Shown here in pieces: positions 1 through 46,530 of a stretch of 46,530 nucleotides of DNA. Positions within the stretch are counted from its first letter, which is position 1. Each line of letters begins with the position of its first letter. Below the pieces are notes generated by a model. It was not told the DNA's origin, did no database searches, and was given only the letters and a program-made list of their open reading frames with translations. Source of the stretch: Chloroflexota bacterium (GTDB lineage Bacteria > Chloroflexota > Dehalococcoidia > Lucifugimonadales > UBA2985); assembly GCA_002717805.1 (NCBI GenBank), contig PBBS01000018.1, positions 47,962 to 94,491 of the forward strand. Direction: 5' to 3'. The position numbers and the translations under genes were made by a program.

Positions 1-593
1 ACTCTTGCAGCGAAGGCTGATGCATTTATTCCATGTTCAGCATGTAATACAAAATCCTTGTCTATCAACCTAGATTCATCTGGATCGGGTATTTTACCTG
101 TTAGCATGTACAGGAAGTTAGCAGCTTGGTTGAGTTCCGGGTTTGGTGCAACAGGGTCTAGGCCTTGCCTGATTCTAGAGTGCGCAGTAACAATTGTCGG
201 TGCTTGAGCGGTTAGGCGTATTCCTTTTCGCATAGTAGCTTCTATAGAGTTGTCCTCTGTGTCTGGTTCGAAGCTTGAAAGTGCTGATATAGCAGTTCTT
301 AGCACGTCCATTGGATGCGATTTTTGGGTAACTCTGATTATGTCTATGATCTCACTTGGTATATCCCTGTTAGCCCTAAGCTGTGCGTCGAATTCTTGTA
401 GTTGAGATTTTGTGGGCAAGTTGCCATTCAATATAAGATATACTGTTTCCTCGAAGTTAGATTTTTCGGCCAGGTCATGTATGTTATAACCTCGATACAT
501 TAACCTGCCTTCTACACCATCTATGAAACTCGAGTTGGTTTTGTCTATTACTACACCCTTCAACCCTCTGTATATAGTACTATCTGTAGTCAT
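1..593 (-). CDS. gltA: Citrate synthase, N-terminal part (cut by window edge)
   Basis: This is the first ~197 residues of citrate synthase, which condenses oxaloacetate with acetyl-CoA at the entry of the TCA cycle. Translating the minus strand gives a start MTTDSTIYRGLKGVVIDKT, then the family pattern RLMYRGYNIHDLAEKS, a helical middle part with RVTQKSHPMDVLRTAISAL, and LHAEHGINASAF at the window edge, matching the family's conserved H-A-(D/E)-H-G-x-N-A-S active-site segment. The ATG at 593-591 is preceded by a strong GGAGGTGG ribosome site. Roughly the last half of the protein, including the second catalytic region, lies outside the window. It is transcribed away from korAB, with its own promoter at 636-664. 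A 2-methylcitrate synthase of the same superfamily cannot be excluded from the N-terminal half alone. Confidence 0.93.
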   Translation of the reverse strand, partial: MTTDSTIYRGLKGVVIDKTNSSFIDGVEGRLMYRGYNIHDLAEKSNFEETVYLILNGNLPTKSQLQEFDAQLRANRDIPSEIIDIIRVTQKSHPMDVLRTAISALSSFEPDTEDNSIEATMRKGIRLTAQAPTIVTAHSRIRQGLDPVAPNPELNQAANFLYMLTGKIPDPDESRLIDKDFVLHAEHGINASAFAAR

Positions 594-635
594 TTGTTCC
601 ACCTCCCAAATATAAGTAGTATACGATTAAGTCTA

Positions 636-664
636 ATTATACTTACAGCGAGATATAGCTGCAA
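636..664 (-). promoter_or_regulatory. Sigma70-like promoter of the citrate synthase gene
   Basis: Read on the minus strand, TTGCAG (664-659), a 17-nt spacer and a perfect TATAAT (641-636) sit about 40 nt upstream of the citrate synthase ATG, leaving a short leader that contains the GGAGGTGG ribosome site. Confidence 0.6.
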
Positions 665-828
665 TGCTATTCTACCTATTGCAGCGATAGAGTATACCTA
701 TCACTGAGTTGAGTTGTAGATAAACCTATGGGAGTGCAAGCATTATTAATTATTATTGTGGTTGTTGTCATTCAAAATGGTCTTTATACAATCCTCTAAA
801 ATAAGGCTAATTAGCTACGATATATCGA

Positions 829-858
829 TTGACAAGGGCCTTAAGCCGGTGATAGAGT
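829..858 (+). promoter_or_regulatory. Promoter of korAB
   Basis: A consensus TTGACA at 829-834 is followed by an 18-nt spacer and TAGAGT at 853-858. It lies ~75 nt before the korA start and points toward it. Confidence 0.5.
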
Positions 859-934
859 GATATCCGATTGTATAGCTATTTATTAAATAGAACGGCGCCA
901 TGTTGGGTACTAGACTACTACTGAGGGGGAGTAG

Positions 935-2650
935 ATGCGCAACAAGGACTTCATAGTAAGATTCGCTGGTGAGGGAGGCGGAGGTTTGGTTACTTCTGCT
1001 GAGCTCTTGGCTCAGGTTACCGCTCAGGTAGGGTATCACGTTAAGACTTTCGTTACATTCCCTTCGCAAATAATGGGAGGGCCAACCTTCGCGCAGGCCA
1101 GAATATCTACAGATCCTGTTCTGAGTTATGGGGATGAGCTCGATGTGCTAGTGGCCTTTGACCGAGAGGCATATGACACACACCAAGAGGAAGTAAGAGA
1201 CGGTGGTGTTATCGTCTACAACTCAGGTGACTTCAACCTTGAAGAAGATGGCAAGAGCTTTGGAATGCCTATAGACGATTTGGCCAAGTCCACTGGTAAT
1301 GCTAGGGCTGCGAATATGGTTCTACTGGGTGCAATATCGCATTTGGTGAACATGCCAGAACATTACCTTCCAGAATTCGTTACCAAGAGATTCACTAGAG
1401 GTAGGCCAGGCGACGAAGAGATTATAAAGGCAAACATAATGGCTCTTTCCCTTGGTAGGGAAGAAGCAAAGAAGAGTGGATTTAGTTTAGGTGATCTTGA
1501 GGATCCAAACCCACCCGGAGTAGACCAGATAATGATCAAGGGCAATGACGCATTATCAATAGGAGCTATAGCTGCGGGGGTTGAACTATTCGTTGGATAC
1601 CCGATTTCTCCTGCAACTACCATTCTGCAATATATGGAAAGGAACCTGATTGGTCCTGGTAAATTCGTGTACCAAGCTAGCTCCGAAATAGAATCTATAA
1701 ATGCAATTGTAGGTGGAGGATATGCAGGGAAAAGGTCCATGACCTCTACTGCTGGTCCGGGTTTTAGCTTGATGAGCGAAGGAATTGGTATGGCATGGAT
1801 GGCTGAGATACCGGTTGTAGTTGTAGACGTCCAAAGAGGAGGTCCTGCGACAGGACTCCCTACTAAAGTTGAACAATCAGACTTGCTTGCTGCCATACAT
1901 CCAGCTCATGGAGATGTTAGCTTGCCTGTTATAGCTGCAGGAACGGTTCAGGAATGTTACGAAGCCGCAATAATCGCACTCAACTGGGCAGAGAGATACC
2001 AAGGACCAGTAGTCCTGTTGAGCGATCATGGATTATCTGAGCAGGTACAGAATCTGCCTAAATTTGATATCGGGAAAGTGATACCTGAGAGAAGAAAGAT
2101 ATACCAAGGTCAGAATGGATATGAGCGATATGCCGGTTCAGAACTATCTCCGATGCCTATACCGGGAGGCCCAGGCTCATATGTTGCTAATGCTAGTGAG
2201 CACGATGGTATGGGTGACACTACTCACCTTCCTAGTAGGCATATTGAGATGACTGAGCGTAGGTTCAGCAAGCTTAAACTGCTTGAAGATGATAATTATG
2301 AAAGTGAAAATACCGAGTCTCCAGTGGCAGTTATGACGTGGGGTGGGTCTAAGGGAGCCACAAGAGAGGCATTTAACGCGTTAATGTCGCAGGGTCAGAG
2401 CATAGGATGGTATTACACAATGCAGCTTAACCCGTTGCCTCCTAAACTGCTTGAGGCACTGAGAAGTAAGGAGCTGGTTATAGTACCAGAGCTAAACTAC
2501 CTAGGTCAGTTTTCTTCGATACTGAGATCCAAGGGAGTTAATGCTAAATCCATTACTCAATATAATGGGAAACCTTTTAAGGTTAGCGATTTGATAAATT
2601 GGATTACAGATTTAGTTAAATCTCATGATGAGGAGTTTATTAAAGCATGA
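935..2650 (+). CDS. korA: 2-oxoacid:ferredoxin oxidoreductase, fused gamma-alpha subunit
   Basis: With KorB this makes a CoA-dependent 2-oxoacid:ferredoxin oxidoreductase, probably acting on 2-oxoglutarate. Residues ~1-185 form the gamma domain (GEGGGGLVTSAELLAQ near the N-terminus, then FPSQIMGGPTFAQARIS). Residues ~200-571 are the alpha subunit, with the substrate/TPP pyrimidine-side motif GYPISPATTI, the stretch TSTAGPGFSLMSEGIG, and QRGGPATGLPTKVEQSDL. The gamma-alpha fusion at ~570 aa is the normal KorA form. ATG at 935 follows GAGGGGGA. The stop overlaps the korB start by 4 nt (ATGA), so the two are translationally coupled. Substrate choice rests on the divergent citrate synthase gene; pyruvate or branched-chain oxoacids cannot be ruled out by reading alone. 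Confidence 0.93.
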   Translation: MRNKDFIVRFAGEGGGGLVTSAELLAQVTAQVGYHVKTFVTFPSQIMGGPTFAQARISTDPVLSYGDELDVLVAFDREAYDTHQEEVRDGGVIVYNSGDFNLEEDGKSFGMPIDDLAKSTGNARAANMVLLGAISHLVNMPEHYLPEFVTKRFTRGRPGDEEIIKANIMALSLGREEAKKSGFSLGDLEDPNPPGVDQIMIKGNDALSIGAIAAGVELFVGYPISPATTILQYMERNLIGPGKFVYQASSEIESINAIVGGGYAGKRSMTSTAGPGFSLMSEGIGMAWMAEIPVVVVDVQRGGPATGLPTKVEQSDLLAAIHPAHGDVSLPVIAAGTVQECYEAAIIALNWAERYQGPVVLLSDHGLSEQVQNLPKFDIGKVIPERRKIYQGQNGYERYAGSELSPMPIPGGPGSYVANASEHDGMGDTTHLPSRHIEMTERRFSKLKLLEDDNYESENTESPVAVMTWGGSKGATREAFNALMSQGQSIGWYYTMQLNPLPPKLLEALRSKELVIVPELNYLGQFSSILRSKGVNAKSITQYNGKPFKVSDLINWITDLVKSHDEEFIKA

Positions 2651-3513
2651 GCAAGAAAAATCCTGAGTATGATTTCAAATGGTGTCCTGGTTGTGGAGAC
2701 TTCGGAGTTAAGCGTGCTATAGAGTGGGCAATGGAAAAGCGTAATATTGCCTTAGAGGCCCCTATGCAAGATACAGTCGTTGTAGCAGGTATTGGGTGCT
2801 CTGGCAACTTAGTGCACCTACTGGATGGGGACCAACCATTTGGTATACATGGTCTTCATGGCAGGTCATTGCCTGTTGCTTTTGGTGTAAAGGGAGGTAA
2901 TCCTGACCTTAATGTTATCGTTGTATCTGGTGACGGTGACTTTCTTAGCATTGGCGGTGAACATATAGCACCACAAGCTCAGAGGAACCTCAATGTTACA
3001 GCCGTAGTAATGGATAATGGAGTTTACGGTCTAACGAAGGGTCAGAGTTCACCTACCACAATATTCGGAGAAATCACTCCATCTACTCCATACGGAAAGA
3101 TAGAACAGCCGTTAAATCCGTTGGAAGTTTACCTTTCACTTGGAGTTAACTTTGTAGCCTCGGGCTTCTCGGCTAACCCACGTAAATTGGCTGACTTGAT
3201 AAATGAAGCAATGAGCTACGATGGGTTTTCCATAGTTCATGTTCAATCTCCTTGCACTACATACAATGATACTTTCTCTGCTTTGAAGGGTGACGTTAAG
3301 AAGGGTATCTCACCTGTTGCATGGGATGTTGATGATGATTACGACCCTAGCGATAGACAAAAGGCTCAACAAATAATTGCTAGTGGGGGCATACCTCTGG
3401 GTGTAATATATAAGAACCCTGATTCTGTGTCTCTAGATGCTAGAACACGCGAGATGGCTGAGAAAGTAAAAATCGGGGACTTGGATCAGCAACTGAACGC
3501 GTTCTCTATATAA
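2647..3513 (+). CDS. korB: 2-oxoacid:ferredoxin oxidoreductase, beta (TPP) subunit
   Basis: This catalytic partner of KorA carries thiamine pyrophosphate and one [4Fe-4S] cluster. The family's cluster cysteines are visible: C13 and C16 in WCPGCGDFG, C51 in GIGCSGN and C203 in QSPCTTYND. The TPP/Mg motif runs from G95-D96-G97-D98 to N124 in VMDNGVYGLTKGQ. The GQSSPTT stretch and the 288-aa length are typical of beta subunits of the two-subunit enzymes. It reduces ferredoxin while making acyl-CoA (succinyl-CoA if the substrate is 2-oxoglutarate). No ferredoxin gene is adjacent. It converges on ccmE with a 64-nt gap that has no clear terminator. Confidence 0.94.
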   Translation: MSKKNPEYDFKWCPGCGDFGVKRAIEWAMEKRNIALEAPMQDTVVVAGIGCSGNLVHLLDGDQPFGIHGLHGRSLPVAFGVKGGNPDLNVIVVSGDGDFLSIGGEHIAPQAQRNLNVTAVVMDNGVYGLTKGQSSPTTIFGEITPSTPYGKIEQPLNPLEVYLSLGVNFVASGFSANPRKLADLINEAMSYDGFSIVHVQSPCTTYNDTFSALKGDVKKGISPVAWDVDDDYDPSDRQKAQQIIASGGIPLGVIYKNPDSVSLDARTREMAEKVKIGDLDQQLNAFSI

Positions 3514-3577
3514 ACTATTAGGATTTAAGCTGGGGTATATTAGGTTCGACAGTGATCCGGCAATGCTACTTACCAGT

Positions 3578-4039
3578 TTATGTCGGGCTTCCTTCACCTT
3601 CACCCTGATATTTAGAAGGGCATTTTACTATTATAGAATGCGCATTGAATATGCCATTCGGGCCATATTTTCCCTCTAGCAATATCTCTGAATGCTCGTT
3701 GAAAAATAGATCTGGTACGACACCTTGATACTTGGCATAAATGCTATTCTCACCGTCCGTTATGGAAAATTCAAGCAGAGTAGCATCCTGTTGTCTTTTG
3801 AAAGAGGCTGGAACCAAATTGCCGTTTACTCGTAAATTCTTATCATAGGCAGCAGGTCCTCTCTCTATTAGCTCCCCTATGGTTAGATAGTATGAGGAGG
3901 CCCCCTGGAATGCGTTGAAGCCTAGGTACAGCATAGCTATGATGAATACACCTATGGCTATCACAATCTTGCCCTTACTTGCCAGTATAGATTTCTCTAT
4001 AGCTTCATCTGGGAGCGCATAAGGATCTGGTTGATTCAT
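3578..4039 (-). CDS. ccmE: CcmE-type heme chaperone (CxxxY variant)
   Basis: CcmE is the membrane-anchored periplasmic chaperone that carries heme covalently and hands it to apocytochrome c in the System I pathway. This 153-aa protein has a cytoplasmic start, one membrane helix (residues ~24-43, IVIAIGVFIIAMLYLGF), and an OB-fold-like beta domain (LRVNGNLVPASF, LEFSITDG, ILLEGKYGPNGIFNAHSIIVK). The heme-attachment site reads VKCPSKYQ, so the usual HxxxY is replaced by C139-P-S-K-Y143, the cysteine type known from archaea and some bacteria. ATG at 4039 follows GGGGAAG. No other ccm gene is in the window. It has its own promoter at 4086-4114. Confidence 0.88.
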   Translation of the reverse strand: MNQPDPYALPDEAIEKSILASKGKIVIAIGVFIIAMLYLGFNAFQGASSYYLTIGELIERGPAAYDKNLRVNGNLVPASFKRQQDATLLEFSITDGENSIYAKYQGVVPDLFFNEHSEILLEGKYGPNGIFNAHSIIVKCPSKYQGEGEGSPT

Positions 4040-4085
4040 TAGAGACTTCCCCTATTCATCATTGAATTCTTGTGACTAAGGCATA

Positions 4086-4114
4086 ATGTTAACCGAATAG
4101 GAACACAGGGTCAA
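4086..4114 (-). promoter_or_regulatory. Putative promoter of ccmE
   Basis: On the minus strand TTGACC (4114-4109), a 17-nt spacer and TAACAT (4091-4086) lie between nadE and ccmE, about 47 nt upstream of the ccmE ATG. The -10 is weak. Confidence 0.35.
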
Positions 4115-4160
4115 CTAACTTATCTCAAGTAAGCGATGGGCTATTGTTAGGCTTGTCAGA

Positions 4161-5903
4161 TTAGGATTGGCTGTATCCGTTTACTATAGGAAGTCTCCTG
4201 TCTCTACCAAATGCTAATCTTGTGATTTTTACACCTGGAGGAGCCTGTCTTCTTTTGTATTCGTTTCTATCGACTAATCTTATTATCTTGGTAACTAATT
4301 CAGATTCAAATCCATTAGAGACAATGTCCGCATAGCTCAATTCTTTTTCAATATATGATTCAAGTATATCGTCTAATACATCGTACGGGGGTAGGGTATC
4401 TTGGTCGGTTTGATTTTCTCGTAGCTCGGCACTTGGAGGTTTGGTTATAACATTTTGTGGTATAACGCCAGGAGAAAGCGACCAGGAATTTCTATAATTG
4501 GAAAGTTCATACACTAATGTCTTAGGAACATCTTTTATTACTGCAAATCCTCCAGCCATATCCCCATAGAGTGTGGTGTAACCTACAGCAATTTCACTTT
4601 TATTTCCAGTAGTGAGGACTATATAACCGAATTTATTGGATATGGCCATGAGTATATTCCCTCTTATACGTGCTTGGAGATTTTCCTCCGCTACTCCGGT
4701 GTTGGTATTTGCAAAGCTTTCAGATAGCACATCTAGAATGGCCAGTACAGCAGGTTCTATTGGTATTGTTGATATAGAAATTCCCAGATTAACTGCAAGT
4801 TCTTTTGAATCTATAATGCTACCTTCTGAGGAATATTTGGAAGGCATGGTTACACCCAAAACATTATCTTTGCCCAAGGCATCTACGGCAATTGTGGTTG
4901 TGAGGCTGGAGTCTATACCGCCGGATAAACCTATGATCACTTTCTCGAATCCGTTTTTTTGCACGTAGTCCCGTGTACCAGTCACAAGAGCTCGATATAT
5001 TTCTTCCAATTTATTTAGTTTAGGATTGATATTGGTAATTACATTAGGCTTGTCTATTTTATGGATATTGTCTCCAGAGGATATATATGTGAACTTCTTT
5101 ATATCCCTTAGAGTATGATCATGATTGCTGTTTTGAGTATTCTGAGACCTGAATTTTTCTAGGGAATCTAAATCCAAGTCTGAGATTATCAAGTCTTCTT
5201 CCATCTGCTTGCCACGTGCTATAAGTTTTCCCTGGTAGTCAAATATTGTGCTAGAGCCGTCGAATACTAGTTCGTCTTGACCTCCTACCAAGTTTACATA
5301 AGCAATATATACTTTATTATCTGATGATCGTGATGAAAGAAGAGCTTCTCTTTCATTTTGTTTGCCAATGTGGTAGGGAGAAGCATTGATATTTATTATT
5401 ACCTCTGCCCCATTTTCAGATTGAGTTAATGCAGGTCCAGATGGGTACCAGATATCTTCACATATATTTATTCCTATGTTTGCATCATTGATATTGAAAA
5501 TTGGGTACTGGGATCCAGCGTGAAAATATCTGTTTTCGTCGAACACACCGTAATTTGGTAGATGGATTTTGTGATATTTGCCTATCATAATGCCATCTCT
5601 GAATATAGCGGCAGCATTATATATTTTGTTCTGATTCTCATAGTCTACAAAACCAACTACTGTAGTTATTCCGAAAGAAGATTTTGATATTTGATCTAAT
5701 CTGTCAATATTGTCCTTGAGAAAAGAACTCTTGAACAGAAGGTCTTCAGGGGGATAACCCGTGATAGTCATCTCTGGGAATGCTACTAGGTCGGCTCCCA
5801 TTGATTTGGCTTCTTGGATGTATTCTATAGCTTTATAGGTGTTGTAATCCAAGTTACCTACTATAGTATTAGTTTGGGCCAATGCTAAGCGCAGGGTGCG
5901 CAT
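4161..5903 (-). CDS. nadE: Glutamine-dependent NAD+ synthetase
   Basis: It makes NAD+ from deamido-NAD+ and ATP, using ammonia released from glutamine by its own N-terminal domain. Residues ~1-270 are a nitrilase-fold glutaminase with the triad E44 (AFPEMTITGYPPED), K112 (GKYHKIHLPNYG) and C148 (GINICEDIWYP). Residues ~290-580 are the ATP-dependent synthetase with the PP-loop SGGIDSS at 327-333 and the later LTTGNKSEIAVGY stretch. The length of 580 aa fits the bacterial two-domain form. ATG at 5903 has AGGAGAA a few bases upstream and an extended -10 promoter near 5931-5939. It stands alone between ccmE and a divergent HIT gene. Confidence 0.95.
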   Translation of the reverse strand: MRTLRLALAQTNTIVGNLDYNTYKAIEYIQEAKSMGADLVAFPEMTITGYPPEDLLFKSSFLKDNIDRLDQISKSSFGITTVVGFVDYENQNKIYNAAAIFRDGIMIGKYHKIHLPNYGVFDENRYFHAGSQYPIFNINDANIGINICEDIWYPSGPALTQSENGAEVIININASPYHIGKQNEREALLSSRSSDNKVYIAYVNLVGGQDELVFDGSSTIFDYQGKLIARGKQMEEDLIISDLDLDSLEKFRSQNTQNSNHDHTLRDIKKFTYISSGDNIHKIDKPNVITNINPKLNKLEEIYRALVTGTRDYVQKNGFEKVIIGLSGGIDSSLTTTIAVDALGKDNVLGVTMPSKYSSEGSIIDSKELAVNLGISISTIPIEPAVLAILDVLSESFANTNTGVAEENLQARIRGNILMAISNKFGYIVLTTGNKSEIAVGYTTLYGDMAGGFAVIKDVPKTLVYELSNYRNSWSLSPGVIPQNVITKPPSAELRENQTDQDTLPPYDVLDDILESYIEKELSYADIVSNGFESELVTKIIRLVDRNEYKRRQAPPGVKITRLAFGRDRRLPIVNGYSQS

Positions 5904-5930
5904 GGTTTTTCTCCTAATTCTTTGACAAGA

Positions 5931-5939
5931 AGTATAGCA
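5931..5939 (-). promoter_or_regulatory. Extended -10 promoter of nadE
   Basis: The minus strand reads TGCTATACT (TGn plus TATACT) about 27 nt upstream of the nadE ATG. I see no convincing -35 box, as is usual for extended -10 promoters. Confidence 0.45.
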
Positions 5940-6131
5940 TAAGGGTTTTGTCTCTCAGCACCACTTACTCTGGGGCGGATATTCTCGGCATTGGAATGGT
6001 ATATATAAAGTAAGATTCGTTTTGTATAATAAGACAATTGCAACTCATAGGTGCTTTTATTGATATATGATTAGTTGCCAGATAGTTATGACTAACTGCA
6101 GTAATCCTCGATTTGTATCTTTGGAGAATAC

Positions 6132-6476
6132 ATGCTAGATAATTGTATCTTCTGTAAAATTGGGAATGGTGAAATAGAGACTGAATTTCTTTATAAAGAT
6201 GATACTGTATGCGCTATAAATGATATAAACCCGGTGGCACCAGTCCATATTTTGATATTTCCATTAGAACACATCGATGAGATTGGGGATGAAGAATTAA
6301 GAGGCTCTAGGTGGATGGGGCATATACTTTATGTTTCTAAGAAAGTCGCTGATCTTACTGGTATAAAAGACTCTGGGTTTCGGATTGTCATTAATCAGGG
6401 TTCTGACTCAGGCCAAGAAGTGCAACACCTGCATGCGCATGTAATTGGGGGTAGACCACTAGGTTCTTTAGGTTAG
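6132..6476 (+). CDS. HIT-family nucleotide hydrolase (HINT-like)
   Basis: Histidine-triad proteins of the HINT branch hydrolyse purine nucleoside phosphoramidates and related adenylates. The active-site triad is clear in QHLHAHVIGG (H-x-H-x-H) near residues 99-103, preceded by the usual SDSGQEV segment. The N-terminal CIFCKI gives the CxxC pair found in zinc-containing HINT proteins. The length of 114 aa is normal. ATG at 6132 follows GGAG at the right distance. The gene is 36 nt before the DUF971 gene, and both may be cotranscribed; the biological substrate cannot be read from sequence. Confidence 0.92.
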   Translation: MLDNCIFCKIGNGEIETEFLYKDDTVCAINDINPVAPVHILIFPLEHIDEIGDEELRGSRWMGHILYVSKKVADLTGIKDSGFRIVINQGSDSGQEVQHLHAHVIGGRPLGSLG

Positions 6477-6512
6477 GGTCCCAGGAGATCAAATAATATT
6501 TAGGAGGGTGCA

Positions 6513-6818
6513 TTGGGAGTCCAAGACGTAAAACTTGATTCTGATTACATAACCATATTGTGGGACGACGGTCATGAAGGGATTTATCCGTCTCGTTATC
6601 TCCGTGGATATTGTTGCTGCGCAGCTTGCGTAGAAGAGATGACCGGAAGGAGAATCGTTGGAGAGAATGACGTAGATGAGTATGTAATGGCTCTGGATTG
6701 GATACAGATTGGTAGGTATGCGTTGCAGTTTTTGTGGAGTGACGCTCATGATTCAGGCATATACCCTTTTGAAGTGCTTAGAAATCTTTGCAGGTGTGAC
6801 GATTGCTATAGCCAATAG
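6513..6818 (+). CDS. DUF971 protein (GBBH-like N-terminal domain)
   Basis: This 101-aa protein matches the DUF971 / gamma-butyrobetaine-hydroxylase N-terminal-like domain, a small beta-rich fold that binds zinc in eukaryotic hydroxylases. Visible family marks are ITILWDDGHEGIYPSRYLRG, then a CCCAACV cysteine group, WIQIGRYALQFLWSDAHDSG and a terminal CRCDDC. The translation starts at TTG 6513, 4 nt after AGGAGGG; no ATG is available nearby. Stand-alone DUF971 proteins are often linked to iron-sulfur cluster handling (ApbC/Mrp neighbours or fusions), which would fit its place directly before the Fe-S-rich complex I operon, but that link is inference. Confidence 0.85.
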   Translation: MGVQDVKLDSDYITILWDDGHEGIYPSRYLRGYCCCAACVEEMTGRRIVGENDVDEYVMALDWIQIGRYALQFLWSDAHDSGIYPFEVLRNLCRCDDCYSQ

Positions 6819-6825
6819 ACTTTCA

Positions 6826-6854
6826 TTGACAGTAGAGGTTAGCTAGTATATTCT
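6826..6854 (+). promoter_or_regulatory. Promoter of the nuo operon
   Basis: TTGACA (6826-6831), a 17-nt spacer and TATTCT (6849-6854) stand 67 nt upstream of the nuoA GTG, in the only sizeable gap (103 nt) before eleven tightly packed nuo genes. Confidence 0.5.
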
Positions 6855-6921
6855 GACGTAAGTCAACTAAATGGCCTGAAATCTCTAGTTATAGGTATTT
6901 TCCATAAGGGGGGGGTTTTCG

Positions 6922-7293
6922 GTGTCGATTGAGGAACTGACAGTAAATTACACCGCCGTTGTTATAGCTGCTATAGCCGGTTTCGGAGCTATGGCAATAA
7001 TGTTCGGAGCTTCCTATATACTTGCTCCTAAACGCCGCTCAGAGCTTAAGGATATGCCTTACGAGTGTGGAATTCCTCCATCCCCATATTCATGGTCACA
7101 ATTGCATGTACGGTACTACATATTTGCGATATTATTTCTAATATTTGATATTGAAGCAGTATTCTTGTTCCCTTGGGCTTTAATATTCGTAAATGCCATT
7201 GATGCGGTCTTCTATGAAATGCTTATATTCATAGCAATATTATTCTTTGGATTAATGTATGGATGGAAGAAAGGGGTACTACAATGGAGGTAA
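6922..7293 (+). CDS. nuoA: NADH-quinone oxidoreductase subunit A
   Basis: This is the small membrane subunit of complex I at the junction of the membrane and quinone-binding parts. Its 123 aa form three helices (~15-35, ~68-88, ~96-116). The loop carries [12 protein letters not shown], the conserved Y-E-C-G, and the second helix starts with [14 protein letters not shown], the family hallmark. It starts with GTG at 6922 behind an AAGGGGGGGG stretch. It is the first gene of the operon, and its last codons overlap the nuoB start. Confidence 0.95.
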
Positions 7294-7805
7294 GTTGGAG
7301 TAGCACTGGAAATAATGAGCCTCGGAGCATATTCAATAGAGCGGCCCCAGGCATAATAACTGCTAAATCTGAAGAGTTAATAGCTATGGCGAGAAAATCG
7401 TCGCTCTGGCCCATGACATTTGGCTTGGCTTGCTGTGCGATAGAAATGATCAGTACGTACATGGCGGATCACGATTTAGACAGATTTGGTATAGTAACCT
7501 GGCCTTCTCCTAGACAATCAGATGTGATGATAGTAGCTGGCACAGTTGTAAAGAAGATGGCTGAGCCAATTAAGATTCTTTACGAACAGATGCCGGAGCC
7601 TAAATGGGTTATAGCCATGGGCAGTTGTGCTACAAATGGAGGTCCTTACTATAGGTCTTACTCGGTCGTAATGGGAGTGGATCATATAATACCAGTAGAT
7701 GTTTACGTTCCTGGATGCCCTCCTAGGCCTGAAGCTCTAATGGATGGCATCTTAAAGCTTCAAGACAAAATTACTCAGGACGCCAAGGAGCGTGGTAGAA
7801 AATAA
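7284..7805 (+). CDS. nuoB: NADH-quinone oxidoreductase subunit B (N2 cluster)
   Basis: NuoB holds cluster N2, the [4Fe-4S] centre that passes electrons to quinone. The four ligands are visible in LACCAIEM (two adjacent Cys), [10 protein letters not shown] and [12 protein letters not shown] prefer ATG 7284, which overlaps the nuoA stop and has AAGGGG 7 nt upstream; an in-frame ATG at 7263 adds seven residues but lacks a ribosome site. The length of 173 aa is typical. It ends inside the nuoC start (GTG 7792), continuing the pattern of overlapping genes. Confidence 0.95.
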
Positions 7806-8307
7806 TAATAACGGAGATAAATCTCCAGAAGAAATGGTCACCCTTGATGAGAAGGGTCAGTTCTTGGAACAAACGGTTCCAGGGCTCCTTTCTTCCTATG
7901 AAATTGAAATTGGACGATCCTCAGATACGTTGGCTTTGATTATAGATCCTAAGGATCTATTGGGCATATTCAATATACTGAAGCACGATTCTCAGACATA
8001 CTTCGACTTCCTGGTATGCATATCAGTAGTAGATTATATCGAATATATACAAATTGTTTATCATCTGTTGAGCACCACCAAACAGCACAAGCTAGTTGTT
8101 AAAGCAGATCTAGATGCAGGTCAGCCGTCTATTTCATCGTTGACTTCATTATGGCTAGGAGCGGATTGGTACGAGAGAGAGGGACACGACTTATTTGGAG
8201 TATGGTTTGAGGGTCATCCGAATCTCGAGCCACTGCTGCTCTACGAAGGATTCGAAGGTCATCCAGGGCTAAAAAGTTATCCTCTGCCAGAATACAAGGA
8301 GTGGTGA
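7792..8307 (+). CDS. nuoC: NADH-quinone oxidoreductase subunit C
   Basis: This is the 30-kDa-type peripheral subunit that packs on NuoD and NuoB. The family signature is [20 protein letters not shown] at the start of the last third (the W-x-E-R-E-x-x-D-x-F-G-x-x-F-x-G-H-P pattern). The gene starts at GTG 7792, overlapping nuoB by 14 nt, with AAGGAG unusually close (1 nt spacing). The first ~25 residues ([14 protein letters not shown]) are low-complexity and could be partly untranslated if an internal ATG (M15) is used. NuoC and NuoD are separate genes here. Confidence 0.92.
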
Positions 8308-8344
8308 ACTGAGTACTGAGAACAATTTAGACAGCGTACAATTA

Positions 8345-9421
8345 ATGGTCAACATGGGGCCTCAGCATCCTAGTACCCATGGCGTTTTTCGCATGGTGAT
8401 GGCAGTGGATGGTGAGGTCGTCGTAGATGTTGAGCCTCATATTGGTTATTTACATAGAGGCTCTGAGAAGCTATCTGAGAACGAGTTATACGTCCAAGTT
8501 GTAACACTATTTGATAGGCTAGATTATATTAGTAACCTTAACAATGAGATGGTTTTTTGTAGGTCTGTAGAAAAGCTTATGGGGTTAGAAATACCCGAGA
8601 GAGCAGAGTACATAAGAGTTATTTTATGTGAGCTAAACAGGGTTGCCAGCCATCTTCTGTTTTTTGGAACGTTTGGCCTGGATGCAGGTGCTATGACACC
8701 TGTTATGTATACATTCAGGGAGAGAGAAAAAATACAGTCTATGTTTGAAATGGTTACAGGTGCGCGAATGATGCACAATTATATCCGCATAGGTGGGGTT
8801 AAGAATGACGTACCTGAAGATTTTCATAGGAGAATGCATGAACTGATAGCAGAACTAAGAAAAGGAATAGATGAATCTGATAAATTACTCAGTTTCAATG
8901 AAATATTTCTAGCACGAACAAAAGGTATTGGTGTTATAAGTGCTGATAAGGCAATAAATTATGGCATGACAGGACCATCTCTGAGGGCTAGTGGGATTCC
9001 CATGGATATCCGTAAAGACGAGCCATACTCAGTATACGATAGGTTCGATTTTGGTATACCTATTGGTGAAAATGGGGATTGCTGGGATAGGTATTATGTA
9101 AGAGTAGAAGAGATGCGACAATCTATGAAGATCATAGAACAAGCATTGGACCAGATTCCAGAAGGCTCCACCATAACTCCAACCAGGCTGGTTTTGCGTC
9201 CTCCTAAGGGAGAGGTATATGTTAGAGGTGAAAATCCTAGAGGAGAACTAGGAGTTTATCTGGTTAGCGATGGTGCGGACAGGCCATATCGGGTCAAAGT
9301 ACGCCCGCCTTCTTTTTGTAATCTTATGGCTATAAAAGAGTTAATAAAAGGTACATATGTTGCTGACTCAGTAGTAATACTGGGTTCATTAGACATAGTC
9401 TTGGGCGAGGTTGACAGATGA
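8345..9421 (+). CDS. nuoD: NADH-quinone oxidoreductase subunit D
   Basis: This is the 49-kDa-type subunit forming the quinone cavity with NuoB, related to [NiFe]-hydrogenase large subunits. N-terminal NMGPQHPSTHGVFRM, HIGYLHRGSEKLSE and the C-terminal GELGVYLVSDG and KVRPPSFCNL are characteristic; the length (358 aa) is slightly short. No ribosome site precedes ATG 8345. The frame is open upstream to a CTG at 8309 with AAGGAG 7 nt before it, which would add 12 residues and give the longer N-terminus usual in this family. It ends in an ATGA overlap with nuoH. Confidence 0.94.
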   Translation: MVNMGPQHPSTHGVFRMVMAVDGEVVVDVEPHIGYLHRGSEKLSENELYVQVVTLFDRLDYISNLNNEMVFCRSVEKLMGLEIPERAEYIRVILCELNRVASHLLFFGTFGLDAGAMTPVMYTFREREKIQSMFEMVTGARMMHNYIRIGGVKNDVPEDFHRRMHELIAELRKGIDESDKLLSFNEIFLARTKGIGVISADKAINYGMTGPSLRASGIPMDIRKDEPYSVYDRFDFGIPIGENGDCWDRYYVRVEEMRQSMKIIEQALDQIPEGSTITPTRLVLRPPKGEVYVRGENPRGELGVYLVSDGADRPYRVKVRPPSFCNLMAIKELIKGTYVADSVVILGSLDIVLGEVDR

Positions 9422-10536
9422 GTCTATTGGACCTTTTGAAAACTATAAGCGCAATTATGGGCATGCTGACCGTTTTATCTGTCATCGTGTTGTCTTTAAC
9501 TCTACTAGAACGTAAATTTATAGGGCGCATACAAATGAGAAAAGGACCAAATAGAGTAGGGCCTTTTGGTTTGTTACAGCCTGTTGCTGATGCGATCAAA
9601 CTGGTGGCTAAAGAAGATATATTGCCTACATGGGTAGATAAAGTTATATATTGGGTATCTCCATTGGTTGTTTTTATACCTACATTTATGATCTGGGTAA
9701 CCATTCCTGTTGCTAGAGATGTAGTGATCAGGAACTTGGACATGGGGTTGTTTTACATAATAGCTTTTTCTGTGTTGTCTATAGTGGGACTAATTTCAGC
9801 AGGCTGGGCATCCGCTAACAAGTACGCTATTATTGGGGGCTTTCGTGCAGCAGCTCAACTGATAAGTTATGAGATACCAATAATCCTTTCGGTGTTGGCA
9901 ATTGCAATGCTGGCCGGGAGCCTTAATCTGGAGAGAATAGTAGATGCGCAAGCCACAAAACCTTATATATTTCTACAACCATTAGGTGCTTTCCTGTTCT
10001 TATGTGGAGGATTAGCAGAATTAGGTAGGACACCATTTGATATACACCCAGCAGAATCAGAAGTGGTTGGGGGGCCGTTTGTGGAATACAGCGGAGCCCA
10101 TTGGTCTGTATTCTTCTTGGCGGAGTACATAAATACTTTTGCTATAGCTGCTTTAACCACTTTACTATTTCTTGGTGGATGGTTATTCCCAGGCTTGCCC
10201 GGTAACGTTACTGCTAGTGGAGTTTTGGTATTCCTAACGAAGACATACTTAGTTGTTCTTGTAATATTCTGGTTTCGTGGCACATATCCTCGCCTACGAA
10301 TAGATCAGCTTATGAGTCTCGGGTGGAAGGTTCTAGTACCGTTGGGATTTATCAACGTTGTTGTAACAGCAGTAGCCCTGAAAACTGAGCTCCCTGAAAT
10401 AATCTTAGGATTAATCTCGTTTGTTATTTTAGCGTCAACATTTTGGATCATATCAGTTCGCATGCGCACTGCACCTAAGCCAGAATATACGGTAAGGTTA
10501 TATGATCCTTCATTGGAGGGATTAAATGCTAGGTAA
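9418..10536 (+). CDS. nuoH: NADH-quinone oxidoreductase subunit H
   Basis: NuoH is the membrane subunit that closes the quinone tunnel and couples to the proton path. In 372 aa I see about eight or nine hydrophobic helices. Conserved loops are LLERKFIGRIQMRKGPNRVG, FRAAAQLISYEIP and GRTPFDIHPAESEVVGG, where most homologues have RxPFDLPEAESEL; the acidic residues are kept. It is translationally coupled to nuoD (ATGA) and overlaps the nuoI start by 11 nt. Confidence 0.95.
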   Translation: MSLLDLLKTISAIMGMLTVLSVIVLSLTLLERKFIGRIQMRKGPNRVGPFGLLQPVADAIKLVAKEDILPTWVDKVIYWVSPLVVFIPTFMIWVTIPVARDVVIRNLDMGLFYIIAFSVLSIVGLISAGWASANKYAIIGGFRAAAQLISYEIPIILSVLAIAMLAGSLNLERIVDAQATKPYIFLQPLGAFLFLCGGLAELGRTPFDIHPAESEVVGGPFVEYSGAHWSVFFLAEYINTFAIAALTTLLFLGGWLFPGLPGNVTASGVLVFLTKTYLVVLVIFWFRGTYPRLRIDQLMSLGWKVLVPLGFINVVVTAVALKTELPEIILGLISFVILASTFWIISVRMRTAPKPEYTVRLYDPSLEGLNAR

Positions 10537-11011
10537 TTTAAAAGGGTTGGCTGTGACTCTAAGGACTTTATTTCGCAAACCTGTTACCCATCAATATCCT
10601 AATGAGCATAAACCTATAGAAGAACGGTACATGGGGTTTCCTGTATTAACCTGGGATGAGCAGGTAGGGGAACCGTATTGCACGGGCTGCATGGTATGTG
10701 TCAGGTATTGTCCTACCTCATGCATGAGTGCGGTTATGAAAGATAATCCTCTTCATGCCGATGGAAAGAGCACACGTAGGAAAATTGTTGAATCCTTTGA
10801 GATAAATCTTGGCAGATGCATAGTTTGTGGTATATGCGTGGATGTTTGTAATTTCGATGCTATTGAGATGAGTCATGAGCATGAACTAAGCAAATATGCT
10901 AGGAATGGCAATAGAACAAACCTAGACAAGTTATTAGAAATGGGTAAGGAGTATCAGCAAGAAGTTGGATGGGTAGCACCCAAGAAAGCGGAACCGAAGG
11001 AGGAGTCTTGA
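10526..11011 (+). CDS. nuoI: NADH-quinone oxidoreductase subunit I (8Fe ferredoxin-like)
   Basis: NuoI carries clusters N6a and N6b leading to N2. Both motifs are intact in 161 aa: CTGCMVCVRYCPTSC for the first and CIVCGICVDVCNFDAIEMS for the second, where Asn replaces the usual Pro after the fourth cysteine. With no NuoEFG in the operon, NuoI would be the most exposed entry cluster of this complex. The C-terminus is a charged tail (KKAEPKEES). ATG 10526 lies inside the end of nuoH, and its stop overlaps nuoJ. Confidence 0.95.
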   Translation: MLGNLKGLAVTLRTLFRKPVTHQYPNEHKPIEERYMGFPVLTWDEQVGEPYCTGCMVCVRYCPTSCMSAVMKDNPLHADGKSTRRKIVESFEINLGRCIVCGICVDVCNFDAIEMSHEHELSKYARNGNRTNLDKLLEMGKEYQQEVGWVAPKKAEPKEES

Positions 11012-11499
11012 CAGAGTCTCTTGTAGTGTTCTTAATTATCAGTGTTGTATGCGTAGCGGGGGGTTTGGGCGTTGTCTTCTCCCGAAACGTTATTCACGCC
11101 ACGTTCCTGTTGTTGGTATCACTTATGGGTGTAGCTGGTATATTCTTGCTTCTGCTTGCAGAATTTCTTGCCTTGGTACAGGTGCTGATATATGGTGGAG
11201 CGATAACTATAGTAGTCCTGTTTGTGATAATGCTTACCAAGTCTGACGAATTTGAATCCCTTGTAGATAATTCCCAGAAACCATTGGCTTTCCTTATTAG
11301 CATCGGGCTATTCGTTGTAATGACAGTTGCAGCGATAGCAGCTGATAACGGTAATACAGTAAGAGCAAGTCTGAAATTTTCTGATTTGGGACATAGTTTA
11401 TTCACAGACTGGGCTATACCGTTTGAAGTTGCATCCCTTGTATTGCTCGTAGCATTAATTGGAGCAATAGTTATATCTAAGCAAGGAGAGGAAGAGTGA
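11008..11499 (+). CDS. nuoJ: NADH-quinone oxidoreductase subunit J
   Basis: This is a membrane subunit with five hydrophobic helices (ESLVVFLIISVVCVAGG; HATFLLLVSLMGVAGIFLL; LVQVLIYGGAITIVVLFV; PLAFLISIGLFVVMTVAAIA; ASLVLLVALIGAIVI). The third contains the conserved V-Q-V-L-I-Y-x-G-A-I of NuoJ, with a pi-bulge glycine pair. I place the start at TTG 11008, which overlaps the nuoI stop and has AAGGAGGAG just upstream; an in-frame ATG at 10969 would add 13 polar residues read from inside nuoI. Stop overlaps the nuoK GTG by 4 nt. Confidence 0.93.
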   Translation: MTESLVVFLIISVVCVAGGLGVVFSRNVIHATFLLLVSLMGVAGIFLLLLAEFLALVQVLIYGGAITIVVLFVIMLTKSDEFESLVDNSQKPLAFLISIGLFVVMTVAAIAADNGNTVRASLKFSDLGHSLFTDWAIPFEVASLVLLVALIGAIVISKQGEEE

Positions 11500-11801
11500 G
11501 CTTAGTCCATTTTCAAATATTGAGTGCTGCATTGTTCTCAATAGGGCTATATGGAGTTCTCGCTCGCAGGAGCGCAGTTCTAATATTGCTATCTATAGAG
11601 TTGATGCTAAATGCTGTTAATATCAACCTAATTGCATTTTCTGCATATACCGAGTCCCTCGCATCTACTGGCCAAGTAATAGCCATATTTGTGATAACTG
11701 TTGCAGCGGCAGAAGTTGGTCTTGCACTTGCAATAATAATCAATTTGTTTAGGTCTAAGGGATCAGTAGACATAGACAAGATAGACGTGATGAGATGGTA
11801 G
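11496..11801 (+). CDS. nuoK: NADH-quinone oxidoreductase subunit K
   Basis: This three-helix subunit (101 aa) is homologous to MrpC and lies between NuoJ and NuoN in the proton path. The two conserved membrane glutamates appear in LLSIELMLNAVNINLI and TVAAAEVGLALAIII. GTG 11496 overlaps nuoJ as GTGA, with GGAGAGGAAGA upstream. Confidence 0.95.
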   Translation: MSLVHFQILSAALFSIGLYGVLARRSAVLILLSIELMLNAVNINLIAFSAYTESLASTGQVIAIFVITVAAAEVGLALAIIINLFRSKGSVDIDKIDVMRW

Positions 11802-11811
11802 GAATTTGTAA

Positions 11812-13671
11812 ATGATGTTATTGGATTTTACAGTTATGGAAGGTGTACAAGTAGCTTGGCTGGCCCCGGCCGCTTGTATATTGGCTTTTGTGTTGATAGT
11901 GTCGCTTAGGATGTTCGACAGCAAAATAGGATCTGTTATATCCATAGTTGCAATAGCATCTGGGTTTGCTATTTTCTTATACGTATTCGGGCAATTTAAT
12001 GAGTCAGGCCCAGCGGAATTTGCACGAGAGTGGTTTACTATAGGGAGTACAAAGATAACCTTAGGCATGGCGATAGATCAACTATCGGTTGTTATGTTGG
12101 GAGTTATCACATTTGTTGCGTTACTAGTTCAAATTTACTCAGTTTCCTACATGGAAGAAGAGAGTAGATTCGGTTGGTACTTTGGCGTGCACTCCTTATT
12201 TGCTGCGTCTATGCTAATTCTAGTGCTGGCGAACAATTTACTTCTTCTATATGTGGCTTGGGAGTTGGTGGGTTTGTGCTCTTATCTTCTAATAGGGTTC
12301 TGGTATGAGAAACGGTCGGCTTCAGAAGCCGCTAAGAAAGCATTTATTACTACCCGCATAGGGGACGTTGGTTTGTTAATAGGCATAATATTATTGTATA
12401 GGACTGCTGGTACATTTGATACTTCGACGATAATACATATAGCTCAGGAGGGTGGGTTTGCAGATAGCACATTGATGGCTGCGGTCTTGCTCATATTTCT
12501 TGGTGCAATGGGGAAATCAGCTCAATTTCCTCTTCATGTGTGGCTACCCGATGCTATGGAAGGACCGACTCCAGTTAGCGCCTTAATCCATGCGGCTACG
12601 ATGGTTGTAGCAGGTATATATTTAGTTGCTCGTATATTTCCGTTATTCGAGGTAGCTGATCCGTCTTTGACTGTGGTGGCAGTAGTAGGGTTAAGTACTG
12701 CGGTCATAGCTGCCTCTATCGCATTGGTTATGACGGACTTAAAAAAGATACTTGCTTACTCTACGGTAAGCCACCTAGGGTTCATGATGCTCGCTTTGGG
12801 ATCTGGTGCATATGTGGTGGCGATGTTTCATCTGTTCACACATGCATTTGCAAAGGCGTTGTTGTTTCTCAGTGCTGGCAGTGTGGACCACGGCACTGGT
12901 GGAAAGCGGGATATAAGGCAACTTGGTGGGCTCAGGAAAAAAATGCCAATAACATTTGTAACCTTTTCCATAGGAGCCTTAGCATTAGCCGGAGTCCCAC
13001 CACTGGGTGGGTTTTTTAGTAAAGATGAGATCATGATGGCTGTAATGGATGGCCGGCATCCTGTCTTCTTTTTGATAGCTATAATAGCTGCATTCATGAG
13101 CTCTGTTTATATGATTAGGGCGTTGATATTGGTTTTCTTTGGAGATCTTAAACCAGAAAATCAGGAAGCACATGAGTCACCAGCCCTTATAACGGCACCA
13201 CTCTTGATCCTTGCTGGTATATCGCTCGTGGCAGGATTAGTTTTGTCTGGGTGGCAAGATTTCTTTAATGCAAAGCATCATGATATTAATTTTCTGGTAT
13301 TAGCATTATCTCTATTGGCGTCCTTGGGAGGGTTGTTCCTGGGATGGGCTATATATTCCAAGGAATGGATCTCTTCTAGGGATGTTGCTGCTAAATTCGG
13401 AGATTTGGAAAAATACGCATCTAATGGGTACTACCTAGATGTAGGATACCAATGGTGTATAGATCGGATAGTTTTGGTGGTTGCACGCATAGTTTCCCTT
13501 TTCGATCGCATTGTGGTGAATGATGTTGCAGTGAATGGTACTGGTTATTCTGTATTCCTTTCCGGATTCAAGTTGAGGTATGTCGAAACTGGCAAGGTAT
13601 ATAACTATGCATTGGCGATGGTTGTAGGGATATTAGTCGTGGGTCTTACTATATATTGGGGGTTAATTTGA
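11812..13671 (+). CDS. nuoL: NADH-quinone oxidoreductase subunit L
   Basis: This is the distal antiporter-like proton-pumping subunit, 619 aa with many helices. Landmarks include LLLLYVAWELVGLCSYLLIG with the key glutamate, FITTRIGDVGLLIG, PLHVWLPDAMEGPTPVSALI, KILAYSTVSHLGFMMLALG and GVPPLGGFFSKDEIM. The C-terminus has the long amphipathic and final helices expected for NuoL. It follows nuoK by 10 nt with TAGGAA before the ATG. Confidence 0.95.
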   Translation: MMLLDFTVMEGVQVAWLAPAACILAFVLIVSLRMFDSKIGSVISIVAIASGFAIFLYVFGQFNESGPAEFAREWFTIGSTKITLGMAIDQLSVVMLGVITFVALLVQIYSVSYMEEESRFGWYFGVHSLFAASMLILVLANNLLLLYVAWELVGLCSYLLIGFWYEKRSASEAAKKAFITTRIGDVGLLIGIILLYRTAGTFDTSTIIHIAQEGGFADSTLMAAVLLIFLGAMGKSAQFPLHVWLPDAMEGPTPVSALIHAATMVVAGIYLVARIFPLFEVADPSLTVVAVVGLSTAVIAASIALVMTDLKKILAYSTVSHLGFMMLALGSGAYVVAMFHLFTHAFAKALLFLSAGSVDHGTGGKRDIRQLGGLRKKMPITFVTFSIGALALAGVPPLGGFFSKDEIMMAVMDGRHPVFFLIAIIAAFMSSVYMIRALILVFFGDLKPENQEAHESPALITAPLLILAGISLVAGLVLSGWQDFFNAKHHDINFLVLALSLLASLGGLFLGWAIYSKEWISSRDVAAKFGDLEKYASNGYYLDVGYQWCIDRIVLVVARIVSLFDRIVVNDVAVNGTGYSVFLSGFKLRYVETGKVYNYALAMVVGILVVGLTIYWGLI

Positions 13672-13698
13672 TATACCTAGGGATAGGGCCGAGATAAG

Positions 13699-15189
13699 TT
13701 GGATAATTATCTGCTAATTTCGTTAATTCTTTTACCTGCATTAGCTGCCATTATGGTTGCTTTCGTGCCGAGGCAAAGACTTTTCGAAATCAGGGCTATA
13801 TCAGGTATAGTTGCTTTTGCTCTTTTTGTGTTGAGCGCTTACTCCTTCATAAATTATGACAATGAGGTTGGTGGATACCAATTCACTAGGGACTACGCAT
13901 GGCTTGATGCATTGGGTATTCAGTTGTCTATGGGGATTGACGGTATATCAACTACTATGGTGTTACTTACCGGAATAGTCTCATTCACTGCTGTGCTAAT
14001 ATCCTGGAACATAGAACATAGGGCAAAAGATTTCTTCGTCTTGTTTTTATTGCTAGTTGCTGGAGTCTATGGAGTTTTCGTATCTTTGGATCTATTCTTT
14101 TTCTTCTTCTTTTATGAGCTTGCCGTTTTACCCATGTATTTACTGATTGGCGTTTGGGGTAGCAGTTCTGACTTTGTTACTTTCATAAGAAACAAGGAAT
14201 ATGGTGCCTTGAAACTCATGTTATACCTAGTTGCTGGTAGTATTTTGGTTTGGGTAGCATTGTTGGCAGTCTACGTTGAAGGGGACATGAACTCTTTCTC
14301 ATTATTGAAATTGCAAGATGCTGAGTTTTCTGAGGATTTTCAGCGGTTATATTTCCCAATGTTTATGGTTGGCTTTGGAGTTTTGGCAGGACTATGGCCA
14401 TTCCATACGTGGTCTCCGGATGGGCACGTTGCTGCCCCTACATCAGTAAGTATGCTGCATGCAGGTGTCCTTATGAAATTAGGTGCATACGGCATAATAA
14501 GAATAGGCGTGGATTTACTGCCACAAGGAGCGGAATATTGGATGCCACTCTTAATGATTTTGGGTACAATCAACGTGGTCTACGGAGCAGTATCAGCGTT
14601 ATCTCAAACAGACCTGAAATATGTAATTGGGTATTCCAGTGTAAGTCATATGGGCTACGTATTTATGGGTTTGGCTACTCTTAATGCAACAGGCATGGGC
14701 GGTGCAGTCTTGCAGATGTTTTCTCATGGCATAATGACAGCCCTGTTTTTCGCCCTCGTAGGTGTTATATACGACAGATCTCATGTCAGAGATATTGGGA
14801 TATTGGAAGGATTGGCTAAGAGAATGGGCTGGACGGCCTCTTTCTTTGCAATTGCTGGTTTGGCATCCTTGGGATTACCAGGTTTAAGCGGATTCGTGGC
14901 TGAAGTATTAGTCTTTATTGGTACCTTCAAAGATTACCCTATATTTGGTGTGCTTGGAATAATTGGTGCGGCGATCACGGCAGTATACATACTGAGACTT
15001 CTTGGGAAAGTATTCTTCGGGCCAATTAGTGAGGATTGGAAGACACTTCCTGATGCAAGCAACGTGGAAAAATTCTCTGCAGGTATACTTGTTTTGTTCT
15101 TGCTAGTTGTTGGCCTTTATCCTAAACCTTGGATGGATCTAATAAATACTGGATTATCACCTCTGATAGAGAGAGTAGCAGGGTTATGA
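13699..15189 (+). CDS. nuoM: NADH-quinone oxidoreductase subunit M
   Basis: This is the middle antiporter-like subunit, 496 aa. Recognisable segments are LFFFFFFYELAVLPMYLLIG (helix with the pumping glutamate), WPFHTWSPDGHVAAPTSVSM, LKYVIGYSSVSHMGYVFMGL and GLPGLSGFVAEVLVFIG. It begins with TTG at 13699, 27 nt after nuoL; the ribosome site (GGGCCGAGAT) is weak. The end overlaps nuoN by 4 nt. Confidence 0.94.
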   Translation: MDNYLLISLILLPALAAIMVAFVPRQRLFEIRAISGIVAFALFVLSAYSFINYDNEVGGYQFTRDYAWLDALGIQLSMGIDGISTTMVLLTGIVSFTAVLISWNIEHRAKDFFVLFLLLVAGVYGVFVSLDLFFFFFFYELAVLPMYLLIGVWGSSSDFVTFIRNKEYGALKLMLYLVAGSILVWVALLAVYVEGDMNSFSLLKLQDAEFSEDFQRLYFPMFMVGFGVLAGLWPFHTWSPDGHVAAPTSVSMLHAGVLMKLGAYGIIRIGVDLLPQGAEYWMPLLMILGTINVVYGAVSALSQTDLKYVIGYSSVSHMGYVFMGLATLNATGMGGAVLQMFSHGIMTALFFALVGVIYDRSHVRDIGILEGLAKRMGWTASFFAIAGLASLGLPGLSGFVAEVLVFIGTFKDYPIFGVLGIIGAAITAVYILRLLGKVFFGPISEDWKTLPDASNVEKFSAGILVLFLLVVGLYPKPWMDLINTGLSPLIERVAGL

Positions 15190-16634
15190 CGAATTTTTGG
15201 CTGTTCATACCAGAATTTACAATCACAGCTTTGGCTTTCGGAGTCATTGGGGCAGACCTCTTCTTGGCCAGAGAAAACAAAAAATATCTTCCCTGGATAA
15301 GTTCTATTGGTTTGATAGTTGTACTTGGCATAGCCCTTAATTATTTACTAGGAAAACAAGAGAATCTCTATGGTGGCCTATTCCTTATTGACGATTTTTC
15401 TATGTTCTTTAAGGTGTTCTTCTTGATATTGGGTCTCTTAGTTGTTCTTATATCTTCAGAGTACGTTAAAAACCATATAAAACATCCGGGAGAATATTAC
15501 GGCATCCTAATATTCTCTATATTAGCTATGATGCTTATGGCTGCTAGCGGAGAACTCCTGACGGCTTATATATCATTAGAGCTGCTCAGTTTTTGTTTAT
15601 ATGTTCTGGTTGCAAGTGGTAGGTATGGTGAGAAGTCAACGGAGGCAGGTGTAAAATATATTTTGTTGGGGGCCGTGGCTTCGGCATTCATGCTATATGG
15701 AATCAGCCAAATATATGGGCTGGTTGGTACTACAAAGTTTGCCGATATGAATTTGGTATTAGTTGCTGAAAACTCATCTGCACTAGACCTTGGATTGATT
15801 ATGGGCATAGTATTCATAATTGGTGGGTTGGCATTCAAGATTGCTGCGGTTCCTTTCCATATGTGGGCACCAGATGTATATGAAGGTGCACCCACTCCTA
15901 TAACAGCTTATTTAGCAGTTGGATCAAAGGCTGCCGCATTCGCTCTAATATTGAGGATGATGTCCAGTGGATTCATATCTATCATGGAAGATTGGCAGAT
16001 GGTCATCATAGTAATCGCTGCACTAACTATGACACTAGGTAATCTAGTAGCCCTGGCTCAGAACAATATTAAACGATTGCTTGCATACTCAAGTATTGGT
16101 CATGTGGGCTACTTGCTTATGGGAGTCGTTGCGATGACTCCATTGGCTTTTGATGGAATAATGCTACATTTAGTAGGCTACGGTGTTACAAACCTAGCGT
16201 GTTTTATGTGTATTATAATGCTTTATAACAGCACTGGTAGAGATGATGTTGCAGGATATGCTGGACTGGCAGACAGATCACCATTCTTGGCAATGTCTAT
16301 GGCCGTTGCTCTATTCTCACTAGCTGGGCTTCCATTCTTTGCCGGATTTACAACAAAATTCTATCTGTTCACAGCAGTAGCGAACGAGGGACTAATATGG
16401 CTTGTTGGATTGGCGATACTGAACAGCCTTATATCTTTGTACTATTACCTTATGGTAATAAAGAGTATGTACATAGATCCTAGTGAAGATACAACTGTAT
16501 TAGTGTTTTCTCGGTATAGCCTAAGTGTTTTGGGTATACTGGTAGTGTTCATATTCTTGGTTGGAGTATACCCTGGACCACTAGTAGAGTTAATTCAAGA
16601 AGCCAGCCAATCTTTGTTCTCCTACATTCCATAA
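15186..16634 (+). CDS. nuoN: NADH-quinone oxidoreductase subunit N
   Basis: This is the proximal antiporter-like subunit, 482 aa with about 14 helices. Landmarks are LLTAYISLELLSFCLYVLVA, FKIAAVPFHMWAPDVYEGAP, IKRLLAYSSIGHVGYLLMG and LAGLPFFAGFTTKFYLF. I place the start at ATG 15186, overlapping the nuoM stop as ATGA; an in-frame ATG at 15129 would add 19 residues read from the nuoM C-terminus and is unlikely. It is the last nuo gene, and pyrD converges on it with an 11-nt gap, so no nuoE, F or G follows. Confidence 0.94.
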   Translation: MTNFWLFIPEFTITALAFGVIGADLFLARENKKYLPWISSIGLIVVLGIALNYLLGKQENLYGGLFLIDDFSMFFKVFFLILGLLVVLISSEYVKNHIKHPGEYYGILIFSILAMMLMAASGELLTAYISLELLSFCLYVLVASGRYGEKSTEAGVKYILLGAVASAFMLYGISQIYGLVGTTKFADMNLVLVAENSSALDLGLIMGIVFIIGGLAFKIAAVPFHMWAPDVYEGAPTPITAYLAVGSKAAAFALILRMMSSGFISIMEDWQMVIIVIAALTMTLGNLVALAQNNIKRLLAYSSIGHVGYLLMGVVAMTPLAFDGIMLHLVGYGVTNLACFMCIIMLYNSTGRDDVAGYAGLADRSPFLAMSMAVALFSLAGLPFFAGFTTKFYLFTAVANEGLIWLVGLAILNSLISLYYYLMVIKSMYIDPSEDTTVLVFSRYSLSVLGILVVFIFLVGVYPGPLVELIQEASQSLFSYIP

Positions 16635-16645
16635 GTAGCATACAA

Positions 16646-17677
16646 TTAGTTATTGGCGTCGAGCGCTATGCTCTCTATTGATGGAATACCACGCTCAGTC
16701 ATGTAATCTAATATATACTTGTTAATATTAGCGATTAGTCTAGGTCCTTGGTATATAAATCCAGTATAGAGTTGTACTGTATTGGCTCCTGCTATGAGAG
16801 CCTTTACGGCGTCTTCACCAGAGGATATACCTCCACAGGCGTTTATCGCTACATTATTGCCGACATAATTTCTGATACTTTTCACCATATCTAGCATATG
16901 CATGAAAAGAGGCTTACCACTTAAACCACCTCGGCCAACCGCCAACCCGGCATTCTCTATTGGCCAGGTATTTGCAACCGTAAATCCATCCAGTCCATGA
17001 TCTAGGCACACATCTATGATCCTATAAGTATCTTCAGTCTGAATCCTGCCAAAAAATGGAGGCAATTTTATTAACAGAGGTTTAGTCTTAATGGGTTGTA
17101 GTGTCTGAAGCAGCTCCTTTAATATTCCTGGGTTTTGAAAAATTCTTATACCCTGTGTATTAGGTGAGCTTATATTCAGTTCTATAGCTGAACATACATC
17201 TTGTGTAATATAACACTCCACAATTTCCTCTGTAGAGATGCCAGATATACTTAAGAGCAGTGGGACATTTAGTCGGTTGTGGGAAGATACTTTATCCATT
17301 ACCCTAGCTAGCCCATCGCTTGGGAATCCCAGAGAGTTAATCATCCCCTCACTTGTAGGCACCCGTAAGATACGGGGTTGTGGATTTCCATCTCGTGGTT
17401 TGGATACTATGGTTCCACCTGTTATATATCCAAAACCAATATTCGCGAGTGACTCGAGTGTGTCACAGTTTTTATCATATCCAGCGGCTAGGCCTACAGG
17501 ATTTGGAAGATCTATTGTGGATAAACGAGTTCTCAGTAGGGGGTCCTGTAAGGAAAGCATCGGCCCCAGAAGTCTCCATAGTTGGCGGCTACTCAGAATT
17601 AATTGACCTATCTTGTGAGATTGCTCTGGGGGAAACTTAAAAAGTATAGGTCGTAGTATGTCTGTATATATTCCCAT
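16646..17677 (-). CDS. pyrD: Dihydroorotate dehydrogenase, quinone-linked (class 2)
   Basis: It oxidises dihydroorotate to orotate in pyrimidine synthesis and passes electrons to membrane quinone. Class 2 marks are the N-terminal amphipathic helices (ILRPILFKFPPEQSHKIG), the FMN site LPNPVGLAAGYDKN, the conserved NSLGFPSDG and the active-site segment ELNISSPNTQGIR with the class-2 serine. GGISSGEDAVKALIAGA and QLYTGFIYQGP complete the phosphate-binding end. I take ATG 17677 (GGGG just upstream) over a TTG at 17686. Its position after complex I is consistent with a shared quinone pool but is probably not functional coupling. Confidence 0.95.
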   Translation of the reverse strand: MGIYTDILRPILFKFPPEQSHKIGQLILSSRQLWRLLGPMLSLQDPLLRTRLSTIDLPNPVGLAAGYDKNCDTLESLANIGFGYITGGTIVSKPRDGNPQPRILRVPTSEGMINSLGFPSDGLARVMDKVSSHNRLNVPLLLSISGISTEEIVECYITQDVCSAIELNISSPNTQGIRIFQNPGILKELLQTLQPIKTKPLLIKLPPFFGRIQTEDTYRIIDVCLDHGLDGFTVANTWPIENAGLAVGRGGLSGKPLFMHMLDMVKSIRNYVGNNVAINACGGISSGEDAVKALIAGANTVQLYTGFIYQGPRLIANINKYILDYMTERGIPSIESIALDANN

Positions 17678-17790
17678 TGTCCCCAAATTCTATGGCCCTA
17701 TTATAATAGAGAACCTTAATTGTGATTTGAGTATATAATATCTCAGAGTTTGTAGGAACTATTATCTTGATAAGATTGGAGTAAATATTG

Positions 17791-18435
17791 ATGATAGGGT
17801 TTCTAGGAGGCACAGGACCCGAAGGAAGAGGCTTAGCTATTAGATTTGCCTTATCCGGGGAGAATACAATCATAGGTTCTCGGGATAATAGTAGGGCGGA
17901 CGAGATAGCACGTAAGATGTGTGATCAATATGGCATTGATAATATTGGCAGCGGAAATAACTTGGAGGTGGCAGAACAAGCGGAGATACTATTCATCACT
18001 GTGCCTTACAGTGCCCAAAGAGAATTGTTAGCATCGCTTAGGAATGTCCTTAAATACAAGATTGTAGTTAATACTACAGTCCCATTGGGATTTCATGATG
18101 GTATGCCATATATTCTAGACATAGAAGATGTTTCAGCATCTGTAGAAGCTCAGATATTGTTGCCGGATTCCCAGGTTGTCTCTGCATTACAGACCGTAAG
18201 TGCAAGAGATTTGGCTAAGGTTGAAGAGAATATGATTGGTGATGTGATAGTGTGTTCTGATAGTGAAGATGCAAAGATGGAGATTATGCATAAGATAGAT
18301 AGTATCCCTGACTTTAGGACCCTAGATGGGGGCAGATTAGCTAACTCCAGGTATGTGGAATCGATTACTGCTATGCTTTTGAATCTTAACTCAAAATACA
18401 AAACTAGGTCTGGTATTAGAATAACTGGTATATAG
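17791..18435 (+). CDS. npdG: NADPH:F420 reductase (NpdG-like)
   Basis: This 214-aa Rossmann protein resembles F420-dependent NADP reductase, which moves hydride between NADPH and deazaflavin F420. The N-terminus has the NADP-binding loop GFLGGTGPEGRGLAIRFA and the phosphate-recognising IIGSRDNSRADEIA. Later segments LFITVPYSAQRELL and NTTVPLGFHDG fit the family, as does the C-terminal DGGRLANSRYVESITAMLLN. The start may be TTG 17788 or ATG 17791; GGAG at 17778-17781 suits both. No F420-dependent oxidoreductase or cof biosynthesis gene lies in the window, so F420 use is inferred from this gene alone. Confidence 0.85.
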   Translation: MIGFLGGTGPEGRGLAIRFALSGENTIIGSRDNSRADEIARKMCDQYGIDNIGSGNNLEVAEQAEILFITVPYSAQRELLASLRNVLKYKIVVNTTVPLGFHDGMPYILDIEDVSASVEAQILLPDSQVVSALQTVSARDLAKVEENMIGDVIVCSDSEDAKMEIMHKIDSIPDFRTLDGGRLANSRYVESITAMLLNLNSKYKTRSGIRITGI

Positions 18436-18463
18436 CATAAGTAGGATATGTCTCTGTATGACC

Positions 18464-18497
18464 AAGAGGCCTTCCGTAATAGTACGGAAGGCCTCTT
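18464..18497. terminator. Bidirectional hairpin terminator
   Basis: A perfect 15-bp inverted repeat (arms 18464-18478 and 18483-18497, AAGAGGCCTTCCGTA and its complement) with the 4-nt loop ATAG sits between the convergent npdG and substrate-binding-protein genes. The GC-rich centre of each arm and the AAGA/TCTT ends make it usable from both sides. There is only a short T-rich tail (TCTCTTGTTGT). Confidence 0.85.
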
Positions 18498-18527
18498 CTC
18501 TTGTTGTCGCTAATTGGGGTACAGTGT

Positions 18528-20477
18528 CTATTTATCTAGCCAGTACCTGTCGGATATATGGTGATGATACATGAACACACCATAGTCCTCGAACTTAGCT
18601 CCCTTTAACCAAGGCTGTAGACCGTAGTAGAGTGTCTGGAATTCCAATGGAACTCCGTACAATACTTCGTTTACTACATGATTTTCCCAGTCTTTTGCAA
18701 GCTCGTTCCTCTTAGTAGGATCGAGTTCTATCTTAATTTCTCCGATGAGCCTGTCTACTTTGTCCTGTAGCTCACCAGCTGCTCCTGCACGGCAGGCGTC
18801 GAATGCTGGCTCTGAAGAGTTGAATGTCCTGACTCTCTCATATGGATCTACGAACATAGTCAGGTTAGGTAGCCAGCTTGACCGTAGGTCGAAGTTACAG
18901 CTTTTCCACAGCGTTCTTTCAACTACACCCTCTGTTATGTTCATATTTACTGGCATATTCAGGTGTGTGTCTAGGAGGTCAGCTGCAAATATGCATCTGT
19001 CCACATAGTTTTGGTCTGAACGTGTAAGACATGTTACTTCTGGCCTTACACCGGCTCCGTATACTTCATCGAGAAGTCTGTTAGCTTCAGCAATGTCAGC
19101 TTCTTGATCGGCACCATATCCAGGCCAAGTGTTTACTTCTTCCATCGAGTTACCCCATGCTCCACCAGGAGCAAACATAGCGGATATCTCGTTCTTATAT
19201 ACGCCTTCACTGATCTTTTGCAGTTCATGCCATGCTTGACGGTCTATGACCATGTTGACGGCTTTTCTTACTTGCGGGTTGTCAAACGGTGCTCTAGTGG
19301 TATTGAAATGTAGGCCTTGACCACCTGTGTACAAGTGCTTGTCTAATGGCTTTTCAGGGAAGTCCCTAATTGCCTGAGCAACTTGTCCAGCCTGTAAGCT
19401 ACCGCTGCCCTGACCGAGAATATCCAATTGACCTGAAGCCCATGCAGTAAATGCGGTGGAGTTGTCACGGATTACGTGCATATCCATTCCATCTACGAAC
19501 GGAAGGGCCTCTCTGAAGTATCCATCATGCTTTCGCATTTTGGTTACTATGTCTCGTTGGAGTTCTTCACTATGGAAACCACCGGTTCCCATGTTCAGGA
19601 AGTATCCATTCTCTGTTTTGTCTATCTCTTTGCCTGGGTGGTTAGCAACCAGCCATTCCAACCAGTCTTTGTTTACCATGATAATACCAATACTTGCCAT
19701 CTCTAGCATGAGTGATGGATTTGGTACACCGGTGTGAAGGGTAACTTCAAGGTTGTACCCTTCAGGTCCGTCAACACAGGTATATGTGTTTTCGGAAGGC
19801 TTTGGATGGGCTTTTCCTCCGCTTGCACCCATTGCTTTCCATTCTTCGCTGGCAACAAACTCAAGACTTGCTTTGGCATCTTCACAAACGAATTCATCAC
19901 CTCTGCCAGGCATATCTCCATATCCATGTTTCTCATCGGCAGGGACTGCATCACGGAATTTAACTCCCTGGCGAAGTTTGATGTTGTATGTTAAACCATC
20001 CTCTGCTACTGACCAGCTTTCTGCTAGGTCGGCATTTAGAGGGCAGGTGAAACCACACCATGGATCTGGTCTAACTAGATGGTTGTATTGAGGAGTCACA
20101 TATAGTCCTCTGTACATGCTTCCGTAGAATGGAGTGTTATTTGTTTGGGGCCAGTTGGTTCTCCATTTTACGATTCCACCATACTTAGGCTCACCCCACT
20201 CTGCTTCGTATCCGGGGTTCTGCTTTAAGTCTTCTATAGTACCGTATTCAAGGTCAACAACAGGTATTGCTGTTGCTGTGGGTATTGGCGCTGAAGTTGG
20301 TGTTGGGGCGCCTGAATCTGCCTTGGCGGCAGGCACTGGTGTTGCTGTTGGGGCTGGCTTTGCGGTCGCTGTCGGAGGAACCGGTGTCGGATCTTCCCCT
20401 GCACACGCGATCGCGAAAGTCAGAACCGCTAGCGCTACAAGCGACAAGGTTCCTGTCTTTAGCAATTTCAATCGCAT
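18528..20477 (-). CDS. ABC transporter substrate-binding lipoprotein, family 5
   Basis: This is an extracytoplasmic solute receptor of the SBP family 5 (peptide/nickel/opine-type). The 649 aa begin with a lipoprotein signal (MRLKLLKTGT..., lipobox FAIAC, acylated C25), then a Pro/Thr/Ala linker to ~residue 75. The mature domain has LRPDPW-like and LAESWSVAEDGLTYNIKLRQ, the classic family-5 motif, followed by GVKFRDAVP and FNTTRAPFDNPQVRKAVNMV. No permease or ATPase gene is beside it, so it is an orphan receptor in this window. ATG 20477 has AGGAG upstream. The ligand cannot be told from sequence. Confidence 0.9.
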   Translation of the reverse strand: MRLKLLKTGTLSLVALAVLTFAIACAGEDPTPVPPTATAKPAPTATPVPAAKADSGAPTPTSAPIPTATAIPVVDLEYGTIEDLKQNPGYEAEWGEPKYGGIVKWRTNWPQTNNTPFYGSMYRGLYVTPQYNHLVRPDPWCGFTCPLNADLAESWSVAEDGLTYNIKLRQGVKFRDAVPADEKHGYGDMPGRGDEFVCEDAKASLEFVASEEWKAMGASGGKAHPKPSENTYTCVDGPEGYNLEVTLHTGVPNPSLMLEMASIGIIMVNKDWLEWLVANHPGKEIDKTENGYFLNMGTGGFHSEELQRDIVTKMRKHDGYFREALPFVDGMDMHVIRDNSTAFTAWASGQLDILGQGSGSLQAGQVAQAIRDFPEKPLDKHLYTGGQGLHFNTTRAPFDNPQVRKAVNMVIDRQAWHELQKISEGVYKNEISAMFAPGGAWGNSMEEVNTWPGYGADQEADIAEANRLLDEVYGAGVRPEVTCLTRSDQNYVDRCIFAADLLDTHLNMPVNMNITEGVVERTLWKSCNFDLRSSWLPNLTMFVDPYERVRTFNSSEPAFDACRAGAAGELQDKVDRLIGEIKIELDPTKRNELAKDWENHVVNEVLYGVPLEFQTLYYGLQPWLKGAKFEDYGVFMYHHHISDRYWLDK

Positions 20478-20519
20478 ATTACTCCTATCAGTCAGTTTGT
20501 GTGTTTATCCAATCTTTGA

Positions 20520-20548
20520 AATGTAAAGCAATACGAATAAGGTGTCAA
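20520..20548 (-). promoter_or_regulatory. Promoter of the substrate-binding-protein gene
   Basis: Minus strand: perfect TTGACA (20548-20543), a 17-nt spacer and TACATT (20525-20520), 43 nt upstream of the ATG. Confidence 0.5.
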
Positions 20549-20584
20549 TACATTTTACGCACAAATTTGATATTGCTTCTATAT

Positions 20585-20605
20585 TTCTTAATGTTTTATT
20601 AAGAA
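20585..20605. repeat. AT-rich inverted repeat in the divergent SBP/aspS region
   Basis: TTCTTAAT-GTTTT-ATTAAGAA is a perfect 8-bp inverted repeat, 37 nt upstream of the -35 of the substrate-binding-protein promoter. It could be an operator, or a chance feature of AT-rich DNA. Confidence 0.4.
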
Positions 20606-20646
20606 GTTATATGAATAACGTTAGTAGTATCGCAATTAATGGATCG

Positions 20647-20675
20647 TTGCAACTGCTAAGAGTGTCACATATAAT
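20647..20675 (+). promoter_or_regulatory. Promoter of aspS
   Basis: TTGCAA (20647-20652), exactly 17 nt, and a perfect TATAAT (20670-20675) lie 45 nt before the aspS start. It is one of the best promoters in the window. Confidence 0.65.
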
Positions 20676-20719
20676 CCGATCTAAACAGAGATATATAATA
20701 TTCGGAATAGGAAAACAAA

Positions 20720-22516
20720 TTGTTTAGATCTATTAATTGTGGAGATGTGCGCATTAGCAATGAAGGAGAGTTAGTTACTCTTTCTGGTTGGGTACATCGT
20801 AGACGTGATCATGGAGGTTTGATATTTATTGACATCAGAGATCGTGAAGGATTGGTGCAGGTCGTATTCAACCCGGAGCTTGACAAAGATATACACACCA
20901 AAGCTCAGGATCTGCGTAGTGAATGGGTAATATCAGTGGTAGGTAAAGTTACTCAAAGACCCGATGGAACAAAGAATCGTAATATGGATACTGGAGAGAT
21001 AGAAGTTCTGGCGACAAGGTTAGATATTCTAAACACCTCGAAAACACCTCCCTTTAGCGTAGAGGATGAATCCCAAGAAATCGATGAATATCTTAGGCTA
21101 AAGTATCGATACCTGGATATGCGAAGAACTAGGTTGAGAGGCAATTTGCTCCTCAGGCACCAAGTCGTGAAATTCATCAGAGATTTCTTTAGTGACAGAG
21201 GTTTCCTGGAAATAGAGACATCTATGCTAACTAAGAGCACTCCTGAAGGAGCTAGAGACTATTTAGTACCGAGCAGATTATATCCGGGTGAATTCTATGC
21301 TTTACCACAATCTCCACAACAAATGAAACAACTTCTCATGATGGGTGGCCTAGAAAAATATTTCCAGATCGCTAGATGTTTTAGGGATGAAGATCTTAGG
21401 TCAGATCGACAGCCTGAATTTACTCAACTAGACGTTGAAATGAGTTTCGTAGAGGAAGAAGATATTCTTGTAATCACGGAGCAATTATTTTCATCTTTAG
21501 TAGAGAGTCTTGTGCCAGACAAAGCAATAGGGAATCCGTTTGTGCGACTGTCGTATAAAGAAGCTATGGATAGATATGGCACAGATAAGCCAGATCTCAG
21601 ATTTGATATGGAATTGTCAGATATATCAGATATAGTCTCGAATTCTGGATTACAAGTTTTCCAGAAAACAGTTTCTGCTGGTGGTGTAGTAAAAGCAATA
21701 GTAGCTCCGGGCTGTGGATCTTATACTAGAAGGCAACTGGATGAATTGATAGCATTTGCGAAAGAACGGGGTGCTGAAGGTTTAATAACTATCTCTTTAG
21801 ATGGTTCAGACGATCAGAGCTTGGAATCCATGGTGGAAGAGAACGTAAGGTCACCTGTATCTAGGTATATTTCAGTAAAGGAAGTAATAGATATATCGAA
21901 ACAGCTTAATGCGAAATATGGTGACTTAATTATAATATCCGCCGGACAGTTGAAGTTGGTGAATGTAGTATTGAGCCAATTAAGAAATGAGATGGGTACT
22001 AGGTTGGGTATGGCCGACCTTAACAGGTTGGCATTTGCCTTTGTGGTGGATTTCCCCCTATTTGATTGGAACGAAGAACAGGGTAGATGGGATTCGTCGC
22101 ATCATCCTTTCACTGCTCCCAGAGATGAGGATCTTGAAAAATTGAACAGCTCGCCTGGAGAAGTTACTAGTAAGGCATATGATCTAGTATGTAACGGTGT
22201 AGAATTAGCAAGTGGAAGTATTCGTATACACCAACGCGATTTACAGGAAAAGATATTTACATTATTAGGACATGATCCTATTGATATTGATGATAGATTT
22301 GGTCATATGCTGGAAGCCTTGGAATATGGGGCCCCTCCTCATGGAGGTATAGCCCCTGGTATAGATAGATTAATGCAAATCCTTACAGATGCAGAATCAA
22401 TAAGAGATGTCATAGCGTTTCCAAAGACCCAAGGGGGTCAAGATCCACTATTTGGATCGCCTTCCAAGGTAGATTTGCAACAACTCAGAGACTTACACAT
22501 ACGTGTTGTGGATTAG
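20720..22516 (+). CDS. aspS: Aspartyl-tRNA synthetase, bacterial type
   Basis: It charges tRNA with aspartate. The protein (598 aa) has the N-terminal OB anticodon-binding domain ([21 protein letters not shown], ~25-45), class II motif 2 around [20 protein letters not shown], the bacterial GAD insertion (~290-415), and class II motif 3 [14 protein letters not shown] near the end. [11 protein letters not shown] is also typical. It starts at TTG 20720 with TAGGAAAA upstream. Whether it also charges tRNA-Asn cannot be settled here. tRNA-Asp itself is at 40521. Confidence 0.96.
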
Positions 22517-22596
22517 ATATTGCAGCCTGGACTAGTTATGCTTGAGCACTATATAGTCCCTGCCAAAGGAATAATTTCACAAGTTTGAGATGTACA

Positions 22597-22605
22597 TGAT
22601 ATAAT
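22597..22605 (+). promoter_or_regulatory. Extended -10 promoter of tig-clpP-clpX
   Basis: TGATATAAT (TGn plus perfect TATAAT) lies 37 nt upstream of the tig start in the 126-nt gap after aspS. The -35 region is poor. Confidence 0.45.
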
Positions 22606-22642
22606 GCCGGAGTATTTTTAGCCCTGATATAGGAGCCTGTCA

Positions 22643-24034
22643 TTGAAGATTTCCCAAGTTGACGAAAGTCAGAACCAAGCAGTTTTGAATATAGAGGTCG
22701 AACCAGAGGAACTGGAAGAGGAATTACAACGCGTATATCGTAGAGTAGTTACTCGTATTAACATACCTGGTTTTAGAAAAGGTAAAGCCTCTAGGGATGT
22801 AGTAGAGAGGTTTGTAGGGCGCGATGCGTTGATAGAGGACGCCTTGGAGAATTTAGTGCCTAATATGACTTCTAAAGCTATGCAAGAAAAGGAATTAGAT
22901 GTAGTCGCGACGCCCAGGGTTCAAGTTACTCAACGTGATCCAGTTGTAATAGAGGCTACCTATGCACTTAGGCCGACAGTTAAATTAGGTGATTACAAAA
23001 GCCTTAAACTGGAACAAGAACAGATTGAAGTAACAGATGAACAAGTTGACGATCTAGTTGAGACGGTACGCCAACAAATGGGTACTTGGGAACCTATAGA
23101 ACGGGCGGTCAGTTTTAATGATATGGTTACTATAGATGTTCAAGGAATCGTTGACGGAGAGGTTAACGTCGACGAGACAGGTATAGATTACGTACTAGTA
23201 GCAGAATCTATTAGCCCACTACCTGGTTTCTCCGAGGAAATAGCTGGTTGTAATCCCGGACAAGACAAGAAATTCACTCTCCCATTCCCAGATGATTATC
23301 CGGATACAAACATGGTTGGCAAGGAGTGTGAATTCACAGTCTTGATTCAAGAAGCTAAGGAGAGAAAAGTTCCTGCATTAGATGATGATTTTGTGAAAAC
23401 TATAAATATGGGTGTCGAGACATATGATGAGCTCAGGACTCAATTCCGAGAGGACTTACTTCTTCAGAATCAAAATGCAGCTGATCAACGGTTCGAAGAT
23501 TTGGTTATAAAAGCAGTCATAGAAGAGGCAGACTTAGAATTACCTGAAATACTTATAGATGAGGAAATACACCACATACTTGGAGAACAGGAAGAGGCTT
23601 TGCGTAGGCAGCAACTTAGCATGGATTCCTACTTGAGTACAATAGGGAAAACTCCTGAAGATTTGCACGAAGAGGCGAGGCTGCCAGCTATAGAGAAAAT
23701 CAAGCGCACCTTGGTACTAAGGCAAATGGCAGAGGATGAAAGCATAGAAGTTACAAACGAGGAAATCGAAACTGAGATAGATACTGTTATGCAATTTCAA
23801 GGTGCAATAGCAGGTGACAATTCGTTTGGCCAGTATATTAATTCCGAAGAGGGTAGGCGCTCCGTTCAGAACGTATTGAAGAATAGAAAAACTATCCAGA
23901 TGTTAGTCGATATAGCTAAGGTTTCATCTGGGAGTTCGGCAAGTAAGCCTGCAAAGAAGGCAACTGCAAAGAAGGCAACTGCAAAGAAGACAACTGCAAA
24001 GAAGACAACTGCAAAGAAGACAACAAAAAAATAG
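22643..24034 (+). CDS. tig: Trigger factor
   Basis: This is the ribosome-bound chaperone and prolyl isomerase meeting nascent chains. Residues ~1-115 are the ribosome-binding domain with the signature INIPGFRKGKASRDVV; ~150-245 form the FKBP-type isomerase domain (NDMVTIDVQGIVDGE, FTLPFPDDYPD); the rest is the helical chaperone domain. The last ~30 residues are a Lys/Ala/Thr tail (repeated T-A-K-K-A/T) encoded by 15-bp DNA repeats. It starts at TTG 22643, 7 nt after AGGAG. It is followed by clpP after 15 nt, the common tig-clpP-clpX order linking folding and proteolysis. Confidence 0.95.
   Translation: MKISQVDESQNQAVLNIEVEPEELEEELQRVYRRVVTRINIPGFRKGKASRDVVERFVGRDALIEDALENLVPNMTSKAMQEKELDVVATPRVQVTQRDPVVIEATYALRPTVKLGDYKSLKLEQEQIEVTDEQVDDLVETVRQQMGTWEPIERAVSFNDMVTIDVQGIVDGEVNVDETGIDYVLVAESISPLPGFSEEIAGCNPGQDKKFTLPFPDDYPDTNMVGKECEFTVLIQEAKERKVPALDDDFVKTINMGVETYDELRTQFREDLLLQNQNAADQRFEDLVIKAVIEEADLELPEILIDEEIHHILGEQEEALRRQQLSMDSYLSTIGKTPEDLHEEARLPAIEKIKRTLVLRQMAEDESIEVTNEEIETEIDTVMQFQGAIAGDNSFGQYINSEEGRRSVQNVLKNRKTIQMLVDIAKVSSGSSASKPAKKATAKKATAKKTTAKKTTAKKTTKK
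23951..24025 (+). repeat. Five tandem 15-bp repeats encoding the trigger-factor tail
   Basis: Five copies of GCAAAGAAGRCAACT run head to tail (23951, 23966, 23981, 23996, 24011). Two have G and three have A at the tenth position, and the last copy ends in A. They keep the reading frame and encode AKK(A/T)T units, so copy number can change without frameshift. Confidence 0.9.
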
Positions 24035-24049
24035 ATATAGGAGTCGATT

Positions 24050-24667
24050 ATGATGTACAGACCAGAAAATATAATACCTACCGTTGTGGAAACAGGAGCC
24101 AGAGGTGAGAGGGCCTTCGATATATACTCTCTACTATTAAGAGAGAGAATTATATTCTTAGGTACTCCAATTCAAGACCAAATATCAAACTTAATAGTAG
24201 CCCAATTGTTGTATTTGGAGAGAGAAGATCCTGAGAAGGATATAAGCCTATATATCAATAGTCCTGGTGGAGTCATAAGCGCTGGACTTGCAATATACGA
24301 TACCATGCAGTTGATCAAACCAGATGTATCTACAATTTGTGTAGGTTTGGCAGCGAGTATGGGGACAGTTTTATTGTGCGCTGGAGCTGCTGGCAAAAGG
24401 TACGCCTTACCAAATTCCACGATCCACATGCATCAGGCTATGGGAGGAGCTCAAGGTCAGGCAGCAGATATAGAAATCGCGGCTAGAGAGATTCTGAGAA
24501 TGCAAGATATGATTAGGAATATAATATCCTCTCACACCGGTCAACCATACGATAAAGTTGCTAGAGATACAGATAGAGATTATTACTTAAACCCTGATCA
24601 AGCGTTAGAGTATGGCCTCGTTGATGAAGTTCTCTCAAAACCTGTGGAAGGGCAGGATGCTAACTAA
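24050..24667 (+). CDS. clpP: ATP-dependent Clp protease proteolytic subunit
   Basis: This is the barrel-forming serine peptidase of ClpXP. The catalytic triad is S103 ([11 protein letters not shown]), H128 ([13 protein letters not shown]) and D177 (DTDRDYYL), with the same spacing as E. coli Clp[20 protein letters not shown] is the conserved oxyanion and handle region. The length of 205 aa is standard. Two start ATGs (24050, 24053) follow AGGAG. It is 25 nt upstream of clpX in the same operon. Confidence 0.97.
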
Positions 24668-24692
24668 GCTCATCCTGATTCATTGATACAGT

Positions 24693-25988
24693 ATGTCTGA
24701 TAACTCTGATAACGAGGATAGATTGGTTCCGACTTGCTCATTTTGCGGTACTGACCAGAATCAAGTTAAGCACTTGATAGGTGGTCCGAACCACGTAAGT
24801 ATATGTGATAGTTGCGTCGCTCTCTGTAATGACGTGATAGATGGAGAAAATGGACAAGAAAAGAAAACCGCCATTTCTCTACAGGAAAGCATTATACCGA
24901 GAGAAATGTGGGATAAGTTGGGCGAGTACGTTGTAGGACAAGACCGAGCCAAGAAGGCTCTCAGCGTGGCCGTGTATAATCATTACAAACGACTGATCGT
25001 AGATTCAGCATCAGATCATGATATAGAGATTCAGAAGAGTAATGTTCTGCTTGTAGGACCAACCGGTTCAGGTAAAACTGTTTTAGCCCAAACTTTGGCT
25101 CGTATATTGAAGGTACCATTCTGCATAGTAGATGCTACATCCCTGACTGAGGCTGGCTATGTAGGAGAAGATGTGGAGAATATTCTGCTACGGCTAATAC
25201 AGTCAGCAGATTATGATATTGCAAGAGCTGAGCGAGGAATTATATACATAGATGAGATAGATAAGATTGGCAGGAAAAGTGCGAATCCGTCTATTACCAG
25301 AGATGTATCTGGCGAGGGTGTTCAGCAAGCCCTTTTGAAATTAATAGAGGGTTGTGTGGCAAACGTACCTCCTCAGGGTGGAAGGAAACATCCACAGCAA
25401 GATTTCCTGCAGATCAATACAGAGAATATACTATTTATATGCGGGGGGGCATTCGAGGGTCTAGAAGATATAGTACAGAGGAGATATGACAAAGAGAATA
25501 TATCTCTTGGTTTTAGCAGTAAGCCTAAATTAAGTGTTAATGATAAGGGAGCTTTGCTAGAGAGTCTAATTCCAGAAGATTTACTTGGGTATGGTTTTAT
25601 CCCGGAATTTGTAGGTAGGCTGCCTTTGATAGTTAGTCTTGATGCTTTAGATAAAAATGCATTGATAGAGATACTCACAGAACCTAAGAACGCTCTAACT
25701 AAGCAATATAAACAACTCTTTAGACTCGATGGGATAGAATTGGAATTTAGTGAAGGAGCCTTAGAGGCTGTCGCTGAAGATGCTATAGCTATGAAAACTG
25801 GTGCAAGGGGGTTACGGACCATAATTGAGTCTAGCCTGTTGGATATTATGTTTTCCTGCCCCTCCATACCAGAGGCTACGAAGTGTGTCTTAGATGAGGA
25901 TAGCGTACGTGGTTCTAAACGACCGGTCTTGTTAAGCGAAAATGGTAGTGAACTACAGTGGCAAGATTTTCTAGATATGCCTGCATAG
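24693..25988 (+). CDS. clpX: Clp protease ATP-binding subunit ClpX
   Basis: This is the AAA+ unfoldase that feeds ClpP. An N-terminal zinc-binding domain has [10 protein letters not shown] and ICDSCVALC (four Cys). The AAA+ core has Walker A GPTGSGKT, the pore-region segment [13 protein letters not shown], Walker [12 protein letters not shown] and the sensor segment [26 protein letters not shown] and [11 protein letters not shown] mark the C-terminal part. The length of 431 aa is normal. No clear ribosome site precedes ATG 24693, so it may depend on coupling to clpP. It converges on the formyltransferase gene with a 9-nt gap. Confidence 0.96.
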
Positions 25989-25997
25989 GAAATATTA

Positions 25998-26813
25998 CTA
26001 GATATCTTTAGTATTCATTAGTTTCTCTATTTCCTCATTCATGCATACTGCACCCGTAGCTCCATTACTGTGAACTAAATTATCGTCGGAAATAGTGATT
26101 CTGCCGTCTGCTAGAGCCCTAATCGTTTCTAATAGTAGAGGTTTTTCCCTGATCAATCCTTGTTCTCTTATCAAGGAGAATAGTTGTGAATAGTCATATT
26201 GTAAGGTTTCAGACTGTGTTGTAGTATCTCTGTTGATCATTTCCCACATGGGCTCGAAATCTTGTCCAACTATTGGAAAAGAGAAATAGGATATCACTGG
26301 TCCATGATCTAATTCGTCTGTCACTATGTGTATGTATGCGCCACTCTCTACTGCTTGATTTTCGATTAATTTCCATATTACTTCTTGCCAAGTTCCGGTT
26401 GGTCCATATATAGGGGATGGGTGGAGGTTTATTATCCTATAGTGTCTGTTGAATTCTGAGCCTGCTATTAGCATGTATCCAGCCATAACGCATATATCTG
26501 GCCTATATTTTTCTAATAATGATATGACTTCTCTATCGAAAGCGAGTCTATGTCTTGAAAACTGGCCTCCTCCATTTCCAACTGTAAATTTCTTGGATGA
26601 TAGGCTTACCAATGGTATATCGTAGTCTAGAACTTGATTTAGGAATTCGTCACTACCAATTCCCTCACCAAATTCCCGGTTGCAGAACACGAACTCAATT
26701 TTGGCATCCAAATGCCCAGTTATTATACATTCCTGTATAATATTCATTAGGCCTAAAGATCCTTTACCACTACCAGTAGAAAACCAACCTAGCCTAAGCA
26801 TTATTGAGTGCAT
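25998..26813 (-). CDS. Formyltransferase-fold protein, PurN-like
   Basis: It resembles phosphoribosylglycinamide formyltransferase, the folate-dependent purine enzyme. The catalytic Asn-His-Asp set is present: N129 and H131 in IINLHPSPIYGPTGT, and D169 in IVTDELDHGPVI. MAGYMLIAG corresponds to the core strand before the folate site. It differs from PurN by a longer insertion after the first strand, GPTGTWQEV instead of the usual GxxxH loop, and ~70 extra C-terminal residues (total 271 aa against ~200). So a related formyltransferase with another substrate is possible. It ends the long minus-strand gene run, 40 nt after the PHP gene. Confidence 0.75.
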   Translation of the reverse strand: MHSIMLRLGWFSTGSGKGSLGLMNIIQECIITGHLDAKIEFVFCNREFGEGIGSDEFLNQVLDYDIPLVSLSSKKFTVGNGGGQFSRHRLAFDREVISLLEKYRPDICVMAGYMLIAGSEFNRHYRIINLHPSPIYGPTGTWQEVIWKLIENQAVESGAYIHIVTDELDHGPVISYFSFPIVGQDFEPMWEMINRDTTTQSETLQYDYSQLFSLIREQGLIREKPLLLETIRALADGRITISDDNLVHSNGATGAVCMNEEIEKLMNTKDI

Positions 26814-26853
26814 TTCCTCTCGTAGGTTTATACAGGAATTTCGATAAGGTATA

Positions 26854-27516
26854 TTAGATTCTTCTTAATTTCTTATAATTCCGTGTCAGGGTTGTTAGTA
26901 CGTGTATTAATGGAGTAGTTTTATTAGTTATATGCTTAGCTTTCGGCAGATTTTTTAAGAAAGCCGATGGGTTGTTATCGAAAGTTGGGATGTCCATATA
27001 TGTATTGCCTATTTCAAATAAGGTGTGAGAGTCACTTACAGATGCAGTTAATAGGTTGTGTTCTGAAGCGAAGTTCTTAGCAGATATATTGTCTCTATGC
27101 AAAGTGTTTCTAGCATTGAATCCTTCTATTATATCTACGTAATTTACTATCTCATTTAGGGCTTCTTTCCGTATTACCAGCCTACGAAAATGGTCGAATG
27201 GATGAGGTATAGACACTATACCACCTTGAGATTTTATTATTTTAACAGTTTCGAGTGCCGATAGGCCTTCAGGGACAGTCTCCTGTAGGAACAGCCCAAT
27301 TATGTCGCCGTCACGACTCTTGACTTCCTCTCCTATTATTACAGGAATCGGAGATATATCTCTTATGGCTATAGCACCATCAATAGTATTATGATCTGTA
27401 ATAGCTATACACTCCAGGCCTTTCTCCAGGCATTTCATCATGAAATGTTCTATACTTGTGATGGAATCTGGTGAGAAACCAGTGTGCATATGGATGTCAG
27501 TCTTCAGGGTTGTCAT
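26854..27516 (-). CDS. PHP-domain metal-dependent phosphoesterase
   Basis: PHP proteins hydrolyse phosphoester bonds with a cluster of two or three metals; TrpH-like ones act on nucleoside 3',5'-bisphosphates or short oligonucleotides. Metal-site motifs are DIHMHTGFSPDS (H9, H11), AITDHNT (D41, H42), GEEV (E63) and SIPHPFDH. TASVSDSHT supplies later ligands. The length of 220 aa is typical of a stand-alone family member. The start overlaps the xseB end by 20 nt, suggesting coupling; the nearby exonuclease VII makes an oligonucleotide-degrading role attractive, but that is inference. Confidence 0.85.
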   Translation of the reverse strand: MTTLKTDIHMHTGFSPDSITSIEHFMMKCLEKGLECIAITDHNTIDGAIAIRDISPIPVIIGEEVKSRDGDIIGLFLQETVPEGLSALETVKIIKSQGGIVSIPHPFDHFRRLVIRKEALNEIVNYVDIIEGFNARNTLHRDNISAKNFASEHNLLTASVSDSHTLFEIGNTYMDIPTFDNNPSAFLKNLPKAKHITNKTTPLIHVLTTLTRNYKKLRRI

Positions 27517-27745
27517 CTCCGCCTAGCAATCGCATTTGTTCTGCAAAGCTAGTTTGTAGCTGGGTTATTTTCATATCAGTTGCTGATAGCATCTCGTTAC
27601 ATAATTGGGCCAGTTTGATACCATGTTCGAATAGGACAGTGGATTCTTCAAGTGAGAGTCCTCCCTCCTCAAGTTTTCTCACGGTTTGCTCTAGTCGATC
27701 AAATGCTTCTTCAAATGATTGGTCATTTTCAGTATTTTTGCTCAT
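27497..27745 (-). CDS. xseB: Exodeoxyribonuclease VII small subunit
   Basis: Short helical hairpin subunit (82 aa) that decorates the XseA catalytic subunit. The core FEEAFDRLEQTVRKLEEG, then SLEESTVLFEHGIKLAQLC, is the standard family pattern. It follows xseA by 48 nt. Confidence 0.92.
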   Translation of the reverse strand: MSKNTENDQSFEEAFDRLEQTVRKLEEGGLSLEESTVLFEHGIKLAQLCNEMLSATDMKITQLQTSFAEQMRLLGGDDNPED

Positions 27746-27793
27746 ACGATTTTAGAAACTCCGTTTAAAGATTGTGTCATGAAGATCGTAATT

Positions 27794-28969
27794 TCATAGC
27801 GTTTTAGCAGAGAAAGAGCCGTCACTTACAGTAATATCTATGGTATCTCCGATATTTACATTGTCAACAGATCTTACAATTTGTGCTTTTGATTGGTTTT
27901 CCACTATGGCATAGCCTCTACTTAGGACAGCATTTGGTCGTAGAGATAGCAATATTGATTCCATAGATCTTAACTTTTCAGCCGTTATTAGGGTATATGA
28001 TTTTAGGCTTGATATATTTCTGGCTAATAATTCGTCTATTTTCTGCTTTCGCATAGAGGTTGTGGGCCTATTAGTCGACAAGGATGATTCCATATTGGTT
28101 AGGGCATGCCTATATTGGATGAATTTATTGGAGAATTCAACTGTTAACCTTTGTATAGAGAAGGTTATGTCATCTCTTAAGTCATTGATATCGGGAACTG
28201 CTATTTCTGCAGCCGCAGAGGGTGTAGGCGCCCTATAATCTGCTACCATATCTGATATAGTGTAATCTGTCTCATGCCCTATAGCACTTATTATTGGGAT
28301 AGAACTTGAATGTATTGCCCTAGCCACCATTTCCTCGTTGAAAGGCCATAGTTCTTCTATTGATCCACCGCCTCTGGCTATTATTAACAGATCTACGACA
28401 GATTCACTATTGAATGATCTGATTGCCTCAACTATTTCGGGGGCAGCTTTGTCTCCTTGTACAGTTGTTGGAGCTATGCATAATTCAACAATTGGATATC
28501 TGCGCCTAATGATGTTCTGTATGTCATGCCATACTGATCCGGATGGCGATGTCACTACACCGATTCTTTTTGGAAACTGAGGTAGGTTTTTCTTGTTGCT
28601 CTCTAGGAATAATCCATCTTGCTCCAGAGTTAACTTTAACCGTTCAAATTCTAGATATAGATCTCCGACACCTTCAGGTTGTACCATGTCTACGTACAAT
28701 TGTACGTCCCCACGAACCTCATATATTGAAATATTTCCATGCAGGGAGACAGCAGATCCATTATGTAGGTGGTCGCTACCGAATGCAGGCCTGAACATAA
28801 CACAGCGTATCTGGCTGTCCAGATCTTTTAACGTAAAATAGAAGTGACCAGCTCCTGATTTAGTTAGGTTGGAGATCTCTCCCCTTACCCATAAATCACT
28901 GACTATTGAATCGGATGCTAGTAGGTTTTTTAGGTACTTGGTTATTTGTGCAACAGAGTATATTGCCAC
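27794..28969 (-). CDS. xseA: Exodeoxyribonuclease VII large subunit
   Basis: This is the catalytic subunit that degrades single-stranded DNA into oligonucleotides. An N-terminal OB fold (~1-100) contains LWVRGEISNLTKSGAGHFYF and SLHGNISIYEVRGDVQLYV. The catalytic domain has RIGVVTSPSGSVWHDI, LLIIARGGGSIEELWPFNE, IPIISAIGHETDYT and DYRAPTPSAAAEIA, all diagnostic. A shorter coiled-coil region and the terminal LSRGYAIVEN follow; at 391 aa it is compact. It starts with GTG at 28969, just after efp, with which it is probably cotranscribed. Confidence 0.95.
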   Translation of the reverse strand: MAIYSVAQITKYLKNLLASDSIVSDLWVRGEISNLTKSGAGHFYFTLKDLDSQIRCVMFRPAFGSDHLHNGSAVSLHGNISIYEVRGDVQLYVDMVQPEGVGDLYLEFERLKLTLEQDGLFLESNKKNLPQFPKRIGVVTSPSGSVWHDIQNIIRRRYPIVELCIAPTTVQGDKAAPEIVEAIRSFNSESVVDLLIIARGGGSIEELWPFNEEMVARAIHSSSIPIISAIGHETDYTISDMVADYRAPTPSAAAEIAVPDINDLRDDITFSIQRLTVEFSNKFIQYRHALTNMESSLSTNRPTTSMRKQKIDELLARNISSLKSYTLITAEKLRSMESILLSLRPNAVLSRGYAIVENQSKAQIVRSVDNVNIGDTIDITVSDGSFSAKTL

Positions 28970-28974
28970 ATCTA

Positions 28975-29538
28975 TTAACCTACCCTCTCAAGATATTCCC
29001 CTGTCCTCGTATCAACTCTTATAGAATCTCCTGGATTTATAAAGAAAGGTACGTTAACCTTTAAACCAGTCTCCAGGTCGGCTGGCTTAGTGCTTCCTTG
29101 AGCTGTATTACCCTTGATTGGTGGTGGTGTATCAGTTACTACTAATTCTACAAATGTTGGTAGCTCTATAGATATAGGGGATCCATTGTATAGGATTAAC
29201 TCAACTTGGTCCTGTTCCTTTATAAACTGGATGGCGGTTCCAACTTGACTGGCATCCAGGGGGTATTGTTCGAAGTTGGTCAGATCCATGAAGTAGAAGT
29301 GATCACTATCGTTGTATATGTATTGGGATTGTCTAGAATCTACTTCTGCAAGCGTTAATCTGTGGTTTCCTGGCATATTACGTTCCATACTTCTGCCAGT
29401 TTTAAGATTCCTCAATTTGAGAGTTAGTACAGGAGCCCTTTGTTGCATCCTGTTGTGTTGCCAATCAACTACTTGCCATGGCTCATTATCTAGTTCTATA
29501 ACAGTTCCCTTTTTAAGATCGCTGTAACTTATGGTCAC
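28975..29538 (-). CDS. efp: Elongation factor P with atypical tip (Gln instead of Lys/Arg)
   Basis: EF-P binds beside the peptidyl-tRNA and relieves ribosome stalling at consecutive prolines. The three-domain layout is clear: KOW-like domain I (1-65), the middle OB domain with YNDSDHFYFMDLTNFEQYPL, and domain III ending PFFINPGDSIRVDTRTGEYL. In most EF-Ps the domain I loop carries a modified Lys or Arg. Aligning WQHNRMQQRAPVLTLKLRNL without gaps to the usual QHVKPGKGAAF pattern puts Gln33 at that place, flanked by Gln32 and Arg34. No known modifier gene (epmA, earP) lies nearby. It is 2 nt after the M24 peptidase gene, a common bacterial pairing. Confidence 0.94.
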   Translation of the reverse strand: MTISYSDLKKGTVIELDNEPWQVVDWQHNRMQQRAPVLTLKLRNLKTGRSMERNMPGNHRLTLAEVDSRQSQYIYNDSDHFYFMDLTNFEQYPLDASQVGTAIQFIKEQDQVELILYNGSPISIELPTFVELVVTDTPPPIKGNTAQGSTKPADLETGLKVNVPFFINPGDSIRVDTRTGEYLERVG

Positions 29539-29539
29539 A

Positions 29540-30625
29540 TTAACCTCCTAGCATATCCTGTTTTGGGGCATTGCTAATCACTCTTGCTTTCCCCTTATCC
29601 ATTACAACTATATCCTCTATTCTAACCCCACCCCATCCAGAGATATAGATACCAGGTTCTATAGTAAATGGCATGCCTTCCTCTATTACATGAGGGGAGT
29701 TAGGGCCCACTCCAGGGTTTTCGTGTACTGCTAATCCGACCCCATGGCCAAGACTATGCCCAAAATTGTCTCCGTAACCTGCTTTTTCTATCACGGACCT
29801 AGCCAAAGCATCCACGTCTTGACCGGTCATGCCGTTCTCCACAGTTGCAATAGCTGTGAGCTGTGCCGCCAATACAATGTCATATACTTTTTTGAATGTA
29901 TCGTCAGGGTCACCAATAAATATTGTACGACTTAGATCGCTGCAATATCCGTTATATAGAGCACCCATGTCTATTATTATTGGCTCACCATTAGATATTG
30001 CCTTTTCAGACGGCCTGTGATGAGGCAATGCGGCGTTAGGACCGGATGCTACTATGGTATCGAAGGATATTGCATCACCTCCTAGGGTTCGTACTTCTTT
30101 CTCTAAGAGCCATGCTATTTCTTTCTCTGTGATGCCTTCTTTTATTAGGGGCTCTACATTGGCAAAGGCCTGATCAGATATCTCTATGGCTCTGGTTAAC
30201 AATGCCATTTCATGATCGTCTTTTATAGACCTTAGGTTTTCAACAATATTAGAAGTGGGTGTAAGCTGAATTCTTGCATCCGGCAGAGCTTTATCTAGGG
30301 ATGTGATCAGTGTTTGATGCTGTGCCACAGTTAAGTTATTACTTTCGAATGCAATATTTTGCAGTTTCTTTGTACCCAATATATCACTGAGCCATGATTG
30401 TGGGCCGCCAATTCTGACAATTTCAAATTCTGGAGATTGACGACCTGCCTGTTCTATGTAACGAAAGTCGGTTGCTAATATGGCATCTTCAGCAGATATT
30501 ACTAGATAGCCTGCAGATCCACTGAACCCGGATAGATATCTTCTGTTTTCAGGGCTCGAGATCAATATGGCATCGACATTTTCTTGCTTGAGCACTTTCC
30601 TTAGTCGGTCAATTCTGGATTTCAT
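29540..30625 (-). CDS. pepQ: Xaa-Pro peptidase, M24 family
   Basis: This cytoplasmic metallopeptidase cleaves beside proline (aminopeptidase P or prolidase type). The pita-bread C-terminal domain has all five metal ligands: D219 (IIIDMGALYNG), D230 (YCSDLSRTIF), H294 (GHSLGHGVGL), E323 (FTIEPGIYI) and E337 (VRIEDIV). The N-terminal creatinase-like domain spans ~1-130. The length of 361 aa fits. It is packed between aroQ (2-nt gap) and efp (1-nt gap). Whether dipeptides or longer peptides are the substrate is undecided. Confidence 0.92.
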   Translation of the reverse strand: MKSRIDRLRKVLKQENVDAILISSPENRRYLSGFSGSAGYLVISAEDAILATDFRYIEQAGRQSPEFEIVRIGGPQSWLSDILGTKKLQNIAFESNNLTVAQHQTLITSLDKALPDARIQLTPTSNIVENLRSIKDDHEMALLTRAIEISDQAFANVEPLIKEGITEKEIAWLLEKEVRTLGGDAISFDTIVASGPNAALPHHRPSEKAISNGEPIIIDMGALYNGYCSDLSRTIFIGDPDDTFKKVYDIVLAAQLTAIATVENGMTGQDVDALARSVIEKAGYGDNFGHSLGHGVGLAVHENPGVGPNSPHVIEEGMPFTIEPGIYISGWGGVRIEDIVVMDKGKARVISNAPKQDMLGG

Positions 30626-30627
30626 TA

Positions 30628-31068
30628 TTAGTTCACACTGCCTACAAGATCAACCAAATATTCCAAAGCCAAAATGTATCCATGCCATCCAAGGCCGCCT
30701 ATCTGTCCATTGCATATTGGAGCTATCACAGACTCATGTCGAAATTCTTCTCTCGCATACCTATTGGATAAATGTATTTCTACTGTTGGTAACTTAGCAT
30801 CAGCCAGAGCATCTCTGATAGATAATCCGTAGTGCGTTAATGCTCCAGGGTTAATTATTATGCCGCTGCATTCATTAGCATTTTCTTGGATGTAGTCTAC
30901 TATATGTCCTTCATGGTTGGACTGAAAGAAGATAACGTCTGTAGACGAATCTTTGGCTTTTTCTAATATCTTTGCTTCAATTTGAGCCAGAGTCATCTCG
31001 CCATATATCGATTTATCTCTCTTACCCAGCAAGTTTAGATTAGGGCCATTTATTACCATCAATTTCAT
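30628..31068 (-). CDS. aroQ: 3-dehydroquinate dehydratase, type II
   Basis: Third step of the shikimate pathway, making 3-dehydroshikimate. At 146 aa it is the small dodecameric type II enzyme, with LMVINGPNLNLLGKR, the catalytic Y22 in SIYGEMTL, substrate-loop INPGALTHYGLSIRDAL and the second active-site segment VEIHLSNRYAREEFRHES. No other aro gene is in the window. It precedes the peptidase/efp pair, an order seen in many bacteria (aroQ-pepQ-efp). Confidence 0.96.
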   Translation of the reverse strand: MKLMVINGPNLNLLGKRDKSIYGEMTLAQIEAKILEKAKDSSTDVIFFQSNHEGHIVDYIQENANECSGIIINPGALTHYGLSIRDALADAKLPTVEIHLSNRYAREEFRHESVIAPICNGQIGGLGWHGYILALEYLVDLVGSVN

Positions 31069-31141
31069 TTCTATAGTTCCTGAGAGTCAAAAGTTACGAA
31101 ATACATATTAGCATAAGCGGACTAACAGTGTAAGATCAGAT

Positions 31142-32119
31142 TTAAGTTGAAGCACGCGGGTGTGCTTTCTCGTATATCTTGCGTGACTGGCTAAGGCTAA
31201 CATGTGTATATATTTGAGTAGTTGTCGGAGAGGAATGACCAAGTAACTCCTGCACGACCCTAAGATCAGCCCCTCCGTCTAATAGATGTGTGGCAAAACT
31301 ATGCCTCAACATATGCGGATGTACTCTGCTATTGTTCGTCGATAGTCCGTATTTTCTGACCATGGATTGGATACTTCTTTTAGAAAGCTGGTACCCGAAT
31401 TTATTCAGGAATAAGGCTTTGATCTTCGACACAGATGCTAGCAGTGGTCTAGATTCTTTGAGGTAAACCTCTAAAGCCTGGCGCCCGGGCTCGCCCATTA
31501 TTACATCTCTTTGTTTGGCTCCCTTGCCTATAACTCTTAACGTTCGATGTTTGTTTTTTAAATCCTCTATTTTTAGCGAACATAGTTCACTAATCCTCAA
31601 TCCTGTCGCATACAGTAATTCAAGTATGGCTAAATCCCTGTATTGTATGGCGCTATTCAGGTCTGTCGCAGAAGGCTTCCTAATTTTTACTGATTGTAAT
31701 AATGCGGATACTTCAACTTGATCAAGCGTTCTAGGTAGTTTTCTTTCTGTTTTTGGGATCAGTGTTCGAGATTGCCTACTACCCTTTTTCCATAGAGAAT
31801 TTGGTGCTATCCTACCTTCCTTTGTAAGGTATCTAAAAAATGAACGTAAAGCCACCATGAGGCGGTTTATACTTGTCCTTTCATGACCAACTTTAGAAGA
31901 CTTTGTTGTGGGTTTGGTTTTTCTTCCTGACATTAGCCATGACACATATGCCCTTATCACTATACGATTTATTTCGTCTATTGAGTTAATGCTTTCGTTC
32001 GAGAGAAACTCTGTGAATGGTTTTAAGTCACTTAAGTAATTGCGTACAGTATGCACTGAGAGGTTTCGTTCTAAAGTGAGATGTACCCGATAATCCGCCA
32101 GGTGGTCTTTGATATTCAT
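31142..32119 (-). CDS. xerC: Site-specific tyrosine recombinase, XerC/XerD type
   Basis: Xer recombinases resolve chromosome dimers at dif. The N-terminal SAM-like DNA-binding domain is at ~1-105. The catalytic domain has all active residues: R175 (ATGLRISELC), K199 (VIGKGAKQRD), H269 and R272 (HPHMLRHSFATHLL), H295 (LGHSSPTTTQ) and Y304 (IYTHVS). The 325-aa length is slightly long because of a basic insert near residues 63-85 (GRKTKPTTKSSK). Its place inside a housekeeping run, next to topA as in many Gram-positive genomes, supports a chromosomal Xer rather than a phage integrase. C versus D type is not resolved. Confidence 0.9.
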   Translation of the reverse strand: MNIKDHLADYRVHLTLERNLSVHTVRNYLSDLKPFTEFLSNESINSIDEINRIVIRAYVSWLMSGRKTKPTTKSSKVGHERTSINRLMVALRSFFRYLTKEGRIAPNSLWKKGSRQSRTLIPKTERKLPRTLDQVEVSALLQSVKIRKPSATDLNSAIQYRDLAILELLYATGLRISELCSLKIEDLKNKHRTLRVIGKGAKQRDVIMGEPGRQALEVYLKESRPLLASVSKIKALFLNKFGYQLSKRSIQSMVRKYGLSTNNSRVHPHMLRHSFATHLLDGGADLRVVQELLGHSSPTTTQIYTHVSLSQSRKIYEKAHPRAST

Positions 32120-32140
32120 GTGATTAATACAGCTTTATAG

Positions 32141-34300
32141 CTATTTTGCAGACTTAGTGGCCTCAGGATCTGGGATAGGTCCGCTGAAATTACATTCTAG
32201 ACATTTGGCATTGTTCCTACCTGCAGCTACTAGTATAGACTTACAGTCGGGACAGTTACCAGGGAGGGGCTTTTGCCTTGTAGAGAAATCGCAATTGGGA
32301 TAATTTGAGCAACCGTAGAATACGTTTCGGCGTTTCCCTCCTTGTCGCTGTAATATATCCCCCGAGCATCTAGGGCATTGCGCTCCAGTCTTTATCACAA
32401 ACGGTTTGCTGTATCTGCACTCAGGGAATGCAGTGCAAGCTATGAATTTGCCATTCCTACCGACCTTTTCTGCAAGGGGACTCTCACATTCAGGGCAAGA
32501 TTCTCCAGTGGGTCTTTGGACTGTTATTTTGGGCATAGATGATTCTGCTTCTGCAAACATTTCCCTATATGGGTAGTAGAATTCTTTCAGTACTGATATC
32601 CATTCTTTCTTTCCATTTGCAATCTCATCTAGATTGGTTTCCATGTGTGCGGTAAATCCAACGTCCATTATGTTTGGGAAATATGGATCTAGTTGGCTGA
32701 CGATTGCTTCACCCAAAGGCTCGGCTTTATATTTGCCATTTTCTAGAGAACAGTAATTTCTTCCTTCAAGTGTAGACATTATAGATGCATAGGTGCTTGG
32801 TCTGCCTATCCCAGATTCCTCCAGTGTTTTAACAAAAGTGGCTTGAGTATATCTTGGGCTAGGTCGGGTAAATTTTTGGTCGTTATTTACCTTAATGAGG
32901 TTGAGTTTTTCTCCTTCAGACAAGGAGGGAAGTTTTGTAGTATAGTCACCCGAATCATCTATATCGTCATCATCTGATTCATCATCAAGGTCTAATGAAG
33001 AGTCGTCTTCTATGCTTGCGTATAAAGTGGTGTATCCATCAAATTTGAGCTCAGACCCAGAGCAGTTGAAATCATATGACTTCTCGTTATGACTTGTAGA
33101 AGATATTGTGATCGTAGTTACTTCATACTCGGCGTCTGCCATTCTACTGGCAAGAGCTCTTTTCCATATCAGTGTATAAAGAGACATCTGTTCTGATGAA
33201 AGGTAGGCTCTTAGCTGATCTGGGCTTCTCAGAATGGAAGTTGGTCTTATGGCTTCATGTGCTTCTTGAGCCGCCACAGCTACCTTCCTTCGTCGACTTC
33301 TGGTTCCTGAGCCAATGTATTGCGCCCCATAAGTGTCTTCTATAAATTTGGTTATCTCTCCTACAGCGATAGATGACATATTGGTAGAATCAGTTCTCAT
33401 ATATGTTATGAGACCTGTTTCCCCCTCTGAACCTATAGAAAGACCTTCATACAGTTGTTGAGCAACCCTCATAGTTCTAGCCACTTGGAATCTTAGGGAC
33501 CTAGAGGATTCTTGTTGTAGAGTACTAGTAGTGAATGGTGCAGGTGGTCTGGATTTAGACTGCCTAGTCGCAATCTTACTTACAGCGAATTGACTAGAGG
33601 ATAGAATACTTTCTATTTGCATTGCCTCTTCATTACTATATCTCTTGGAACCTGCTATCTTTGCTGAGAACGATTGATTATTACTGACTTGATCTTGAGT
33701 AAGATCTATGGATATATTCCAATACTCTTTAGGAATAAAGCTAGCTATTTCCTGCTCTCGTTCGACTATTAATTTCAGCGCTACAGACTGTACTCTTCCT
33801 GCAGACAGACCTAATCTGAAACCGCTGGTGAATTTTTTCCACAATAATGGACTAAGTTCATACCCGACTACTCGATCTAGAACTCGCCTAGCCTGTTGTG
33901 CATTAACTAATTCCATATTAAGGTTAGTGGGTTCCTTGAAGGCTTGCTTAACCCCATCTTCAGTTATTTCATGAAAGATTACTCTTTTTGCTTCAGTAGA
34001 TGTAGCGATAGCTTCTAATATGTGCCATGAAATAGCCTCACCTTCTCTGTCTGGGTCCGTAGCGAGATATACTGTATTAGCATTCTTGGCGAGCTTTTTA
34101 AGCGTCTGGATTATGGTTTTCTTTCCAGGCATTACCTCATATTCTGGTTTGAAATCATTTTCTATATCTACTGACATTTTTTTGGATGGTAGGTCGCGGA
34201 CATGACCCACAGAGGCCACTACTTCGTATTCGTCACCTAGGTACCTACTTATCGTACGCGCTTTTGCAGGTGACTCAACTATAACTAAGTTCTTACTCAT
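32141..34300 (-). CDS. topA: DNA topoisomerase I
   Basis: It relaxes negative supercoils by a type IA mechanism. The TOPRIM domain begins at the N-terminus (VIVESPAKARTISRYLG; YLATDPDREGEAISWH), and the active-site tyrosine is Y300 in GLITYMRTDST. SAGRVQSVALKLIVEREQEI is also diagnostic. After the core comes an acidic insert (DDESDDDDIDDSGD, ~440-455). The C-terminus has three zinc-ribbon-like units (CPEC...C; CPRCSGD...C; CPDCK...CLEC). The length of 719 aa is typical for this group. It lies 21 nt upstream of the Xer gene, so the two are probably one transcript. Confidence 0.96.
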   Translation of the reverse strand: MSKNLVIVESPAKARTISRYLGDEYEVVASVGHVRDLPSKKMSVDIENDFKPEYEVMPGKKTIIQTLKKLAKNANTVYLATDPDREGEAISWHILEAIATSTEAKRVIFHEITEDGVKQAFKEPTNLNMELVNAQQARRVLDRVVGYELSPLLWKKFTSGFRLGLSAGRVQSVALKLIVEREQEIASFIPKEYWNISIDLTQDQVSNNQSFSAKIAGSKRYSNEEAMQIESILSSSQFAVSKIATRQSKSRPPAPFTTSTLQQESSRSLRFQVARTMRVAQQLYEGLSIGSEGETGLITYMRTDSTNMSSIAVGEITKFIEDTYGAQYIGSGTRSRRRKVAVAAQEAHEAIRPTSILRSPDQLRAYLSSEQMSLYTLIWKRALASRMADAEYEVTTITISSTSHNEKSYDFNCSGSELKFDGYTTLYASIEDDSSLDLDDESDDDDIDDSGDYTTKLPSLSEGEKLNLIKVNNDQKFTRPSPRYTQATFVKTLEESGIGRPSTYASIMSTLEGRNYCSLENGKYKAEPLGEAIVSQLDPYFPNIMDVGFTAHMETNLDEIANGKKEWISVLKEFYYPYREMFAEAESSMPKITVQRPTGESCPECESPLAEKVGRNGKFIACTAFPECRYSKPFVIKTGAQCPRCSGDILQRQGGKRRNVFYGCSNYPNCDFSTRQKPLPGNCPDCKSILVAAGRNNAKCLECNFSGPIPDPEATKSAK

Positions 34301-34404
34301 ATCTAATACAATCTCTAGAATGATTTTCGTTCGGGCACAAGGATAAACGATGAATCTCGTTTCGTCTAGTGTTATATTTTCTTTGGGGTGATCTTTTGCC
34401 CAGA

Positions 34405-35844
34405 CTATTGATTAAACCTAGCCAGTATCACTTTTCTTCGGAAGTTGAATACTCGCAGAAGTGTCTTTCTTATGAATAATCTATGTACTATCCTGCCTAT
34501 TATGCCTAATGGGACTCTATATATAACGCGGTCTTTAATTACTATATTGCCGTCTTTCTTGTCTTCAAGTATATGTTCATGCCACCAGAGGCTATATGGA
34601 CCTTTTTCTTGAAGATCAACAAATAGCCTTTTGGGTTTCCATACAACTATTCTAGTTATCCAGTTGAGACCGATAAACCATAATCCAATACGATAGGTGA
34701 TTTTAGATCCTGTATCTATCTCATCAGGTATTTCGAGTATCCGGAAGTCCATCCATGATGGTGTTAGTAATCCAAGGTTCAATGCAGATGAAAAGAATGA
34801 GAATATTGTGTCAGAATCTCCCTTTAGCGATATATCAGAAGTTAATTCATATACCCCATTTTCATTCACTTTATATTCGGCCATGAATTCGTCTGTTTCT
34901 GATGGGTTTTGGCGGTATTTGGTTATGTTTGCATATTTATATGACATCTCTTCGTATAGTGATTCCGATATGTTTCTGTATATGAATGCAAACCCCAGAT
35001 CTTCGAGTTTCTTTGGTAATGTGTACTGACTTTGGAGCAATGTTGCTGATGCTTCACCTAAGATTAATCTCAGTAATATCTTAGGTATTGGTAGAAGGAA
35101 TTTAGCATTCGTTAATTTATTCATAGCAATGCCGAATTCTTTTGATGATACTGGGTTAGGGCTACTGCAGTTGATTGGCCCTGAGACTTGGTCATTATCT
35201 ATACAGAAATTAATTACTTTTACCATGTCAGTTATGTGTATCCATGATATATACGGATTACTCGATATGTAGGTTCCTACACCATACTCGAATGATTGAG
35301 CCATAGCCTGTAGGAATCCACCCTCTCGACCGATAATGATGCCGATTCTGAGTAGACATACTCTAGTACTATTTTGGGATACTCCGAGAGCAGCATTTTC
35401 CCATTGTTCGCACAGGTTAGCTAAATACCCATCACCCACTGGGTAATTTTCTGTCAATTTGTCTGTATGATTACTGCCATAGTAACCGATTGCACTTGCA
35501 GATATGAAAAGGCTTGGAGGAGACTTAGATTGATTTATCGAATTTACCAATCGCTCTGTCATGGTCACCCGACTATCCCAGAGTCTTTGCTTAATGCGAT
35601 TGGTCCACCTGAGTCTTGCTATGGGCTCACCTGATAGGTTTATTACTACGTCTGCATTGTCTATCTCGACATCTAGTTCTTCATTTGTAATGTCTACTGG
35701 TATTGTGCGTATACCTTGTCCCAACAGGTTTCTAGCCCTTTGTTCACTTCTAACAAATGCTGTGATGGAATGACCCTGACCGTATAGAGATGCTACAGTT
35801 TGCCTGCCTAGGAATCCCGTAGCACCGGTAATAAATATATTCAT
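34405..35844 (-). CDS. TIGR01777-family epimerase fused to an SRPBCC domain
   Basis: Residues ~1-300 are an atypical extended SDR of the TIGR01777/COG1090 family (sugar-nucleotide epimerase-like, true substrate unknown): nucleotide loop FITGATGFLGRQTVASL, DVVINLSGEPIARLRWT, ISASAIGYYG (the family's active-site Tyr region) and a C-terminal DUF1731-like part (RLILGEASATLLQSQ). Residues ~310-479 are a START/SRPBCC-like lipid-binding fold (YELTSDISLKG; FSSALNLGLLTPSWMDF; GPYSLWWHEHILED). Joining both gives 479 aa, against ~300 for single-domain members. The gene lies 104 nt upstream of topA. The pairing suggests the enzyme works on a hydrophobic ligand, but that is inference. Confidence 0.85.
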   Translation of the reverse strand: MNIFITGATGFLGRQTVASLYGQGHSITAFVRSEQRARNLLGQGIRTIPVDITNEELDVEIDNADVVINLSGEPIARLRWTNRIKQRLWDSRVTMTERLVNSINQSKSPPSLFISASAIGYYGSNHTDKLTENYPVGDGYLANLCEQWENAALGVSQNSTRVCLLRIGIIIGREGGFLQAMAQSFEYGVGTYISSNPYISWIHITDMVKVINFCIDNDQVSGPINCSSPNPVSSKEFGIAMNKLTNAKFLLPIPKILLRLILGEASATLLQSQYTLPKKLEDLGFAFIYRNISESLYEEMSYKYANITKYRQNPSETDEFMAEYKVNENGVYELTSDISLKGDSDTIFSFFSSALNLGLLTPSWMDFRILEIPDEIDTGSKITYRIGLWFIGLNWITRIVVWKPKRLFVDLQEKGPYSLWWHEHILEDKKDGNIVIKDRVIYRVPLGIIGRIVHRLFIRKTLLRVFNFRRKVILARFNQ

Positions 35845-36034
35845 CGCATACTGCCTTTAATTTTCATGATCCTTGATAGAACAAGCGAAATCAGTAAACT
35901 ATTGGGCTCACATCGATTTCGCAATCAAGTAGAAGCTGTGCTTAGCTTCTGTGATCATTTCGAAGCATCCATCCCCGTAGGGCCCTAGTCAACGGTCTTT
36001 TGTGTTGCACCAGTAATTATGACACAGGTCAAAA
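35845..36034. other. Intergenic region with short hairpin
   Basis: This 190-nt gap lies between two minus-strand genes. It holds a 7-bp inverted repeat (AGAAGCT 35931-35937, AGCTTCT 35944-35950, 6-nt loop) that may end the acyl-CoA synthetase transcript; no T-run follows. No open frame with a ribosome site was seen. Confidence 0.35.
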
Positions 36035-37489
36035 TCATTTGCTGTTGCGTGCCTTAAGCTCTTCGAGTTCTGCTGTACGCCAGATATAGTATCTTACTAG
36101 CCTACTTATTGCCCTTGATGCCCTTCCCATAGACGGGAATATTGCAAAACCTTGTTCTATGCACTTATGCCTGAGTTCTAAGTTTACTTCGTATTGTTCT
36201 CTAGACTCAGGGATGCTTTCAGATAAAACAAGAGCTACAGGTTTTCCAAGATTCTGAGATATGCCGATGGTATGTTCAAGTATCCTGCTAGCACGTTGTT
36301 GTCTGGCGGGATCGTGCCCACCCCATGGACCTCCAGCGGACACAGTGTTGATTACCACGTCATATTTGGGACTTTTAGCGATAAATTCTATAACCTCATG
36401 TGGTTTTAAGTTACTTCCACCCATTATGGAACTATCCACAGGGTTTGTAACCCAGGGACCGAAGAAAGGATCTTGTTCAGTAAGCTCATTTCTTATGTCA
36501 TCCGGTATTGGTTGTAATGCAAGTCCTTCTTCTTCACATTCATCCGCTGATGTGACACTCTTTCCCCCTGCGCCTCCACCAACTAGTACTCTGTTGCCAG
36601 TGGCCTTGGACATCCGGGAGAATGCTACCAACATATCGAGGAGTTCATCCATGCTGTAGGTATTTATAGCACCAGTTTGTCTGCACATTGCCTCCCAGAC
36701 CTCTCTGGCTCCAGCTAAGGAAGCAGTGTGCGATGAAACCATACTAGTTCCTGCATCAGTCCTACCACCTTTTAGTAGGCAAACTGGTTTCTTTGCAGAT
36801 GCGTATCTTAATGCCTTTGCAAATCTAGCTCCATCTCTTACGCCTTCAATATACGCTCCGATAACTTCAGTCTCTGGGTCATCCGCAAGATATTCAATGA
36901 AATCTGCTTCATTTAGGTCTAGAGCGTTACCATAACTTATTACTTTAGTGAATCTAAGGCCTCTAATAGCGCCTTCAGAGACTATATCTCCTCCGTTGCT
37001 TCCACTCTGGGATATGACCCCTATGTTTCCTACTTCCCTAGGAAATCCCTTGCCCCAGCTTATGCCCAGCCTAGGATTGTATAAACCCATGCAGTTCGGC
37101 CCTATTATCCTTATTCCGCCTTTTGCCGCCATATCAAGCATGTCTTGTTCTAATTTCGTCTCTTTTTCATAGCCTGTTTCGCTAAAGCGAGCTGTGAATA
37201 AGTGAAGGGTTTTGACATTCTTGCTTATACAGGCATCCACTAAGTCTAGTACATCCCTGTTTGGTATTGCTGAGATCACATAATCGACATCTTCAGGCAA
37301 GTCTCTTATGGATTGAAATGTAGGTACCCCTAAGATCTCTGGTGCCCTAATATTGATTGGATACACCTTTCCAGGAAATTCATCTAGCAGATTCTTGAAG
37401 TAGGTGTGTCCCGTTTTGTCTGGGGATTCTGATGCACCAGCAACTGCTACCGATTTCGGATTGAATATATAGTCAAGTTCAAATCCCAT
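36035..37489 (-). CDS. ADP-forming acyl-CoA synthetase, alpha (CoA-binding) subunit
   Basis: This is the CoA-binding and CoA-ligase part of an NDP-forming acyl-CoA synthetase, which interconverts acyl-CoA + ADP + Pi with acid + CoA + ATP. CoA-binding Rossmann domain at ~1-135 (NPKSVAVAGASESPDKTG; RIIGPNCMGLYNP), then two succinyl-CoA-ligase-like domains (GNIGVISQSGSNGGDIVSEG). The phospho-histidine is H254 in VSSHTASLAG. The ATP-grasp half is in the next gene (37520-38218), so the enzyme is split as in archaeal acetyl-CoA synthetases. The order is beta then alpha, with a 30-nt gap. The acyl group cannot be predicted. Confidence 0.88.
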   Translation of the reverse strand: MGFELDYIFNPKSVAVAGASESPDKTGHTYFKNLLDEFPGKVYPINIRAPEILGVPTFQSIRDLPEDVDYVISAIPNRDVLDLVDACISKNVKTLHLFTARFSETGYEKETKLEQDMLDMAAKGGIRIIGPNCMGLYNPRLGISWGKGFPREVGNIGVISQSGSNGGDIVSEGAIRGLRFTKVISYGNALDLNEADFIEYLADDPETEVIGAYIEGVRDGARFAKALRYASAKKPVCLLKGGRTDAGTSMVSSHTASLAGAREVWEAMCRQTGAINTYSMDELLDMLVAFSRMSKATGNRVLVGGGAGGKSVTSADECEEEGLALQPIPDDIRNELTEQDPFFGPWVTNPVDSSIMGGSNLKPHEVIEFIAKSPKYDVVINTVSAGGPWGGHDPARQQRASRILEHTIGISQNLGKPVALVLSESIPESREQYEVNLELRHKCIEQGFAIFPSMGRASRAISRLVRYYIWRTAELEELKARNSK

Positions 37490-37519
37490 TCTTCCCCCCC
37501 AATATGTCCATTATGGAAA

Positions 37520-38218
37520 CTAATTTTCTCCCAATACTACTCTGGCATCCACGGCGACGATTCCGTTGGGATAGCAGAACACCGGATTTAGGTCAAGTTC
37601 TTTTATTTCTTTATGGTTCTCGAGAAAATTGGAGAGGTTTAATATAGCCTCTTCAATTTTTCCTAGATCGGATGCTGGAGCTCCTCTGTAGCCTTCTAGT
37701 ATAGGGAAGCTTTTTATTTCACGGACTATTGAATGAGCATCTCTAGGCGTAAGTGGCACTAACTTTATTGCTACGTCCTTTAGAACCTCGACTAGCACCC
37801 CACCCATTCCAAACATAACTACATGGCCAAACTGGGGATCTGTAGAAGCCCCTATGATTACTTCTGTGCCGGGGTCTGCCATTTTTTGAACGGAAATGCC
37901 GTGTATTGATGCAGATGGCATTGCATTCTCAATGGAAGACATAATTGAGTCATAGGCCTCTCCTACTGAAGAGGTATCGGCTATACCTATTTTTACTCCA
38001 CCCATATCGCTTTTATGAATAACTTCCGGGGATATTATTTTTAGCACCACTGGGAATCCAATAGATTCAGCTATGTTGATCGCTTCTTCTTTGGATGTAG
38101 CCAGTTTAGTTTCTACAACAGGTATGCCGGCCTCTTCCAGAAGTTCTTTAGATTCAACTTCAGTTAAAAGTAGTCTGCCCTCTGATCTAGCCTTGGATAT
38201 TAAATCGGCTGATGCCAT
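37520..38218 (-). CDS. ADP-forming acyl-CoA synthetase, beta (ATP-grasp) subunit
   Basis: ATP-grasp_5 domain protein of 232 aa, the nucleotide-binding partner of the CoA-binding subunit encoded immediately downstream. Typical stretches are LLTEVESKELLEEAGIPV, GFPVVLKIISPEVIHKSDMG (with the conserved K-x-x-S-P-x-x-x-H-K-S-D), GGVKIGI, GTEVIIGASTDPQFGHVVMF and ELDLNPVFCYPNGIVAVDAR. Its length equals that of stand-alone archaeal beta subunits. It is first in a two-gene minus-strand operon. ATG 38218 follows GGAGGTGACGT. Confidence 0.9.
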   Translation of the reverse strand: MASADLISKARSEGRLLLTEVESKELLEEAGIPVVETKLATSKEEAINIAESIGFPVVLKIISPEVIHKSDMGGVKIGIADTSSVGEAYDSIMSSIENAMPSASIHGISVQKMADPGTEVIIGASTDPQFGHVVMFGMGGVLVEVLKDVAIKLVPLTPRDAHSIVREIKSFPILEGYRGAPASDLGKIEEAILNLSNFLENHKEIKELDLNPVFCYPNGIVAVDARVVLGEN

Positions 38219-38445
38219 ACGTCACCTCCATCAAACAACTAATCGAGGTTATCAAGTTGTAGGTTTGCTGTCAACATTTTTGTTGCGAAATAGTGTAGAT
38301 ATCTAATTCTATGTTAGTAACATATTGGCAATCCTGATAATTAGGAGACTGTATACTGATATAGCGATTTCGATTAATAATTGATATATTCCATATCCAT
38401 TACAAATCAAATAGTTTCTCTGTTAACAGGTATAGGCAAGATTAA
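38219..38445. other. Divergent intergenic region
   Basis: This 227-nt AT-rich gap lies between the acyl-CoA synthetase operon (minus) and the phosphotransferase gene (plus) and must hold both promoters. I could not single out convincing boxes, and I see no small gene in it. Confidence 0.4.
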
Positions 38446-39534
38446 ATGCAGATAACAAGGGTCGAAGATATATCAATAGCTTGGTTGAACCAAATTGCAT
38501 ACTACATTAAACCGGAGTATGTGGATGCAGTTAGTTCATTCCAGGTTGAGAATGTGGGCATTGATATGGGTTTTGTAAACCAATTAGTGCGAGTTCTTAT
38601 CGAATATGAATCAGGTATAGAAAAAGGCCCTAAATCAGTTATAGTAAAATGCCCACCTTTAGACTTGGATCTGAAACGTGTTTCTAATAGATTGAATAAT
38701 CTTCAGCGAGAAATCAGAATCTATCAAGGGTTTGATTTACCTGATGGAATCACGATACCAAGGCTATATTACAGTTCAATTGAGGAATCATATGGAAATG
38801 GAGTCTTGGTAATCGAAGATATAGATTATGCTATCCAGGGAGATAGTGTCGTTGGTTGTTCTTATCAAGAGGCAGTTCTTGCCATAAAAGAGATAGCTAA
38901 ATTTCATGCACACTACTGGATACGTTCAAATCGAGAAAGTTTCAATTCGATTCCACATAAGAGTGATGAAATATTTGCATACCAGGAATTGTTCAGGGAC
39001 GCTTGGGAGTCTTTAGTGCAAAAAGCTGGTATTCACATGCCTCTTTATTTGCTTGGACTCGGAGATAAACTGGCAGGCAATATCAATAAAATAAAGACAA
39101 TCCTATCTGGTGACCCAATAACATTGATTCATGGAGATTATAGGCTGGATAATTGTTTCTTTGTATATGAACACGGCCTACAGCCAGATGGACTGAAGGT
39201 TATTGACTGGGAATATTGTGTTAAGGGTAGAGGCGTATATGACGTAGCTGCATTTATTAGTGAGGCATTCAGACCAAATGATAGAAGAGACCTAGAGTGG
39301 AAACTTCTGGCAATATACTATTCCACTCTTAAACATAATGGTGTGACTGATTACAGTTTTGATCAATGCTTTGAAGACTACAGAATTTCAATGCTTGAGA
39401 TCCTTATCTTTTGGGTTATATCTGGAGGGTTTTGTGATTATAGTGGGACTAGAGCAACAGAGTATTTAAGTAACTCTCTAGACAGATTCAGTCAGGCGGT
39501 TATCGATTTGCGATGCGAGGAATTCTTGACTTAG
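38446..39534 (+). CDS. Aminoglycoside-phosphotransferase/ecdysteroid-kinase-like protein
   Basis: This small-molecule kinase has the choline-kinase/APH fold. The ATP-side lysine is K68 in VIVKCP, the paired glutamate E89 in QREIRIYQ, and the hinge VLVIEDID. The catalytic loop LIHGDYRLDNCFF supplies H229, D231 and N236, and the metal aspartate is D254 in VIDWEY. The spacing and the segment GRGVYDVAAFISEAF resemble ecdysteroid-kinase-like (CHK) and bacterial acyl-CoA-linked phosphotransferase proteins more than true aminoglycoside kinases. The length is 362 aa. No SD is obvious before ATG 38446. The substrate is unknown, and antibiotic resistance should not be assumed. Confidence 0.85.
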   Translation: MQITRVEDISIAWLNQIAYYIKPEYVDAVSSFQVENVGIDMGFVNQLVRVLIEYESGIEKGPKSVIVKCPPLDLDLKRVSNRLNNLQREIRIYQGFDLPDGITIPRLYYSSIEESYGNGVLVIEDIDYAIQGDSVVGCSYQEAVLAIKEIAKFHAHYWIRSNRESFNSIPHKSDEIFAYQELFRDAWESLVQKAGIHMPLYLLGLGDKLAGNINKIKTILSGDPITLIHGDYRLDNCFFVYEHGLQPDGLKVIDWEYCVKGRGVYDVAAFISEAFRPNDRRDLEWKLLAIYYSTLKHNGVTDYSFDQCFEDYRISMLEILIFWVISGGFCDYSGTRATEYLSNSLDRFSQAVIDLRCEEFLT

Positions 39535-39564
39535 GGCGGAGGACGGTTACGGGGGTTTGGGATT

Positions 39565-40185
39565 CTAGTTTTCGAGTGAAGGGAAAGTTAGATTAAGCGT
39601 CTCAGCACCGAATGTACGTCCATTATAAATTGATGTTTCTTCAGCCTGAGCATTTCCTATATGGAAAGTTACATTTTTCAGATCTAATGCCCAGTCATTA
39701 GGAGCCACTGTGATAGATCTGTATTCGCCTTGATACGTTTTAACAGAACGTGACTCGTACCATTCAACCTTTGCATATACCTCAACACCATCTGCTATTG
39801 GTATGCCATCTATAGTAATTGTACCGCTGTAGTTGGTAAACATTGGGGGCATTTCACCAGGCCTCACTGGGAGTGGTGTAGGTGTAGCAGGTGGAGCTGG
39901 CGTTGGCGTTGGTGGTATAGGCGTATTAGTAGGTGTCGGTGTGGATGTTGGTAGGGGTATAGGGGTAAATGTAGGGTAAGGAGTGTAGGTTGGGTATGGA
40001 GTGCTCGTAGGAATTGGGGTAGGCGTAGCCGTTGGAATAGGTATAGGCGTGTATGTTGGATATGGGGTATACGTAGGGTACGCGGTAGGTTCTGGTTCCT
40101 CTGTTCCGCATGCCACTACTACCAATGTGAGAATTACTAGTGTTGCTAGGACGTATCCTGTAGTTTTACCTAATCTATTCATCAT
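39565..40185 (-). CDS. Lipoprotein with long Pro/Thr/Tyr-rich linker
   Basis: The N-terminus is a lipoprotein signal (MMNRLGKTTGYVLATLVILT, then LVVVACG; acylated C26). Residues ~32-108 are a low-complexity linker of repeated YPTYTP, PIPTATPTP and TPPTPTPAP units, likely an extended stalk lifting the C-terminal domain from the membrane. Residues ~115-206 form a beta-rich domain (YSGTITIDGIPIADGVEVYA; VTFHIGNAQAEETSIYNG) resembling carboxypeptidase-regulatory-like or Ig-like folds. No function can be named. ATG 40182 is better spaced from GGAG than ATG 40185. Linkers like this are frequent in Chloroflexota surface proteins, including the substrate-binding protein at 18.5-20.5 kb. Confidence 0.8.
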   Translation of the reverse strand: MMNRLGKTTGYVLATLVILTLVVVACGTEEPEPTAYPTYTPYPTYTPIPIPTATPTPIPTSTPYPTYTPYPTFTPIPLPTSTPTPTNTPIPPTPTPAPPATPTPLPVRPGEMPPMFTNYSGTITIDGIPIADGVEVYAKVEWYESRSVKTYQGEYRSITVAPNDWALDLKNVTFHIGNAQAEETSIYNGRTFGAETLNLTFPSLEN

Positions 40186-40303
40186 CGCTCCATATGAATC
40201 GGCTACAAAATATCACTATATCCACAGTTTAGCAAGCTATATATATCCATATAGCATTCAAATAGTGATATTTTTAGAGATACATCAATATAGGGCGATA
40301 GTA

Positions 40304-40411
40304 ATGAAGAAGTATAGATCCAGTAGGAAGTCCGTGAGGTTACCTTGGTTTACTATAATAATCTTGGTTTTAGTAGGAGTTATTGTCGTAATAGCTAGAA
40401 CCCTAGGATAG
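40304..40411 (+). CDS. Putative 35-aa single-helix membrane protein
   Basis: The short frame reads MKKYRSSRKSVRLPW followed by FTIIILVLVGVIVVIARTLG and a stop. A basic N-terminus and one 20-residue hydrophobic helix are the pattern of many real small membrane proteins. AGGG lies 8-9 nt upstream of the ATG. It lies between the lipoprotein (minus) and the tRNA-Asp promoter. I know no family for it. It is short enough to be chance. Confidence 0.45.
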   Translation: MKKYRSSRKSVRLPWFTIIILVLVGVIVVIARTLG

Positions 40412-40434
40412 ATTATTTCGGGATGTATTCAATT

Positions 40435-40463
40435 TTGCAAAAATATATCAGTTCCGTTAGAAT
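40435..40463 (+). promoter_or_regulatory. Promoter of tRNA-Asp
   Basis: TTGCAA (40435-40440), a 17-nt spacer and TAGAAT (40458-40463) lie 57 nt before the tRNA. Confidence 0.5.
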
Positions 40464-40520
40464 ATGTCAGTCCTGCATACCTAGATATAACCGTACCTCA
40501 GGTATGTAGTAGTCACTTAA

Positions 40521-40599
40521 GGCCCGGTGGTGTAGTCTGGTTTAACACGCCGCCCTGTCACGGCGGAGATCGTGGGTTCAAATCCCATCCGGGTCGCCA
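40521..40599 (+). tRNA. tRNA-Asp (GTC)
   Basis: Full cloverleaf: acceptor GGCCCGG (40521-40527) pairs with CCGGGTC with one G-U; D stem GTGT/ACAC; anticodon stem CCGCC/GGCGG around the loop CTGTCAC with anticodon GTC (40557-40559); T stem GTGGG/CCCAT around TTCAAAT; discriminator G and an encoded CCA at 40597-40599. The G discriminator and GTC fit aspartate. Confidence 0.97.
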
Positions 40600-40618
40600 T
40601 ACAAAGACGACAATTCTT

Positions 40619-41569
40619 TCACATTATGGCAATAGGGTTAACTGGAGAACCTGTACCAAATTTTATCCTTAGCGGGCATAGTGTGAATAAGAATTCCCAG
40701 CGATTTAGCCTATGGCATGCCTGAGATAATTCCTCTAGGTTGCAGTTGTCAATTAACCACAATCCCATATAAGGCAAGGCTATCTGGTGTATTGGCAATC
40801 GTATCTTGGGGTAACCACTAGGGTATGAATCACTTACGGTATCGCCACCCAGAGCAGCTATATTCTTGGTTCTTATCCATGGTATACATGCAGCTTGTAG
40901 GCCGGGATATCCATCTTCCGGCGACCTGGGCCCTTCTTCAGTTCGCCTCTTATAATGACCGGTCCTTATGAGTAATATGTCGCCTTGTTGCAGTTCTATA
41001 TTTTGTTCATGTGCAATCTTGTCTAATTCCTCTGGTAGTATATATTCTCCAGGTTTCATCCAATCGACTCCGCGGCTTCGAGCTACGTCTAGTAGAACAC
41101 CTCTTCCTATGACACCATTCTTCAGCACCTCTATTGATTCTTTTGTAGCACCCTCTCTGGTCGTTACCATACTAGCAGGTCGGTTATTGTACATTTTGCC
41201 ATTCCAAAACATATGTGAGAGAGAATCTATGTGAGTTATCCAATGTCCGTGAAAAGCCATACCTATGAAGTCTCCACTGCTTTGCTGATGCACGAATTCA
41301 TTGGTATCTGTATCCATAGACGATTCGCCAGATCCTGTCATGTAATGTAATACTGGGGCTACCACATCTGGCGCCCTCTCCGTCGTGATCGTCCTTGCAC
41401 AGGATACAGATATCCCCTCTTTAACTAGGGAAGTAGCGTACTTGATTTGGTCCGGTCCGATGTTGTTCATAGTTCCTAATTCATCGTCTGTACCCCATCT
41501 TCCCCAATTGCTTATGGTAGGTATATATCCCAGTACATCGTCTTCAGTTGGTATATTTCCAGTAGACAT
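40619..41569 (-). CDS. Cyclase-family metal hydrolase (PF04199, kynurenine-formamidase-like)
   Basis: The cyclase family includes kynurenine formamidase and isatin hydrolase, which open amide bonds with a metal site of the H-x-x-x-H-x-D-x-x-x-H kind. Here FHGHWITHIDSLSHMFW supplies H109, H113, D115 and H119; IGRGVLLDVARSRGVDW, GDILLIRTGHY and AALGGDTVSDS are further family segments. The 316-aa length matches the longer subgroup that starts with a W-G-x-D-D-E-L-G-T motif. ATG 41569 has AGGAGT 7 nt upstream. It lies 31 nt after the VOC gene in one operon, opposite a CoA-transferase gene. The substrate is unknown. Confidence 0.88.
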   Translation of the reverse strand: MSTGNIPTEDDVLGYIPTISNWGRWGTDDELGTMNNIGPDQIKYATSLVKEGISVSCARTITTERAPDVVAPVLHYMTGSGESSMDTDTNEFVHQQSSGDFIGMAFHGHWITHIDSLSHMFWNGKMYNNRPASMVTTREGATKESIEVLKNGVIGRGVLLDVARSRGVDWMKPGEYILPEELDKIAHEQNIELQQGDILLIRTGHYKRRTEEGPRSPEDGYPGLQAACIPWIRTKNIAALGGDTVSDSYPSGYPKIRLPIHQIALPYMGLWLIDNCNLEELSQACHRLNRWEFLFTLCPLRIKFGTGSPVNPIAIM

Positions 41570-41600
41570 TTTTCTTACTCCTATTTAATGGATTAGTTTA

Positions 41601-42023
41601 CTATGATGAGGTTACGACAGCTTGCCTAAGCTCTATGAATACACCCTTAGAACTCATAGGGTGTACCCACACACTCGGAGTATCTGCTGATGGTTCTTCA
41701 GTCTCGCCTATGCCAGTTATTCTGCCTCCTGATAAACGCACTTGTTTGACTGTTTCTCTAAGGTTTTCTACCTCTAGGCTAATCATGTAGACGCCTTCTC
41801 CACGTGTTTCTATGAAGCGGGAGACAGCGGAGTTTTCATTGATAGGCTCCAATAATTCTAAGAATCCCGTTCCGTTTGCACCAAGGCGAGAAGCCAAGAA
41901 TCCAAATTCAGTAGATTTTTCTGGTTGTTCCATTACTTCTAGCCCAAGCATCTTCGTGTAAAGATCCGTTGCTTCATTTAGGTTTTTTACCGCTATCGAG
42001 AAGTAGCTGAATTCTGTATTCAA
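41601..42023 (-). CDS. VOC-superfamily protein with altered metal ligands
   Basis: Glyoxalase-fold protein (140 aa, two beta-alpha-beta-beta-beta modules) nearest to methylmalonyl-CoA epimerase: IAVKNLNEATDLYTKMLGLE, TGFLELLEP, IETRGEGVYMISLEVEN and GVFIELRQ. In that family the metal is held by a His in the first strand, Gln/Glu, a His after GEG and a C-terminal Glu. Here the first is Y7, the GEG-H-H position is V-Y-M (Y79, M80), and only the acidic residues remain (E131). So it may bind no metal and act as a binding protein or different enzyme. It starts with TTG 42023 after GGGGGGG, and is cotranscribed with the cyclase. Confidence 0.8.
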   Translation of the reverse strand: MNTEFSYFSIAVKNLNEATDLYTKMLGLEVMEQPEKSTEFGFLASRLGANGTGFLELLEPINENSAVSRFIETRGEGVYMISLEVENLRETVKQVRLSGGRITGIGETEEPSADTPSVWVHPMSSKGVFIELRQAVVTSS

Positions 42024-42226
42024 TATCCCCCCCTATACTATATATTAACTGAAATGCTCTTATAACCTTTATACAGGTAGATAAGAATATTGCCAAGCAT
42101 ATTCTTATATTTAATGTGGGGTCAATGATTATATTGTAAAGTAGTTGGGCAGTATCTTAGTACAAGTTTCGTTTTAATATGTTATGCTGAAAGATACATA
42201 ATCCTTTCGCGATCGGAGGGCATATT

Positions 42227-44734
42227 ATGAGTCAAGACGGATTCTCCCAACCCCTATCTGGCATCCGTGTAATAGATCTTACACAAGGAATACCTGGTTC
42301 TTATTGTACTAAGGTTCTTGCCGATTTTGGGGCAGATGTCATTAAAGTAGAGAAACCAGGAGTAGGTGACTACACTCGCCGTATGGGTCCATTTCCGAAC
42401 GACATAAATGATCAGGAGAAGAGTGGTCTATTTTTATACCTTAATACTAACAAGCGGAGCATCACTTTAGATTTGAAAAATCCATCAGATATTGAGGTTG
42501 TGAAAGATTTAGTAGCATCTGCTGACGTCTTTGTGGAGAATTTCAAACCTGGGGTTATAGATAAACTAGGTTTAGGTTACGACATATTAAAGCGTATAAA
42601 TTCTGGATTAATCATGACGTCAATATCCAACTTTGGCCAAACTGGGCCATATAAGGATTATGTTGCATCTGAGTTGGTGCTATATGCGATGGGAGGTAGG
42701 ATGGGCGCGTCCGGCTTGCCAGACAGATATCCTGTAAAGCTTGGTGGTAATCATGTTCAGTATCAGGCTGGTAATAACGCTGCTATGGCCACAATATTTG
42801 CTTGGTATGGCAGAGAGTACAACGGTTTAGGCGGACAGCAAGTTGATGTCTCTATACTTGAAACACAATTAGCATCTATAAATGGGCGACTTACAAGCCT
42901 GTTAGGGTATCAATACAATGGAGAGAGAGGCAGAAGATTAGGGCCGGCTAGGATAGGATATCCCAATGGCCATTTCCCGTGCATAGATGGGACTATATCT
43001 GTGTCTGGTGCTGGTCAGAGATTCCCATTAACGGCTGCCGCTTTAGGCATGCCAGAGTTAGTTGAAGATCCAAGATATGGTATAACAACGGGCACTCAGG
43101 ATATGGATTATAAAGATGAATTTATGGAAACCATATGGTTGCCTTGGCTGGCAGAGAGAACGAAACATGAGGCAGTAAAGGAATGCCAAGAGCATGGCTT
43201 GTTGATATCTGCTAACAGCAGGATTGACGAGGTGATGGATGACAATCCTCAGTTGGATGCGAGGGGTTATTTTTCCAGTATAGAGCACCCAGTGGCAGGT
43301 AATCTTCGTTATCCTGGATCTCAGATATACAACGATAGTGGTTGGTGGCAATTAAATAGACCTGCTCCAACCTTGGGGCAACATAATGAAGAGATACTTG
43401 CTGAGATTGGCACGATTACTAGATCTAATGAATCAACCGATAAAGTTGGATCTACCAAACGGCCATTGGAGGGTATCAGGGTTATAGACATGGCAGTTAT
43501 ATTTGCAGGGCCTTACGGTACCATGTTCCTTGGTGACATGGGAGCAGAGATTATACGAATTGAAACCTTGAATGGCCTTCCGGCCACTAGCCGGGGTCAA
43601 TTTGCAAGACCAAGTAAAGAATCACAGATGAAAGCCGCTACGTCTCCATATCCAGATAGAGACCCAGGTCCTAGACCATGGAACAGAGCATCTAATTTCA
43701 ACGCTCATGCAAGAAATAAACATGGTATTACGATGGATATGAATAAGGACGAAGCTCGGTCGGCGTTTAGGAAGCTTGTAGAGGTTAGTGACATATTTAT
43801 AGAAAATAATGCCACAGGCTCCATGAAGCGGTTAGGTATATCGTATGATGTTATCAGTCAGTGGAATCCCAGGTTGATAATGATATCGGCGACGGGATTT
43901 GGCCAAACAGGACCATGGAATTACTATAGGGGGATTGGCACTCAGTTCGAAGCATCTGTAGGTCATGCTACGGTCACAGGTTACCCAGATATGGGTACTG
44001 ATGGTGCTCCTGGATCTGTTGCTGCTGACGCCGCATGCGGCGTAACGATAGGTTTGGTTGCTACTATGGCCCTTCATCAGAGAGAAAAAACAGGCAAAGG
44101 TGTTTATATAGATATATCTCTTGGAGAGAACTTCTTGCCTCAGTTGGGTGAGTTGTATATGGATTATTCTATTAATGGCAGGGTTGCAGGACCTATAGGG
44201 AACCGTGATCATTTGGGCAATCTGGTTCAGGGAGTATACCAATGCGCAGGTGATGACGAGTGGATAGCCATATCTATTGCCAATATTGATGAGTGGAATA
44301 CTCTTACCAATATTATGAAAATCGATAATAAGTTTGGTAGCATGCAGGATTTGATGGCCAATCACGATACGGTGGATACTCTTATCTCCGAATGGACCTC
44401 GAGTCAGGATCCAGTCAAGCTATTTCATGAGTTGCAGTCCAAAGGCATTATGGCAGGACACATAATGCATGAAGAGCATGTTTTTAGTGATCCACAGATC
44501 AAGGAACGTGACTTTTTTGTTCAAATAACACATCCAGAGGCTGGCACACATTTATATCCTAGTACTACATATAAAATGAGCAAGGTTGCATTCGAAGTAC
44601 GAAAACCTCCGATGAGGTTAGGCGAGGATAATGATTATGTTTACCGTGAAATAATTAAGCTCACTGAGGACGAATACCAATACCTAAAAGATCAGGGTCA
44701 TATTGGCATGGATTACGCAGCTCATGTTAGGTAG
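42227..44734 (+). CDS. Double-domain CaiB/BaiF (family III) CoA-transferase
   Basis: Family III enzymes move CoA between carboxylic acids. This 835-aa chain holds two complete modules in tandem. Module 1 (~5-400) has PLSGIRVIDLTQGIPGSYCT, ADFGADVIKVEKPGVGDYTR, FGQTGPYKDY and GGQQVDVSILETQL. Module 2 (~412-835) has RPLEGIRVIDMAVIFAGPYG, DMGAEIIRIETLNG, FGQTGPWNYY and GVYIDISLGENF. Both have an acidic residue (Glu) after V/I-D-V/I-S at the catalytic position (usually Asp). Family III enzymes work as interlocked dimers, so the fusion may make an internal heterodimer. GGAGGG precedes ATG 42227. Substrate acids are unknown. Confidence 0.9.
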   Translation: MSQDGFSQPLSGIRVIDLTQGIPGSYCTKVLADFGADVIKVEKPGVGDYTRRMGPFPNDINDQEKSGLFLYLNTNKRSITLDLKNPSDIEVVKDLVASADVFVENFKPGVIDKLGLGYDILKRINSGLIMTSISNFGQTGPYKDYVASELVLYAMGGRMGASGLPDRYPVKLGGNHVQYQAGNNAAMATIFAWYGREYNGLGGQQVDVSILETQLASINGRLTSLLGYQYNGERGRRLGPARIGYPNGHFPCIDGTISVSGAGQRFPLTAAALGMPELVEDPRYGITTGTQDMDYKDEFMETIWLPWLAERTKHEAVKECQEHGLLISANSRIDEVMDDNPQLDARGYFSSIEHPVAGNLRYPGSQIYNDSGWWQLNRPAPTLGQHNEEILAEIGTITRSNESTDKVGSTKRPLEGIRVIDMAVIFAGPYGTMFLGDMGAEIIRIETLNGLPATSRGQFARPSKESQMKAATSPYPDRDPGPRPWNRASNFNAHARNKHGITMDMNKDEARSAFRKLVEVSDIFIENNATGSMKRLGISYDVISQWNPRLIMISATGFGQTGPWNYYRGIGTQFEASVGHATVTGYPDMGTDGAPGSVAADAACGVTIGLVATMALHQREKTGKGVYIDISLGENFLPQLGELYMDYSINGRVAGPIGNRDHLGNLVQGVYQCAGDDEWIAISIANIDEWNTLTNIMKIDNKFGSMQDLMANHDTVDTLISEWTSSQDPVKLFHELQSKGIMAGHIMHEEHVFSDPQIKERDFFVQITHPEAGTHLYPSTTYKMSKVAFEVRKPPMRLGEDNDYVYREIIKLTEDEYQYLKDQGHIGMDYAAHVR

Positions 44735-44741
44735 CGATATC

Positions 44742-44770
44742 TTGACCAGATTAACGTCCTGACCTATTAT
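44742..44770 (+). promoter_or_regulatory. Promoter of tRNA-Pro
   Basis: TTGACC (44742-44747), a 17-nt spacer and TATTAT (44765-44770) are followed by the tRNA at 44779, so transcription would begin almost at its 5' end. Confidence 0.65.
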
Positions 44771-44778
44771 GTGTTCTC

Positions 44779-44853
44779 CGGGGTGTGGCGCAGGGGGAGC
44801 GCGCCTGTTTTGGGAACAGGAGGTCGAAGGTTCAAATCCTTTCACCCCGACCA
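44779..44853 (+). tRNA. tRNA-Pro (TGG)
   Basis: Acceptor CGGGGTG (44779-44785) pairs fully with CACCCCG (44843-44849). Anticodon stem CCTGT/ACAGG encloses TTTGGGA with anticodon TGG (44811-44813). The T arm GAAGG-TTCAAAT-CCTTT is regular, with discriminator A and an encoded CCA at 44851-44853. Confidence 0.97.
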
Positions 44854-44869
44854 TTTTCTAGGCACAAAG

Positions 44870-44904
44870 AGAGACCTTTCACTAAGTTGAGAGGTCTCTT
44901 TTTT
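44870..44904 (+). terminator. Rho-independent terminator after tRNA-Pro
   Basis: AGAGACCT (44870-44877) pairs with AGGTCTCT (44892-44899), extended inward by several weaker pairs, and is followed by a T-run to 44904. It ends the one-gene tRNA-Pro unit. Confidence 0.85.
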
Positions 44905-44909
44905 ATCTA

Positions 44910-44932
44910 GGACACTAATATGGACACTAATA
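44910..44932. repeat. Two tandem copies of GGACACTAATA
   Basis: GGACACTAATAT (44910-44921) is followed at once by GGACACTAATA (44922-44932), directly after the tRNA-Pro terminator. Short direct repeats here could be protein-binding arms; their role is unknown. Confidence 0.6.
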
Positions 44933-44974
44933 GGTGGTTGGTTGGGCTAACTATTGGGTTAACTAAGTGATACC

Positions 44975-45046
44975 GACTTCCCTTCTGTCGGGGTATATCT
45001 ATAGTACTAAGGTATGCGAAAAATTATCGCTTTGGGTCAGGAAATA
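44975..45046. repeat. Left copy of ~72-bp imperfect direct repeat
   Basis: It matches 46362-46432 in the same orientation. Fully identical blocks are GACTTCCCTT at the start, 23 bp at 44993-45015 (ending TAGTACTAAGGTAT) and GGGTCAGGAAATA at the end; between them are scattered changes and one-base indels. The two copies bracket the small-gene block. Confidence 0.85.
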
Positions 45047-45060
45047 AGTAGTCTCGTCTG

Positions 45061-45462
45061 CTATCGCACTATGTCAAACTTTTCTATAGCAGGGTCGCCA
45101 GCATAAGGACATTTAAGTTCCCACATTAGGAAATTAATGTAGTACCAGAGACCTTCATCCACCTCTATTCTTTCTTTAGTCAACAGGGAAATACCTCCTT
45201 TAGGCCATTGTATTTCACGTTTAGATCGAACATCATCAAATGCCCCAAACGCACTCGCACCTGCCGCATCTCTCGTCATCTCTAGGTTGTCGCAATCTTT
45301 GTTAGCTACCCATTCATCAATTCTAGATTCTAGGCCTTGTTGCCGAGGACTGCCCTTATCCCAGTCGACTAACTCATCCAGTCTACGAGTCTCCCTTTCA
45401 CAAGCAGTGGAGGCTAATAGTAATAACAAGAATATTCCAATGACAAAGTAAGATTTCCTCAT
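45061..45462 (-). CDS. Hypothetical small lipoprotein
   Basis: 133 aa with a clear lipoprotein signal: MRKSYFVIGIFLLLLLASTA then C21 (lipobox LASTAC). The mature part is charged (ERETRRLDELVDWDKG), has two more cysteines (KDCDNLEM and LKCPYAGD) and an aromatic stretch GLWYYINFLMWELKCPY. I recognise no family. The ribosome site before ATG 45462 is weak. It is the last gene of the minus-strand small-gene block. Confidence 0.65.
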   Translation of the reverse strand: MRKSYFVIGIFLLLLLASTACERETRRLDELVDWDKGSPRQQGLESRIDEWVANKDCDNLEMTRDAAGASAFGAFDDVRSKREIQWPKGGISLLTKERIEVDEGLWYYINFLMWELKCPYAGDPAIEKFDIVR

Positions 45463-45540
45463 AGCACTTACCGTTGCCTACGTTGCATTGCCAGACCGTA
45501 GATAAGGTGGAATCTGGAATCTCTAAGTATGCTTAGTAGT

Positions 45541-45624
45541 TTATTTTTCATCCTCAGGCTCGTGATTTACAACTTCGTTGTACGTCCCGCAGGTTTTACA
45601 CTTTATCCCTGCTCTTCTATCTTT
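45541..45624 (-). other. Open frame encoding a CxxC tail, +1 relative to the 59-aa gene
   Basis: Directly after the 59-aa gene, a frame with no start codon of its own reads K-D-R-R-A-G-I-K-C-K-T-C-G-T-Y-N-E-V-V-N and then HEPEDEK to a stop. It looks protein-like (a CxxC pair followed by an acidic end). Losing one A from the A5 run near the stop of the 59-aa gene would join the two frames into a protein of about 84 aa. Confidence 0.45.
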
Positions 45625-45796
45625 TTACTTTATTCCACACTATTCTAGCAGACCCTATAACTCCGATTATAACGGAAGACCATGCTACAATTTGAATAGT
45701 TAGTATGTCTTCTCCAAATCCATGTCTAGAGAGGTCAGCCACAAGTCCACCAAACAAAATCAAAGGTATTGGGAAATAGTCTTTTAATATCGTCAT
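45617..45796 (-). CDS. Putative 59-aa two-helix membrane protein
   Basis: The frame reads MTILKDYFPIPLILFGGLVA, a short polar loop (DLSRHGFGEDILT), then IQIVAWSSVIIGVIGSARIV and WNKVKR. Two hydrophobic segments with a basic end suggest a hairpin in the membrane. AAAGGAGGAAG lies a proper distance before ATG 45796, one of the strongest ribosome sites in the window, which argues for real translation. It may continue into the CxxC tail at 45541-45624 by frameshift or after correction of a homopolymer error. Family unknown. Confidence 0.65.
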   Translation of the reverse strand: MTILKDYFPIPLILFGGLVADLSRHGFGEDILTIQIVAWSSVIIGVIGSARIVWNKVKR

Positions 45797-45835
45797 ATAA
45801 TATCTTCCTCCTTTATTATTTGTATGTCTATCCCT

Positions 45836-45946
45836 TTATCTGCTAACAATTCCGACTATCAACGCTACCACTTGAAAGGCTCCCCATATCAAAAAAGTGG
45901 GAATAAGAATTTCCTTCCAAGTACGTTTCTTCTTAATCGTTTTCAT
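45836..45946 (-). CDS. Putative 36-aa single-helix membrane protein
   Basis: MKTIKKKRTWKEILIPTFLI is followed by WGAFQVVALIVGIVSR: a strongly basic N-terminus and one hydrophobic helix. It lies between the 106-aa and 59-aa genes with short gaps (7 and 39 nt) on the same strand, which supports translation despite the lack of a clear ribosome site. Confidence 0.5.
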   Translation of the reverse strand: MKTIKKKRTWKEILIPTFLIWGAFQVVALIVGIVSR

Positions 45947-45953
45947 TATTTGG

Positions 45954-46274
45954 TTAGTCTTCTATAATATTTTCTGGGTCAAAACCTTGGGGATCTGGGT
46001 AGATGCAATCGCGATCTGACTCGTCTGGGTGATACCCTAAAAGGCCAGCCGCCTTTTGGAAAAGTTCCCTTTTCTTGTCTAGGTCCGATTGCGGCGGGGC
46101 CAAATCCGTTTTCCCTTTTGACCTTACCCACTCCACTATGGCTTTCAACTCTGGGTCATCTGGGTTCAAACCTAAATGACCTGCAGCGTTCTGGAACAAT
46201 GCCCGCTTTTTCTCTTGGCTGTCAGAGTCTGCCGCATCGGCTTTCTTTGAAGACTTCTTTTTAGGATTAGCCAT
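45954..46274 (-). CDS. Hypothetical protein with internal duplication (AAG-x-LG repeat)
   Basis: This 106-aa soluble protein has a Lys/Ser-rich start (MANPKKKSSKKADAADSDSQ) and two copies of one motif: KKRALFQNAAGHLGLNPDD (22-40) and KKRELFQKAAGLLGYHPDE (67-85), joined by a helix (ELKAIVEWVRSKG) and a Pro-rich stretch. The end is acidic (DPQGFDPENIIED). The repeat looks like a short helix-loop unit of about 19 residues. I recognise no family. GGAG precedes ATG 46274 and an extended -10 promoter lies at 46303-46311. It heads the minus-strand small-gene block. Confidence 0.7.
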   Translation of the reverse strand: MANPKKKSSKKADAADSDSQEKKRALFQNAAGHLGLNPDDPELKAIVEWVRSKGKTDLAPPQSDLDKKRELFQKAAGLLGYHPDESDRDCIYPDPQGFDPENIIED

Positions 46275-46302
46275 TACTTTAATCTCCGCATTTGGTTACC
46301 TA

Positions 46303-46311
46303 ATAATACCA
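46303..46311 (-). promoter_or_regulatory. Extended -10 promoter of the small-gene block
   Basis: The minus strand reads TGGTATTAT (TGn plus TATTAT) about 30 nt upstream of the 106-aa gene; no good -35 box. Confidence 0.4.
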
Positions 46312-46361
46312 TGTTAGCCAGAACCTACTATTTTCATGCCTCGCCTTCGGCTAACGACTTT

Positions 46362-46432
46362 GACTTCCCTTCCAAGGACGTATATCTATAGTACTAAGGT
46401 ATTTAGAAAATATCGCTTGGGGTCAGGAAATA
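46362..46432. repeat. Right copy of ~72-bp imperfect direct repeat
   Basis: Same-orientation partner of 44975-45046, including the identical 23-bp core at 46380-46402 and GGGTCAGGAAATA at 46420-46432. The distance between the copies is 1387 bp. Confidence 0.85.
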
Positions 46433-46473
46433 TAAATATATGGTAAAGTAAATCTATTAACTAAAATTAAAAA

Positions 46474-46530
46474 ATGTCAAAAACAAATTCAAATACTGAA
46501 TATTATATTCATCCTGAGGGATGGAAATTT
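46474..46530 (+). CDS. Start of an unknown gene, cut by window edge
   Basis: An ATG at 46474 opens a frame MSKTNSNTEYYIHPEGWKF that runs off the window. There is no clear ribosome site in the A-rich leader, and 19 residues are too few to assign a family. Confidence 0.4.
   Translation, partial: MSKTNSNTEYYIHPEGWKF

Follow-up and report, generated by a model that had tools for sequence, protein, structure and literature searches.

The window analysed here is a stretch of 46,530 nt from a Chloroflexota genome, and its last part carries a tRNA gene followed by a structured flank and a group of small genes on the opposite strand:

44779..44853, plus strand: tRNA-Pro(UGG) (ARAGORN; Rfam RF00005, 66.9 bits), the putative integration target
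44859..44868, plus strand: trailer motif TAGGCACAAA, recognised by its recurrence behind tRNA genes and fragments
44870..44904, plus strand: intrinsic tRNA-Pro terminator hairpin (AGAGACC...GGTCTCTTTTTT), read from the sequence and equally placed at other sites
44910..44932, plus strand: 12-bp-period doublet GGACACTAATAT x2, putative integrase arm-type sites whose geometry matches the integrase sites of a relative (G004)
44973..45046, plus strand: 72-bp repeat copy 1, putative island-end module (sequence comparison)
45061..45462, minus strand: putative lipoprotein of 133 aa, cargo (ORF; signal peptide with lipobox-like STAC)
45617..45796, minus strand: putative membrane miniprotein of 59 aa, cargo (ORF)
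45836..45946, minus strand: putative membrane miniprotein of 36 aa, cargo (ORF)
45954..46274, minus strand: charged protein of 106 aa, cargo (ORF)
46362..46435, plus strand: 72-bp repeat copy 2, internal and not adjoining any tRNA fragment (sequence comparison)
46474..46530, plus strand: start of an ORF (MSKTNSNTEYYIHPEGWKF...), read from the sequence and cut by the contig end

A sequence-only reading of this DNA had described tRNA-Pro and its terminator followed by four minus-strand small genes (106, 36, 59 and 133 aa) of no known family, and both statements hold, the first by ARAGORN and the ORF list, the second by Pfam and PHROGs searches that gave a convincing match for none of the four proteins. 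PADLOC gave no match for the three small proteins tested, the 106-aa protein matched no solved structure and was absent from 249 genomes of the order, and neither it, nor the 133-aa protein, nor a WCGT-motif protein encoded elsewhere had a match in the viral contig collection. Within the same genome, a paralog of the 133-aa lipoprotein lies on contig C1 (L066 about 910-1226; 57 of 127 columns identical, 45% aa), and the 106-aa protein is 48% identical over 89 columns to a 118-aa protein of a tRNA-Gly island (L005:12997-13353); these two have the N-terminal part and one further block in common, and their DNA is 89-99% identical in two blocks. The block has normal composition, with 42.1% G+C against a window mean of 41.6 +/- 2.0%, a point against an island. 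Upstream of tRNA-Pro the window encodes an 835-aa protein with two CoA-transferase-like halves (42227-44734), to which three other proteins of the genome are closely paralogous (60-67%), and tandem 15-bp repeats (CTGCAAAGAAGGCAA) at 23949-24024 are probably within a coding region. The orthologous tRNA-Pro neighbourhood was sought through the CoA-transferase gene, and the relatives proved too distant.

Behind tRNA-Pro(UGG) the order is trailer TAGGCACAAA, terminator and doublet GGACACTAATAT x2 at +56; an intact gene with trailer, terminator and arm doublet is what a tRNA regenerated by a tRNA-targeted island would look like. The genome DNA read in detail comprised the stretches around tRNAs and the contig ends, and here the same layout recurs behind tRNA-Gly(GCC), behind a displaced tRNA-Gly 3′ fragment and behind tRNA-Arg(UCU), as well as behind tRNA-Gly(GCC) in a sister SAR202 genome (G001). 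tRNA-Gly(gcc), tRNA-Pro(tgg) and tRNA-Arg(tct) each have a period-12 doublet of distinct sequence at +55 to +57; among the tRNA flanks read in this genome, no other carries one. In total, 14 tandem doublets were counted in 180 kb, half of them (7/14) with period 12, and six of these seven lie at tRNA junctions; the doublet frequency in a random 80-bp stretch is 0.0008. Of 12 occurrences of the trailer motif TAGGCAC[AG]AA in 180 kb, eight immediately follow a tRNA gene or tRNA 3′ fragment and one lies in the conserved right end at C3; the motif is also present in G001 and in an integrase-bearing element of G004, a genome of the same family. The tRNA-Arg(tct) gene, with its own doublet ATATGCCAACCG x2, lies on C10 in the opposite direction to the tRNA-Gly array, and the two island sites face each other with type I restriction-modification genes between them (L005 13423-18001 to L089 1-1865). 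The genome also holds three copies of tRNA-Arg(ccg) with nearly identical 3′ flanks (L030 and L031, at 8372 and 12808 of C6; L038, at 47161 of C13), the two C6 copies being oppositely directed and 4.4 kb apart on one contig.

The strongest evidence on the nature of the doublets comes from G004, where the layout runs straight into tyrosine integrase genes, and for this reason we regard the doublets as probable integrase arm sites. One G004 site reads tRNA end, TTTAGGCACGAAAT, terminator, AAATGGTCACGA doublet and integrase, and two more read TTTAGCTACAAAA, terminator, TGTACCAA doublet and integrase; the integrases that were scanned carry PF00589 with PF14659. In G001, TAGTCCTACAAT x2 stands at +56 behind tRNA-Gly(gcc), then comes one MrcB_N/NOV_C gene and, about 1.2 kb on, GTCCTACA x2, at which the contig ends; the order folC, tRNA-Phe, tRNA-Gly is common to G001 and C10. 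No such doublet was present behind the tRNA in G003 and the other tRNA-Gly loci examined. At the window, C10 and G001 tRNA-Gly sites there is no integrase gene, and no dedicated integrase is assembled in this genome, estimated as 87% complete, which has two tyrosine recombinases, both XerC/XerD-like; this, too, speaks against an island. The tyrosine recombinase of the window (31142-32119) was considered as the island integrase and dismissed, being XerC-like and adjoining topA. The tRNA-Pro island itself is incompletely assembled, and for it the lack of an integrase is provisional.

Displaced 3′ halves, each beginning in the anticodon loop, were found for tRNA-Gly (C10:51649 and C3:875-943, 97%), for a tRNA-Ala-like sequence at the very start of C16, and for tRNA-Pro in decayed form. 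tRNA-Pro is the inferred target, and the island would have re-supplied its 3′ half, from about 44809 (anticodon loop TTTGGGAACAG) onward, in keeping with the displaced halves at other loci. The right ends preceding the C10 and C3 tRNA-Gly halves are about 92% identical over the 127 bp adjoining the core, and across the aligned 250 bp they differ mainly in the arm sites, GGTAGCACT in C10 versus GGACACACT in C3. This right-end sequence was not found in the viral contig collection, and within the order almost only its tRNA-Gly part matches outside this genome. The first C10 element is about 2.0 kb long, carries one lipoprotein gene and has arm type GGTAGCAC at both ends, keeping attL and attR without integrase or transfer genes; it was read completely and lacks an integrase. 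Together with the element of about 1.4 kb in G001 it makes two mini-islands, each with a single gene and with arm sites of matching type on either side. The C3 right end, which would be the partner of the second C10 element, sits on a different contig, a further point against an island.

For tRNA-Pro, the far end of the block lies outside the window because the window stops at the end of contig C18 (94,491 bp), 98 nt past repeat copy 2. The far end is not on C18 and the candidate fragment is on another contig, again a point against an island. This candidate, C1:3286-3376, is a decayed tRNA-Pro(UGG) 3′ fragment with its terminator (E 1e-4); that it is only 73% similar and has no recognisable arm sites likewise speaks against. 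C1 starts with the lipoprotein paralog, followed by other small genes, an amidohydrolase and then the tRNA-Pro relic, 2 kb behind the paralog. The relic is the probable far end of the tRNA-Pro island, and since C1 has both lipoprotein paralog and relic, the end of C18 and the start of C1 are plausibly two parts of one island split by an assembly gap and joined here by inference.

Several further observations were made at tRNA genes. Staphylococcal-nuclease-domain lipoproteins that are 53% identical occur on the island side of C3 (L092 3100-3852) and, in the sister genome, beside tRNA-Gly(ccc) (L137 301-855). The second of them has a WCGTxWEEKDxARIKxIL protein as its neighbour, and such a protein is also encoded in the tRNA-Gly array of C10. 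tRNA-Val(tac) is present with a 97% identical 132-nt context on C19 (L069 1-1218) and C25 (L070 6937-7055), followed by unrelated DNA, with an HNH type-IV-restriction-like gene in C19 and an MFS-like transporter in C25; the pair may represent two population variants of one tRNA site.

The same-direction repeats reported at 44975-45046 and 46362-46432 with a 23-bp identical core were recovered by alignment, with 50 nt at 80% and 26 nt at 92% (83% over 72 nt, E 7.6e-15) and the 23-nt core GTATATCTATAGTACTAAGGTAT identical in both. The genome-wide search for more copies that had been suggested along with them gave two further matches (E 3.5e-22 and 2.9e-7 in the 1.32-Mb genome), both on C10 at the tRNA-Gly locus, and the repeat is more than chance. 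It thus occurs in four places, two in the window and, on C10, one full copy and one 26-nt start. The short C10 copy lies 49 bp past the doublet that follows the intact tRNA-Gly(gcc), the full one 49 bp past the doublet that follows the displaced tRNA-Gly 3′ half, and window copy 1 lies 63 bp past its doublet. As three of the four copies sit 49-63 bp behind a doublet, the repeat belongs to the island end, and we infer an island-end module that might act as an accessory binding site, promoter or small RNA. Copy 2 of the window, the sole one away from a tRNA junction, is not accounted for by the attachment-site model and counts against it. The repeat was absent from 59 related genomes, and neither repeat nor core was found in the viral or genome contig collections as scanned, which may omit this genome and its near neighbours. 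Identity with a known RNA was rejected on the lack of an Rfam match and on the disagreement among the hairpins of the three full copies, and a promoter was rejected since promoter-like sites were not above those of shuffles. The 72-bp repeat and the CTTAAGGTA repeats of the C3 right end have CTAAGGTA in common, a weak hint that a common protein may bind both.

Taken at the level of sequence, the analysis offers the layout, the displaced 3′ halves, the arm types matched between the two ends of each of two mini-islands and a doublet layout abutting the integrase genes of a relative. We consider it probable, with good confidence, that from the middle of tRNA-Pro onward the DNA is the tRNA-proximal end (attL) of a genomic island, put in place by a tyrosine integrase with its crossover in the anticodon loop. 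The circular island would carry on one side a tRNA 3′ half, trailer motif, terminator and doublet arm sites, and on the other side arm sites, a second trailer-like motif and the core. An integrase would bind arms and core and cross over in the anticodon loop, whereupon the 3′ half of the island would restore the tRNA and the original 3′ half would be displaced to the far end; later islands would enter next to the tRNA and push the older ones away, in tandem accretion. The integrase would presumably act in trans, supplied by a helper or encoded in an unassembled part, and the four small genes would be cargo. The earlier suggestion, a small cassette exchanged at the 3′ end of a tRNA with no integrase close by, was therefore right in kind, being supported by the probable arm sites, the displaced halves and the repeat at a second tRNA island, and also by the absence of the repeat from the 59 relatives and of the 106-aa protein from the 249 genomes; its alternative, a repeated unit travelling with such cassettes, fits the 72-bp repeat best. 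It was wrong on the borders, and the doublet at 44910-44932, the trailer at 44859-44868 and the repeat at the second tRNA locus had escaped it. An empty tRNA-Pro site was not seen, the genus being represented by one genome, which likewise counts against an island.

The claim that the block is bracketed by the repeats would make them the recombination borders of a 1.4-kb cassette, and indeed two same-direction copies flank four genes and the repeat recurs in the tRNA-Gly array. That said, three copies keep a near-fixed place behind an arm doublet rather than at a junction, beyond its genes the full C10 copy has no counterpart, an empty version was not observed, and copy 2 is internal, with no tRNA fragment beside it and the contig ending 98 nt further on; the exchange point would instead be the anticodon loop, with the arm doublet between tRNA and repeat and the probable far end on another contig. 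We therefore hold repeat borders to be very unlikely. An ordinary, vertically inherited intergenic region, with the repeat as a common promoter or RNA element, would agree with the normal G+C and with the adjoining housekeeping gene and tRNA, and is scarcely credible given a repeat that is confined to tRNA islands in this genome, absent from the 59 relatives, without an Rfam match and no richer in promoter-like sites than shuffles, next to a 106-aa protein that 249 genomes of the order lack.

One rival differs on present mobility alone. A once autonomous island at this site that has lost its integrase and is now immobile, a remnant of the CIME kind, would share the attL reading, and we give it a minority chance: no integrase is assembled in a genome estimated as 87% complete, the tRNA-Pro fragment on C1 is decayed, and the repeat behind tRNA-Gly has half its length. 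Against such decay stand the arm doublets of the C10 and G001 mini-islands, which are intact and agree in type between the two ends, and the recurrence of the same cargo families at different tRNAs. The intact and type-matched arms of the mini-islands favour recent or continuing mobility.

Among known systems, the proposed island with its attL at tRNA-Pro resembles the tRNA-targeted genomic islands of tyrosine integrases as defined for Islander (PMC4383910), in that an intact tRNA is restored at one end, displaced 3′ fragments mark other ends, the terminator is carried along and arm sites adjoin the tRNA, with the integrase beside them in relatives. It departs from them in lacking an integrase at the window, C10 and G001 tRNA-Gly sites, in that some elements are only 1.4-2 kb long with one gene, and in a right end of the tRNA-Pro island that is placed provisionally. 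CIMEs are cis-mobilizable elements that have lost integration and transfer genes while attL and attR are kept (PMC5704250); attachment ends without integrase and tandem accretion at a tRNA are shared, whereas here the arm sites are intact and type-matched, cargo families recur at several tRNAs, and the genome has no sign of a parent ICE, no parent ICE or IME having been found in it. Tycheposons, tRNA-linked cargo elements of 4-200 kb from marine bacteria with the tyrosine recombinase xerD (PMC10872708), are similar in marine host (SAR202, by the sister genome), tRNA border, cargo genes and island hot spot, but the elements described here are 1.4-2 kb where complete, and the tRNA border is present without the element-borne tyrosine recombinase at the sites read. 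Islands at tRNA genes are already known, as are arm sites and remnants without an integrase (PMC4383910, PMC5704250, PMC11389934). In a limited literature search we found no description of one-gene islands with complete matched arms and arm-type switching in SAR202, and among the papers listed for SAR202 with genomic islands, tRNA and integrase, none dealt with this topic.

For genome analysis, the succession of tRNA end, trailer motif, terminator and 12-bp-period doublet at +55 to +61 offers a marker for islands without an integrase gene, and the island layout may explain why contigs break close to tRNA genes here. The ends also provide a natural series in which the arm sites have changed sequence and the remainder of the end is conserved, arm types varying (GGTAGCAC, GGACACAC, GTCCTACA and others) on a nearly identical background. 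SAR202 are abundant uncultured bacteria of the deep ocean, and restriction-type genes at the sister sites (MrcB_N, HNH, and type I by tRNA-Arg) suggest that defence genes occupy these sites. We tentatively put forward, as a conjecture of less than even standing, a pool in SAR202 bacteria of one-gene mini-islands that lack an integrase, measure about 1.4-2 kb and have complete attachment sites. The integrases of co-resident elements would mobilise them in trans, a switch of arm type would bring a cargo cassette a new integrase partner, and tRNA genes would serve as something like a dispersed integron. In this ocean SAR202 bacterium and a relative, tRNA islands of this kind can be reduced to a single cargo gene or a few, without an integrase close by, which points to a little-noticed route of gene swapping at tRNA sites.
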